Shown here: positions 1 to 64,000 of the stretch, piece by piece
Position numbering within the stretch: the first letter of the stretch is position 1
How the letters are laid out: the number at the start of each line of letters is the position of its first letter
From: Peronospora farinosa
Taxonomy: Eukaryota > Oomycota > Peronosporomycetes > Peronosporales > Peronosporaceae
DNA: 64,000 bases
Direction of reading: 5' to 3'
Assembly: GCA_947646735.1 (NCBI GenBank)
Contig: CANTFK010000863.1
Span: 1 to 64,000 of the forward strand
Made by a program: the position numbers and the translations under genes
The notes under the pieces: model-generated
Seen by the model: only the letters and a program-made list of their open reading frames with translations
Told to the model about the DNA's origin: nothing
Database searches by the model: none

Positions 1-584
1 CACAGATGCGGAGGCTAAGTGCTTAATCTGAAGCAAATGTAGCTGTTTGTTTTGGGCTGGACGACGAGGTCTGGGATACGTTACATTCTGAATGTCATTC
101 ATCAATGTCGTTACAACGCGTACATGACGACACACTGGGGTTCTCGCGTGATCCCGTGAAAGGACTAGGCACTAATACGAACAACACGCTTCAGATGTAA
201 CCGTACTTGCAGCACGTCTGATGACTAACTTAAACTGCGCGAGGAATTGTAGTGAGCTCGTTCATTTGCCAATTTGCCCCCGACTGCCTAGGCACTTTGT
301 TGTCCTTCTTGATCCATTGATTTTGCTTTCTGTGTTGCTTTGCATTGCATCGAATAAGAGCAAACGAAGCAGGCATCCGTCAGTTCATACCATTGCGATG
401 ACTATTTTGTCAACCTTGATGATAAGTCACTGCTGGTTCCTTTGCGTGTACCTTAGGCAGGTGGTGTGTGTACGTTGGATTGCGCGATGTGCTGCGCATG
501 GTGCTGCGGTTTGGCTGTGCGTGATAGTGCGCTTTGTGTTAAGTTGCTGCAAGGTTTCGAAACACACACCCGTCTAGCTCAGTT

Positions 585-858
585 TTAAGTTAGTTGTATA
601 TTACCTTTTACACAACCTATACCTTCTCGGCTATGGCTAAGATATTACACAGCTCGCTAAGGCTGAATTTTTTTCTATTCTTTTTCCTCTATTATTAGTA
701 TTATACCGTTACGGTTATTGGGGTCGGTTATTATTTAGCATGGAGCCGACCGCTCTCCATGTGTGGTTCGATTACGAAGATGTCCGGTGTGGGGCTCGAA
801 CCCGCAATCCACACCGTGAGGACCAGAAGCTTAATCCACTACCCCACGCCACCGGGGT
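585..858 (-). mobile_element. tRNA-Lys-targeted SINE, copy 1 (full length, 274 bp)
   Basis: The insertion is flanked by perfect 18 bp duplications of the tRNA start (567-584 and 859-876; cacccgtctagctcagtt). On the minus strand the element begins with a tRNA-like head with an A-box-like tggggtagtgg (846-836) and a B-box-like ggttcgagcc (802-793). A unique body and a tail ending taatatacaactaacttaaa follow. The head does not fold into a clean anticodon arm, as expected for a SINE head. On the plus strand, 619-643 resembles the 5' end of U2 snRNA (accttctcggc, then tggctaagat). No coding capacity is seen. Confidence 0.85.
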
Positions 859-859
859 C

Positions 860-932
860 ACCCGTCTAGCTCAGTTGGTAGAGCGCTGGCCTTTTAAGCC
901 AGTGGTCGTGGGTTCGAGCCCCACGGGGGGTG
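860..932 (+). tRNA. tRNA-Lys: tRNA-Lys(UUU), copy 1
   Basis: A 73 nt cloverleaf can be read. The D arm is gctc/gagc. The anticodon stem is ctggc/gccag around loop cttttaa, giving anticodon TTT. The T arm is gtggg ttcgagc cccac, and the discriminator base is G. The acceptor stem acccgtc/ggggggt has one G-G mismatch at pair 5-68. The internal A box (tagctcagttgg) and B box (gggttcgagcc) are intact. No run of four T follows within several hundred bases; the first weak candidate is tttgcttcttt. A SINE lies directly upstream, and the first 17 nt belong to its target duplication. Confidence 0.95.
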
Positions 933-1198
933 TTTGCTTCTTTGCGGTCGGCTCTTACCACGCGTGAGCGAGCTGTGCTTGTGTGCGTGTGTTATGTTTA
1001 GCCTGTTGCTTTCGTGATACAATGCTCGGGTGAACGGCATCACTGGTGGAACTGCATTCTCCTTCATTTACCCCATTATACTAACAAGCATTCTACTGCA
1101 CCTACTTTCGCCGCGCTCTTAGCGCCTCGTCGACTAGCCTCAAGTATTACGTCCTTTCAGCGGCGCATCGGATGCACACAATCGATCATGAACGGTGA

Positions 1199-1384
1199 CA
1201 TGAACTATGCGGTGCGCTGACGAACTGGCAAACATGGGCGACTGACTGCGAGGCAAAGATGGCCCAGATGGGAGGAAAGCCCGAAGGATGGTCCACGAGC
1301 TTCGCTTACATGGGAAAGATCTGCAAGCTGAAGAAAGGAAGATACAAGTGCTGCGGCCAGCCTGATGATGATGACACTATATAG
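1199..1384 (+). pseudogene. Cysteine/lysine-rich coding relic inside each array unit
   Basis: A 61-codon open frame ends in tag and has protein-like composition: W, G, K and C rich, with CKLKKGRYKCCGQPDDDDTI at the C terminus. It has no ATG at its 5' end and begins after an in-frame stop at 1196-1198. The other frame just upstream also reads plausibly (MNGDMNYAV then stop), so it may be a frameshifted gene relic. Each of the 13 intact units has it, 339 bp after the tRNA start (for example 2369, 5471, 17403, 23543). Four units read MTQMGG where the others read MAQMGG. No family was recognised, and a spliced terminal exon cannot be excluded. Confidence 0.35.
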
Positions 1385-2029
1385 ATTCAAGTGGACTAAC
1401 AGACCAGGTAATGATGGTCCATCATTCTCACACACGTAGCAATGAGGAAGCTTGCAATAGCACACAGATGCGGAGGCTAAGTGCTTAATCTGAAGCAAAT
1501 GTAGCTGTTTGTTTTGGGCTGGACGACGAGGTCTGGGATACGTTACATTCTGAATGTCATTCATCAATGTCGTTACAACGCGTACATGACGACACACTGG
1601 GGTTCTCGCGTGATCCCGTGAAAGGACTAGGCACTAATACGAACAACACGCTTCAGATGTAACCGTACTTGCAGCACGTCTGATGACTAACTTAAACTGC
1701 GCGAGGAATTGTAGTGAGCTCGTTCATTTGCCAATTTGCCCCCGACTGCCTAGGCACTTTGTTGTCCTTCTTGATCCATTGATTTTGCTTTCTGTGTTGC
1801 TTTGCATTGCATCGAATAAGAGCAAACGAAGCAGGCATCCGTCAGTTCATACCATTGCGATGACTATTTTGTCAACCTTGATGATAAGTCACTGCTGGTT
1901 CCTTTGCGTGTACCTTAGGCAGGTGGTGTGTGTACGTTGGATTGCGCGATGTGCTGCGCATGGTGCTGCGGTTTGGCTGTGCGTGATAGTGCGCTTTGTG
2001 TTAAGTTGCTGCAAGGTTTCGAAACACAC

Positions 2030-2102
2030 ACCCGTCTAGCTCAGTTGGTAGAGCGCTGGCCTTTTAAGCCAGTGGTCGTGGGTTCGAGCCCCACGGGGGG
2101 TG
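2030..2102 (+). tRNA. tRNA-Lys: tRNA-Lys(UUU), copy 2
   Basis: Identical in sequence to the copy at 860-932, but in an uninterrupted unit. It is preceded by the native flank gtttcgaaacacac, so it shows the empty target site used by the LINE and SINEs. Confidence 0.95.
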
Positions 2103-3216
2103 TTTGCTTCTTTGCGGTCGGCTCTTACCACGCGTGAGCGAGCTGTGCTTGTGTGCGTGTGTTATGTTTAGCCTGTTGCTTTCGTGATACAATGCTCGGG
2201 TGAACGGCATCACTGGTGGAACTGCATTCTCCTTCATTTACCCCATTATACTAACAAGCATTCTACTGCACCTACTTTCGCCGCGCTCTTAGCGCCTCGT
2301 CGACTAGCCTCAAGTATTACGTCCTTTCAGCGGCGCATCGGATGCACACAATCGATCATGAACGGTGACATGAACTATGCGGTGCGCTGACGAACTGGCA
2401 AACATGGGCGACTGACTGCGAGGCAAAGATGGCCCAGATGGGAGGAAAGCCCGAAGGATGGTCCACGAGCTTCGCTTACATGGGAAAGATCTGCAAGCTG
2501 AAGAAAGGAAGATACAAGTGCTGCGGCCAGCCTGATGATGATGACACTATATAGATTCAAGTGGACTAACAGACCAGGTAATGATGGTCCATCATTCTCA
2601 CACACGTAGCAATGAGGAAGCTTGCAATAGCACACAGATGCGGAGGCTAAGTGCTTAATCTGAAGCAAATGTAGCTGTTTGTTTTGGGCTGGACGACGAG
2701 GTCTGGGATACGTTACATTCTGAATGTCATTCATCAATGTCGTTACAACGCGTACATGACGACACACTGGGGTTCTCGCGTGATCCCGTGAAAGGACTAG
2801 GCACTAATACGAACAACACGCTTCAGATGTAACCGTACTTGCAGCACGTCTGATGACTAACTTAAACTGCGCGAGGAATTGTAGTGAGCTCGTTCATTTG
2901 CCAATTTGCCCCCGACTGCCTAGGCACTTTGTTGTCCTTCTTGATCCATTGATTTTGCTTTCTGTGTTGCTTTGCATTGCATCGAATAAGAGCAAACGAA
3001 GCAGGCATCCGTCAGTTCATACCATTGCGATGACTATTTTGTCAACCTTGATGATAAGTCACTGCTGGTTCCTTTGCGTGTACCTTAGGCAGGTGGTGTG
3101 TGTACGTTGGATTGCGCGATGTGCTGCGCATGGTGCTGCGGTTTGGCTGTGCGTGATAGTGCGCTTTGTGTTAAGTTGCTGCAAGGTTTCGAAACACACA
3201 CCCGTCTAGCTCAGTT

Positions 3217-3452
3217 TTAAGTTAGTTGTATATTACCTTTTACAACAACCTCTCCATGGCTAAGATAACACCAGCTTTTTTTTCATTCTTCCTCTTAGTA
3301 TTATACCGTTACGGTTTTGGGTCGGTTATTATTTAGCATGGAGCCGACCGCCTCCATGTGTGGTTCGATTACGAAGATGTCCGGTGTGGGGCTCGAACCC
3401 GCAATCCACACCGTGAGGAAGAAGCTTAATCACTACCCCACGCCACCGGGGT
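3217..3452 (-). mobile_element. tRNA-Lys-targeted SINE, copy 2 (eroded, 236 bp)
   Basis: Same site and same 18 bp duplications (3199-3216 and 3453-3470) as copy 1. It carries roughly a dozen short deletions scattered through the body and head, including loss of most of the U2-like segment, while the surrounding array unit is unchanged. The B box is kept. The A-box region has lost bases (gcttaatcactacccc). Confidence 0.85.
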
Positions 3453-3453
3453 C

Positions 3454-3526
3454 ACCCGTCTAGCTCAGTTGGTAGAGCGCTGGCCTTTTAAGCCAGTGGT
3501 CGTGGGTTCGAGCCCCACGGGGGGTG
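3454..3526 (+). tRNA. tRNA-Lys: tRNA-Lys(UUU), copy 3
   Basis: Intact gene whose 5' flank is a SINE copy full of small deletions (3217-3452). Its first 17 nt are the right-hand target duplication. Confidence 0.95.
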
Positions 3527-4640
3527 TTTGCTTCTTTGCGGTCGGCTCTTACCACGCGTGAGCGAGCTGTGCTTGTGTGCGTGTGTTATGTTTAGCCTGT
3601 TGCTTTCGTGATACAATGCTCGGGTGAACGGCATCACTGGTGGAACTGCATTCTCCTTCATTTACCCCATTATACTAACAAGCATTCTACTGCACCTACT
3701 TTCGCCGCGCTCTTAGCGCCTCGTCGACTAGCCTCAAGTATTACGTCCTTTCAGCGGCGCATCGGATGCACACAATCGATCATGAACGGTGACATGAACT
3801 ATGCGGTGCGCTGACGAACTGGCAAACATGGGCGACTGACTGCGAGGCAAAGATGGCCCAGATGGGAGGAAAGCCCGAAGGATGGTCCACGAGCTTCGCT
3901 TACATGGGAAAGATCTGCAAGCTGAAGAAAGGAAGATACAAGTGCTGCGGCCAGCCTGATGATGATGACACTATATAGATTCAAGTGGACTAACAGACCA
4001 GGTAATGATGGTCCATCATTCTCACACACGTAGCAATGAGGAAGCTTGCAATAGCACACAGATGCGGAGGCTAAGTGCTTAATCTGAAGCAAATGTAGCT
4101 GTTTGTTTTGGGCTGGACGACGAGGTCTGGGATACGTTACATTCTGAATGTCATTCATCAATGTCGTTACAACGCGTACATGACGACACACTGGGGTTCT
4201 CGCGTGATCCCGTGAAAGGACTAGGCACTAATACGAACAACACGCTTCAGATGTAACCGTACTTGCAGCACGTCTGATGACTAACTTAAACTGCGCGAGG
4301 AATTGTAGTGAGCTCGTTCATTTGCCAATTTGCCCCCGACTGCCTAGGCACTTTGTTGTCCTTCTTGATCCATTGATTTTGCTTTCTGTGTTGCTTTGCA
4401 TTGCATCGAATAAGAGCAAACGAAGCAGGCATCCGTCAGTTCATACCATTGCGATGACTATTTTGTCAACCTTGATGATAAGTCACTGCTGGTTCCTTTG
4501 CGTGTACCTTAGGCAGGTGGTGTGTGTACGTTGGATTGCGCGATGTGCTGCGCATGGTGCTGCGGTTTGGCTGTGCGTGATAGTGCGCTTTGTGTTAAGT
4601 TGCTGCAAGGTTTCGAAACACACACCCGTCTAGCTCAGTT

Positions 4641-4842
4641 TTAAGTTAGTTGTATATTACCTTTTACACAACCTATACCTTCTCGGCTATGGCTAAGATA
4701 TTACACAGCCCTAAGCTGTTTTTCACTTCCTCTATTATTATATTATCCGTTACGGTTTTGTCGGTTATTATTTACTGGCACGCCATTTGGTTCGATCGAA
4801 ATGTCCTGTGGCTCGACGCATCCCCGGGGAGAAAACGCGGGT
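4641..4842 (-). mobile_element. tRNA-Lys-targeted SINE, copy 3 (short, divergent head, 202 bp)
   Basis: It shares the tail and the plus-strand U2-like segment with copy 1, but the head (about 4770-4842) is strongly altered and both pol III boxes are gone. It is followed by a partial target copy (ccgtctagctcagtt, 4843-4857) and then by another SINE. This suggests a second insertion into the regenerated target. Confidence 0.8.
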
Positions 4843-4857
4843 CCGTCTAGCTCAGTT

Positions 4858-5130
4858 TTAAGTTAGTTGTATATTACCTTTTACACAACTATACCTTCTC
4901 GGCTATGGCTAAGATATTACACAGCTCGCTAAGGCTGAATTTTTTTCTATTCTTTTTCCTCTATTATTAGTATTATACCGTTACGGTTATTGGGGTCGGT
5001 TATTATTTAGCATGGAGCCGACCGCTCTCCATGTGTGGTTCGATTACGAAGATGTCCGGTGTGGGGCTCGAACCCGCAATCCACACCGTGAGGACCAGAA
5101 GCTTAATCCACTACCCCACGCCACCGGGGT
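4858..5130 (-). mobile_element. tRNA-Lys-targeted SINE, copy 4 (273 bp)
   Basis: Nearly identical to copy 1, differing by a one-base deletion (acaactatacc for acaacctatacc). It lies directly after copy 3 in the same orientation and before the intact tRNA at 5132. Confidence 0.85.
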
Positions 5131-5131
5131 C

Positions 5132-5204
5132 ACCCGTCTAGCTCAGTTGGTAGAGCGCTGGCCTTTTAAGCCAGTGGTCGTGGGTTCGAGCCCCACGGGG
5201 GGTG
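5132..5204 (+). tRNA. tRNA-Lys: tRNA-Lys(UUU), copy 4
   Basis: Intact gene downstream of two SINE copies in tandem (4641-4842 and 4858-5130). Confidence 0.95.
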
Positions 5205-6301
5205 TTTGCTTCTTTGCGGTCGGCTCTTACCACGCGTGAGCGAGCTGTGCTTGTGTGCGTGTGTTATGTTTAGCCTGTTGCTTTCGTGATACAATGCTCG
5301 GGTGAACGGCATCACTGGTGGAACTGCATTCTCCTTCATTTACCCCATTATACTAACAAGCATTCTACTGCACCTACTTTCGCCGCGCTCTTAGCGCCTC
5401 GTCGACTAGCCTCAAGTATTACGTCCTTTCAGCGGCGCATCGGATGCACACAATCGATCATGAACGGTGACATGAACTATGCGGTGCGCTGACGAACTGG
5501 CAAACATGGGCGACTGACTGCGAGGCAAAGATGGCCCAGATGGGAGGAAAGCCCGAAGGATGGTCCACGAGCTTCGCTTACATGGGAAAGATCTGCAAGC
5601 TGAAGAAAGGAAGATACAAGTGCTGCGGCCAGCCTGATGATGATGACACTATATAGATTCAAGTGGACTAACAGACCAGGTAATGATGGTCCATCATTCT
5701 CACACACGTAGCAATGAGGAAGCTTGCAATAGCACACAGATGCGGAGGCTAAGTGCTTAATCTGAAGCAAATGTAGCTGTTTGTTTTGGGCTGGACGACG
5801 AGGTCTGGGATACGTTACATTCTGAATGTCATTCATCAATGTCGTTACAACGCGTACATGACGACACACTGGGGTTCTCGCGTGATCCCGTGAAAGGACT
5901 AGGCACTAATACGAACAACACGCTTCAGATGTAACCGTACTTGCAGCACGTCTGATGACTAACTTAAACTGCACGAGGAATTGTAGTGAGCTCGTTCATT
6001 TGCCAATTTGCCCCCGACTGCCTAGGCACTTTGTTGTCCTTCTTGATCCATTGATTTTGCTTTCTGTGTTGCTTTGCATTGCATCGAATAAGAGCAAACG
6101 AAGCAGGCATCCGTCAGTTCATACCATTGCGATGACTATTTTGTCAACCTTGATGATAAGTCACTGCTGGTTCCTTTGCGTGTACCTTAGGCAGGTGGTG
6201 TGTGTACGTTGGATTGCGCGATGTGCTGCGCATGGTGCTGCGGTTTGGCTGTGCGTGATAGTGCGCTTTGTGTTAAGTTGCTGCAAGGTTTCGAAACACA
6301 C

Positions 6302-6374
6302 ACCCGTCTAGCTCAGTTGGTAGAGCGCTGGCCTTTTAAGCCAGTGGTCGTGGGTTCGAGCCCCACGGGGGGTG
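6302..6374 (+). tRNA. tRNA-Lys: tRNA-Lys(UUU), copy 5
   Basis: Intact copy in an empty unit. It is the first tRNA whose unit carries the ctgcacgag variant upstream. Confidence 0.95.
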
Positions 6375-7471
6375 TTTGCTTCTTTGCGGTCGGCTCTTAC
6401 CACGCGTGAGCGAGCTGTGCTTGTGTGCGTGTGTTATGTTTAGCCTGTTGCTTTCGTGATACAATGCTCGGGTGAACGGCATCACTGGTGGAACTGCATT
6501 CTCCTTCATTTACCCCATTATACTAACAAGCATTCTACTGCACCTACTTTCGCCGCGCTCTTAGCGCCTCGTCGACTAGCCTCAAGTATTACGTCCTTTC
6601 AGCGGCGCATCGGATGCACACAATCGATCATGAACGGTGACATGAACTATGCGGTGCGCTGACGAACTGGCAAACATGGGCGACTGACTGCGAGGCAAAG
6701 ATGGCCCAGATGGGAGGAAAGCCCGAAGGATGGTCCACGAGCTTCGCTTACATGGGAAAGATCTGCAAGCTGAAGAAAGGAAGATACAAGTGCTGCGGCC
6801 AGCCTGATGATGATGACACTATATAGATTCAAGTGGACTAACAGACCAGGTAATGATGGTCCATCATTCTCACACACGTAGCAATGAGGAAGCTTGCAAT
6901 AGCACACAGATGCGGAGGCTAAGTGCTTAATCTGAAGCAAATGTAGCTGTTTGTTTTGGGCTGGACGACGAGGTCTGGGATACGTTACATTCTGAATGTC
7001 ATTCATCAATGTCGTTACAACGCGTACATGACGACACACTGGGGTTCTCGCGTGATCCCGTGAAAGGACTAGGCACTAATACGAACAACACGCTTCAGAT
7101 GTAACCGTACTTGCAGCACGTCTGATGACTAACTTAAACTGCACGAGGAATTGTAGTGAGCTCGTTCATTTGCCAATTTGCCCCCGACTGCCTAGGCACT
7201 TTGTTGTCCTTCTTGATCCATTGATTTTGCTTTCTGTGTTGCTTTGCATTGCATCGAATAAGAGCAAACGAAGCAGGCATCCGTCAGTTCATACCATTGC
7301 GATGACTATTTTGTCAACCTTGATGATAAGTCACTGCTGGTTCCTTTGCGTGTACCTTAGGCAGGTGGTGTGTGTACGTTGGATTGCGCGATGTGCTGCG
7401 CATGGTGCTGCGGTTTGGCTGTGCGTGATAGTGCGCTTTGTGTTAAGTTGCTGCAAGGTTTCGAAACACAC

Positions 7472-7544
7472 ACCCGTCTAGCTCAGTTGGTAGAGCGCTG
7501 GCCTTTTAAGCCAGTGGTCGTGGGTTCGAGCCCCACGGGGGGTG
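7472..7544 (+). tRNA. tRNA-Lys: tRNA-Lys(UUU), copy 6
   Basis: Intact copy in an empty unit, exactly 1170 bp from both neighbouring tRNA genes. Confidence 0.95.
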
Positions 7545-8641
7545 TTTGCTTCTTTGCGGTCGGCTCTTACCACGCGTGAGCGAGCTGTGCTTGTGTGCGT
7601 GTGTTATGTTTAGCCTGTTGCTTTCGTGATACAATGCTCGGGTGAACGGCATCACTGGTGGAACTGCATTCTCCTTCATTTACCCCATTATACTAACAAG
7701 CATTCTACTGCACCTACTTTCGCCGCGCTCTTAGCGCCTCGTCGACTAGCCTCAAGTATTACGTCCTTTCAGCGGCGCATCGGATGCACACAATCGATCA
7801 TGAACGGTGACATGAACTATGCGGTGCGCTGACGAACTGGCAAACATGGGCGACTGACTGCGAGGCAAAGATGGCCCAGATGGGAGGAAAGCCCGAAGGA
7901 TGGTCCACGAGCTTCGCTTACATGGGAAAGATCTGCAAGCTGAAGAAAGGAAGATACAAGTGCTGCGGCCAGCCTGATGATGATGACACTATATAGATTC
8001 AAGTGGACTAACAGACCAGGTAATGATGGTCCATCATTCTCACACACGTAGCAATGAGGAAGCTTGCAATAGCACACAGATGCGGAGGCTAAGTGCTTAA
8101 TCTGAAGCAAATGTAGCTGTTTGTTTTGGGCTGGACGACGAGGTCTGGGATACGTTACATTCTGAATGTCATTCATCAATGTCGTTACAACGCGTACATG
8201 ACGACACACTGGGGTTCTCGCGTGATCCCGTGAAAGGACTAGGCACTAATACGAACAACACGCTTCAGATGTAACCGTACTTGCAGCACGTCTGATGACT
8301 AACTTAAACTGCACGAGGAATTGTAGTGAGCTCGTTCATTTGCCAATTTGCCCCCGACTGCCTAGGCACTTTGTTGTCCTTCTTGATCCATTGATTTTGC
8401 TTTCTGTGTTGCTTTGCATTGCATCGAATAAGAGCAAACGAAGCAGGCATCCGTCAGTTCATACCATTGCGATGACTATTTTGTCAACCTTGATGATAAG
8501 TCACTGCTGGTTCCTTTGCGTGTACCTTAGGCAGGTGGTGTGTGTACGTTGGATTGCGCGATGTGCTGCGCATGGTGCTGCGGTTTGGCTGTGCGTGATA
8601 GTGCGCTTTGTGTTAAGTTGCTGCAAGGTTTCGAAACACAC

Positions 8642-8714
8642 ACCCGTCTAGCTCAGTTGGTAGAGCGCTGGCCTTTTAAGCCAGTGGTCGTGGGTTCGAG
8701 CCCCACGGGGGGTG
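8642..8714 (+). tRNA. tRNA-Lys: tRNA-Lys(UUU), copy 7
   Basis: Last intact gene before the LINE. The next one, 1170 bp on, is cut at 9829. Confidence 0.95.
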
Positions 8715-9811
8715 TTTGCTTCTTTGCGGTCGGCTCTTACCACGCGTGAGCGAGCTGTGCTTGTGTGCGTGTGTTATGTTTAGCCTGTTGCTTTCGTGAT
8801 ACAATGCTCGGGTGAACGGCATCACTGGTGGAACTGCATTCTCCTTCATTTACCCCATTATACTAACAAGCATTCTACTGCACCTACTTTCGCCGCGCTC
8901 TTAGCGCCTCGTCGACTAGCCTCAAGTATTACGTCCTTTCAGCGGCGCATCGGATGCACACAATCGATCATGAACGGTGACATGAACTATGCGGTGCGCT
9001 GACGAACTGGCAAACATGGGCGACTGACTGCGAGGCAAAGATGGCCCAGATGGGAGGAAAGCCCGAAGGATGGTCCACGAGCTTCGCTTACATGGGAAAG
9101 ATCTGCAAGCTGAAGAAAGGAAGATACAAGTGCTGCGGCCAGCCTGATGATGATGACACTATATAGATTCAAGTGGACTAACAGACCAGGTAATGATGGT
9201 CCATCATTCTCACACACGTAGCAATGAGGAAGCTTGCAATAGCACACAGATGCGGAGGCTAAGTGCTTAATCTGAAGCAAATGTAGCTGTTTGTTTTGGG
9301 CTGGACGACGAGGTCTGGGATACGTTACATTCTGAATGTCATTCATCAATGTCGTTACAACGCGTACATGACGACACACTGGGGTTCTCGCGTGATCCCG
9401 TGAAAGGACTAGGCACTAATACGAACAACACGCTTCAGATGTAACCGTACTTGCAGCACGTCTGATGACTAACTTAAACTGCACGAGGAATTGTAGTGAG
9501 CTCGTTCATTTGCCAATTTGCCCCCGACTGCCTAGGCACTTTGTTGTCCTTCTTGATCCATTGATTTTGCTTTCTGTGTTGCTTTGCATTGCATCGAATA
9601 AGAGCAAACGAAGCAGGCATCCGTCAGTTCATACCATTGCGATGACTATTTTGTCAACCTTGATGATAAGTCACTGCTGGTTCCTTTGCGTGTACCTTAG
9701 GCAGGTGGTGTGTGTACGTTGGATTGCGCGATGTGCTGCGCATGGTGCTGCGGTTTGGCTGTGCGTGATAGTGCGCTTTGTGTTAAGTTGCTGCAAGGTT
9801 TCGAAACACAC

Positions 9812-9829
9812 ACCCGTCTAGCTCAGTTG
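9812..9829 (+). pseudogene. tRNA-Lys 5' fragment, left LINE target duplication
   Basis: Only acccgtctagctcagttg, the first 18 nt of the tRNA, remains before the LINE 3' end. The identical 18 nt begin the intact tRNA at 17064, on the other side of the LINE. Comparable 17 nt fragments lie left of the SINEs at 568-584, 3200-3216, 4624-4640 and 21744-21760. A shortened one (ccgtctagctcagtt) lies at 4843-4857. Confidence 0.9.
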
Positions 9830-10033
9830 AAAGGTTGTCTATATTACTAGAATTTAGACGAAGTGACTACTCAATCTACCTAGCTATGTATAGAAACTAC
9901 TGCTGTTTTTCTAATAAATATACTGTACAGTTGCTATGTTTCATGTTTCTTGGGAATAGCGTGCAAGTTGTTTCTTGCGTGATGTGCGAGTGTGGATGAT
10001 TCCGATGTGTGTGAATAGACGCAGGAGCAGTGG
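9830..10033 (-). other. LINE 3' UTR and tail
   Basis: 204 bp between the ORF2 stop and the left target duplication. It is AT-rich, with no poly-A tract at the junction. The last 20 bases on the minus strand resemble the SINE 3' end, the usual sign that a SINE borrows the LINE machinery. Confidence 0.6.
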
Positions 10034-13000
10034 CTACTGTTGGAGGTGACGGACTGGGAACATGGCGGGGTGCGCCGTTGCAAAATCTCCAAAAGGCGGA
10101 TACTTCCTCATCTTGATAAGCGCCTTCTCCAGTGATGCGCTCTCATCGTCATCGTAGCGCCTCCTCAGGTTGTGCCGAAAGTGCGCGCTGGCTGTGGTGA
10201 AGATGACCATCGTTGCTGATGTCGTCGGTGTGGGCTGTCTTCCGTCGAACAGACACCGATTGCGGTCGGACCAGATGAAGTGGAGTGTCACCGCGCGGAG
10301 CGTGTGCCATACATCTCCGATGATGTCTTCACACTCCTTCCATTCGTCTCGCACGACTGGTTTCCTTGCTGTCGCTATCATGACCCATGTCAGTTGAGAT
10401 CGGACGAACGGCGCCATGATGTTCCCAAAGTGTTCCCACAGTCTTGTCGCGAGTGAACATTCGAAGAACAAGTGCTGCTCTGTCTCGACTGCGTCGCACC
10501 TGTCTCGGATGCAGTATATGATGCGTGGGTTCGACTGCTGCAGGAACCAGAACCGCGATCGAACCGGTAGGAGTCGAAACGCGAGGCGGAACTGCAGATC
10601 TTCGAACACAGGGAGCAGGATCTTGCGCAGGTGCTTGCTGAACTTGACGTACGCTTTGATCTGCTCGTCGCCAACTCGCTGCGAGTGCACAGTCATCGGA
10701 TGTGGCTTCGTCGGTGGTTTTGGCGTCCACACCACACGCAGCAGCGCAGATCTCGGGATCGCTGGGATCAAGCACACCTTCGCGTCGCTATTGCAACCCA
10801 GATGGGGAAGAAGTCGCCGTGCACTGCTCGAAGCCTGCAGAACAAGCTGCGTCGCGCCAAGTCGCTCGACGATCTGAGTCGCTTCCTTGTACAACACTCG
10901 CAGCCACTTTGCCTGTTGTCCAGGGGAGACAGATGCAAGCGTGAAGTCAAGGTGGCGCTGGACGAAATCTTGCTGCGACGGCCAAGCACAGCTTTCACGC
11001 ATGAAGTCAACGAGCGACCGCACACCAAAGACTCGTGACACGTGCAGCCGGAAACTCCGCTGTGGCTCGACCACCATCCCAATGCACCGCCGATGCGCCA
11101 CGCAGGTGTGAGTCCGCGGAGTCTGCTCGAAATGAAGCTCTGCATCCGAATGGAACCAGATCGGCTGTCGGAGACCGTACCAAGCGCGCTCCTCAAAAGG
11201 AAGGTCTTGCCACGTGACTTCCCACCGGATCTTGTACCACCACGTCCACGTCGCTCTCCACCAGGTTGAAGTCAGTCTCCACTTGATCATGTCGCCATGT
11301 CGGAGTGGAGAGACCACGAGGAAGTCGAGTGCGTTGTAGCCACCGGTGCGAGGAAGAACCAGTTGGAGCAACTCACAGCTCGCTGTCGTCCAGTTCCGCG
11401 CTTCCGTCACTCTCGCAGCCCGTATGAACTGCAGAAGCAGCTGAAGACGCTGGCGCTTGAGATGTGCTTCCAGGCTTGGGATTCCCAAACCACCTTCACT
11501 CCGTCGCTGATACAGGAACTCGCTTGGGATCAGCTGGATGTACGACGCGTCTCGGTCGTGCTTTCGACTCAGCACGAACCGATTCAGCATCGACTGCCAT
11601 CGCTTCACGACTGTTGCTGGGATTGACACATGTTGTGTGTAGTGCCACAAGCGGGAGAGCACCATCGTTTGAGCGACCAGAAGTCGCCCACGAAGCGTCC
11701 TTGCGCGCCGGTACCACATCTTGAAGCCGTCGTAGAAGCGCTGCTCGAGGAACTCCACGAGGTCGTCATCCACCGACGACTGCCCAAACGGGATGCCAAG
11801 GTACTTCACCGTCTCCGCACGACCCAGCACTTGCACTCCGGGGAGCGAAGGGCAGGTCTGGTTCCGATTTAGTGCTAGCAGCGTCGACTTGGACAGATTG
11901 AGCTTCGCGCCAGAGCCTTTGCAGTACTCATCCACGGTGTCAAGCTGCGCCTGCAAGTTCGGTATCGAGCTCGCAAGCAGAGTTGAGTCGTCCGCGAAGA
12001 ACGTGCTCGTCGTCGTGTGGTCTGCATTCAGACACACTCCGTACTCTTCGTGCGCACGCAGCATGTTGCCGAGCGGCTCGATGGTCAAGACGAAGAGCAG
12101 CGCAGACAACGGATCGCCTTGCTTCACTCCTCGTGTCGGAAACAGCGCAGGCTGGATGTTCTGGTTGATGAGAAGATGCGCTTGAGGGTCGGTGTACAGC
12201 AGCTTGATCCACTGAGCAAACTCTGAACCGAACCTCATTCGCTCGAGCAGCCGGAACATGTAGTCCCAGTTCACTCGATCGAACGCCTTCTGGAAGTCCA
12301 AGAACATCGCGTACGCTTCTTCATCGCGACTCGTTGTCAAGTCTTGGAGGTCCGCGAGGAACCGCACATGGTGGTGAATTGAGCGACCCTTGACGAAGCC
12401 CTTCTGGTCGGGATGGATCAAGTCGGCGATCACTTGCTGGAGTCGATACGTCAGAGCCTTGGACAGCACCTTCACATCGACCTGCACCAGTGCGATGGGT
12501 CGGTAGTTGCCAGGCTCTGCTCTCGAACCCTTCTTGTGCAGAAGCACGACTGCAGACTTGCGCTGAGACGGGAGCAGCACGCCACGCTTGAGACGTTCGT
12601 TGAACACGATGCTCAAGCACTCTCCGAACACGTCCGGAGCCACCTGGTAGAAACCAGCGGTCAATCCGTCCATGCCGGGTGCTGACGACGCTTTCATGTG
12701 TCGGATCGCGCTCGCAAGGTCCGAAGAAGTGACCGGTGCGTCCAAGATCGCACGGTCAGTCTCCGTGACGAAGCAGACAATCGAGTCGAGAAGCTTGCGC
12801 TGCATGCCATCGTCGGGTGGAGGAGCTCTCCCTGTCGGACTGTTGGGGTCTCCCATCTCGGACCCCCAGTGCTCCAGGAAGCGGAGAGAGATCTCGTGAG
12901 GGTTCGTCGAGACACTTCCACCCGGTGTCATCACCTCTTCGATCGAGACTCGTCTCAAGCTCGTGTCCAGCGGACGGAAGAAGTGCTTGGTCGATTTCTC

Positions 13001-14113
13001 GGAGTTGGCGGCTTGGAAGTCGAATGCAGTGTCTTGGTTGTATTGGCTCGTCCGCGTGACCGTCTCCTTATAGTTCCTCATGGCTTCGTCGAAGTGGTCT
13101 CGATTCGAATCGCTTCCTGCTGTGCGATACCTTGCCGCAGCTTGATCCAACTGCACGCGAGCTTCTTCGACAGCTTGAGAGTCTTGCATCCGGAGCTTCT
13201 TCTGCACGTCTTGGAGTTGGGTCTTGATGCTCGCCTTCCATTCCTCCCAGATCTTGCCTGGGTTGGACGTGGTGCGTAGCTTGTCTCGGACCAGCTCGGC
13301 TTCTTTCTCGATCGCAGACACCACCACTGGGTATTCCAGCAGATAGCGGGGGAACTTCCAGTACCCTCGTCCATGCAGCTGCGAGCCAGACCTGAAACTC
13401 ACACTGTGAGCAAGGTGGTCTCCAGCATGCATCGGCAGGAAGTACTTGGAGGTGTCGTAGAAGCGGTCGTAGAAAGACTCTGACAGCAAGATGTAGTCCA
13501 GCCGATTCTTCCGAGGAAGAGGACCAGTGAACACACGCTTGGTGTCGAAGTGGATCCGCCATGCATCGACGACACCCAGCTTCGCCAACCATTCGAGGCA
13601 ACTGGACCGGCTGGGATCGTAGCGCAAGTCGGGGTTGGAAGAATCAAGTCTCGGGTCCAGGGGAGTGTTGAGATCGCCCAACACAAAATGCGTCGCTTGA
13701 TCTTCGAACTCCTCGGTCGCCAAGCTCGAGAAGAATTGTTGCTTTTCTTGGCGGTCCACAGGCGCATACACGTTGTGAATGTAGATGGGAGCACTCTCAA
13801 CCATTACTTTCACGACGAGGTAGCGTCCGGGAACCGACAGACTTGGAAATTCAACAGCCGAGTCGAAGCCAGGGAAGTCAGAGCGGAGCACAGTCAACAC
13901 TCCATTGCTCCGTCCTCGCGTGGGTCGATGCAGCTGTGAGTTGGGGTCGTCCACGAAGACCTTGTGCTTGAAGCTCGAGTCGAGGTGGAACTTGAAATTG
14001 GAAAGATGGGTGCTGTCGCCGAACTTGGTTTCTTGGACGCACGCCATTGAGTACTTGGAGAGCATGCTCTCGATAAATAGGTGGCCATTCTTCTTGATGC
14101 CATTAGTGTTCAC
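10034..14113 (-). CDS. LINE ORF2: AP-endonuclease, reverse transcriptase, zinc-finger protein
   Basis: A 1359-codon open frame. Residues 1-240 form an AP-like endonuclease: NTNGI at 2-6, QETKF with Glu28, LGDLNT at 145-150, LDYILL at 205-210 and GDHLAHS at 231-237 with the catalytic Asp-His. Residues about 515-790 are reverse transcriptase: YRPIALV at 537-543, LDFQKAFD with Asp606 at 605-612, GVKQGDPLS at 662-670 and active site FADD at 706-709. A zf-RVT finger (C-x4-C, H, C) is at 1201-1219. It should nick the tRNA-Lys target and prime reverse transcription. The listed first codon is GTG. The frame is open further upstream past the ORF1 stop, and no ATG precedes the catalytic NTNGI, so translation may need reinitiation or frameshifting. 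No RNase H was seen. Confidence 0.95.
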   Translation of the reverse strand: MNTNGIKKNGHLFIESMLSKYSMACVQETKFGDSTHLSNFKFHLDSSFKHKVFVDDPNSQLHRPTRGRSNGVLTVLRSDFPGFDSAVEFPSLSVPGRYLVVKVMVESAPIYIHNVYAPVDRQEKQQFFSSLATEEFEDQATHFVLGDLNTPLDPRLDSSNPDLRYDPSRSSCLEWLAKLGVVDAWRIHFDTKRVFTGPLPRKNRLDYILLSESFYDRFYDTSKYFLPMHAGDHLAHSVSFRSGSQLHGRGYWKFPRYLLEYPVVVSAIEKEAELVRDKLRTTSNPGKIWEEWKASIKTQLQDVQKKLRMQDSQAVEEARVQLDQAAARYRTAGSDSNRDHFDEAMRNYKETVTRTSQYNQDTAFDFQAANSEKSTKHFFRPLDTSLRRVSIEEVMTPGGSVSTNPHEISLRFLEHWGSEMGDPNSPTGRAPPPDDGMQRKLLDSIVCFVTETDRAILDAPVTSSDLASAIRHMKASSAPGMDGLTAGFYQVAPDVFGECLSIVFNERLKRGVLLPSQRKSAVVLLHKKGSRAEPGNYRPIALVQVDVKVLSKALTYRLQQVIADLIHPDQKGFVKGRSIHHHVRFLADLQDLTTSRDEEAYAMFLDFQKAFDRVNWDYMFRLLERMRFGSEFAQWIKLLYTDPQAHLLINQNIQPALFPTRGVKQGDPLSALLFVLTIEPLGNMLRAHEEYGVCLNADHTTTSTFFADDSTLLASSIPNLQAQLDTVDEYCKGSGAKLNLSKSTLLALNRNQTCPSLPGVQVLGRAETVKYLGIPFGQSSVDDDLVEFLEQRFYDGFKMWYRRARTLRGRLLVAQTMVLSRLWHYTQHVSIPATVVKRWQSMLNRFVLSRKHDRDASYIQLIPSEFLYQRRSEGGLGIPSLEAHLKRQRLQLLLQFIRAARVTEARNWTTASCELLQLVLPRTGGYNALDFLVVSPLRHGDMIKWRLTSTWWRATWTWWYKIRWEVTWQDLPFEERAWYGLRQPIWFHSDAELHFEQTPRTHTCVAHRRCIGMVVEPQRSFRLHVSRVFGVRSLVDFMRESCAWPSQQDFVQRHLDFTLASVSPGQQAKWLRVLYKEATQIVERLGATQLVLQASSSARRLLPHLGCNSDAKVCLIPAIPRSALLRVVWTPKPPTKPHPMTVHSQRVGDEQIKAYVKFSKHLRKILLPVFEDLQFRLAFRLLPVRSRFWFLQQSNPRIIYCIRDRCDAVETEQHLFFECSLATRLWEHFGNIMAPFVRSQLTWVMIATARKPVVRDEWKECEDIIGDVWHTLRAVTLHFIWSDRNRCLFDGRQPTPTTSATMVIFTTASAHFRHNLRRRYDDDESASLEKALIKMRKYPPFGDFATAHPAMFPVRHLQQ

Positions 14114-14162
14114 AGTCAGAACACTGATGTTGCTCCACGTCGGTTGTGACGTCGAGGAAGGT

Positions 14163-16965
14163 TTAGCAACGAGTGGCCAATCCGCCCGCTACCATCGCAA
14201 CTCCACCTTCAACGACTTGAAGCTGCAACACCGAAGCGTCTTCTTTGTAGAACCCGTCAAGCTTCTGAAGCGACTCGAGGTCGTCCAGAAGGTGACCTTG
14301 CCACTGCACTTCACTCCACTGCTGCATACAGTGCGCACCGAGCTCGGACCGCAAGAGACGAAGGAGGGTGTTCACGTGGAGAAGTCGCGTGTTGTGTGCT
14401 GGGATCCACTCGACGGGCTGACCCGTGAGGTACTGGATCCAGTGGTCGTTGTTGAAGATCGTCGGCGCGATCGACATGAGCATGAGCTCGAACATGCCCA
14501 AAGCCTTGGACGAGCGAGACAGCTCCTTGATCGAGTCGGACGACGTCCACCACTTCGCACACGTCTTGAAAATGTCGCTACGCTTCGACGGAACTGCCGA
14601 TCCCATCAGCTTCTTCCACTTCGTGCTGAACGTGGTGTCTTCATTGGGCTGCGTCGCACAGAACACGCGGTTGATCGCGTGAAGTTGCGCCAGTTCTGCG
14701 ATCTCGTGTCCGCTTCCAGCCATCTTCAACGCCAATGCGCTGTTGAAGGCGAGCGGACACTCGACCGCTTTCTTCGTGATGTGGTCAGGATTCGTGGCGT
14801 TCTCGAGCAGCTTGCACACGCCGTCGACCTTCTTGTCCGCTTTCGCAAGACAGTCAGGGAGGGTGTTGAGAAGCGCCGTGTTCTCGTCGTTGATCATCGC
14901 CTCGGTCACTTCGAGGACCGGCGACGCCTTTGCTGCTTTCTTGATCTTCGTGTGGTGCTTCTCGACGAAGAAAGCAGACTCGGTCGAGGTCTTCAATTCG
15001 TCGGGACGCTTCACATCCGCAGGGACAACCTGATAGCGGACTCCATACTGTTTGTCAGCAGTCAAGTTCTTCGATTCGAACTTGACCTCCATCGACTGGA
15101 GCGCTTGAAAGTAGTTGGAGGTGGCGATGCCATTCAAGGGCTGCGTGGACTGCTTCACCAACATGTTGGAGAAGTCGATCGCGTTGCGGCCGCGTTTCTT
15201 CTTGTTGGACGCATCGATGAAGCCATCGCTGGCTCCGGTGGTCAACAACAGCTTCGGCTTGGCTGTAGCTTTCGGACTCCCTGGGGGAGTGATCTTGCCG
15301 TTGGATCCGTTGAACGTCGAGATCGAGAGCGCATCCGAGTTGCTTCCTTGAAGCTTGGTGAGCTGATTGGCAGCGGGTGGCTTGCCATGCTGAGCTCCTT
15401 TCTGGAGCTGACCTTCCCGTTTTTTCGCATCCTCAACTGCCCTTTGAAGCGAGGTTTGCTTGGTTATCGCCGTCGGTCGATCGCATTCGCATTTGCATTT
15501 ACAGCTTGCGCGTACGTCCGTGTTAGAGTGGTGTTGTTGATGATGCTGGCGATCTGGCTCGGGCACAGGTGCAGACGGCGGAAAGACGTCGTCAGTCGTG
15601 CCCAAATCGATTCCGTGTTGCGAGCGAAAGCCAAACGGCAGACGCTCAGAGCTGGAAAGGAGCGTTCTTCCCGTGTGCCGGGTGCAGCTTATTCTCAAAC
15701 AACACTTGGTCACAGACGCTGCCGTTCACCAACAAGGCACTGGAGGACATGAACTTGACAAGAAGTACACCCGCCAAGTCGCAGACGTGATACCAGTCGC
15801 GAGGTTCACTTCTCGAAAGGTGTCATACACTGGCTTGCACCCTAGCAGGAACAAGCGCTGCATGATCAAATCCGTATCCGTGTCAGAGTCGACATTAGAG
15901 ATGTCGATGAAGTACTTGCCGCCAAGGATGTCAAACTCCTTGAACAGGTACACCCCACCGAGGATGTTCACCTTCGTCCGCTTCGAGTTGCAGACAAGCT
16001 TCCTTCGATTTCACCTTCATTCGAAGATTGCCACCGGGAAGCTTTGAGATCTGGCCTATCTCGTAGCGGCTGTAGAGGTCTTCGAGAAAGTCGTTGCCAT
16101 GGTTTCTGACCCGAAAGCGAAGACAGTAATTTTCTGGAGCGGAAGTCTTGGCAAGCGTCCGTACCAGTCTCGATCACCATGTCGTACTTGGCGCGAGGAA
16201 GCTACATACGGCCGAGCTTGATCCATGCGAGACGCGATGAACGACCAATCGCCACCAGCGGCGTACTGGCGCTCGATCCCCTCAATATCGCAAGCGAGTG
16301 GCTTCGGGGTCTCGACGCGACTTGCGGGCAGCATCGTTCTCAGCACGGTCGCGACGAAGGTGGTCGTGCTGCCGGAGCAGCTCGGCCATGGTCGGACGTG
16401 TGTCTTCGGCTGGCGCTTCCACAGTACCTCCTTCCACCATGACGACATCCCCATCGTCAGTGGTGGTGTCAGGCGGATTCTCGGTTAAAGTACCACCTGG
16501 GGTGGTCGCTTCATCCAGTCCTGGAAGTCCCTCCGAAGATGGGTTGAAGCTGGAATTTTCTCCAGTTTCGAAATCACTTCCCAAATGTTTGCAAGTTGAA
16601 CTTGCAGTTGGGGTGGGTTCGGAACCGGATCCCAATTTTGGTCGACTTGCACTTGCACTTGCACTTGCACTTGCACTTGGACTTGAACTTGAACTTGGGG
16701 TGGGTTGAAAACCAGATCCCAAATTTTCGCGCGTTGAACTTGAACTTGCACTTGAACCTGGGGTGGGTTCAGAGTCTTGCGACACCGAACCGTTCCCTCC
16801 CGTTCCACGAATCCACGCTTCTGATTGGTCAGAGCCATGGGTTGAGGACGACGGGGGAACAGACGAGGCAGGCTTCTCACTGGATTCTTTCCCGGAACCA
16901 TGATGACGAGCGGCATTGGCTGGGTTGGCAGCTGTGGCCGAGGTTGGATTCGTGGGAGCGAACAT
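14163..16965 (-). pseudogene. LINE ORF1 (RNA-binding/structural protein), frameshifted
   Basis: ORF1 begins with ATG at 16965 in a low-complexity Ser/Pro/Thr-rich N-terminus with an (SA)n stretch. It continues in pieces in different frames: 16965-16282, about 16330-16180, 16180-15970, 15971-15765, about 15765-15660, and a 516-codon C-terminal piece 15713-14163. A conserved-looking core includes GGKYFIDISNVDSDTD (about 15920-15873), and further down a short cysteine run CKCKCEC. At least four frame changes separate the pieces, so it cannot make one protein as assembled, although ORF2 is intact. Its stop at 14163 lies inside the open ORF2 frame. The C-terminal part is not assigned to a named domain. 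Confidence 0.75.
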
Positions 16966-17063
16966 AGCGGAAAAGCTTGGACAGAGGGGGGCGGCGGGAG
17001 CGGCGGGCGAGAGAGGGTTCTTCTGAAGAGTCGACTTGTGGGGTAGCCGGCAAATTGAGAAGT

Positions 17064-17136
17064 ACCCGTCTAGCTCAGTTGGTAGAGCGCTGGCCTTTTA
17101 AGCCAGTGGTCGTGGGTTCGAGCCCCACGGGGGGTG
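17064..17136 (+). tRNA. tRNA-Lys: tRNA-Lys(UUU), copy 8
   Basis: Complete gene at the 5' end of the minus-strand LINE. Its upstream base is t of the LINE 5' end (gaagt) instead of the native cacac flank. The gene survives because its first 18 nt were duplicated on LINE insertion (partner at 9812-9829). Confidence 0.95.
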
Positions 17137-18233
17137 TTTGCTTCTTTGCGGTCGGCTCTTACCACGCGTGAGCGAGCTGTGCTTGTGTGCGTGTGTTATG
17201 TTTAGCCTGTTGCTTTCGTGATACAATGCTCGGGTGAACGGCATCACTGGTGGAACTGCATTCTCCTTCATTTACCCCATTATACTAACAAGCATTCTAC
17301 TGCACCTACTTTCGCCGCGCTCTTAGCGCCTCGTCGACTAGCCTCAAGTATTACGTCCTTTCAGCGGCGCATCGGATGCACACAATCGATCATGAACGGT
17401 GACATGAACTATGCGGTGCGCTGACGAACTGGCAAACATGGGCGACTGACTGCGAGGCAAAGATGGCCCAGATGGGAGGAAAGCCCGAAGGATGGTCCAC
17501 GAGCTTCGCTTACATGGGAAAGATCTGCAAGCTGAAGAAAGGAAGATACAAGTGCTGCGGCCAGCCTGATGATGATGACACTATATAGATTCAAGTGGAC
17601 TAACAGACCAGGTAATGATGGTCCATCATTCTCACACACGTAGCAATGAGGAAGCTTGCAATAGCACACAGATGCGGAGGCTAAGTGCTTAATCTGAAGC
17701 AAATGTAGCTGTTTGTTTTGGGCTGGACGACGAGGTCTGGGATACGTTACATTCTGAATGTCATTCATCAATGTCGTTACAACGCGTACATGACGACACA
17801 CTGGGGTTCTCGCGTGATCCCGTGAAAGGACTAGGCACTAATACGAACAACACGCTTCAGATGTAACCGTACTTGCAGCACGTCTGATGACTAACTTAAA
17901 CTGCACGAGGAATTGTAGTGAGCTCGTTCATTTGCCAATTTGCCCCCGACTGCCTAGGCACTTTGTTGTCCTTCTTGATCCATTGATTTTGCTTTCTGTG
18001 TTGCTTTGCATTGCATCGAATAAGAGCAAACGAAGCAGGCATCCGTCAGTTCATACCATTGCGATGACTATTTTGTCAACCTTGATGATAAGTCACTGCT
18101 GGTTCCTTTGCGTGTACCTTAGGCAGGTGGTGTGTGTACGTTGGATTGCGCGATGTGCTGCGCATGGTGCTGCGGTTTGGCTGTGCGTGATAGTGCGCTT
18201 TGTGTTAAGTTGCTGCAAGGTTTCGAAACACAC

Positions 18234-18306
18234 ACCCGTCTAGCTCAGTTGGTAGAGCGCTGGCCTTTTAAGCCAGTGGTCGTGGGTTCGAGCCCCACGG
18301 GGGGTG
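18234..18306 (+). tRNA. tRNA-Lys: tRNA-Lys(UUU), copy 9
   Basis: Intact copy in an empty unit. The same unit carries the private ctcaaatatt substitution about 280 bp downstream. Confidence 0.95.
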
Positions 18307-19403
18307 TTTGCTTCTTTGCGGTCGGCTCTTACCACGCGTGAGCGAGCTGTGCTTGTGTGCGTGTGTTATGTTTAGCCTGTTGCTTTCGTGATACAATGCT
18401 CGGGTGAACGGCATCACTGGTGGAACTGCATTCTCCTTCATTTACCCCATTATACTAACAAGCATTCTACTGCACCTACTTTCGCCGCGCTCTTAGCGCC
18501 TCGTCGACTAGCCTCAAATATTACGTCCTTTCAGCGGCGCATCGGATGCACACAATCGATCATGAACGGTGACATGAACTATGCGGTGCGCTGACGAACT
18601 GGCAAACATGGGCGACTGACTGCGAGGCAAAGATGACCCAGATGGGAGGAAAGCCCGAAGGATGGTCCACGAGCTTCGCTTACATGGGAAAGATCTGCAA
18701 GCTGAAGAAAGGAAGATACAAGTGCTGCGGCCAGCCTGATGATGATGACACTATATAGATTCAAGTGGACTAACAGACCAGGTAATGATGGTCCATCATT
18801 CTCACACACGTAGCAATGAGGAAGCTTGCAATAGCACACAGATGCGGAGGCTAAGTGCTTAATCTGAAGCAAATGTAGCTGTTTGTTTTGGGCTGGACGA
18901 CGAGGTCTGGGATACGTTACATTCTGAATGTCATTCATCAATGTCGTTACAACGCGTACATGACGACACACTGGGGTTCTCGCGTGATCCCGTGAAAGGA
19001 CTAGGCACTAATACGAACAACACGCTTCAGATGTAACCGTACTTGCAGCACGTCTGATGACTAACTTAAACTGCACGAGGAATTGTAGTGAGCTCGTTCA
19101 TTTGCCAATTTGCCCCCGACTGCCTAGGCACTTTGTTGTCCTTCTTGATCCATTGATTTTGCTTTCTGTGTTGCTTTGCATTGCATCGAATAAGAGCAAA
19201 CGAAGCAGGCATCCGTCAGTTCATACCATTGCGATGACTATTTTGTCAACCTTGATGATAAGTCACTGCTGGTTCCTTTGCGTGTACCTTAGGCAGGTGG
19301 TGTGTGTACGTTGGATTGCGCGATGTGCTGCGCATGGTGCTGCGGTTTGGCTGTGCGTGATAGTGCGCTTTGTGTTAAGTTGCTGCAAGGTTTCGAAACA
19401 CAC

Positions 19404-19476
19404 ACCCGTCTAGCTCAGTTGGTAGAGCGCTGGCCTTTTAAGCCAGTGGTCGTGGGTTCGAGCCCCACGGGGGGTG
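19404..19476 (+). tRNA. tRNA-Lys: tRNA-Lys(UUU), copy 10
   Basis: Intact copy in an empty unit that has the gatgaccc variant downstream. Confidence 0.95.
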
Positions 19477-20573
19477 TTTGCTTCTTTGCGGTCGGCTCTT
19501 ACCACGCGTGAGCGAGCTGTGCTTGTGTGCGTGTGTTATGTTTAGCCTGTTGCTTTCGTGATACAATGCTCGGGTGAACGGCATCACTGGTGGAACTGCA
19601 TTCTCCTTCATTTACCCCATTATACTAACAAGCATTCTACTGCACCTACTTTCGCCGCGCTCTTAGCGCCTCGTCGACTAGCCTCAAGTATTACGTCCTT
19701 TCAGCGGCGCATCGGATGCACACAATCGATCATGAACGGTGACATGAACTATGCGGTGCGCTGACGAACTGGCAAACATGGGCGACTGACTGCGAGGCAA
19801 AGATGACCCAGATGGGAGGAAAGCCCGAAGGATGGTCCACGAGCTTCGCTTACATGGGAAAGATCTGCAAGCTGAAGAAAGGAAGATACAAGTGCTGCGG
19901 CCAGCCTGATGATGATGACACTATATAGATTCAAGTGGACTAACAGACCAGGTAATGATGGTCCATCATTCTCACACACGTAGCAATGAGGAAGCTTGCA
20001 ATAGCACACAGATGCGGAGGCTAAGTGCTTAATCTGAAGCAAATGTAGCTGTTTGTTTTGGGCTGGACGACGAGGTCTGGGATACGTTACATTCTGAATG
20101 TCATTCATCAATGTCGTTACAACGCGTACATGACGACACACTGGGGTTCTCGCGTGATCCCGTGAAAGGACTAGGCACTAATACGAACAACACGCTTCAG
20201 ATGTAACCGTACTTGCAGCACGTCTGATGACTAACTTAAACTGCACGAGGAATTGTAGTGAGCTCGTTCATTTGCCAATTTGCCCCCGACTGCCTAGGCA
20301 CTTTGTTGTCCTTCTTGATCCATTGATTTTGCTTTCTGTGTTGCTTTGCATTGCATCGAATAAGAGCAAACGAAGCAGGCATCCGTCAGTTCATACCATT
20401 GCGATGACTATTTTGTCAACCTTGATGATAAGTCACTGCTGGTTCCTTTGCGTGTACCTTAGGCAGGTGGTGTGTGTACGTTGGATTGCGCGATGTGCTG
20501 CGCATGGTGCTGCGGTTTGGCTGTGCGTGATAGTGCGCTTTGTGTTAAGTTGCTGCAAGGTTTCGAAACACAC

Positions 20574-20646
20574 ACCCGTCTAGCTCAGTTGGTAGAGCGC
20601 TGGCCTTTTAAGCCAGTGGTCGTGGGTTCGAGCCCCACGGGGGGTG
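20574..20646 (+). tRNA. tRNA-Lys: tRNA-Lys(UUU), copy 11
   Basis: Intact copy in an empty unit, with the gatgaccc variant downstream. Confidence 0.95.
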
Positions 20647-21760
20647 TTTGCTTCTTTGCGGTCGGCTCTTACCACGCGTGAGCGAGCTGTGCTTGTGTGC
20701 GTGTGTTATGTTTAGCCTGTTGCTTTCGTGATACAATGCTCGGGTGAACGGCATCACTGGTGGAACTGCATTCTCCTTCATTTACCCCATTATACTAACA
20801 AGCATTCTACTGCACCTACTTTCGCCGCGCTCTTAGCGCCTCGTCGACTAGCCTCAAGTATTACGTCCTTTCAGCGGCGCATCGGATGCACACAATCGAT
20901 CATGAACGGTGACATGAACTATGCGGTGCGCTGACGAACTGGCAAACATGGGCGACTGACTGCGAGGCAAAGATGACCCAGATGGGAGGAAAGCCCGAAG
21001 GATGGTCCACGAGCTTCGCTTACATGGGAAAGATCTGCAAGCTGAAGAAAGGAAGATACAAGTGCTGCGGCCAGCCTGATGATGATGACACTATATAGAT
21101 TCAAGTGGACTAACAGACCAGGTAATGATGGTCCATCATTCTCACACACGTAGCAATGAGGAAGCTTGCAATAGCACACAGATGCGGAGGCTAAGTGCTT
21201 AATCTGAAGCAAATGTAGCTGTTTGTTTTGGGCTGGACGACGAGGTCTGGGATACGTTACATTCTGAATGTCATTCATCAATGTCGTTACAACGCGTACA
21301 TGACGACACACTGGGGTTCTCGCGTGATCCCGTGAAAGGACTAGGCACTAATACGAACAACACGCTTCAGATGTAACCGTACTTGCAGCACGTCTGATGA
21401 CTAACTTAAACTGCACGAGGAATTGTAGTGAGCTCGTTCATTTGCCAATTTGCCCCCGACTGCCTAGGCACTTTGTTGTCCTTCTTGATCCATTGATTTT
21501 GCTTTCTGTGTTGCTTTGCATTGCATCGAATAAGAGCAAACGAAGCAGGCATCCGTCAGTTCATACCATTGCGATGACTATTTTGTCAACCTTGATGATA
21601 AGTCACTGCTGGTTCCTTTGCGTGTACCTTAGGCAGGTGGTGTGTGTACGTTGGATTGCGCGATGTGCTGCGCATGGTGCTGCGGTTTGGCTGTGCGTGA
21701 TAGTGCGCTTTGTGTTAAGTTGCTGCAAGGTTTCGAAACACACACCCGTCTAGCTCAGTT

Positions 21761-22032
21761 TTAAGTTAGTTGTATATTACCTTTTACACAACCTATACCT
21801 TCTCGGCTATGGCTAAGATATTACACAGCTCGCTAAGGCTGAATTTTTTCTATTCTTTTTCCTCTATTATTAGTATTATACCGTTACGGTTATTGGGGTC
21901 GGTTATTATTTAGCATGGAGCCGACCGCTCTCCATGTGTGGTTCGATTACGAAGATGTCCGGTGTGGGGCTCGAACCCGCAATCCACACCGTGAGGACCA
22001 GAAGCTAATCCACTACCCCACGCCACCGGGGT
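21761..22032 (-). mobile_element. tRNA-Lys-targeted SINE, copy 5 (272 bp)
   Basis: It lies in the right array block with duplications at 21743-21760 and 22033-22050. It differs from copy 1 by one T fewer in a T run and by gaagctaatcc for gaagcttaatcc. Being so close to copy 1, it either spread with array exchange or inserted recently. Confidence 0.85.
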
Positions 22033-22033
22033 C

Positions 22034-22106
22034 ACCCGTCTAGCTCAGTTGGTAGAGCGCTGGCCTTTTAAGCCAGTGGTCGTGGGTTCGAGCCCCACGG
22101 GGGGTG
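22034..22106 (+). tRNA. tRNA-Lys: tRNA-Lys(UUU), copy 12
   Basis: Intact copy downstream of the fifth SINE (21761-22032). The left target duplication is at 21743-21760. Confidence 0.95.
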
Positions 22107-23203
22107 TTTGCTTCTTTGCGGTCGGCTCTTACCACGCGTGAGCGAGCTGTGCTTGTGTGCGTGTGTTATGTTTAGCCTGTTGCTTTCGTGATACAATGCT
22201 CGGGTGAACGGCATCACTGGTGGAACTGCATTCTCCTTCATTTACCCCATTATACTAACAAGCATTCTACTGCACCTACTTTCGCCGCGCTCTTAGCGCC
22301 TCGTCGACTAGCCTCAAGTATTACGTCCTTTCAGCGGCGCATCGGATGCACACAATCGATCATGAACGGTGACATGAACTATGCGGTGCGCTGACGAACT
22401 GGCAAACATGGGCGACTGACTGCGAGGCAAAGATGACCCAGATGGGAGGAAAGCCCGAAGGATGGTCCACGAGCTTCGCTTACATGGGAAAGATCTGCAA
22501 GCTGAAGAAAGGAAGATACAAGTGCTGCGGCCAGCCTGATGATGATGACACTATATAGATTCAAGTGGACTAACAGACCAGGTAATGATGGTCCATCATT
22601 CTCACACACGTAGCAATGAGGAAGCTTGCAATAGCACACAGATGCGGAGGCTAAGTGCTTAATCTGAAGCAAATGTAGCTGTTTGTTTTGGGCTGGACGA
22701 CGAGGTCTGGGATACGTTACATTCTGAATGTCATTCATCAATGTCGTTACAACGCGTACATGACGACACACTGGGGTTCTCGCGTGATCCCGTGAAAGGA
22801 CTAGGCACTAATACGAACAACACGCTTCAGATGTAACCGTACTTGCAGCACGTCTGATGACTAACTTAAACTGCACGAGGAATTGTAGTGAGCTCGTTCA
22901 TTTGCCAATTTGCCCCCGACTGCCTAGGCACTTTGTTGTCCTTCTTGATCCATTGATTTTGCTTTCTGTGTTGCTTTGCATTGCATCGAATAAGAGCAAA
23001 CGAAGCAGGCATCCGTCAGTTCATACCATTGCGATGACTATTTTGTCAACCTTGATGATAAGTCACTGCTGGTTCCTTTGCGTGTACCTTAGGCAGGTGG
23101 TGTGTGTACGTTGGATTGCGCGATGTGCTGCGCATGGTGCTGCGGTTTGGCTGTGCGTGATAGTGCGCTTTGTGTTAAGTTGCTGCAAGGTTTCGAAACA
23201 CAC

Positions 23204-23276
23204 ACCCGTCTAGCTCAGTTGGTAGAGCGCTGGCCTTTTAAGCCAGTGGTCGTGGGTTCGAGCCCCACGGGGGGTG
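23204..23276 (+). tRNA. tRNA-Lys: tRNA-Lys(UUU), copy 13
   Basis: Last intact gene of the array. Its unit carries the gatggccc form, unlike the four units to its left. Confidence 0.95.
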
Positions 23277-24569
23277 TTTGCTTCTTTGCGGTCGGCTCTT
23301 ACCACGCGTGAGCGAGCTGTGCTTGTGTGCGTGTGTTATGTTTAGCCTGTTGCTTTCGTGATACAATGCTCGGGTGAACGGCATCACTGGTGGAACTGCA
23401 TTCTCCTTCATTTACCCCATTATACTAACAAGCATTCTACTGCACCTACTTTCGCCGCGCTCTTAGCGCCTCGTCGACTAGCCTCAAGTATTACGTCCTT
23501 TCAGCGGCGCATCGGATGCACACAATCGATCATGAACGGTGACATGAACTATGCGGTGCGCTGACGAACTGGCAAACATGGGCGACTGACTGCGAGGCAA
23601 AGATGGCCCAGATGGGAGGAAAGCCCGAAGGATGGTCCACGAGCTTCGCTTACATGGGAAAGATCTGCAAGCTGAAGAAAGGAAGATACAAGTGCTGCGG
23701 CCAGCCTGATGATGATGACACTATATAGATTCAAGTGGACTAACAGACCAGGTAATGATGGTCCATCATTCTCACACACGTAGCAATGAGGAAGCTTGCA
23801 ATAGCACACAGATGCGGAGGCTAAGTGCTTAATCTGAAGCAAATGTAGCTGTTTGTTTTGGGCTGGACGACGAGGTCTGGGATACGTTACATTCTGAATG
23901 TCATTCATCAATGTCGTTACAACGCGTACATGACGACACACTGGGGTTCTCGCGTGATCCCGTGAAAGGACTAGGCACTAATACGAACAACACGCTTCAG
24001 ATGTAACCGTACTTGCAGCACGTCTGATGACTAACTTAAACTGCGCGAGGAATTGTAGTGAGCTCGTTCATTTGCCAATTTGCCCCCGACTGCCTAGGCA
24101 CTTTGTTGTCCTTCTTGATCCATTGATTTTGCTTTCTGTGTTGCTTTGCATTGCATCGAATAAGAGCAAACGAAGCAGGCATCCGTCAGTTCATACCATT
24201 GCGATGACTATTTTGTCAACCTTGATGATAAGTCACTGCTGGTTCCTTTGCGTGTACCTTAGGCAGGTGGTGTGTGTACGTTGGATTGCGCGATGTGCTG
24301 CGCATGGTGCTGCGGTTTGGCTGTGCGTGATAGTGCGCTTTGTGTTAAGTTGCTGCAAGGTTTCGAAACACACACCCATACGAGTTAATGTACTAAAGTA
24401 TGATTGGCTATTTTCTTACAACTTACATACTAAACACGTACTCAGCATCTAAAAATTCTGATTGATTAAAACGAAATAATCAGATTATTTAAATGCTGAG
24501 TGATAATCTACCAATTGGATATCTCTACCTTCCCACCTCAAATTATTCGATCAGATCCTCAACTTCACC

Positions 24570-25535
24570 ATGGCATTCACATTGATAACTTCGTTCATCT
24601 TCTCGGTGGTCTTGGGCTTTTTCTCCGTCGCCGCCGCCAGTGCTCGCGGTCCAATTATCGGCGTCTTCGCGCATCCGAGCTCCCATCATGGCGAGTACAT
24701 CGCGGCATCGTATGTCAAGTGGGTCGAGAGCGCGGGTGGTCGCGTGGTCCCCATCCCGTACAACGCGCCCAAGCCATATCTGGAGCAACTGCTGCCGCAG
24801 CTCAACGGCCTCTTGTTTCCAGGTGGAGCCGCTACCGTCAATGACCGCGCTGAGTGGCTATTCCAATTGGCGCTGAAGCTTAATGACAAAGGCGTGTACT
24901 TCCCTGTCTGGGCCACCTGTCTGGGTTTTGAGTGGCTCGTGCAACTTACTACGGGGAACGTGGAGTCTTTAAACAAGGGACTAGACTCTACGAACATCAC
25001 TCTGCCTTTGAACTTCACTAAGGAAGCTCCGACCAGTCGGCTGTTCAGTCAAGCCAGTCCCGAGCTTTACTCGTGGCTCAAGGACAAGCCTATCACTATG
25101 AACAACCACAAGCAAGGCATCACTCCCGATAGGTTCAGCCAGTACTCATCCCTCACAAACTTTTACACTGTGTTGGCCACCAATGTAGATCGTCAAGGGG
25201 TTGAGTTCATTTCGGCTTTTGAAGCCAAAGTATATCCAGTCTACGCCGTGCAATTCCATCCTGAAAAGAACAGCTTTGAGTACGGAGAATACCTGGACGG
25301 CACCCCTTACGAGGTGATTGACCACTCTCGTGAAGGCATCGCAAGTGGACAGTATTTTGCTAACTTTTTCATCAATGAGGCGCGGAAGAACGAGCTGCGC
25401 TTCAAGGACCCTAAGGTGGAGCGCAAAGCGCTGATTTACAACTACCAGACGTCTACTGTTACGTATCCGGGATTCGTCGAGTCGTACATCTTCAAACACG
25501 ACTTCAAGATACAGTATTGGCGCGTACCGATGTAA
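24570..25535 (+). CDS. GGH: Gamma-glutamyl hydrolase (peptidase C26)
   Basis: 321 aa, no intron. It removes gamma-linked glutamates from folate polyglutamates in lysosome/vacuole or outside the cell. A signal peptide occupies residues 1-25 (hydrophobic, then AAASA-RGP). The class I glutamine-amidotransferase-like fold shows the N-terminal PIIGVFAHP motif, FPGGAA at 83-88, the nucleophile Cys117 in WATCLGFEWL, and His230 in YAVQFHPEKNSFEYGE, as in animal and plant GGH. Length is typical. The ATG at 24570 is chosen for its acc-atg context and for starting the signal peptide. The gene begins 190 bp after the tRNA array ends. Confidence 0.93.
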   Translation: MAFTLITSFIFSVVLGFFSVAAASARGPIIGVFAHPSSHHGEYIAASYVKWVESAGGRVVPIPYNAPKPYLEQLLPQLNGLLFPGGAATVNDRAEWLFQLALKLNDKGVYFPVWATCLGFEWLVQLTTGNVESLNKGLDSTNITLPLNFTKEAPTSRLFSQASPELYSWLKDKPITMNNHKQGITPDRFSQYSSLTNFYTVLATNVDRQGVEFISAFEAKVYPVYAVQFHPEKNSFEYGEYLDGTPYEVIDHSREGIASGQYFANFFINEARKNELRFKDPKVERKALIYNYQTSTVTYPGFVESYIFKHDFKIQYWRVPM

Positions 25536-25694
25536 TGCAATTGAGTTGACGAGGACTGCTGACAAGATGAAATTAAAAAGTTATTGGTTTGGGTATCCTC
25601 AGAATTTGACTTTATTACCAATTTATTCTGTAGTTAGTTTAGTTACCCTTTAACATTCGACTTTCATGCCAATTTCTCCTGGCCCACGATGACG

Positions 25695-26356
25695 CTAATA
25701 CACCTCAACCAAATGGAATTGCGCCTTCTTCGAAGCTGAAGACACAAACTTGATACCGAACTTGCCAGCAAGCAGTTGGACATCGCCACCAACTTTCAGC
25801 ACGACCTGGTGCGTGGTATCTTCTTGCTTGTTGCTTGAAGCTTTGGTGATCTCCACTTCACAGTCGTCTAGCGCTACCAACACGGCTTCAGTTGGCAAGT
25901 TGAGTGCGATTTCAGCCTGGTCATCGTTCTGCAACTCGAAGCCGTACACACAACATCCTGGATCGTTCTTAAGTATCTTGATTCCAGGGTGCAACGGTAA
26001 GTGTCCATTCAGCATGACATCAGCCTTTTCCTTAAGCAACTCAATCTCGATGAGAAATGCAGGCTTATCGAGGGTGGCCGCTGAATGGATCAACTTGTCC
26101 TTGATGTGGTCACGACAGACGACATATCCTTTCTCATGAACTAGAGGTCGTGGTTCCTCTCCGTGAGGATACTCCATCATATTCATCGGTGTCACCACCA
26201 AGTAAGCACCATATTCTAAGTGCTGGTGATACACACACTTCGTATGATCCATGGCCATAAGACGCACGGTCTCGCTACGCCAGCGCTGCTTGTGGAGCGC
26301 TCAGCCTCCACGGGCACGTAGTCCACGTTCAACTTGGCCGGAGTCTGCGTCGTCAT
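25695..26356 (-). CDS. Conserved-looking protein of unknown function, with a frame change near 26296
   Basis: A 190-codon frame (26267-25695) lacks a convincing first exon. Just upstream another frame starts at ATG 26356 and reads MTTQTPAKLNVDYVPVEAER before running out of frame near 26296. Joining the two by a one-base change would give about 220 aa continuing HKQRWRSETVRLMAMDH, so a single gene with a frameshift is likely. The alternative is initiation at the internal ATG (MAMDHTK). The C-terminal half (GGDVQLLAGKFGIKFVSS) looks like a beta-rich globular domain. No family was recognised. The stop lies 159 bp from the stop of the convergent GGH gene. Confidence 0.65.
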
Positions 26357-26892
26357 TTTTGAGTATCAGTCGTTCACACAATGTATATACTTCTTGTATG
26401 AAGCTCTTGGTTTCTTGCGAGTTTATTGCTACCGGCGTTGTTGCGACGCAGAGCAGCCCAGCCATTCAATTTGGCTGAATTATAAATTGCAATCTCATAA
26501 GGTCAGTTCGCAGTATCAATTTTCATCGATGGTTACTTCCAATTCGATGTGGTGGAAACAGATTGTCGAAATAATTTACAGAATTCTGAAGAGTCCGCAG
26601 CCATTCTAATACCCCAGGAGATGTCTACTCTCGTTTACGAGGGCTGTGCAGTGCCGGCTACCGGTTGACGATAGTGCCTTGAAATATTATTGTTGCTAGA
26701 GGAGGAAGACGCCGTTGCTCCTATTCCTATATCCTCGTTGTTCCTTGATAGCGACCGCTCGAAGTTGGCGAAGATGGACTTGTTTGACTTCCGCTACCTC
26801 TTGCTCCCAGGACGCACTTCCTGCTTATGGATACTCCTATTTCGCCGAATTTATAGACTGGTCACGCAGACGAAGTGAGCGTTCCGCCATAT
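26357..26892. other. Intergenic, no gene seen
   Basis: 536 bp with only short open frames that have no protein-like composition. The first part should hold the promoter of the minus-strand unknown gene. Confidence 0.5.
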
Positions 26893-27740
26893 TTACTTCC
26901 AGGTCCGGCCTATGATATAGCGATATATGGTCGATATCAGCCTCCACTCTCTAGACAGCTCCGGTGCTGATCCTGATAACGCTGCTTGTTGTACTAGAGC
27001 ATTTAAGCTAATAATATCTCCGATCGCGTCCACTGCGTAATAATGTATGCCCAAGACTTGGCTGCTCCTACGCAGTCGCAGACGATATGTAGGAGTCCTT
27101 TGTGTTGCCCGGTGCACGCCAGGTCCCTTTTGCATTTCGAGTCCATTTCGCGTCCCAGAAAGTACAGACTCAACTGATAAGTAGCTACTCTGTAGCATAC
27201 TGAGACCTGATAGTCCGTAAGAGTGTGAGTGTTCCAAGATGCCGTGTGACTTCGACATCGGAAAGTGGTTGCCATCCTGTTAGCCGTCTCAATGTTTTAG
27301 CCTGATGATTGCCGCCGTTTTTTAGCCTGGTGATTGGGAAGAGCTGGATATAGCTTTCGTTTGGCGCGATGGAACGGTTTGGCGTTGTAGTGCCTTGAAA
27401 GCGTGCATGTGGTTGATGGTTACCAGCCGGCAGACCGCAGCGAAGAATAACACAGCAGCATGATAGCATTTTAGTAGCAATATGCTAATGGCGACACTGA
27501 GGTTAAAAGGCTTGCCGCGGTGGCTAGACACTTTCTAACGTTTCGAATCTGTAAGCCCAATTTGCGACTTGCCCTACCTGGTACCCTAATATCTAGTCGT
27601 TGGCCATGACGGAGTACTGGAATTTCTTCAAATAAAATCGCTGTATTGAGGAAGATCAGTACGCTCATTGTTTGGTGTAAGGGTCGTGCGAGAATGTACA
27701 AGGATTGCTGGATACTCGATAACCTGCAGAACAAAATGGG
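26893..27740 (-). pseudogene. Decayed LINE C-terminal fragment
   Basis: In several broken minus-strand frames there are pieces typical of the end of a LINE polyprotein, for example LRRLTGWQPLSDVEVTRHLG, then LYFLGREMDSKCKRD, then a zf-RVT-like HIVCDCVGAAKSWAYIITQW (27275-27003). Stops and frame changes separate the pieces. It is not close in sequence to the tRNA-targeted LINE, so it is a different, older family. Confidence 0.5.
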
Positions 27741-28495
27741 TGCGACATTTCTTTCTGGACAATGGTTCTAGCTGTCAATAGTGAATAAGGCACTGTTATA
27801 GTATGAGCGAGTTACCCTTGTACGCTATAAGGACACCATAGCGTAAATGCCTTAAATTCCGAGCTACTAAACATATATTGCGCAGTAGTACGAACGCGAG
27901 CCAGCACTACTTGTGATGGTCAGTAGTCGACTTACGGCGGCGTCAGTATTTAGTTTTTGTCAAGACTGCTTCTTTTCCTACACAAGTACCACTTTCTCTT
28001 CAAATTTCTATAGAGACTCTCCCCGTCTTTAGCAACAGGTGTATGGTCAGGGAAATCAGGTTACGTATGGTGTAGCCGGGCTTGATCGCATCTAATACAA
28101 GCGCCTCCTGATTTCTTTTTCCGAATTTGTAGTCTGAACTCACTGAAATAAGAAACGGCAAGAGCCAGGCAGCCGCACGAGCACGAAGTTTTTTTTTAAG
28201 ATCCACCAGGTCATTTCGAACAATCCCGAGTTCGGCTCGAAGCGGCATCAAGAAACACAGCGGTGCGTTCAATTAAAAGTGCCCAAGTCTGCTCTCAAAG
28301 AAACTAGAGCGAGGCAGACAAAGCGGGACATAGCGACTGAATACAGTTTCCAAGTGTCACGGTAGATATGCCCAACAGGCATCTACCTGCGCCCCCCCGT
28401 GCGTTTACTGCCTACTCACTTGTGTAACCCTTGTCTCTCTGTCGTGAATGTTTGCAGTGAATAAACTCCTTAAGCAGTGCAAGTCGTCCGCCAGC
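27741..28495. other. Intergenic, upstream of the CaaX gene pair
   Basis: 755 bp without a supported gene. An ATG at 28448 is in frame with the downstream gene, but the paralogue supports the later start at 28496. Confidence 0.45.
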
Positions 28496-30082
28496 ATGAG
28501 CTCTGAGAACAGCAGCCCATGGAATAGTGCGCCCGTCGCCAGCGCCAGTCCGAAGGCCGTGAGCCCGTGGGCTGTGTCCCCTTTCCAGACCAGCAATCCG
28601 TTCAAGTCCCCGGAAACGTCTTTGTCGCTCACAGAGACGGAACCCGAGCCTGATGTGATCAGTTCCGCTGTAATGAAAAATCGACCGGCGACGACAAAGC
28701 CTGCATCCGCTTTCTCGGCGGCGTTTGAACCCACGAAGGAGGCAGAGGAACCCGTTGCGTCATCGGCTTGGGTGGTGGCGCCTATTGTGAAGGTTGAAAA
28801 GACGGTATCGGCGTCCGCGTGGACGTCAGCGGAGCAGGCCAAAGAAGAGACACTTGCTCTTATCGAGGAGAGAATCGTTCCTGTTGTAGAAGAAGTCGTG
28901 GCAGAAGAGATGGCGACCGTGGAGGAGGAGGAGCCAGAAATGCAGACGCAGGGCGAGCGGACGACGAGTGCGTGGACCAGTGTCCCCGTGCAGGAAGCGG
29001 CTGCAAGTGCGTGGACGATGGCGCATGTTGCCAAAGAGGCAGCTGTTTTGGGGAAGGCTGGAGTCGCGGAAGAGCCTACAGTAGTTGCTGTATCTGCCCC
29101 GGTTGAACCTGCTGAAGAGACTCCTCTTGTGGTTGTCGACAAAATTGTCGCTCCGCACAAGGAGGAAAAACTCCCCTGTGCAGCTTCTACTGCTGGGACG
29201 ACGGCTTCAGTTGGAGAAGCCGCATCGAGTGCATGGACTTCTGCTCCTGTTTCGGACGAAGTCGTCCCTGCTGTGGTGAAGGTGGAAGCCGCTGTGGAAA
29301 GGCCTGTCGCTCAGGAAGAAGTCGTTGAGCCGGTGGTAGAACCCGCTGCTGTTGAGGCGGAAGTTGAGTCGTGTCCTGTTGAGGAAGCACCTGTGGAGAC
29401 AGCTAGCCCGTGGACTGCGGCATCTGTTCAGCAAGAAGCTGCGTTTGTCGAGATAGTCACGCCAGACCTGGCAGTGGAGACACCTGAGCCAGCCGCGGAG
29501 AAGCCAGAACTTGTGATGATGGCTCGTAAGCCCGTTGCAGAATCACCTATTGAAGAAGATGGCCTGCCGACTGGCGTATGGAATTCAACTTCTGTCCAGA
29601 AGGAAGTTATGATGGAGGCTGCTCCCGTTAAAGAGGAGCCGATCAAACAGGAAGTGATCGAATTGGCCGAGGCGCCGGTTGAGGAGATTGCTGCTTTTGT
29701 GGAAGCAGAGAAGGTGATGTTTGCTACATCCTCGGCCTGGAACACGACTTCTGTACAGGAGGTTAAGGCTGATGAGATTGAGAAGGCAAAGTCAATAAAG
29801 GAAGTGAAGCCCGTCCAGGAACCTGCCGTCGTAGAAGAGGTGACCAAGGAGGCGCCTGTAGCGGCCGCCAAGGATGCCCTCATGACCACGGAGGTTGTGG
29901 TCGAGAACGGTAAGATTGATAAGAAGGCCATAGCGAACGCATTTGACGGCGTAGCCAGCTACAAGGTTGACAGCGTGAGCAAGATCAAGAAGGTCCCGAC
30001 CGTCGAAGCGGCTGCCGCCAAATCGGCGGATGCGCCTGGAGCATGTGGTGCCTGTGGTGTCGGCGGCTGCAGCATCCAGTAG
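28496..30082 (+). CDS. Tryptophan-motif repeat protein with C-terminal CaaX box, long paralogue
   Basis: 528 aa from the ATG at 28496; a longer form from 28448 is possible. It is acidic and rich in V, A and E, with about ten spaced copies of a motif S-[AP]-W-[NT]-x-[AST]-x-V (SPWNSAPV, SAWTSVPV, SPWTAASV, SAWNTTSV). The C-terminal part has a basic stretch (YKVDSVSKIKKV) and ends GACGACGVGGCSIQ, a multi-cysteine tail with a CaaX box (CSIQ) suited to farnesylation, perhaps with palmitoylation of nearby cysteines. The neighbouring smaller gene shares the start (MS..SPWN.PV) and the tail, so the two are tandem paralogues. No known domain was recognised. A disordered, membrane-tethered protein is inferred. 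Confidence 0.85.
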   Translation: MSSENSSPWNSAPVASASPKAVSPWAVSPFQTSNPFKSPETSLSLTETEPEPDVISSAVMKNRPATTKPASAFSAAFEPTKEAEEPVASSAWVVAPIVKVEKTVSASAWTSAEQAKEETLALIEERIVPVVEEVVAEEMATVEEEEPEMQTQGERTTSAWTSVPVQEAAASAWTMAHVAKEAAVLGKAGVAEEPTVVAVSAPVEPAEETPLVVVDKIVAPHKEEKLPCAASTAGTTASVGEAASSAWTSAPVSDEVVPAVVKVEAAVERPVAQEEVVEPVVEPAAVEAEVESCPVEEAPVETASPWTAASVQQEAAFVEIVTPDLAVETPEPAAEKPELVMMARKPVAESPIEEDGLPTGVWNSTSVQKEVMMEAAPVKEEPIKQEVIELAEAPVEEIAAFVEAEKVMFATSSAWNTTSVQEVKADEIEKAKSIKEVKPVQEPAVVEEVTKEAPVAAAKDALMTTEVVVENGKIDKKAIANAFDGVASYKVDSVSKIKKVPTVEAAAAKSADAPGACGACGVGGCSIQ

Positions 30083-30378
30083 CTTGCTTTATTACTTCGT
30101 GGCGTACCTTGCTTTTGTGAGGCGCTCGCTCTTTAAAGCGAGGTGCCGGTAAGACTTAAGATACGTTAGCTTTGATTTGCATTGAGAATGGGCCTGGATT
30201 ACAGTTTATTTAACCGCCACTGATTGACTTTTACTGGATAGTATATTTTTCATTCACTTCTGCACTTATGATTGGCTGAGAAGCTGACTAGATGTGACAA
30301 ACATCCATTTGAATCAGTTTCGACTCATTTGCAGATTCGCCTCGACCCGACTCAAGCTACAAACTCGCAATCTTCATC

Positions 30379-30762
30379 ATGTCGGACTCACCGTGGAACG
30401 CCCCCGTGCCTGGTCATGAGTCCTTAAAAGCTCCTAAACCCGCTGCCCACACGCAACATGCCAAGAAGGAAGAGCACGTGGTGTGGAATGCTGCTGCTAA
30501 ACCGAAAGCCGGCACGACTGAGAAGATCAAGGACAAGACGCGGAAGGTGGTGGAGGACGCCAAGGACGTCACCGCCAAGGTGACGAGCACCGTAGAGGGA
30601 TACAAGAACGATAGTGTGGCCAAGGTGAAGAAGCTTAAGGAGGACCGGAAGGTGGCCAAGGAAGAGAAGAAGGCGGACAAGAAGGCGGACAAGAAGGCGG
30701 ACAAGAAGAAGGCAGAAGAGTCAGCCGGTGCCTGTGGAATCTGTGGCTGCACTGTCATGTAA
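30379..30762 (+). CDS. Tryptophan-motif protein with C-terminal CaaX box, short paralogue
   Basis: 127 aa. It opens MSDSPWNAPVPG, has a second W motif (HVVWNAAAK), a central lysine-rich helix (KIKDKTRKVVEDAKDVTAKV, then EGYKNDSVAKVKKL), repeated ADKK units, and ends GACGICGCTVM, a CaaX box (CTVM) preceded by two further cysteines. The order of elements matches the long gene 296 bp upstream on the same strand, with the middle reduced. The YKNDSVAKVKK segment corresponds to YKVDSVSKIKK of the long form. Farnesylation and membrane binding are inferred from the tail only. Confidence 0.87.
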   Translation: MSDSPWNAPVPGHESLKAPKPAAHTQHAKKEEHVVWNAAAKPKAGTTEKIKDKTRKVVEDAKDVTAKVTSTVEGYKNDSVAKVKKLKEDRKVAKEEKKADKKADKKADKKKAEESAGACGICGCTVM

Positions 30763-30926
30763 TCACATCTTTAGAATGAGTTCTGTGACCCATTTCTTCG
30801 CACACTTGTGTCATGATGGAGAACTTGTTGGCCATATGGTCAAACCAATTTTTTACAAAGATAGTGGAGTTTAGCAGAAGTTTTAGATTCATGCAAACCT
30901 CCCTCCTCCAGCGGCTTCGACGCCAA

Positions 30927-32227
30927 TCAACGTGAAACAACATGCCGTGGTTGCGCATTGTTACTTTGTGCCTTCAATATTTCTTGTTCGTGCTCTTTTT
31001 CTAGCAGTATAAGAGCGTGCGAGTTGCCAGCTGCGAGCTTGCGCACATGACGTCCGTTCTGAGGTAGCCACTCTGTATGTTGTGGTGATTCCGGACAGGT
31101 CACAATACCGTGTAACTCAAATCCTGCTGGCTTTTGGCCCCACCACTGGACGGAACCGTCTCGACACGCTGCCAAGGTGTAGCGGTTGCCACACGCGACG
31201 GCCATCACGTCCTTGGCGTCGTCGCTCGCCGCTGGACTTGATAATACGCTCACGACCCGAGGAATCACTTGCATCGAGACTGAAGCTTCATGAGCCTAAA
31301 ATAAGACGAATGTAAATGCAAAAAAAACATATATGAACGTGGCAACTTGGCATCAAGAACGTACCAATTGACCATCCTTACCCCAGCCCCACGTGTACAG
31401 GTCACCGGACGCTGTCAGTGCTAGGCATGCGATTGTCATCAATTAATAAGATCGGAAGGCTTGGCTGCAAGCATCAAACAATAAGTATGGAGCATACCTG
31501 CTGTGTGCCAATTGCCGCACGCAACCTGCACGACGTCACTGTCAAGTCCTCGAAGAGCATCAACGATAACAGGACGAAGCTCGTTTTGAGGGGAGCCGTG
31601 GCCAAGCTGGTTGTACAGCCCCCAACCGAAAGTGAACACCTCGCCTGTCGTAGAGATTAGCGCACTGTGGGCCCACCCTGCTGCAATATGTTTGACATGG
31701 ACTTCGGATGGCAGTGCAACATGTGATAGCACGTCCACTTTCTTCATATCTGAGCCAGTTCCCGATTGTCCATACACATTGCATCCCCACGCCCAGACTC
31801 GGCCACAGGTGTCAAGTGCCATCGAGTGCATCCCTCCAGCAGCTACCTCGACAATCTGCACAGGCACATTGCGTTGCGGTGCAATAGGAAACTCCACGGC
31901 CATCGGAACACGCACAATTTGTTTTTCTGTTGCTGTTGCTGCGACTTGACCCGACCTGTTCCACCCCCACGCCACCACGTGACCTGAATCTGTCAGAGCT
32001 AAGACGTGGTTTGAGCCGCAAGCCACTGCTTTGCATTGCTTCATGTGCACGAGCTCCTCTGGCAACTCGCCGTAGAACGCTCGTCCCCATCCAACCACTT
32101 CCCCACTGTCAGCCAATATTCCAATCGTAAAAGTATCACCTCCATCCACAGCCACGAACGTCCGATCCGTTGGAGAGACACACTCGCCGAACAGTCCATC
32201 GCTAGCAGATACGCATACACACTCCAT
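30927..32227 (-). CDS. RCC1-repeat (beta-propeller) protein
   Basis: Three exons: 32227-31498, 31420-31365 and 31295-30927, giving 384 aa in one frame. Introns are 77 and 69 bp with gt...ag ends. Repeated RCC1 blades are clear: EVVGWGRAFYGEL, VVAWGWNRSGQV, RVWAWGCNVYGQSG, EVFTFGWGLYNQLGHG and DLYTWGWGKDGQL, each preceded by A-x-G-x-x-H-x-x-A/M type motifs (AAGGMHSMALD, AAGWAHSALIS, ACGNWHTAALT). The family includes Ran exchange factors and many other scaffold proteins, and the substrate cannot be told from the sequence. The start at 32227 (MECVCVSAS) lies 48 bp from the start of the divergent PITH gene. Confidence 0.88.
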
Positions 32228-32275
32228 TGTGCATTTCAACCAATCAGTGACATTATTCTGCAAGCTCTTTCCAAG
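32228..32275. promoter_or_regulatory. 48 bp bidirectional promoter with CCAAT box
   Basis: The start codons of the RCC1-type gene (minus, 32227) and the PITH gene (plus, 32276) are only 48 bp apart. The gap contains ccaatca (ccaat at 32240-32244). Transcription start sites or UTRs must overlap or lie in the opposing coding region. Confidence 0.6.
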
Positions 32276-33134
32276 ATGCAACACTGCCACGACGAACACT
32301 CGGCACTCGGTGGTCATGACCACGGCCACAATCATGATCATAATCACGACCATGACGACGAGGTGGAGGACGCCAACGGAGACTCACTCTACCCGTTCAT
32401 TGACATTAGCAAATTGCGAGTGCTCAATGCATTAGACCCATTGGCTGTCGCAAATCCGTTCAAGTCGTTCCACGAGCGTCGGGACCGCTCACGCTTCTTG
32501 GCGAGCAACGACGACGATCCGGAAATGGTTTTGTTTATTCCTTTTACAGAGGCTGTGAGCATCAAGTCGATCTGCATTTCAGGCACTGCAGGAGATGGTA
32601 CTCATCCGAAAGTAGTCAAACTGTACGAAGCTTTATAGCTAAGAGAAGGATGGTGCGAGACTTTAACGTTGGCATGTGGCATTGATTTAGGTTCACTAAT
32701 CGAGAAGATATCGACTTTTCCAACGCAAATGAGCTGCCAGCACAGCAGAAATTGGATCTCGTCGAGGACGACTCGGCCAATATCGATTACCCGCTCCAGT
32801 ACGACTTACTTTGGCTGGGGGGGGGTGAGAAGGTATCACTAACGTTTATATTGCTATAGGGTGCGGAAGTTTCAAGGTGTTTGCAATGTGACGCTTGTTT
32901 TCGAGGACAGCTACGGAGGTGACGAAACAAAGATTTATTATATTGGACTCAAGGGTGAAAGCAAAAAGGTGCCGTGGCGTTGGATCGATCGAGGATGTTA
33001 ACACTGACATTGAACTGTTTCCTTTCTGATGTGCTCAGTGGCGTCATGGTGTGGTTGAGTGCGTGTATGAGGCCCGTCCGCAACCGGCCGACCACAAAGT
33101 CAAGGACACGATTGGACCGACATCGCTTATTTAG
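32276..33134 (+). CDS. PITHD1: PITH-domain protein (PITHD1 family)
   Basis: Four exons: 32276-32622, 32691-32798, 32860-32968 and 33039-33134, giving 219 aa. The N-terminus is histidine-rich (HDHGHNHDHNHDHDD), as in other PITHD1 proteins. The PITH domain follows: LYPFIDISKLRVLNA, VLFIPFTEAVSIKSICISG, KLFTNREDIDFSNANEL, then RKFQGVCNVTLVFEDSYGGD and IYYIGLKGES, ending IGPTSLI. Introns are 61-70 bp. The domain is also found at the end of thioredoxin-like protein 1 and is linked to the proteasome there; here it stands alone. The stop lies 38 bp from the stop of the convergent gene. Confidence 0.93.
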
Positions 33135-33172
33135 TACGAGCTGTAACTTGAGCAAGCCACGTGCAAAACAGC

Positions 33173-35342
33173 TCAGCTCGATTCATCTGGCAAGACAGGA
33201 GAGATTTGCAAGGCCTGAAGACCTTGCTGTAACTGCTGAAACTCTAGCAAAGCCTGCTCCGCCTGTGAGGCCTTTTGCTCCTCCTCTTTGCGTTTCTGCT
33301 CGATTCCGTTAAGCATTTGATATAAATCTCGAGCCAATTTGTTTTGACCATGCTCTTCCTCCATAGCGCTTTCTTCACGTTGTTCTTGCTTGACTCTAGT
33401 ATCCACAATTCGACTGTCACGCTGCTCCTGCTTGTTATCCACGAGCAAGTCATCCTTATTAGACTCCTTTTCTTCCTCGTCGCAATCAAGCTCCGGTTCA
33501 GCAAGGCTTTGGTTGAAAAGCAATACACTATCAATTGCATTGGAGAAATGACAATTTTCTTCGCCAGCTTGTTGCTGCTCGCCCACGAAAGTGTCCATAC
33601 GAGCCAGACTTGACGCTTTCAACCTGGAACCGGACATTCTCAAGAAGCTATTATCGTGACGTATTATGCTAGTATTAAGGTCCAAGTGCCTTGCAATAGT
33701 TGAAGGGGAGCGTTTTCTGTGCTCATCTTGGAAGGTAGATATCTCAGAAGCGTTGTCAATAAACGTCTCCCAGTCAAATGGCTCATTGGAAGCATTTATG
33801 TCCGGATCATTTTCGTGAGTTTGTGCGTCGGAATCTTTGGACGACGTACTTAGATCTCTGGAAACTGCCTCTAGTTCTCTCGAATATCCTTGTTTGCTAG
33901 AACTGACGTAACTTTGACGGGGTGAATGTTTCTTGTAGCTCTGCATTGAAAAACTTTGGTTGTCAAAACTGTGGTTGTCAGCATCAACTTGGTTCAACCG
34001 GCTTTCCCCACTCAAAGATGATGAGCCAAAAGATTCATCCGACTCTGATAACTCATTTCTTGGAAAAGAGGACCGCATTCCATCACTCATCCAATTGACG
34101 ATCATCGTCAAAGATACCATCACTCCATTTGGAATCGTCACCTGAATGAGGGATGCTTTCCAAGCCGCTCGTTAAACTTGAGAGAGCGCGTCTGGAACTT
34201 CCCCTTGTAGAAGATTGACGTACACTTACTTCCTGTGTTGGTGATTCATCGCGCTTTTTCAAATCCTGCTTCAGACGGTCGATCTCTTGGCGCAAATTTT
34301 CCTTACTCACAGCACTGTCCTTCTGCAGCCGATTTATCCTGGTAGCGTACTGTGCGCGAATGTCATTGATATCCGTGCTTTGCAACATTTTAATCTCGGA
34401 TCGCAAGGATTCTACCTCAGACTCTAGAGAGTGACATTTCTCGGACAACGTGTCAATATTCTTCGCAAAGACATTCTTGGACTCTGTTGTTTCTTCGAGC
34501 AACACCTTCAACCGATCTCTATCGTCATCAAACGTTTTCAACTGCTCTTGCAACCTACTATTTTCCTTTTCCAACTTATCAATACGAGCTTTCGCCTCTT
34601 TCATACGATTGCAGACTATACCCAGCTCCTCTTCCTTGGATCCTTCATGCCGAGCAAGCATCGACTCGACTTCGTACAGCTTTCTTTCCAGATTCGAGTG
34701 TAGAGACGAGCGCTGCAGAATTTGTTTCTCCAACTGTTGAATGTGTTTGCAATCCGCCGCTACTTTACTGTCATGTTCGCGTTGAGTCTTCTTGAGCAGA
34801 AAGTCGAGCTCTCTTCGCAGCAGTTCATGGTTGTGCACTTCGTCCTGCAGAGATTCAACCTGCTTCGTCGCTTCCTGTAGCTTCTCTCCTCGAAAAGCCA
34901 CAATTGACGGGGCCAAGTCCATTGCATGGTGTGCATTCTTCTTGCAGCAACTGTGCCATACAAAGTGTGAGGATGTTGCTGTTTTTTTCTTGGAAGATCC
35001 TCTCGAATGCAGTAGGTCGTTGCGCTCCTTAACCACCTGCGCCGCATATCGCTCGAGGAACCGCTTCTTCTCTCGCTCACCCGTCGCCTCGCGTGTCAAT
35101 AAACGTATATGACTCTTAACCTGCTCCATGTCCTTCTCTAAAGTCGATGCGTAAAGCCACAAATGCGTTGCCAGCATCTCCATCTCGGTGTAGCGAGGAA
35201 GAATGTGCAGCACATAGCCTAGCAGTCGCTGTGGGTCGGATGTAGGAGGAACGGGTGGAAGATCTAGTGCTGTTAGTGTCTCCTCAATCTCATACCATCC
35301 GTTTATGTCCTGCTCCTTCTCCACGGCGGTGACGTCCGCCAT
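33173..35342 (-). CDS. Coiled-coil protein of unknown function, frame change near 34090
   Basis: The first frame runs from ATG 35342 (MADVTAVEKE) to a stop at 34083, about 419 aa. After a globular N-terminal part (PQRLLGYVLHILPRYTEMEM) it is mostly heptad coiled coil (LEKENSRLQEQLKTFDDDRD; EVESLRSEIKMLQS), then Ser-rich. A second frame overlaps its end (34141-33173) and continues with Ser/Asp-rich sequence and another coiled coil (ARDLYQMLNGIEQKRKEEEQ). The two halves read naturally as one protein if one base is skipped around 34085-34100, and no good short intron was found there. It may be a centrosomal or trafficking coiled-coil protein, which the sequence does not settle. Confidence 0.7.
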
Positions 35343-35538
35343 GCTTAACAATTACGGATGCATGTACTAAAATTAGCCCGAAAAGTTGCTTTGCAGGTTA
35401 TATAGAAATCGAAATGTGGTGTTTTAGAAATACCATGCTGGAAGGTTTAGAAATGCTATCGTATAGAAACTTACGAAGTTGAAGTGAACATCACTCCTGG
35501 TCTCCCGCACTACTTTTTCCGCATTGCTCGAGCGCGCC

Positions 35539-37707
35539 ATGGATGACGACAGCCGTATGAGTGAGACATCAAGCGCTCGCAATCGCGGCACGCGGCATGC
35601 GTCATCGACGGTGGGGGATATGGACGGCGCTGGCGATGTGACTACACTCGGTGGGGCGCATATCCGACCGCAGCTACGCTGCAACGCGTGCTGGGAGCCG
35701 ATCCTGCCCGACGCGCAATCTGCTGAGACGTGCTACCGGACGAGCTGCGGGCACTTGTTCTGTGTAGGCAGCAAATCTATATTTGTCTTCGTATAGACGG
35801 ATGATAGCTCTGATACGGCGTGGATGCTGCAGGAGAAATGCGCGTACAAGCACTTTGGACAGGGACGACTGGAGTGTCCTGTCTGTCGAATCGGTAGACG
35901 ACTAGCTGAACGAGTTTGTAGCGAATTGAAGTGATGAGCTGATCGATAGATGTTTTCTTGTATTAATTTGTTTGCAGACTTGAGTCAAGGGTAAGGCTCA
36001 CTAGATCTGGTGTCATTTCTTGGTGTTTGATACCTGATTGAATTGTGTCTCTCTTTGAAGACGTGGCGGGATCTCTGAAACGTAATCGTGCACATGAAGA
36101 GATACATTTCTTTTTTTGATATTATAGTTACTGACACTTTTGTAGAACAATTCATGGCATAGCGGATGCTAAGGTGCGACAGGCTGATACTGTACTGATG
36201 CGATTGAAACTGCTACTAACGAGGTGGTATTTTATATGACCAGAGGACGGAGGTTGTTTACAAAATAAGCATAGTTGTTTGGTTCTGTGAGGGTGCAATT
36301 GCGAGTCTCATCCCGTTGAGCTTTGTGTAGGCCATTTGGGAAGAAATGATGGCGGATCCGTCGTCATGCTTTGGTACGGACTTGTTATTGTTGAAGAATA
36401 TGGACTGATGATTGACCCAAATCACTATTGGTGCAATTATACACAGAGCACTTTCAGCAAGCACTAGGTATATTGAACCGCACAGCAGTGTCACAAGTAT
36501 GTTGGCAGGATACTGACAATGTATCTTTGCAGATTTTATATTGGTATTCATGCGACGGAAAGTGATATAGATGCTTGGTCTGGAAATACTGACCGTCAAT
36601 TCCCACTGCAGTTTCAGCTAGCCCAAGATTCGTACAGGTAAGTCGGTGTGCTAAATGGATATGCATTGTTATGCTGACTACTTTCTGAGCAGACAGGTGA
36701 ACGTCATATCAATGATAAGGTTCTTATAATTTTGCGGTCTTACGTTTAAGTTGCCTTGCCTCGATAGGAAGAAATCAGACGCCAACAAGGTTTGTTTGGT
36801 ATCGTGATGGTCCTACAAAGTTGAACCTAAAGGCAATATGAATTCCTACACCGCAGCGGAGGAACAGAAGGCGTTTCAAATTCAGCATGGAGAAAAGTAC
36901 ATCCAATTGAAGTCTTACACTGACCAGCTTGAGGCGGAGCTACGCGAAACAAAGTCAAAGATGCAAACTCTGACAAATTCAAACGATGAGCTTCGCGAGG
37001 TTAGTTCGCATTCGACAGGTAGTTGTCATGCCATCGCGTTAAGGTGCTCATTGTACGACTACAGGCATACAAGGAAAAGTCAAGAAAATGCCGGAACTGG
37101 GAAAAAATGGTGAGACTTCAAATTGTTCTGGCCAAATGTAGGACACGTGACTCAATCTACATTTATCAGTGCAAGACACTGAAAGCACAACCTGGTGCTC
37201 GCCAATTTCCGTCTCCGACCCGTTCAACGATGGGCATGATGCATCAAGAAGGTGGTACACTCGTTTCGCAAGCCAGCCAATTCAACCGTCCAGCGATGAG
37301 ACCGATGGGAAGATCATACGCGGTCGATACATCTAGCTCGTCGACGCGGAATCCCATGGCGAGCATGGGAGGACAAGAAACACCACGCATGATTCAGAGA
37401 CCGAATGTTGGTATGTTCGATCGCTTTTCAAGACCCCAAATCGGTGCGTTGTCTTTGTTACGTTCTCTATGATTCGGATTCCTTACGTGTTTACGGCTAC
37501 AGAAGGGTCCTTACGCCCTTCCGTACAGCCCATAGGGGGATCAAGAACTCGAATCATGCGCCCGAAAACTCCGCTGCAACCGTCGCAGCGAGCCGGATTC
37601 CTCTCAAAAAGGTGCACTACTCGTACTCTTTGTCGACCGTAAACAGATCAGCTAATGCTTTGACTACTTATATTCTACCACATAATAGGCCTACTTTCCG
37701 AATGTGA
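35539..37707 (+). CDS. HEI10: HEI10/CCNB1IP1-like meiotic RING E3 ligase
   Basis: Exon 1 (35539-35763) and exon 2 (from 35797) give a RING finger: RCNACW, then TSCGHLFCTDDSS and ECPVCRI, closely resembling plant HEI10 (RCNACW, CGHLLCTEDAS). Later exons 36768-36789, 36833-36999, 37065-37109, 37170-37443, 37503-37611 and 37689-37707 form one frame of 211 aa: a coiled coil (EAELRETKSKMQTLTNSNDE, AYKEKSRKCRNWEKM), then a Pro/Ser/Met-rich tail ending KRPTFRM. An exon at 36533-36637 with small exons at 35978-35990 and 36061-36080 probably connects them; this middle part is uncertain. HEI10 marks crossover sites on the synaptonemal complex. Divergent from the coiled-coil gene (196 bp). Confidence 0.8.
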
Positions 37708-38419
37708 ACGGATCAGTGGATAAGATGCCGGGCTATTTAAGCAGTTTTAGTGCATTCATAAACGTAGTTTGAGCAAGCGATAGATCTGTCTCAATGTATT
37801 ACGAGCTGACAAAGCACAGCAAGAGCAAAACGTATGTCGAAGCGAATTTACTCCCGAGCGTGCGATTCTTAGTCCGAGCCAGTATTCGAGTTGCTTGACG
37901 CCGTGGCCGACATCAAGCGCAAGCTTGTGAAGTCAAAACCTTCAACAGTCGTAACTTTTGCTTCTAAGTCCTTCCTCATCACTTTTGATTTTGTTAGCGC
38001 TTAGTCAAAGCTAAGAAAATCATTAACGCCCCCGTGCTCTTTCCGTAAAACCCACTGTATTTGATGTGCTCTTTTTGATGAAATGCTGCTGCTGCAGCAC
38101 ACGAGCGTGGAATGAAAGGACGCTATCCATCAATGAAATTAAGAAATACTTAAAGATGTATGGAGACTCAACAAACACGCCACAATTGCAGACAATACAC
38201 GCGTCTACGGACATCACAACTGCTTCAATCGCAACCTGATCTGACCGTCGCGTTATAAATCGTAATAATAGTTAAAACGGAAACAGAGGCTGACCAAGTA
38301 GCCAATTCCGACTTGAGCACCAGCCGGTACATTTTGACGCTAGCAAACATCTTCAACTGGAAGAGCTACGAATGACTCACATGACGCTCCAATTATGCTA
38401 GACGGCCACCACTAACTGT
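37708..38419. other. Intergenic between convergent genes
   Basis: 712 bp; no supported gene. AT-rich with many stops in all frames. Confidence 0.5.
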
Positions 38420-39634
38420 TCACACCATAAGCTGCTTGATCGCATCCATGAGCGCGCCAATGCGCATTTGAACCGATGCTGCTTTCGCTACCAGGCGTCG
38501 AAGTGCTTGCGTAAAATCAGCATTCTGGCGCTTGCTCACGCTGGCCAAGATCAATGTCGTTCCATTTGCACGAATTTGCTGTGTCGTCTTCAAGAGCAAC
38601 TGCATCTCGTTCAAAACACGCGCAGCCAATTCGAGGAATGACGGCTTCTTCATGCAGCTCTCAATGCTATCCACCAGCGATTCCGTCTCAGCCAATTGCA
38701 AGGCTAAGGCCGTGTACTCTGGGTCTGTTACATGCTTCAGAGGTTGCGCTTTCACTAATGTATTCTCTACACGATCGTCAGGTCTACCATTCGTCAACGC
38801 CAATCTCTCCAGTCGCCCATCCAACACATCGTTCTTTACCGACTTCCCTCGTCTGAAGTGGAACATCACCCCATTATTCTTCTTAGCACTTGACGATCTC
38901 TCAGGACAAGACATCTCTGATCGGAAAACGTTCATGGCTCGTTCCTTGTCCATAATCTCCATCATTTTGGTCTCTTGAGGCGTAGACGCATTCCTAGACC
39001 GATTATCTGACAGTCTTGCGTGCACGGTCTTCCTCACAGACTCGGCCGGATACGTCTCTCTTTCCAAGTATAGCAATGACACATCTGGTTCTTCCTCCAC
39101 CGCTCTACATCCAAGTCCATTGCCTCGTTGCGTTTGAAAACTCTTGGAGATTCTAGCTTCCAATCGATCCGTGCACGAGGACCTGGGGCGCGACGATAGC
39201 GATGTATCCAATGTGGTATCTGTCATTTTCACAGTATTAGCCGGAGACGTCTTCTTATTTCCCATCGAGTGCAAATCAGCTGCCGAGTTTCCAACGGTTT
39301 TTTCTACAGCTCTCGGCATTCGTCTACGTGGTGGCATCGAATCTGCACCTGCAGCTGCAGCTCGGCTCCGCGTGCGATTTTGCTGCAATACTTGCAACAT
39401 CCGTTGCGATATTGTGCGAGGAGAAGATGACGGAGAAGGAGGCGAGACACGCGCTGCAACGCGAGGCTTCTCATGCTGCCGCGCCTCGATCTCAGCGTCA
39501 ATGTCCCGTTCTACAGCATCAAAGTCAGAGAAGCAGTCGTCATCATCAAGATCTTCGACAGTTAGTGGTCCCGTAGCGATAGGTTGATGAAAGAGCATGT
39601 GCTCCGAGTCGTACCCGTTTAAGTACGCGCTCAT
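38420..39634 (-). CDS. Unknown protein, disordered with a helical C-terminus
   Basis: 404 aa from ATG 39634 (MSAYLNGYDSEHMLFHQPIA), no intron. The N-terminus has an acidic patch (VEDLDDDDCFSDFDAVERDI), the centre is rich in Ser, Arg and Pro, and the last 120 residues are helical with few prolines (EYTALALQLAETESLVDSIE; DFTQALRRLVAKAASVQMRI). A longer frame upstream has no ATG. No family was recognised. The helical end may be a protein-binding domain. Confidence 0.75.
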   Translation of the reverse strand: MSAYLNGYDSEHMLFHQPIATGPLTVEDLDDDDCFSDFDAVERDIDAEIEARQHEKPRVAARVSPPSPSSSPRTISQRMLQVLQQNRTRSRAAAAGADSMPPRRRMPRAVEKTVGNSAADLHSMGNKKTSPANTVKMTDTTLDTSLSSRPRSSCTDRLEARISKSFQTQRGNGLGCRAVEEEPDVSLLYLERETYPAESVRKTVHARLSDNRSRNASTPQETKMMEIMDKERAMNVFRSEMSCPERSSSAKKNNGVMFHFRRGKSVKNDVLDGRLERLALTNGRPDDRVENTLVKAQPLKHVTDPEYTALALQLAETESLVDSIESCMKKPSFLELAARVLNEMQLLLKTTQQIRANGTTLILASVSKRQNADFTQALRRLVAKAASVQMRIGALMDAIKQLMV

Positions 39635-40739
39635 TCTGGTGTGTTGCTGTTGTAAGGTAAGAAATGGCAACTGCGCATCCTGCTGACTGGCGACACCCTA
39701 TGCTTGATTTTTAGCCAATAGGAAAAAGATTCCAGATTTGCTTTTTGCCTATCTTTAACCAGTCGTAGAAACTGCAGCTAAAAAGCTCGTCACTATTGGT
39801 CACCAAGTAAAAAGAAAAGCTGCCTCATTAATTTATTGGTAAAGTGCATCGACCTTTTCTAATCATTGCTTTCCGTCCCCGACATATCGAGATTTGGCGA
39901 CACTGTCATCGTAATGAGGCCACATAACCGGCTTTAATACTGTAGCTATGTACTGTCTCCTGATTGCCTGTTTATGTCGTGATGGCCACGCTCTTGTCGA
40001 GTTGCTGATTATGTCGATGGACGCTCTCTTGTCAAGCTACCGATATCGATTGCAGCACCAGTGCGTACTGCAGCGCTGATAGAGCTGCCGCCGCCGAAAT
40101 TATGAGAACACTTTGCGTACTCAGGCAGGATGCACGACAAATGGCGGCTAAACAACAAACTAGTGCTGATCAGATATACTGGCGTAGGAATATGGAAGCT
40201 AATCTTATGAGTTTTACAACCATGTATGACGTTTAAGTAGATATGGACATGTAGTCGTATGTACTTTGTACTCTTGCATTGCGTGAGAGTGTCCACGCCT
40301 CTTACGTGGTGTATAAAGAGAGAAAAACCAATACAGCTCTTCTCTTAGCACAAGTATCGATTAACAAAGTACCTTACGCTTTAACATGACAAAAAAACAA
40401 GTGTCTGCTGTTATGCTGCATCAGCATAGCCGGACAATCCCAAGAGCGTGGCCAGCGCCGTACCATCACTGGACTCGATCGAGCACCGGTGTTGCTAACC
40501 AGGTTACCAAACATCCTGCAACCCCTAAGCGGTTATATAAACTCGTTTACCTCCCTCTCTCACCATCAGTATACAGCAGCACTGGAGCGAGATGCTTCGC
40601 AGCGAACACACAGTCAATCCAGATGTCTTTCTCTGGCTTTAGACTCTATGCAGTCGAAAGCATCACGGGTCATGCACCATTTTTAAAAACATACACCATG
40701 TTCGTCACGCTTTTTCGCGTCTACCTTTACCTTCAAACG
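39635..40739. other. Intergenic, possible LTR relic
   Basis: No convincing gene. Around 40310-40385 a tataaagagag box is followed by a pyrimidine-rich stretch and ends in ctttaac, reminiscent of the promoter part of an LTR. A near-duplicated phrase (ggccacgctcttgtcgagttgctgattatgtcg, then ggacgctctcttgtcaagctaccgat; 39984-40050, given here in parts) precedes it. The 118-codon frame at 40386-40742 has atypical composition and was not accepted. Confidence 0.3.
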
Positions 40740-41650
40740 TAGCCCTTGCCATCAAATCGCTCCAGTTTCTCACAGTCTTTGGTCGATCAAAGACACCAGA
40801 TGACGCTCTTCCAGATTTTTCACGCTGTGTAGGCACGTCGTCAAGTAGGTGGTGGCGAAGTTGGCCGCCAGAATGCAGTACGACGACTTCTTGTCGTGGT
40901 GTGTCTGACAACGGGCGAAAAGCGACAGGTTTGCCACCCTAGATTTTCTTCGTGCAGACGTATACAGTTATTGATGGACATATCGGCACCACCGTATTGC
41001 TCTGATCATGACGAGGTTTAAAGTGACGTTCTTGTCGTACAAACCTGTTCAGAGGTGTCACGTACACAAATTTCGAGTTAAACGGTACTTGGCGTCCCCT
41101 GACATGACGTTGAGTTAGTGCTGCTCTTTCAGATTTGTTGGAACTTCGTGTGTTCCGGGCTGACCATACTAGTCCTGCAGCAGGTTCGGATGCAGTAGCT
41201 TCACCGTGGTAGTGCGTAACAACGACACGATCGACTCCTTCTCCTTCTCCTGGTCATACGTCCACATGTGCTTCATGCTGTTGACGGCAAACTTCACGCG
41301 AATTATATTGCGCTAATGGCAGCAAGATTTGAGGCCACTAGCTTATACTAGCTACGGAAACGACGCGCGTTCACGTCCACTACGATGTACTCGGATACAG
41401 CGTGACAGTAATACTGAGCTCGTTGGCGAGCGCCCCTGGATGTTGCGTGAAATCCACGAGCAGGAGCGCCGATAGTAGAGTATTGTCAGCGAATCAATTA
41501 CATTATGAAGTCTCAACAACTAGCTGGTAGTAAACACTCACGCATTGTCACCTAATTGAATGCCTTCTTTGTACTGCACCTGTAGACGACAACGGATCAA
41601 CCGCGTTGTGCTCGCTGCAGAATCTCTATTGAACGAACAACCCTCACTTT
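40740..41650 (-). pseudogene. Decayed multi-exon gene, unidentified
   Basis: Short protein-like pieces occur in different minus-strand frames: QVQYKEGIQLGDNA (about 41590-41545) with a good gtgagtg donor after it, ALLLVDFTQHPGALANELS and QYCHAVSEYIVVDVNARRF (about 41475-41355, in two frames), and KHMWTYDQEKEKESIVSLLR ending LLHPNLLQD-stop (about 41300-41170). Stops and frame changes interrupt them. The pieces look like one former gene, and the family was not recognised. Confidence 0.35.
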
Positions 41651-41927
41651 CGACCAAGTAGTGGTGCTGCCACTATACTGAGTGCTATACGCTAGGATCG
41701 TTTCTTCCTACCACAAACTAACATCAAACAGTCAAATCGATGGAAAGAACTCCATTTGAAATTAAATGTAGGGGAGCTACGAGGTAACGAGCGACACGAC
41801 AATCTTCAAGCGCGCCCGTTTCCTTCACCAAAGAAAACAAAATACATCACAACCTGAAGAAAGCAGTTTTCAGATCCCCGACTCACAGCGATGAATGCAT
41901 CGCTGTCGTCTCCTCTTGCTCTCGACC

Positions 41928-42569
41928 TCAAATGTCCACGGCCTTGCCTTTCGAGGCAAAGTTGTCATAGTACTCAACGACCTTATCCCAGTTGGCCACA
42001 TTCCAGAACGCTGAGATGTACTCAGGGCGGCGGTTCTGGTACTTGAGATAGTAGGCGTGTTCCCACACATCCAGACCCAGGATGGGAATGAGTGGTTGGT
42101 CCACGCCAGGCATCAGTGGGTTATCCTGATTAGGGGTAGACGTGATGGCGAGCTTGCCATCGTCCTTCACACCAAGCCAAGCCCAGCCCGAGCCAAAGCG
42201 TGTCGACGCGGCAGCGTTAAACTCCTGCTTCATCTGGTCAAGTGAGCCAAAATCCTCGTCAATGCGGGTCTTGAGATTGCCGTGTGGGGCCGTATTGGTT
42301 GATCCCGGCGACGTCATCCACGTCCAGAAGAGCGAGTGGTTGTAGTGACCGCCACCGTTGTTGCGCACAGGCGCATCAGTGGCTGACTTTACTACCTCAA
42401 GAATGGATTTGCCCTTGAGAGCGCCGCCCTTGTCAGATCCGATGTATTTGTTAATATTGTTCACGTAAGCCTGGTGATGCTTGGTGTGATGGATGTTCAT
42501 AGTCGCCGTGTCCACGAACGGCTCCAGCGCGTTGTACTCATACGAGATCTTCGGCAACTCGAACGACAT
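41928..42569 (-). CDS. SOD2: Superoxide dismutase, Mn type
   Basis: 213 aa, no intron. It converts superoxide to oxygen and hydrogen peroxide. Metal-ligand motifs are all present: [13 protein letters not shown] at 27-39, [11 protein letters not shown] with its ligand His, and [20 protein letters not shown] with the ligand Asp and His. GGHxNHSLFW rather than the iron-type AQxWNH points to manganese. The ATG at 42569 begins directly with the mature protein ([18 protein letters not shown]). The frame is open further upstream but without ATG, so there is no mitochondrial presequence in this model and the product is probably cytosolic. Confidence 0.95.
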
Positions 42570-42880
42570 TTTGGAAGAAATTGGAAGAAAAGTGTCTGTG
42601 CTGGGACCAGGAAAATTGAGAATGATGAGTGAAAAGATCTTTGTAATTGTCGACCACGTGTTTTCAACCAATGAAAAGAGTTGTCATATGTATAGTTAGG
42701 ATGACCAATAAGATGAGCTTGACTAGGATAACGACATTCAGTTGGAGAGCACGTTCGGATTATCAGCTTGATACCTTTTTTAGCATCGGTATTCGTTTCA
42801 ATAGTTTCTATGCCATCTTTACAGACTTTTTTTTGATTGGAGCTCCTGAGACTTGTTGCAGACCAAAATTGAGCTTTACC
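42570..42880. promoter_or_regulatory. Shared promoter region of SOD and NAF1 genes
   Basis: 311 bp between two divergent start codons, with plus-strand CCAAT boxes at 42668-42672 and 42705-42709. A T-rich tract (gacttttttttgattgg) lies near the NAF1 start and holds an inverted CCAAT (attgg). Confidence 0.5.
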
Positions 42881-44353
42881 ATGGATGCGTCGATGACTTC
42901 CGAGCCGGTATCGGACTTGGCAGTTGCAGCGCAATACGCAGATGCTGAGCTTCACTCAATCACGTCGCAGTTTGCAAACTCTACGACTATGATCGAGGGT
43001 GTTAAAGCGCCAATGGTGGCTGTTGTTGTCGACGACAGCGATAGCGACAAAAGCTCGGAAGACGAAGCAACAGTGAAACAACACACTGGAAAGAGTAAGG
43101 CGCGTGAAGTCGAAGCTGCTGGCGAGAGCTCGAGTTCGAGCGACGAAGAGGACGAGGACCCTGTTAAATTGCGGGAAGAGATCGAAGCAGCCATGACGAA
43201 GAAAGACAACAAGATGAGCGGACTTTTGACGACTGAGCACGAGGTTGTGACTGCACCTGTGCGTGAGCCAGATGTAGAGCTAACGAAGGACTGCCCTGTC
43301 ATTCACTGTGGCAGTATCTTGAATGTGAGTTTGCCCGGTCTCATGATGACGATCAAGTCCAATTCAAAGAGTAAACCACTGGACGAAGGGAGTGTGTTGT
43401 GTTTAGAGGACCGCACCGTGCTTGGATGTGTGGATGAAGTCTTTGGTCCTATCCTGATGCCAATGTATTTAGTTCGGTTTGAGAATGCCAGCAAGATGCC
43501 CGAGAAAGCTGCGGTCAATACTGCTGTCTACTATGCGACGGAGCACACAACGTACATTATCCCGGAGAATATCAAAGACAAGGGCACGGATGCTTCGAAT
43601 TTATTTGACGAAGAGACTGAGGAGACGGAATTTTCAGATGACGAAGCCGAGGCAGCTTCGAAGCGAGGAAAGCGCAAGCGAAATCGGGGTACTGCGCCGA
43701 GCATTTCAGGCGACAACGCTAGCTTCGTGCCGTCCTACAGCGGACGCGCAAATCGCGGTGGACGTGGTGGTCGCGGTGGCCGTGAGGGCAACTTCACGGA
43801 CTACCGTGCTCGACAAAATACATCGCCTCACGGAGGTCGCGGTAGGTATGTTCAGCAGCCGCCAATGCCCGTGATGCCTGCTACCGGTGTGACCACAATT
43901 CCTGCGTTTCAGACTCAACCATACGGTGGTGTGACGAAATACACGCAGCCAGGCGGTTTTGGCGGAGCAAGACCGCCCGCGGTGTATGGAAACACGAAAT
44001 ATACGTCTCCTCGAGGCAACGGAGTGTCCCCACTACCCATGCCGGCGTATCATGGAGTGGGTATGCCGCAACCTCAGCAAGCTCCATCGCGTGGCTATTG
44101 CCAGCCCCCGCCATCGCACAGTGCGCACAATTTGCCTCCACACCCGCCCCAGGCCTCATACCAGCAGTACCCTCCGCCACCGACTGCAGCTTACTTGCAG
44201 CCGCAACAAGTACTATGCACACCTTATGGCCAACCTCAGCCACCACGGTACCGTCAACCCCCGCCTCCACCTACGCCAGCACACTACAGAGTAAATGGCC
44301 AGCAGCAGCCACCACCACCGCCGGGACAGCCTTACGACCAAAGGCGTTATTAA
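42881..44353 (+). CDS. NAF1: H/ACA ribonucleoprotein assembly factor NAF1
   Basis: 490 aa, no intron. NAF1 binds dyskerin during H/ACA snoRNP assembly in the nucleus and is later replaced by GAR1. The Gar1/Naf1 beta-barrel lies at about residues 135-230 (VIHCGSILNVSLPG, VLCLEDRTVLGCVDEVFGPI, PMYLVRFENASKM). Acidic Ser/Asp/Glu stretches flank it (SSSSSDEEDED; DEETEETEFSDDEAE). They are followed by KRGKRKRNRG, an RGG region (GRANRGGRGGRGGREG) and a long Pro/Gln/Tyr-rich tail, as in fungal and animal NAF1. The start at 42881 follows ttacc and precedes the acidic N-terminus. Confidence 0.92.
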   Translation: MDASMTSEPVSDLAVAAQYADAELHSITSQFANSTTMIEGVKAPMVAVVVDDSDSDKSSEDEATVKQHTGKSKAREVEAAGESSSSSDEEDEDPVKLREEIEAAMTKKDNKMSGLLTTEHEVVTAPVREPDVELTKDCPVIHCGSILNVSLPGLMMTIKSNSKSKPLDEGSVLCLEDRTVLGCVDEVFGPILMPMYLVRFENASKMPEKAAVNTAVYYATEHTTYIIPENIKDKGTDASNLFDEETEETEFSDDEAEAASKRGKRKRNRGTAPSISGDNASFVPSYSGRANRGGRGGRGGREGNFTDYRARQNTSPHGGRGRYVQQPPMPVMPATGVTTIPAFQTQPYGGVTKYTQPGGFGGARPPAVYGNTKYTSPRGNGVSPLPMPAYHGVGMPQPQQAPSRGYCQPPPSHSAHNLPPHPPQASYQQYPPPPTAAYLQPQQVLCTPYGQPQPPRYRQPPPPPTPAHYRVNGQQQPPPPPGQPYDQRRY

Positions 44354-44488
44354 TTCAACTCTTCTTTCACACGCTTGAAATGTTAGATAGACGTGCAACA
44401 GCATACCGATACCCACATCTTCTTGCGATAGAGCATGCACTCTTCACGAGCAGAAACGACGCTTCGTACATGGAAACAAATACTTATC

Positions 44489-46264
44489 TTAGCTCGAGGA
44501 TGTGAGTGTAACACTCGCAATGAAACCGTTCTTCATCACTTCAAAGATGCACCCTGGTGTTGGCGAGTAACACAAGCTTGAACCAAACGGGTGAAGGCCC
44601 AAACCGTTATCGTGGACGATGGGCCGCAAGTCTGACACTCTTCCAAATACCAAGCGAATATCCTTCCACTAAAACCACCAGCAATGCGGTGTGTCAAGAC
44701 AATCTATGCGTTTGCTGCCAAATAAGCCAAAAGCGACTATACCGGAGTTTCAGGCGTGATTTTTGAGCTGATTTTCGTTGGCATCTCTGCGGATTGGAAA
44801 TTGAGCTGAAAATTGCACTTGTTGTAGGCGCCGAAATCCGGATGTCTGTAGTTTGCAATGAGGAAACCAGAAACTCACAGATGAGCAACACCGGCTTATA
44901 TGAACAAAATTGTACACGTCTTACCCGAGTGCGTTGGTCTTCAGAATCACCTTTGAGGCACGATGCATTGAATCGTATAATACGTCCAGCCCTAGGTGAG
45001 GGTAGTTGTGAAAATAGTCGCTGACGAGACCTCCAGCAACGGTGGCCCTGCCAATTCCAACACCGAGTGAACAATACATCAGCACTACATGTACCATTGC
45101 TTTTCAATTCAGTTGAACCGTACCCATCGTTGGGGTCTTCCGCCCTTCGAAACACAGAGACTGGTACACCTATCTCGCTTATCACCTCCTGCAAAACGCA
45201 TTTGATAGTGTAAGACATTGCAATTTGTATCTGATAAATGCTAGGAATTGTAAAACCTGAGGCGACCACCCAAGCTGAATGCGCTGTTTGCGGCCAGTAA
45301 AAACAAGCGATGTGTGCTTTTTACCAACATCGACTTCAATTTCTTCAAAGTAGTATCTGTAAATAGTATCACAGTAAGCACTCACGTTCTGCATGTAATA
45401 ATCCGAACCTACAAACATTACTTTTTCGTTGGAGCTGGAAGTCCAGGAGACCAATAATCTCCACCCATAAAGACCGTGAGCCCAGTAGCAGCTGGAGTGG
45501 CACCGTTCTATAATACAACCGGCGATTAATATCCTCTAAATGGACAAAAGAAGTAAGGGCACGTACCGGAAATTCCAGAGGCAAGTCCGTACCGTTCTCG
45601 TACAAATTACGGTACTCAGCTGGAATTGGAAACTTGACGCAACCACCTTGGTAGCCCAATATATAGCTCTGTATCGTCATTATACGCATCGACTATGAGT
45701 ATGAATGAAAGGCTATATAGCAAGTAATGAGGAAAAGAATATCGACCTGCTCAGCAGCATCGTAGTGGCCTGGGAACGTCGGTCCAAACAGCTGCAGCAT
45801 TTCCACATAATTGAGATAAGTACAGCCAGCCAAAATCTTAGCACTAATACCGATAAGCAAAGCTTTGATTGCGTACATTATACACAGACATGAAAGTGGC
45901 AGCAATGTCACCGCCAAAGATCACAACACGACCGAATTTTAGCGCAACGCGGTTCACATTGTAAAACTCGATTGACTTGAGCGTCTGTCGTATAGAATCA
46001 AAGTGCAGCTAGCAGAGATCAATGTCAGTAGTTAATACATAACAATAAGAAGAAGAAAACACGACAATTCCATACTCTAAATCCATCCTCGGCGGAATCC
46101 ACGACAACGTCGCGCTTATAGGGATCCACAGCATTGTACGAGATCTCAAAAGGATGTACAGGTAGACGAGTCTTAAGCGCATGTAATGCCTCAGCAATGC
46201 TGGCACCAAGACGGAAGGGTCCTACGCCAACGCCCAACTCGATGCGCCACACTTCGCGGATCAT
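44489..46264 (-). CDS. PHAF1: PHAF1/UPF0183 family protein (C16orf70-like)
   Basis: Multi-exon gene read from ATG 46264. Exon pieces in order align with PHAF1: IELGVGVGPFRLGASIAEAL, FEISYNAVDPYKRDVVV with SAEDGF, LHFDSIRQTLKSIEFYNVNR with VALKFGRVV, LFGPTFPGHYDAAEQ, SYILGYQGGCVKFPIPAEY, TGRKQRIQLGWSPQ, SDYFHNYPHLGLDVLYDS, HPDFGAYNKCNFQLNF, and the last exon 44668-44489 (WKDIRLVFGRVSDLRP through FEVMKNGFIASVTL). Introns are short, with gt...ag ends; exact borders in the middle are not fixed. In animals the protein associates with the autophagy/phagophore machinery. Convergent with NAF1, with 135 bp between stops. Confidence 0.85.
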
Positions 46265-47256
46265 TTCTTGCAATCGTTCGATAATTAGTCAAGACAGTAC
46301 GGCAATGTATACTTAGTATGTAAGAACGTGTATAATTTCGAATCCTTGAGTTCATCTACCTGCTGTTTTTGCGGAAAATGTATGAGACATTTCCTGCTTT
46401 TTCTGCACCGTTACGGACAACAGTACTATACGGCTATGCAGGATACGTTCTCGACAACAATAAGCAGAGCTTCTGACCTCTCTATAGCGATCTAGAGCTG
46501 AAGGCAGTTTCTGCTGACGGACATTCTTGCTTCGAAAGTCGAGACAGACATCATCAACAGAACAGAGCCGGTCTTGTATCCCGACCGCATGATTCTTTTA
46601 CGTTTGTCTCATGTACAAGGGTCAGGATCATCCCACTCATTTTGACTTATATTCACTAAGCAAAACATGAAAGTTCTCTTTTTCATGATATCATGTATCG
46701 ACAGACTAATGTTGTGATAATACTGGTCAGCTTATTGTAAAGAATGCGTTATAATACACGTTGCGAATCGTTCAGAACCAGTTTACAGTTTCTGGTAGTG
46801 CTCTCTTTTTATATACATGCGTTACCCACCATCCCAAGACCTGATGATTTGCTTCCTTGCATCACCATAAACGACAAACTTGGTCTTTCCCTCTGGTCGT
46901 TCGTGTAACTTACATGTACTGTAGTCCTATTTTGCTACTACATGAGAGAGCATCAGTTTGTCTGCTGAGCAATTCCACCGTATGATTACATTGTACGATG
47001 AAGATGTAAACTTGATTCGATTGCCAGCCAGCCAGCACAATGACATGTAAGTTCCCCCGATCTTCCGCAATAATCCCTTTTGATAGAATTTCATGATAAT
47101 ATCACTATAGAGAGATTTGGCTGTATCTTTACGGGTTAGGTTGTTTCGACCACTCTCGCTCTATTTTTTATTCGAAACAAAGTGCACTTAGTGTATAAAA
47201 AACGGTAACGCACATACACCAGTAAGGTGTCCTTCTGTTGTCATCGATTATCGTAT
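46265..47256. other. Intergenic between divergent genes
   Basis: About 1 kb; no gene seen. A TATA-like tataaaa lies at 47194-47200, about 57 bp upstream of the ATG at 47257, and probably serves the secreted protein gene. Confidence 0.5.
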
Positions 47257-48531
47257 ATGAAGACGTTCCTGGTACTTATAGGCATTGCATGTCTACTCTC
47301 GTCGGCGAACTCGGCCGCAAGCTGCTCTGAATGTGGTGGTAAGACGTGCATGCTAGACGGCACAGCGACGTCTGTAAGAGGCGGGGCGACATCTGTCCAA
47401 GTGAACTTTTGCAATTACGACAGCTCTAAAAACAACCAGTACGTGCTCAGCTTCGGGGTATCATCCCTCCCAAGCTGTGACACCAGCAACACGATACTCC
47501 CTGTTCTGTCGTCGCTCGTGGCGGCCGATGGGTGCACGGCCGAAGCTTGTGCTGTCACTGTGAACTTTAAATCTGCTCTGGATTGGGCCATCGCATTGCA
47601 GAACAATGGAGTGAACAACAAATTAACAGCACAGTTGACGGCTGGAGGTAACTCAGACGTTGTGACAATTGCTACATTTGAGACAATGGCAGCTGCTGTC
47701 ATGAATAGCGGCACGGCAAGCATTTCGGTTTGCGCCACGGAGCTCGAGATCAGTGGCTCGAGGTTCTCGAGTGTGGAAAGCTGCAATAAGGCGCATATTT
47801 GCAGAGGAGCGAGCACGGACACGACATGTACGATGGAGTTGATGAACAATGTACAGGTCCGAGATGTCAGCTGTGATGGAGAAGCCTGTACGGGCAAAGT
47901 GACGTGGAGTCAGCCACTTCCCTGTGACGGGAGTACTGGAGACGCTACGGCGTTGATTGTGGGCATGACGGTGGCAAGTAGCACGCACTCAAACTTTGTA
48001 AGTGTGGGCAGTATGACGGCTCCGACCTTTGATATCTTAGACGCCAGTGGGTTGAAGAGTGGAAGTTCAGAGTTGGTTCTGACAACGGACACTTTCTGTT
48101 CCTCCTCGGGTATTTCACTCAACGTGTCGTTGGCAGATAAAAGCGAAACGGTCAAAGTGAGTAGCGTGAACTCGACTATAAAGGGATCGGTGATTGTGAA
48201 GCTGGCGTCGCCGTTGAGCGGCGACCTGGATCATGACGATATGCAGCTATCACTTTCGCAGTGCGGTGTGTTGGTAACAAGATTGTTCTCCGCTGGAAAG
48301 GGCTCCGGCGACTCGTTGCCGTCGGAAGGTTTGGAGAACACGGTAGCAGGCACTACCGAATCGAGATCTACGCAAGAGACGAACTCTTCCACAGGACTTT
48401 CGAATAGCATTATTGTGGCTAGTGTGATTGCTGCCGTGGCTACCGCCGGCTTCGTATTTGAGTACGTCCATCACAAGATGCGGCAACCGAAGCCGTTGGC
48501 GCAAGACCCACTTGTCGCAACGACTGCGTAA
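47257..48531 (+). CDS. Secreted, cysteine-rich single-pass membrane protein, unknown function
   Basis: 424 aa, no intron. The ATG at 47257 opens a signal peptide (MKTFLVLIGIACLLSSANSA). The ectodomain has regularly spaced cysteines (SCSECGGKTCMLDGT, LPSCDTSN, DGCTAEACAV, SICATE-like, CDGEACTG, LPCDGSTG), suggesting several disulfides, and is rich in Ser and Thr. A Ser/Thr-rich stalk (TTESRSTQETNSSTG) leads to a transmembrane segment (SIIVASVIAAVATAGFVFEY) and a short tail ending PLVATTA. No RxLR or CRN motif was seen after the signal peptide, so there is no reason to call it an effector. No family was recognised. Confidence 0.85.
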   Translation: MKTFLVLIGIACLLSSANSAASCSECGGKTCMLDGTATSVRGGATSVQVNFCNYDSSKNNQYVLSFGVSSLPSCDTSNTILPVLSSLVAADGCTAEACAVTVNFKSALDWAIALQNNGVNNKLTAQLTAGGNSDVVTIATFETMAAAVMNSGTASISVCATELEISGSRFSSVESCNKAHICRGASTDTTCTMELMNNVQVRDVSCDGEACTGKVTWSQPLPCDGSTGDATALIVGMTVASSTHSNFVSVGSMTAPTFDILDASGLKSGSSELVLTTDTFCSSSGISLNVSLADKSETVKVSSVNSTIKGSVIVKLASPLSGDLDHDDMQLSLSQCGVLVTRLFSAGKGSGDSLPSEGLENTVAGTTESRSTQETNSSTGLSNSIIVASVIAAVATAGFVFEYVHHKMRQPKPLAQDPLVATTA

Positions 48532-48843
48532 GCACAAACAAGTTTGTACCACGGAGACATAAATCGACCGACCATGTAGGCAATTAATAAAGGTTGTTTG
48601 GCTTTTTGTGAGATGTGCGTTGTGGTGTTCACTTCGTGCACGTGACTTGCTATAGCATACGACCTCGCGAATCTTCTTCGAGTGCATTATGGTCAAAGTC
48701 CTTGTGAGAGCACAACCCTTGAGATCTTCTGTTGTGCTCAGGTAAAAGTTGGTGTTGTCGCAATGATTGCTATTTGCATTTTGCGTAATGGAAGCTAAAG
48801 ATATATGAATCCGATACATGGTGTCACATTATCGATAGTGCAT

Positions 48844-51489
48844 CTAGGGCTTCTGACCGGTCTTGCGCAAATGACGAATCTTCAGTGATCGCGTCATGGC
48901 TAAGTCTTTTTTCAAGGCAAAACGTTTAGCCGCTGTTACGGCAAAGTCGTCCAACTGTTGTTCCAGTTTGAGGATTTTGGCATTCAGCTCAACTAGAACT
49001 TCGTCCTCGGCAAGTGAAGGCGCAGCTGCAACAGTGCCTTCAACAGGTGCTAGTGCAGGAGGCGGCTTTGAAGATGATAGCTCGGAGGTCGATGGCTCCG
49101 ACGGCGAAGTAGATGCATCCACACGAAGTTGCTTCGACTCTAACGTGTTCGAGACAGAATTTCTGTGTTGAGACTTGGTTCCATCGGTGTTCTGGTTAGA
49201 CTGGGGTACACATCTCGGACTTGCTGCATTTTTGACAGAGTTGTGTGGCTTATTGCCAGTGGCAGGCTCTAATACATGTGGAGAAAGTCGATTGCGCAAA
49301 AACTTCAGGACTGCTTCGGTGCCCTGACTCAAGATATAAGCACGAATTCCTCGCTGCGGATTACCAGCCAGGTAGAGGGCACGAAGGTTATCGCAGAGCG
49401 CAAGTTCTACAGGAATCTATTGGAAACAGACATATACACAATGAGCATATTTCCGGCCAAAAGCAATCTGGAGCTCTCATACCTGTCGCAACTCATTGTT
49501 CTCTAAAGAGAGCGATGTCAACTTCGGCACCTGGTGAACTGTTCCGCAGGACTCCAGCTACATAACACATAACAGCGTGGTTTAGACCAATGAAAGTTTT
49601 GCAGACGTCGAACGTAATAAAGTCCATACGCGGTTGTTAGCAACGCTTAGCACAGAAAGCTGGCGCATTGTGGACCATGGAAACCCATCCAGCACTCGAA
49701 GACGGTTGGATGAAAGAACAAGAGTATCCATCAATTCCAAATACTGAAGCTTCTGCGGGATATCCGTCAAATTATTGTTGCGGAGGTCCAGCTCCTTCAG
49801 AGATAAGCATATGCTGGAACGATTTCCCGCGACGAGCATAGCATTTATAGCATCTGTCGTCAACGAGTTTTTGCTCAGTCGCAAATGTTCCAGGCTCGGG
49901 ATCATCGCGATCGAAGGATGTACCGATTTCAATCCACATTTCTCTGCAGTGAGTGAATGCAGCGATTTCAGATCGCCAATTGCTTCAGGTAACTCCAGCA
50001 GCCAATTTTCGGAAATATCGAGCTGAAGCAGAGTTTCTCCAAAATTGTACTTTCCCGCGGAATGAAGCTGGTCGGGCAGTCGCTTGAGTTTCATGTCTAC
50101 CAGATGCAAATTGCCTGATGCGGCAGCGTTCCGGAACAAATATTCATCCTCATGAGGTGGTTCATCAGCCATGGGCTCATCTTGCTCCGTGTTTCGCTGT
50201 CTGATGGTAAACTCGTCAATCTCCTCCTCCATGGCGTCAACTCCTACAGGAGGTCCGCCGCGGGTTCGCAGGTATTTCTTGAGTGGCTCTGTACCAGAAG
50301 AAATTATATCTCGCCGAATCGAGCGCAATGGATTGCCCTCAACAAGCAGATGATCGAGATGTTTAAGATAGCCTAATCCTGCAGGTAAATCGTGCAGATC
50401 ATTGTTGGTGACATCGAGTGTCTTGAGTCGGTATAACTGAGGGATCCTGTCTGACAAATGCTGCAGCTTGTTGTCACGCACATCGAGCACCGTGATCGAC
50501 TCCATCACATTCAAAATGATGTCATCTGGAATTTCACGTAGCATGTTAAAACCAAGAAAAAGCTGATCCAAGCACGTGTTGTTCTTTGGCAGCGTCGGGA
50601 ACACTTCCAGTTTGTTCTGACGCAGATCAATATACTTGATCGACACAAGCTCAGGAAGAGCGTCACCCATAGTAACTAAACGGTTCTTGCTCATATCCAG
50701 CGTCAGCAGACCCGTAAGTAAACCAAAGGACAGCGGCAGGTCTGCGATCTGGTTCGAATGCGCCGACAACGTTTTTAGATTACGAAGACGACCAATTGTC
50801 GAAGGAAACGTCCTCAACTGGTTATTCTCCACCCGTAACACCTCTAAGTGAACGAGCTCGCCGATAGAATCGGGCAACTTTGTCAACATGTTGCCCTCTA
50901 GTCCTAACTCCCGTAACTTGTACAGCTTTCCCAATTGTTCCGATAAACATCCTTCCAACTTGTTGCTACAAAACAAACACAACAATGTGCGGATCAGTTT
51001 TGTTGACTGTATTTTGTAACTCACTCATTCTTGCAATATCTACTTGCTGAGGTCGAGACTCGTAAGCGTCTCTAAGCTCCACAAAGCCAATGGCAATTGG
51101 TGCAGATGGTTGTGGCGCATCTTGAAGCTTATAAGATACTTGAGCGTCCCCACTTGACTTGGCAGCTCTGCAATCTCATTGTAGCTGAAGACAACAAGCA
51201 CAATTATTTAGTCAGACCCAAACTACCAACAAATGCATTAGAATTGTTAATATTTTGTATACCTCAGGTCCAATTTGCGAAGAACGGCGCACTCCCAACT
51301 ATGTTCGTCTTCGTCCAGGAGTTCGTATAGGCAGAAAATCTCGTCAGGAAACGTGTGGAAGTCACGTGACGACAAGTTTAAACAGCCGGATTGACGAGCC
51401 AACCGAAAGGTACGTGTCATTGCAGCAGCTGAAGTAGCAACGGAAGAAGACGTCGAACGCCGCATCGCGTCCCGGATACGCGACGACAT
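48844..51489 (-). CDS. LRRC40: Leucine-rich repeat protein, LRRC40 family
   Basis: Five exons: 51489-51263, 51184-51044, 50965-49588, 49557-49483 and 49416-48844, giving 797 aa in one frame. The N-terminus (FRLARQSGCLNLSSRDFHTF) matches the LRRC40 start. About 20 LRRs of the form LxxLxLxxNxLxxLPxx follow. Two diagnostic segments are GNPLRSIRRDIISSGTEPLK and GNPQRGIRAYILSQGTEAVL, each closing one LRR block as in LRRC40. An acidic linker (DAMEEEIDEF, about residue 360) separates the blocks. Unlike animal LRRC40, about 120 residues follow the last block, Ser/Pro-rich and ending in a predicted coiled coil (ELNAKILKLEQQLDDFAVTA). The molecular role is not established. Confidence 0.9.
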
Positions 51490-52641
51490 TTTCAATTATG
51501 CGACAGAGTGGCTTTTTTTAAGTATTTTGACCAATAGATTGATCCGACCGAAGTGAGCACGAAGTTGCTGTTGAAGTTGAAGTTGACAGAGTGTTGAACT
51601 TAGTTCCCGTCTCATTTAAACTTTTGCTTCTCAAGTGGCACATTGAGCTGCTTTGTGCTCGCATAGGCAGGTGTTAATTGATGAATTAGACAGCTAGTCA
51701 ATTAGTACGTTATAGCTCATGTAAACCACCCGCACGAGTTCTTTGTCAGAGCACACTTGTCCTCCAATCAGTTTAAAAGCCAACAATCGATCATGCGGTC
51801 GCAAAATTTCTACATTATGTACCATCTTGCTGCGATTGCAGCAGCTATCTAGTAAGTCGTAGATTATGTATGTATGCCTCCTGGTGGGGGCTGCAGGTTT
51901 TGAACAACGTAAGACACTAGCAGTCTTCCTATTGTCACTCATTCAAGGGTATTTGAACAATCGTGACCCTTGATTGGTTATGAGCTATTAGGCTGTGACA
52001 GAACTTCCAAGGGGTGCTCTAGGAGCCCTAAGTTGTTGTGCAGCAAAGCAATTCACGGAGAAGTCCGGATATAAACTTGTTATGACATCACCGTTCTTGG
52101 CGGCCTAGGAGTCGTGCTGGTGGTAGCTAAAACAATGGGCATTCAGTAGGAAACTTGGCTACACGCACTACCGACAGGTTTCCTACACTGTCGTTCTGTC
52201 CCGCAAAAACACTATACTTGAGTATGTCGTGGCTGGAAAAAGAAAGACCAGCTGTGGTACGAGAGATTAAGAGATCCGATGAGGCTATGCAGAGCATTTA
52301 CATGGTGGCCATCATTCTAGCGACGTAATCTTTGAAAATTTGGGTAGCCAACATAAGTTACTTAGATACGCATATTTCTGAAGTACATAATGTTTCCGCA
52401 AAATGCCTCGATACGATTTACAGCAACATTTGAATTCTGCTGAGGCTTGTTAAATTGCAGCATTCGAATTAGCGAGCTGACGTAATGTTGCATATGTATG
52501 TACCAATCAAAACCATTTTATTAGCTTTTCTATCCAATCATTCAACGTCTTCTTGTGTGTGGTGCACACATTCCGTAAATCAAAACATTATTAAGCACCA
52601 ATCGTCCTGCATTGCGTCCTGCATTGCCGTCCTGCGTGAAT
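51490..52641. other. Intergenic between divergent genes
   Basis: 1.15 kb; no open frame with protein-like sequence and no RNA gene recognised. It should contain promoters of LRRC40 (left) and MTG1 (right). Confidence 0.5.
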
Positions 52642-53648
52642 ATGAGTGTGTTCCGGTCCAAATTTTTGTATCCTGCTAAAGTGAACTGGTTTCCAGGTCA
52701 CATGGCTCTTGCTAGACGTCAAATGGTGGCTCAAATGGACGCTGTGGATGTGTTGATCGAGGTGCGTGACGCTCGAATCCCTTGGAGTTCGGCCAACCCC
52801 GTCCTGGAGGAAGCTTTCGGACAGTCCAAGCCTCGTCTTGTTGTCTTTAACAAGTGTGATTTAGCCAACTATAACATGCAGCAACGAGTGGAAAAACAGT
52901 GCAAAAATGAGCACGGATCGGCAACCGACTGTCTTTTCACGTCTGTGACCAAAGGCAAACGGTTGCAGGCCATCCTGCAATGGTGTAATAAACACAGTCA
53001 GGCCCAGTTTAAGAGTACTGCAGGATCTATGGTCATGGTGGTTGGGATCCCCAATGTAGGCAAATCCTCGCTTATTAACGAGTTCCGACGTCTGTCGAGC
53101 TCGCAAAAATTGGCTAAAGGCCGGAAGAGAGCCAATGTCGGACCTACACCCGGCGTCACCGTCCGCAATGACATCATCAAGGTGTGTGTAGCTTACTCAA
53201 GATGAAAGAAGATGTAGAGGTTATTAACCTCTGTTGCTTCTAGGTGAATGACAAACCGGCAGTTTATGTGGTGGATACTCCTGGTGTGATGCTGCCAAAT
53301 ATCTCATCGGCTGAGACGGGAATGAGACTGGCCCTAACGGGAGCTATCAAGGATGAAGTCGTGGGGACCGAGTTGATTGCAGACTACATGCTTTTTCTGC
53401 TCAATCAGATGAAGTCGACGCGATATGTGGACGCATTGAAACTTCCAAGACTGACGGACAACATCGGCGAGCTATTCAAGTTGGTGTACAAGCGTTGCGG
53501 TGCATTGGGCAAGGAACCTGACGAGCAAGATCGTTTGGCTGCGCAGTTCTTGTTACAGGAATTCCGTCGAGGAGCGTTTGGCAACTTCACACTAGACGCT
53601 ATTGAAATGCCTGCTGGTGTCATTAAACCCACTGTACCATCATCATAA
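52642..53648 (+). CDS. MTG1: Circularly permuted GTPase MTG1/YlqF (mitochondrial ribosome assembly)
   Basis: Two exons, 52642-53181 and 53244-53648, with a 62 bp intron; 314 aa. The motif order G4-G5-G1-G2-G3 marks the permuted family: NWFPGHMALARRQM at the start, DVLIEVRDARIPWSS, FNKCDLAN (G4), then GIPNVGKSSLIN (G1), GPTPGVT (G2) and VVDTPGV (G3). The C-terminal YlqF-type helical region contains RGAFGNFTLD. MTG1 acts in assembly of the mitochondrial large ribosomal subunit. The ATG at 52642 (MSVFRSKFLYPAKVNWFPGH) gives a very short presequence-like start. Confidence 0.93.
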
Positions 53649-54657
53649 CTTTGCAGCAGCAATAAGAAACTGAACTTGCAGTCAGTCTCCTCAGCCAGCA
53701 CGCAGTTCTGTCTCTATATATATTTAATGGCTCTAACTCTAGACATTGTGGGAGACAAACAGCAATCCACGCGAGGACCCGAGTCGCAGGCGCCAAGTAT
53801 GAATCGGCTCGATTGTCTAAGAAATTGCGCTTGGGTATTCAAGGCGAGGAGCATACAGTAAAAGCAGCTGTACAGCTCTGCGTGGTCCATTCTAAGCTCT
53901 TGGCAGCATTGTCCCATGCAATTTCATTTTCGGTGGATGCTGTTCCTGTCGTAAGAATGGGAGGAATCGCCTTATCGATTTCACGCACTAAATTTGCGAT
54001 CTCGAGATGCCAGGCAAGATCTCTACGACCTCATTCGGTGTCTTTGGCATGGTGACTAAATTCGGTACGACCTATCGCTATCAAGAAGCTTCACGTAGAC
54101 GCTTTCAAGAACACGTTTGTTGAATATGAGAAGAAGTTTTGCGTCATCAAGGGTCTTTCCACTCCAACATCGTGATAACGATATGTTCGTGTTTCAATCA
54201 CCGACTGTACTGCTTGTGGCCGAACTGCTTGCAAACGTGAGTTTCTTTGACATCTATCATGAAATGCCAGGCACGCTGATTGTGTCTTGCATAACCCGTG
54301 ATGCTTAACATAGTGAAAGGATTGTTTACCTGCACTGCCACAGCCCGATGATCGAATTTTGTCACTGTAACCAAGTTCAGCGATGTTAGACAAAATCATG
54401 CCGATCTTGGTACGCATTCGATCAACCCCGTGGTAGCCCGCTATGGGTGTTTGACGTGGTGAAAAGTAAAGCACCCCAACAATTTCTCGATCATGTGTAG
54501 AAGACGCTTGCGAAGACTCGAGGTAGAATTACGTAACGTAAACTTTTTTTGTCCAAATTCAGAAGCCTCTAGTACATTCATCGCTTGCAATTGAGCCAGG
54601 TGCACGTCTAGCCTGGCTCTCCGCTCTGGAGCACATGTGCTTTATACAGCATATCTC
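53649..54657. other. Intergenic with a plus-strand gene relic
   Basis: Between convergent genes. At about 53788-54055 a plus-strand frame reads AKYESARLSKKLRLGIQGEE and continues protein-like to a stop at 54055. Broken frames follow to about 54300. This looks like a decayed gene or transposon piece of unknown type, with nothing else of note. Confidence 0.35.
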
Positions 54658-55651
54658 CTATTCCATCGCCTCCTTTTCAGACGAAGCTGCCAGTTGAAAG
54701 ACACGGTAGTGGTGGTTCAGCGACTTTATGGTGTGCAGCTTGACAAGAACTCACGAGCACACCGTCGCCTGGATTAGCGCGATCAAAAATGACACGCCGA
54801 ACGCGACTGTGCACCAAGGCCATAGCGCACATAGCGCACGGTTCACGATCAAGGTACACATCATACCCCGTGCACAAGTAGGATTGCCTCTGCCTCCTTT
54901 CGTCCTTCTTCAAATTCGCTGTAGCGTCTCCATCAATGCACTTTTGCTTCTTGTGAGCCGTCTCCCCATCCAACGCTTCTCCTTGTCGTCGATCACGCTC
55001 TGCAACAGCATCAATCGACACCATCACAGGATGATACAGCGTCCTAAACTTATATTTACATTGCATCTCAGCACTCACTTCCGATGTAGCAACGAGCTCG
55101 TCTACTTCTGGATCCACCACTACACAGACAGACGCACAACTCAAAGTCTGCTGTTCCTCTTCCCTCAACTTTTCTCCAAGATCCACTGCCAGACTCAAAC
55201 GTTTCATCATGTTTTCCATCTCCCCTTCTTCAATTTCCGACAACGTCGCAGCTTCCTCAACACTAGCATGGAAGATCAGTGGCCACTGCTTTGTGTATTT
55301 CTCAAACAGTTCACGAGTGCACGGTGCCAGTCGTAGAGCACTCGCTGTCGTGAGACGAGCTTGATACATTGTTTCCATCTCTTGCAACTTTTGACAAGGT
55401 GTTTCAATGCTTTGATCATTACAATCCAAAGGACAAACGAGTGCCACAAGAGTTTGCGGGATTTCTGGATGCTTTTTTAATCGTTTCAGGTGACCAAACC
55501 CGAGCTCCGATAGAGATTGAAAATTCATCAAAAGGTGCTTCATGACCTTGGAACCAAACTGTGCAGGAAATTCCAACGCCACGAAGCGCTGTTGGGCTTC
55601 ACGTGCCGTAGAATCAATCTCATCGGAAGCGACAATTTCAACGAGCTTCAT
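54658..55651 (-). CDS. TAD3: tRNA adenosine deaminase subunit TAD3/ADAT3, with C-terminal frame change
   Basis: The frame from ATG 55651 runs to a stop at 54677 (324 aa). It holds the CDA-type deaminase domain with HPVMVSIDAVA, in which the catalytic Glu is replaced by Val as in TAD3, then YLCTGYDVYLDREPCAMCAM with the zinc-binding PCAMC and VHSRVRRVIF. With TAD2 it converts A34 to inosine in tRNA anticodons. The expected C-terminus (KLHTIKSLNHHYRVFQLAAS) lies in another frame and ends at 54658; skipping one base near 54742 restores the family match. The out-of-frame end (CQAAHHKVAEPPLP) looks unnatural, so a one-base insertion by mutation or assembly error is likely. Confidence 0.88.
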
Positions 55652-56255
55652 TTATCTGACTGGTAAAGCGATACTGTATTCAAGTAAACGTACTGAAGTA
55701 ACTGTGAAGTAAACGTTGTCAAAACAGTAGCATAAATGACCCTCAGGACTGCCGGCAATCGAAATGACATGGCAGGATGAGAAAATATAACGTACATGTT
55801 TGACACAACTACATGAATCAAATTCGTCATTTTACAGATTCATTTCAAGCCACATTGGCTTCGCCTAAACATCTCGGCCGTGCAGAAGGCAGCTGACTCA
55901 CAATGTCCTATGTCATCGCTTGGATTGCGTCGCTGTCCTTGATGATGCACGTCAAACGTGAGGGGACTCCCAGACCCATTTGAAGCCCACTCTGTCTACT
56001 ACTCATCCGACGGTACACCATCCCTAACAAATAAGGCCAGCTCAGCTTCCTTCGCTACGCACCAAGTCGGGAAATGAGAAGGTCTGCAGCATATACACAC
56101 GCCACGGCACTTCCCTCTGGCTTCCCGTGACCGTATTGTCCAACGGAGCCTCCGTGGTGTTCCGCTTGCTCATTCTGATAATTTTCCTTCCATGCTTCTT
56201 TCGTCGTTGCTTGTTGCCGCCACGTTCGACTATCGATCGTCTCTCATACTGATTA
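55652..56255. other. Intergenic between two minus-strand genes
   Basis: 604 bp. A 43-codon minus-strand frame (about 56177-56046, MSKRNTTEAPLDNTVTGSQR onward) has natural composition and could be a small gene or exon, but it has no support beyond that. The remainder shows nothing. Confidence 0.3.
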
Positions 56256-59185
56256 TTACTTGGCGTTAACTGTACTCATCGGTGGAGTCTTCGAAGAGCC
56301 GCTAGTACTAGTCACGGGTTTTTGCATCACTGCATGCGAGGGCTGTGAGACTTGAGGTACAGAATTTGCTGCACCAGAATGCTGCTGATTCGGGACTGCC
56401 CCCGGCTGACCGGCACCTCCTCCTACTTTTGTCCGCTTGAACGCAGCCGCATTTGCCGCTGCTGCCATTTGCTGCTGCGATTGAGAAAGCGTGCGCTTTT
56501 GACCTACTACGTGAGCAGAATCATTGTTTCCACTTTTCGTTGCGTCGCCTCCAGCAAGACCTGAACTCCCATCGCTCTGTAGGTCATCAGACCCCAGCAA
56601 TGACGACGACAAGTCCAAATTCAAAAAGTCTGAAGATTCACCAAGACTCATATCACCATTCATACGCTGCTGATTCGCAGCACCATTTGCTGTACCACTC
56701 CGCTGGGCTTGAGCTTGGGCTTGCGCGCGAGCTTGAGCTTGCTGTTGCTGCTGGTGTTGCTGTTGGTGCTGCTGTTGATGCTGCTGTTGATGCTGCTGTT
56801 GCTGTTGGTGCTGTTGTTGGTGCTGCTGTTGTTGCTGCTGTTGTTGCTGTTGTTGTTGCTGTTGTTGTTGCTGTTGTTGCTGCTGTTGTTGGTGCTGCTG
56901 TTGGTGCTGTTGGTGCTGCTGTTGTTGCTGTTGCTGCTGTTGGTGCTGTTGCTGCTGCTGCTGTTGCATGTAGCTCGGGTTCTGGCGTTGTTGCATCTGC
57001 TGCTGCATCTGCTGTTGCTGCATTTGACGCATTGAGTTCTGCCGTTGTAGTGCTTGACTCTGTTGGTACTGCTGCTGCTGTTGCAGCGTATTTTGGCGCT
57101 GCATTTGAGCCTGCTGCTGTACCTGCTGCATTTGAAGCTGCCGTCGCTGCAGCTGAGCTTCTTGGAATTGCTGCAACTGTTGTGGAGTAAGCTGCTGCCG
57201 CATTTGGGGGTTCTGCTGCATTTGCATCTGCAAGTGTTGCTGTTGCATCAATTGCTGCTGAGTCATTCGGTTTCCGTAAGGCATATTGCCTACGACATGG
57301 CCTTGAGGGCCCAAACTAGCAGCGCCCGGATTCATAGCTATGCCTGGCGGGGCGTTGGCAGTCATCATCACATTGTTTCCGGTCGTGCCACCCGTACTAA
57401 CCGGTGCGCCACTTGCGCCTGCAGCGCGAGGATTTCCACCAGCCTTGTGCTGTGCACGTGCACCCATCGTCACTGCCAAATGCTGGAGTCGAGTCTTCAG
57501 GGACGAAAAATCCCCGTATTCGTCTCGATTTTTTGCAGTACGGTACAATGAATCCTCTAGTCTCCTAGCCATGTCTGGCAACCGCCGGATCCATTCGGCA
57601 GGTGCATCGGGTTTTCGTTGCTGCAACAAACTGACACTGCATGGCATCAAAAACGTTGTAACAAAGTAATAAGTATCCCCATTTGTTGTCTCGCAGCATG
57701 TTCAGTGACAAGAACGTACATTTTGCCAATCATCTTCCGTCGCAGAGGAAGGTCATTCTCAGATTGCCATGCAGTCTGTGCGTCATTGCTGCCACTAGGC
57801 GTTCGGCCAGCCGAAGAACGCTGTTGGGCCTGCTGCTGCGCCATTTGCGCCGCGCGCATTCGTGCCGCATTCATCATTCCTGTCGGTGGTGCATTTTGCT
57901 GAGGTCCACCCATCATCACATTCGGGTTTCCGTACTGCCCGTATGCCGCATTACCAGGGGCACCTCCACGGGCCACAGCCGGATTACCACGCTGCTGAAT
58001 GTAAGCATTTCCAGCCATAGCCATACTCTGCTGACTGGCAGCGCTTTGGCTCATCGAGATACGAAGCACCTCCATCGGTGGAGGGATAAGGTCGGGGTGC
58101 TGCATCATCATAGCCTTCACCCGCGCAAACTCTTCTTCATATGACGAAGTGGGAGGACGATAGCTCTGACCAGGTTGGCCTCCCATATACTGGCCAGGAC
58201 CACTCGTAGGTGGAGCACTGCTCGCGCCTCCAGGCATCTGACTCGCGTGCATTTGCTGCTGGAACGACTGTCCGACGAACTGCTGAGGCTGAACGTTCTG
58301 TTGGGTCATCATCATCTGGTTGGCATATTGGTGCTGTCTTTGCATCTGCATCTGTTGTTGTTGCTGCTGATTACCAATATGCGGCCGCACAGATGACGTC
58401 GTAGAAGGCGTAGACGTAGCAGAACTGATGCTCGTGGCGCTGCTACTACTGATAGGCGCCGAAGAAACAGTTCCGCTGCCTGGCGCAGATCGTGGCGCCG
58501 TAGATGTAGAATTAAACGAGGAAGACTTCAATCTTTCCAATGAAGTCCCCGTAGATGTAGCCTCCTTGACAGGCGCTGACGCAGACGACGGTAATACAGC
58601 CTTCGAGGAAGTTGAAGACGCAGAATGAGATGTCGAAGCTGGCACAGACGCCGATGCGCTGCTAGTTTCCTTCGTAGCGTGTGCGTCCGTCTCATGCTTG
58701 ACCTTCGTTTTAGACTTGTTATCTCCAATTGAGGACGTAGTAGTCATCCCCTTGGAAGATGACGTGCCTTCCGTGGCCGACATGGGTGCACCACTAGCTT
58801 CAAGCTCTGCGCCAAAGTAGTTGGCAGCCATATCTCCACCACCACCACCACCACCACTGCCAGTCGAATCGGACGATAAGGATGCAGGGATTGCAGCTGA
58901 TGAGTTTATAGGCGTATTGTCCACGGCCTTTTGGGTCTGTGCACTCGGCGAAGGCTTGGGCGAGTCCCCAAAGTTAAAGTCATTGTCACCTCCAGTAGGC
59001 ATAGAAGCAAAAGGATCATCTCCAAGACTCTGTACACCCGTAGGAGTGCCCACACTAAAGGGCAAGGCGCCACCACCACTTCCGCCATTGGGTGAATTGC
59101 CCATTGGTGTGCTATTAGTCCACGATCCAAGCGAGCCCAAATCTAGCAAGTCGCCGCCAGCGAAGTCAAAGCCAAAAGAATCCAT
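56256..59185 (-). CDS. MED15: KIX-domain, poly-Q protein, MED15-like Mediator subunit
   Basis: Two exons, 59185-57720 and 57636-56256, with an 83 bp intron; 948 aa. The N-terminus is acidic/Gly-Ser-rich (MDSFGFDFAGGDLLDLGSLG). The middle is Ser/Thr/Ala-rich, followed by Gln/Met-rich sequence. The KIX-like helical domain spans the splice site: DLPLRRKMIGK-IVSLLQQ, AEWIRRLPDMARRLEDSLYR, TAKNRDEYGDFSSLKTRLQH, comparable to the KIX domain of plant and fungal MED15. The C-terminal half contains a very long Gln/His tract. MED15 is a Mediator tail subunit that binds activators. Other KIX co-activators are possible. Confidence 0.78.
56740..56968. repeat. CAG/CAA-type trinucleotide tract (poly-Gln/His)
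   Basis: About 230 bp of minus-strand CAG, CAA and CAC/CAT codons within the MED15-like gene, read as Q runs interrupted by single H residues. CAA and CAG are mixed, which limits slippage. Shadow frames on the plus strand read as long Leu or Val/Ala tracts. Confidence 0.9.
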
Positions 59186-59932
59186 CTGATAGTTTAAATA
59201 CTCGCACAAAAATGAGCTACAAGACACTTTATAAGCGTATGTCCGTCTATTATCGTCACAGAGAGAGAGAGAGAGAGAGAGACAGAGGTGTGAGGGGGAG
59301 GGAGAGGTGACTTTAATCGACAGAAAAACTGGCTTGGGTGGGTGGTACCTGACAGAAAAACGTGTCTCTCTCTTACTTTTTGTATTGCCGCTTCAAAATA
59401 AGTCGGATAGAAGGCGACGGGAGGCCCTCGAGTTAGCGACGGTCGTTATTAGGGCTTTTTTGTGACGGCTGAAGCGCCCCGTTCAAAACTGAGGGTAAAA
59501 ACAAAAATAACGCCTCTCCCGCCCAGTCAAAGTATACTTAACAGCTAAAAAACCTCGTGGTTTTCAAAAAACCCTCGTGACAAAACAAGGTGGTTTCGTT
59601 CCGCTCTGGCTTTCTCTCGCGCGCATTTTGTGCAGGAGAGAGGGGGGTAAAGACATTCGTTTTGGTGTGATTCCTGCGATAGTGGCTAGTAGAAGAGGCT
59701 CGTATGTGTTTGATAGAAAAGTGTGCTAGTGTGTTATAGGTTGAAATAGCAGTGACTGTGTCTGTCTCGTAGTAAAATAGAACAGCAAGTGGTTGAGGTC
59801 GTGTGCAACTCAAGATCGCAGCATCTTCACAAAAGCGTGGCACGATATTTTGACCAATCACAGACATCAAAGATTATTCAATAAAGTATACACGTAAATC
59901 TAAAAACGAGCTTTTTTGTGATTGGAGGCACG
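59186..59932. promoter_or_regulatory. Divergent promoter region of MED15-like and TBP genes
   Basis: 747 bp between divergent start codons. It contains a (GA)n tract at 59260-59282, a CCAAT box (gaccaatcaca, about 59853), and an inverted CCAAT (gattgg) about 10 bp from the TBP ATG. The 110-codon minus-strand frame here is not convincing as a protein. Confidence 0.5.
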
Positions 59933-61103
59933 ATGACGATGAGGAATACGTCGGCCGTGTCTACACGCAGCAATTCTCGCACTGTCAAGGAGCGACAACT
60001 CGCACTTGTTGAGGATCCAGGACGAGATTTACAGACTGTTAGTGCTCGAGAGCTACAGATTGATGACGATTGGGAGGAGCGTCTTCATTTACAGGTTAAT
60101 ATCATGTACGTCACGTCGTTTGTTGAAGGCTATTGGAAGAATGAGGGTCTGAGTACTACAGATACAATCATGTAGGAACGTTGTTGGTACCGTGGACGTG
60201 AAAACGCCACTTGATCTCAAGACAATTGCACTACACGCACGTAATGCAGAGTACAATCCTAAGGTAAAAATTTGCTTACTTTCCTAGTAAGAGTATCAAT
60301 TGATAGGTGTTGATTATTGTGGATTATTGTATTGTAGCGCTTTTCGGCAGTGATCATGAGACTGCGAGATCCCAAGACGACGGCATTAATTTTTGGGTCT
60401 GGGAAGGTCTCTTGTCTGATTGTATTGCCATTAGATTTACTTGCAAGGGTTTGTTACTGATGTGGTTTTTGTTGATTTAATGGGACAGATTGTTATTACC
60501 GGTGGCACTAGTGAAGAGAGTTGCCGATTAGCTGCGCGCAAGTTTACGCGTGTAATACAGGTCAGTAAAATGTCAACTTGAATGAAATGGTAATTGATAC
60601 CATTTCATTGGACTGAAACTTTACATGATGACTTGTCATTAGAAACTGAACTTCCCAGCCAAGTTTACCGAGTTTAAAGTTCGCAATGTTATGGGAACGT
60701 GTGACATTCGCTTTCCCATTCGTCTGGAAGGTCTGCTGAATGACCACGCACGATTTTCAAGTGTACGTTTCCCAGGCTGCATCGTCGTCTCGTGCTGACC
60801 ACCAGGAAAGTCTAACGCTGACCTACATTGTGTCATTCTATTGATGTGCTGTAGTACGAACCCGAATTATTTCCTGGACTCATCTACAAGCTCGTGGAGC
60901 CCAAGTTGACGCTGCTCATCTTCGTGTCTGGCAAGATCGTACTTTGTGGCGCGCGTGACTCGAGCCACCTTCACCAAGCTATTGACAAGATGTACCCTGT
61001 GTTGCTGCAATACCGCAAGATGACGGCACCGCCGTCATTAGTCACAGGGAAACCTAGTTATGAGGATAGTGAGGATCTTGACCGTCTAGAGCCAGGAACT
61101 TAA
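59933..61103 (+). CDS. TBP: TATA-binding protein
   Basis: Six exons: 59933-60105, 60176-60263, 60338-60406, 60489-60560, 60643-60762 and 60855-61103, giving 256 aa with intron phases that agree. The two TBP repeats are clear: [51 protein letters not shown] and [18 protein letters not shown]; then [37 protein letters not shown] and [15 protein letters not shown] short non-conserved N-terminus of about 55 residues and a C-terminal extension of about 30 residues ([20 protein letters not shown]) are extra compared with the core. TBP nucleates transcription by all three polymerases, including pol III on the tRNA genes of this window. Confidence 0.96.
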
Positions 61104-61259
61104 TATGTAAGCCCGAAGAAGCAGTTCGAGTACGAGCGAGCATGGCTATATATATATCATCTATTCTATTCTATGCAACTTACAGCAAAAAGCACGGGGC
61201 TTTGGTCAACACTAGTGGCAAAAAGATATGTATTGAAGTGTCAGCTCAACTACTCGCAT

Positions 61260-63705
61260 TTACTTGTCTGAGTTGCTCAATTTACTCGTCCTCGAGTTCT
61301 TCTTGTGCTTCTTTTTGCGATTACCAAGATGCTCCTGCTTCTTCTCGTCGCTTTTTGGCTCAGATGGATTATTCGTTTGTCCGCCCTTGCTGCGTTTCGA
61401 ATTCTTCATCTGCTGCAAGCGATTTGCCTTCTGAAGGTCGTATCCGGACACCGTATTAATGCGGTGCCGCATAAGAGGTGCTTTCAGAAGCTCCTTCCTC
61501 TTCGACACACTATTGTAACAATGAAAATCAAGTGAGTCGCATGACAGCAAATACACACAGCAGCAAAAGCTTCTACATACCTAGCTTTCTTTAACGACAG
61601 CATCCAGTCAGGAACCTCGCAGCCTGAAATCTTCATCACATTAGCGATTGTTCGGAGGTATACCATATCATCCTCCGTGAAAAAGGTAATGGCATTGCCT
61701 TTACGTCCATTTCGACCCGTGCGACCGATGCGGTGAATATAGCTAATAGCGCTCTGTCAACGTTAAGAACACATATTTGTTAAAGAGGGATCAAGACTTG
61801 CGCATAGCCAACATGTTCGTACCTGCGGGAAGTCGTAATTGATGACCATATTCACGGCCTTAAAGTCCATACCACGGCTCATGAGGTCTGTACAAATGAG
61901 CACCCAAACTTCTCCAATGCGAAAACGCCGGATCACATCGTCACGCTGCTCTTTGGTACGGTCCGCGTGAACAGCACCGATGTTCACTCCATCGTACAGC
62001 AACTCGTGATATAATTCGTTTGCACGTTCCTTATTCTGCACAAAAAGTAACGCGGGAAGCTGAAACCCGTCGTGCAACAATTGCTTCATGGCAACAAGTT
62101 TGCCTTCTTCCTTGCCCACAAAGACCAGTTTTTGATCAATCGTACTCGCACCGGCGTTTTTCGTCCCCACAACCACCTTTACAGGGTCGCGCAGCACGGT
62201 TTGAGCAAGCTCCTCCACTCCCTCCAGCATTGTGGCACTAAACATGGTACGCTGGACCTTAGCGTGAGTACAAGCAGCAAAAATCTCATCGACCTGCTCC
62301 ACAAATCCGAGCTCCAACAGTCTATCTGCTTCATCAAGACATACGATTTCAACGGTTGAAAGGTCAACCTTTGCTTCTCGGATCAAGTGCACAAGACGAA
62401 GCGGAGTAGCAACCAGCACGTCGTGGTTCACAGCCAGTTTGCTCTTCGTATGAGAAACGATGGTAGCAGCAGTGGCTTTTGACAGTAACGTAATGTGCAT
62501 CTTTTTGCCTACAACGAGGCGCATGAACTCAGCACGAATTTGCACTGCCAGATCACGAGCAGGAGCCAAAACGATTGAACGGATACCGCTGCTTGTCTCA
62601 CTACCGGATGCAAGGTTTGCTAGCATCGGAATCGCAAAAGCTGCAGTCTTACCGGATCCTGTAGGTGCTGTGGCCAGCACATCGCGTCGAAGTAAAAAGC
62701 TGGGAATAGCTTGCATCTGCACAGACGTAGGTTCCTTGTACTCGGAGCGTTCAATGTTCTGCAAAAGCAGACGTTTCATCTGCTGCGCACTCGTACTGGA
62801 GTCCAAGCGCATGTCAGCAAATGAAGTAATCGGTGCTGGGACGGCCACACCGCTTACACGAATGCCAAGCTGACGTCGAAGCATCTGTACGCCCTCTCTA
62901 TTACAACAACCCGAATAAGTGAGCATTCTATCGACATTACAAATTCCTTGACGGTGCAAACAGCGTTCCACGTACTGTTCAGCAGCAGCAATAATGTTCT
63001 TCTTACTAGCTTCCGTAAATTCTTTCTTCGGCTTCTTTATTGGCTTTCCAACCGTCACTTTGTCGTCTGCATTTTCACCATTGAACTTGAACAAGCTCAC
63101 CAACTCTCCTTCCTCCTCCTCCTCCTCCTCCTTCTCCTCCTCACTTGATACAGCAGTTTCCCCATCCGATTGCTGTGATGTTGCCTCGCTTTCCATTGAC
63201 TCTGTGCGCGATCGTCGACGAGTACGTTTTTCCTTTCGTTTCCCAGCCTTCGTCTTAGGTGGAGCAAGAAGTTGTGATGCTTGCAGTCGATTTTCATCCT
63301 CCAGACGTTGTTCCTCGAGTGCACCTTCACTCAATTTACGCTTGCGACGAGGTTTGCTACCTTTGACCTTACGGGGTTTAATGGTCAAGTCGTTGCCTGC
63401 GCACTCTGGCACCATCTCGACACTGATCTTGCAAGGTCTGAGCGTCTTCTCTTGAAGTTTTTTGACCTCATTATAGCCGAAAAAATCCAATTCATCAGTC
63501 TCTACGGTCTTTTCAGCCTCTTTCTTGGCTCCTGGAGTTCGGAATCAGCCGAAAACAATGGAAAATGAGCATATTCAGTGGTTAGATTTGCCAGCAAAAA
63601 ACCCTCACCTTTTTTCAATTGATTGAACTGCTGCTTGTCCTGTTGGAACGTGGTGCCGCTGAACTTGGCGCCCTGTGTAAGCGCTCCAAAGAAGGTGCTC
63701 GACAT
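61260..63705 (-). CDS. ROK1: DEAD-box RNA helicase DDX52/Rok1 (18S rRNA processing)
   Basis: Four exons: 63705-63609, 63531-61823, 61753-61581 and 61509-61260, giving 742 aa. The N-terminus [16 protein letters not shown] and [13 protein letters not shown] match the DDX52/Rok1 N-terminal signature. Acidic and basic low-complexity sequence follows. Helicase motifs are [13 protein letters not shown] (Q), [10 protein letters not shown] (I), [10 protein letters not shown] (Ia), ATPLRLV (Ib), DEADRLLE (II; DEAD), FSATM (III; SAT), [13 protein letters not shown] (IV/QxxR) and [13 protein letters not shown] (V), with [13 protein letters not shown] (VI) in exon 3. The tail is Lys-rich. Rok1 acts in early cleavages for the small ribosomal subunit. 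A shared spacer of 156 bp separates its stop from the TBP stop. Confidence 0.95.
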
Positions 63706-63851
63706 CGTCGTCAACTTTTGGTCTTTGTGTCCAGCCAAAATGACTCGATGAGCTTTTTACCAATCAGAGAGTGAGTTTCTATAGTCCATACTAAAGTGGT
63801 CATTGCGATGATCATTATGAATTAAAATATAGGCCTCTTTATTGTACGAAG

Positions 63852-64000
63852 CTATTTCTTGGACGGTCCAATATGGGCGACACTATCCACTGCATTACTC
63901 GTGTCCTTTGCATTAGATTTACTACTTGCAGCAATGTCAGAGCTTGTTTTCAAAGTCGTTGGGATGGTAAGCACCATAGACGAAGCCAAGTCTTGATCTG
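63852..64000 (-). CDS. C-terminal end of an unidentified gene (partial)
   Basis: An open minus-strand frame enters from the right edge and stops at 63852. It gives 49 residues, Ser/Ala/Lys-rich (SSMVLTIPTTLKTSSDIAAS; NAVDSVAHIGPSKK at the end). The stop is 147 bp from the ATG of the Rok1 gene on the same strand. Too little is visible to name it. Confidence 0.45.
   Translation of the reverse strand, partial: DQDLASSMVLTIPTTLKTSSDIAASSKSNAKDTSNAVDSVAHIGPSKK

Follow-up and report, generated by a model that had tools for sequence, protein, structure and literature searches.

How can a retrotransposon occupy a tRNA gene and leave that gene complete? The question is raised by a tandem tRNA-Lys(TTT) array in the window, the 64,000-nucleotide stretch of a Peronospora farinosa contig analysed here, in which a LINE lies between two perfect copies (9812-9829 and 17064-17081) of the 18-mer ACCCGTCTAGCTCAGTTG, corresponding to nucleotides 1-18 of tRNA-Lys, and is followed by a complete tRNA-Lys. 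This arrangement, originally described in a sequence-only reading of the window, is confirmed.

Elements inserted in the tRNA-Lys array

When up to three mismatches are allowed, the 18-mer is matched 19 times in the window, against 0.03 matches expected from shuffles. Uninterrupted units of the array keep a 1170 bp period (8642 to 9812; 17064 to 18234) and, because intact units repeat at this interval, the 7,252-bp gap represents a single insertion in a single unit. The features of the array and of this insertion are:

859-23277, plus strand: tandem tRNA-Lys(TTT) array of 13 genes, unit 1170 bp
9812-9829, plus strand: remnant of tRNA-Lys nt 1-18 at the LINE 3' junction, with nt 1-14 from target or donor and GTTG from the element
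9830-17063, minus strand: LINE of 7,234 bp, 5' end at 17063 and 3' end at 9830
9830-9889, minus strand: 3' tail of the LINE, with homology to that of subfamily B and a weak terminal hairpin
10034-14188, minus strand: ORF2, 1384 aa from stop to stop, encoding APE endonuclease and reverse transcriptase
14163-16965, minus strand: ORF1 region, broken by frameshift into open pieces at 16285-16965 and 14163-15725
15341-16400, minus strand: patch within ORF1, ~94% like subfamily B
17064-17136, plus strand: complete, rebuilt tRNA-Lys(TTT), nt 1 adjoining the LINE 5' end

The 7,234 bp measured between the repeats agree with the ~7.2 kb first estimated, and assignment to the APE type is upheld by the Pfam matches of ORF2, RVT_1 (PF00078; 1.4e-37) and Exo_endo_phos (PF03372; 4.8e-07), giving it the paired APE and reverse transcriptase domains of a target-specific APE-type non-LTR retrotransposon. 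ORF2 (14188-10034) contains no internal stop, and its closest PDB entry is human L1 ORF2p, at 206.5 bits versus 87.3 for R2. The LINE is antisense to the tRNA-Lys, lacks a poly(A) tail and, outside the patch at 15341-16400, is mostly near-identical to subfamily A. The earlier picture of the element is amended in that ORF1 is frameshifted in the window copy; it is open, at 932 aa, in the copy at C248:625396-632625. That a full tRNA-Lys is restored at 17064 was borne out by the exact 18-mer and by ARAGORN, which called a complete tRNA-Lys(TTT) at 17063-17137, and, for an identical copy in the array, the alignment to Rfam begins at the same base.

Insertions, single or multiple, are found directly upstream of five of the 13 array genes. 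Besides the LINE, these comprise five SINE-like insertions at the LINE's site, which, like their stacking and the share of the repeat contributed by the element, were absent from the sequence-only reading:

586-859, minus strand: SINE-like element 1, with remnant at 568-585 and tRNA from 860
3218-3453, minus strand: SINE-like element 2, 84%, diverged with deletions, with remnant at 3200-3217
4642-4840, minus strand: SINE-like element 3, the degenerate outer member of a stack, 85% over the alignable 4642-4774
4859-5131, minus strand: SINE-like element 4, the inner member of the stack, adjoining an intact tRNA at 5132
21762-22033, minus strand: SINE-like element 5, with remnant at 21744-21761 and tRNA from 22034

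The element conforms to a SINE in being short (~274 bp), in having no long open reading frame and in sharing the tRNA site of the LINE, with CTCAGTTT at the junction of all 16 exact tails, five of them in the window. A B-box-like GGTTCGAGCC was seen by eye, but an Rfam search with the head gave no tRNA match at E <= 1. Pairing of SINE and LINE on the basis of tail similarity is weak (p 0.04-0.10 against shuffles), and terminal hairpin folds are present in the SINE-like element and LINE-B (subfamily B), and weakly in LINE-A. One diverged copy, on contig C257, lies outside any A box.

Breadth of the target site across the genome

The survey covered the window's own genome (46.85 Mb). The LINE 3' tail pattern has 18 exact matches, spread over seven contigs, and each is followed by an antisense tRNA 5' end: one in tRNA-Lys, two in Ala, three in Cys, seven in Thr, one each in Trp, Tyr and Phe, and two in Ile. 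One LINE junction context is a Met/Tyr chimera. Only exact tails were counted, since matches with two to three mismatches brought the total to 45 against 43 in the control; among the inexact matches the two on C48 and C36 were read, with that on C178 and the remainder left out, and proved to be a diverged junction at TTTGGCTCAGTT and an unrelated stretch, respectively. The 5' end pattern gave 16 matches with zero to two mismatches (reversed control: 0), of which 13 adjoin tRNA nt 1, an additional A being present in one of them, and three adjoin nt 1 of a stacked remnant. On C58 a candidate for a diverged 5' end, kept outside this count by its three mismatches, showed no clean tRNA junction when read, and old fragments on C233 and C273 had no identifiable tail. 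ARAGORN was run in its plain form, and the cluttered calls of an intron-allowing run were used for tRNA-Tyr only.

Thus all 18 exact 3' tails and all 16 5' ends lie at tRNA genes or at stacks on them, the copies being confined to one exact site. The notion of an exact, multicopy tRNA target is borne out, and the unrelated flanks that were to count against it were sought and found at neither end (0/18 and 0/16). The accompanying claim of tRNA-Lys specificity fails: although the window copy is itself bounded by tRNA-Lys nt 1-18, an element restricted to tRNA-Lys(UUU) is virtually impossible to reconcile with 17 of 18 LINE 3' tails lying in seven other types that bear TAGCTCA, and with 11 of 16 SINE tails (Lys 5, Phe 6, Cys 2, Ala 1, Thr 1, Ile 1) in types other than Lys. 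The target motif common to these genes is the A box TAGCTCA, nt 8-14, which is present in many tRNA genes.

ORF2 is present in eight full-length copies (query 1-1384, 100% identity when rounded, one with a TAG) on five contigs and in differing tRNA contexts, and an assembly artefact at one place is unlikely on this account; the identical junctions on seven contigs led us to reject artefact as an explanation. The ORF2 and 3' end sequences of these eight copies differ by zero to two bases per 250, which suggests recent activity. One LINE-B copy, at C248:614250-621244, has tRNA-Trp on its 5' side and tRNA-Thr on its 3' side, and looks like the product of later recombination.

That the copies are not independent, having spread by duplication of array units already bearing a LINE or SINE, would fit those with the same flanks in the same array (two Ala copies on C235, Thr copies on C248 and Phe SINEs on C198), some of which may indeed be duplicated. 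As an account of the whole family it is very improbable, because duplication cannot move an insert between tRNA types, and the same precise junction recurs in eight types with unrelated spacers.

Some tRNA genes are unused. Of the 34 exact tails found genome-wide, LINE and SINE combined, not one falls in the tRNA-His (TAGTATAGTGG) or tRNA-Ser (TGGCCGAGTGG) genes, which lack the TAGCTCA motif and stand in arrays with Ala and with Thr/Trp. The tRNA-Asn genes share the A box of tRNA-Lys (TAGCTCAGTTGGTAGAGC), and none of those listed (53 on C74 and two on C38) has an exact LINE or SINE tail; because they are empty despite this A box, the A box alone is insufficient to predict use. Array homogenisation could have emptied these arrays.

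Such genes bear on whether the element is guided by the Pol III transcription machinery, as is TRE5-A of Dictyostelium, rather than by reading A-box DNA. Every target is a Pol III gene, entered in a single orientation and with a constant spacing to tRNA nt 1, and the empty tRNA-Asn arrays imply that DNA sequence alone may not suffice. We nevertheless judge this route unlikely: tRNA-His and tRNA-Ser are also Pol III genes in the same arrays and are empty, the sequences at the junctions are indicative of pairing to the target strand, and the insertions fall at fixed positions within the gene, in contrast to TRE5-A, which, in the passages cited, enters ~47 bp upstream over a window of positions (PMC5391098).

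Junction bases, stacks and a proposed mechanism

The repeat flanking the LINE was at first taken to be an 18 bp duplication. Perfect 18-mers do stand at both ends, but they are only partly target sequence. A true target-site duplication from widely staggered nicks would explain why both copies match over 18 bp in tRNA-Lys, but elsewhere it is contradicted: 15 of 18 LINE junctions read CTCAGTTG where the target genes read CTCAAATGG, CTCAGTGG or CTCAGTCGG, such that the last bases of the repeat (GTTG) differ from the target in the Ala, Cys, Thr, Trp and Ile cases. Further evidence comes from stacks, found at 4642-5131 in the window, at C240:84.2-91.7k and at C56:7.0-21.0k, with one of three elements at C248:623.3-632.6k. 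Three stacks contain a composite remnant found nowhere else in the genome, the first five bases of which are those of the local tRNA (Ile GGTCG, Thr GCCCC, Cys GCGCG) while the later bases fit another (Ala ATGTAGCTC, Phe GATAGCTC, Ile(TAT) CTGTAGCTC). As the local tRNA matches over only five bases in these cases, a genuine 18-bp duplication is scarcely credible.

We consider it very probable that the elements constitute a target-specific APE-type non-LTR family, divided into subfamilies A and B, whose members use target-primed reverse transcription to enter tRNA genes at the A box and D arm where TAGCTCA occupies nt 8-14. Judging from the junctions, the LINE would enter antisense to the tRNA, with cDNA synthesis primed by the tRNA-sense strand somewhere in nt 5-14 and the other strand attached immediately ahead of tRNA nt 1. 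As nt 1 is also where the repeat starts, the LINE is left with a complete, rebuilt tRNA gene at its 5' flank; this gene would be a fresh target, and so insertions stack upstream of one intact tRNA. The target site and its breadth, the two junctions, the regeneration of the tRNA, the stacking and the use of this site by the SINE-like element are read directly from the sequence. We infer target-primed reverse transcription itself, recognition of the A box by the LINE endonuclease, mobilisation of the SINE-like element by the LINE and transcription of the rebuilt tRNA. The SINE-like element, as a non-autonomous partner sharing the site, probably uses the enzyme of the LINE.

The three composite junctions raise the further, tentative possibility that the LINE RNA brings along, in antisense, a fragment of the tRNA gene it last occupied and pairs this with the next. 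The RNA would extend past the element and take in the 5' end of the resident tRNA in antisense, and the tail so borrowed, CAACUGAGCUA plus a few tRNA-specific bases, would anneal to the A box of the next tRNA gene once this had been nicked. One enzyme could then enter many tRNA types, because nt 8-14 are common to many tRNAs. As the site would be rebuilt at each insertion, the tRNA gene would become a self-renewing landing pad bearing a time-ordered stack, in which the youngest insertion adjoins the tRNA.

If confirmed, this would be a naturally occurring retrotransposon that exploits a motif retained by many tRNA genes, spares the gene and can re-enter it repeatedly, so that copies can accumulate without destroying the tRNA genes entered. 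Two questions become testable: the source of exact specificity in an APE endonuclease, and the use of the RNA 3' flank as a replaceable targeting tail. Oomycetes are described in the cited passages as carrying large tRNA arrays (PMC9584435), which confirmation would tie to the persistence of target-specific elements.

Relatives and comparison with known systems

The named relatives are oomycetes, consistent with the original view of an oomycete element; ORF2 has relatives in Globisporangium and Peronospora. The oomycete lineage received support of 0.997 (8 members) and 1.0 (11 members) in a reverse transcriptase tree with weak deep nodes and without a Tx1 or human L1 reference. No relatives were present among the viral contigs searched; two distant ones (25-27% identity), present among the genome contigs searched, were set aside. 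A literature search of open-licence PMC papers found no LINE inserting inside the tRNA A box; the nearest systems known from that literature are Dewa, the TREs and the Dada DNA transposons.

R1, R2, Tx1L and other target-specific LINEs similarly occupy one exact site in a multicopy sequence, and the window LINE, in line with them, has no poly(A) tail. Their targets differ, and R1 and R2 inactivate the rRNA genes they enter, whereas here the tRNA is rebuilt. Dewa belongs to the Tx1 clade. This zebrafish LINE is also linked to tRNA loci but, as described in the passages cited, sits in the tRNA-Leu spacer (PMC3706591), rather than inside genes of other tRNA types as here, and the present family is not a Dewa element. 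Nor is it a TRE: the TRE5-A and TRE3 LINEs of Dictyostelium likewise depend on tRNA genes, several being possible per gene, but they are reported to lie outside the gene, ~47 bp upstream and ~100 bp downstream, guided by TFIIIC/TFIIIB (PMC5391098), whereas the present junctions are inside it, at nt 1 and nt 14-18. Dada-tI and Dada-tY of Perkinsus share both insertion in the tRNA A box and the core motif, duplicating TAGCTC; these are DNA transposons, however, with a DDE transposase, 6-7 bp duplications and one tRNA type per family in the account cited (PMC3706591), while the family described here is a reverse transcriptase element with a different junction structure in at least eight tRNA types. 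Utopia comprises LINEs of oomycetes and animals that occupy U2 snRNA genes and, in the passages cited, are kept in oomycetes at one site of a multicopy small-RNA gene with several families per array (PMC4640811). By the same account, Utopia employs a restriction-like endonuclease and disrupts U2, the downstream copy starting at nt 39; the present family differs from it in having an APE domain, in targeting tRNA genes and in rebuilding the gene that it enters.

A LINE in tRNA genes of many types

The sequence-only reading had described a LINE specific for tRNA-Lys(UUU) and bounded by an 18 bp repeat; the element, its coordinates and the repeat were all confirmed. It occupies 7,234 bp of the minus strand, with an intact tRNA-Lys adjoining its 5' end and a remnant, a piece of the tRNA 5' end, adjoining its 3' end. 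The surrounding tandem tRNA-Lys(TTT) array has a unit of 1170 bp, with 13 genes called in the window, five of which have at least one insertion directly upstream. As contig C229 starts where the window starts, the array may extend past it. At its other end the array stops mid-unit at ~24385, and the open stretch that comes next (24385-25400) by eye resembles what we take to be a gamma-glutamyl hydrolase-like secreted protein.

ORF2, encoding the APE endonuclease and reverse transcriptase, is open in this LINE, and ORF1 is broken. The element's first ~500 bp and everything beyond ~1,750 are near-identical to the sister copies; a patch in ORF1 is ~25% different from them and, across 1,060 bp, ~94% similar to subfamily B:

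Window 15341-16400: subfamily B patch in a LINE that is elsewhere subfamily A; this mosaic coincides with the broken ORF1

In the copy at C248:625396-632625 ORF1 is 932 aa long, for which a Pfam search returned no match.

The assembly holding the window (G000; 46,851,245 bases, 274 contigs) contains eight full-length copies of ORF2 whose identity rounds to 100% (a TAG codon is present in one) and four full-length subfamily B copies (76-77%), plus fragments and more distant families. A pattern for the LINE 3' tail gave 18 exact matches and none with one mismatch, those at two to three mismatches being background (45 matches in all vs 43 in the control); the 5' end pattern matched 16 times with up to two mismatches and once with three (C58), with none in the control. 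Flanks, which the sequence-only reading had proposed to survey, were read for all 18 tails and all 16 5' ends: every tail lies at an antisense tRNA 5' end, and every 5' end at a tRNA or remnant. The association with tRNA genes is real and its scope wider than reported: many types beyond tRNA-Lys are found at LINE and SINE junctions. Each tail continues into CAACTGAGCTA (CAACTGAACTA in one copy) and then the tRNA sequence, which is of type Thr in seven cases, Cys in three, Ala and Ile in two each, and Lys, Trp, Tyr and Phe in one each, as assigned with ARAGORN and Rfam. Of the 16 5' ends, 13 directly adjoin a tRNA gene at its nt 1, in one case with an additional A, and three adjoin nt 1 of a stacked remnant, nt 1 being defined as seven bases before U8, per the Rfam alignment of tRNA-Lys; ARAGORN starts some genes one base earlier.

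One of these 13 genes (L077, C220:229401-229600) is a chimera, scoring 34.9 bits in Rfam, with a tRNA-Met-like 5' half and a 3' part matching the intron-containing tRNA-Tyr of another locus, L071, and may reflect recombination, a template switch or an assembly error. Separately, a subfamily B LINE at C248:614250-621246 has tRNA-Trp on its 5' side and a tRNA-Thr remnant on its 3' side, a pairing that would fit recombination between two insertions. A second LINE family in the same genome (L029 on C243 and L031 on C246; ORF2 31-32% identical) has no tRNA in its fetched flanks.

The 73 proteins matching ORF2 include named high-identity relatives, all from oomycetes, namely Globisporangium splendens (many), Peronospora matthiolae (72%), Lagenidium giganteum (52% over part) and one with a name beginning 'Plasmo'; an oomycete is therefore the probable host. 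In a reverse transcriptase tree built without a Tx1 reference, the LINE's group was supported at 0.997 (8 members) and 1.0 (11 members), and a wider group including the second LINE family at 0.966 (24 members).

A SINE-like element at the same site

A motif search found extra copies of the tRNA 5' end in the window at 568, 3200, 4624, 4841 and 21744. All end in CTCAGTTT and are followed by a short element of up to ~274 bp, of common sequence and oriented like the LINE, and then by an intact tRNA except at 4624, where a second such element comes next. Genome-wide, this SINE-like element was matched 18 times by DNA search and 16 times exactly by tail pattern, all 16 with CTCAGTTT at the junction and residing at tRNA-Phe (six), Lys (five), Cys (two), Ala, Thr and Ile (one each). 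Of the two remaining DNA matches, one is truncated by the start of contig C198 and has tRNA-Phe on its 5' side; the other, on C257 (77% identity), lies away from any A box. Although a B-box-like stretch is present in the element, Rfam recognised no tRNA-like head in it. Its tail only weakly resembles those of the LINE; that the LINE probably mobilizes it is suggested by the site and junction common to both, rather than by a common tail.

Stacked insertions and the origin of the repeat

Several insertions can lie upstream of one intact tRNA:

Window 4642-5131: stack of two, SINE + SINE; inner remnant at 4841-4858
C240:84.2-91.7k: stack of two; inner remnant at 84.47k
C56:7.0-21.0k: stack of two; inner remnant at 14.03k
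C248:623.3-632.6k: stack of three (SINE, 5'-truncated LINE, full LINE) at one tRNA-Thr; inner remnants at 623.6k and 625.38k

In the window stack the inner SINE, adjoining the tRNA, is intact and the outer one degenerate, as expected if insertions get younger towards the tRNA; no age order can be read from the other stacks. Remnants of single SINEs match a tRNA type of their own array in 13 of 13 cases, and of the 16 LINE remnants that do not occupy an inner stack position, one is degenerate (C248:589281). In some cases a single base separates the remnant from the adjoining tRNA (Phe GCCTCGA/GCCTCGG, Cys GCGCGGG/GCGCGGA, Ala GGGGATG/GGCGATG). All five inner stack remnants deviate from the local tRNA, three being composites, one having a single substitution and one two changed bases.

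The apparent 18 bp length of the repeat is a coincidence, GTTG also being the sequence of tRNA-Lys at nt 15-18. The genes themselves read CTCAAATGG in Ala, CTCAGTGG in Cys, Thr and Trp, and CTCAGTCGG in Ile, whereas the LINE junctions in these genes, 15 of the 18, all read CTCAGTTG; hence GTTG is supplied by the LINE itself, and GTTT by SINE copies. Bases 8-14 are identical in target and tail, such that their origin is indistinguishable from these copies.

The composites read GGTCG+ATGTAGCTCA at the local Ile, GCCCC+GATAGCTCA at Thr and GCGCG+CTGTAGCTCA at Cys, each occurring once in the genome, at its own junction. Their second parts fit Ala, Phe and Ile(TAT) genes, respectively; the composite at Thr departs from its own target by just one base. 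These three cases suggest that the RNA brought an antisense piece of its previous tRNA home to the new site: element RNA would have carried this stretch, and its copy would have extended a primer whose end lay near nt 5.

Target recognition and known elements

The A box motif TAGCTCA lies at nt 8-14 of all hit genes but two, a diverged junction on C48 and the Met/Tyr chimera, both reading TGGCTCA. None of the 34 exact LINE and SINE tails is at tRNA-His (TAGTATAGTGG) or tRNA-Ser (TGGCCGAGTGG), genes that share arrays, in alternation, with the Ala and Thr/Trp genes that are hit. The pattern TAGCTCA-N1-4-GGNAGAGC had 216 matches in the assembly (the first hundred places listed) vs 7 in the control. 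Counting against a pure A-box rule are tRNA-Asn(GTT) genes with an A box identical to that of tRNA-Lys, yet without an exact LINE or SINE tail:

C74:9-40424: at least 53 tRNA-Asn(GTT) genes without insertion
C38:979-1778: at least 2 tRNA-Asn(GTT) genes without insertion

An APE-type LINE lineage and a SINE-like element are both specific for the A box found in many tRNA genes, and each insertion rebuilds the gene it enters. The portions of PMC4640811, PMC8869645, PMC3706591, PMC5391098 and PMC9584435 consulted describe no LINE inside the tRNA A box. According to these excerpts, large tRNA arrays occur in Phytophthora (PMC9584435), the LINE Utopia is specific for U2 (PMC4640811), TRE5-A integrates ~47 bp upstream (PMC5391098), Dewa sits in the tRNA-Leu spacer and Dada transposons are found in tRNA genes, including with duplications of the A-box TAGCTC (PMC3706591).
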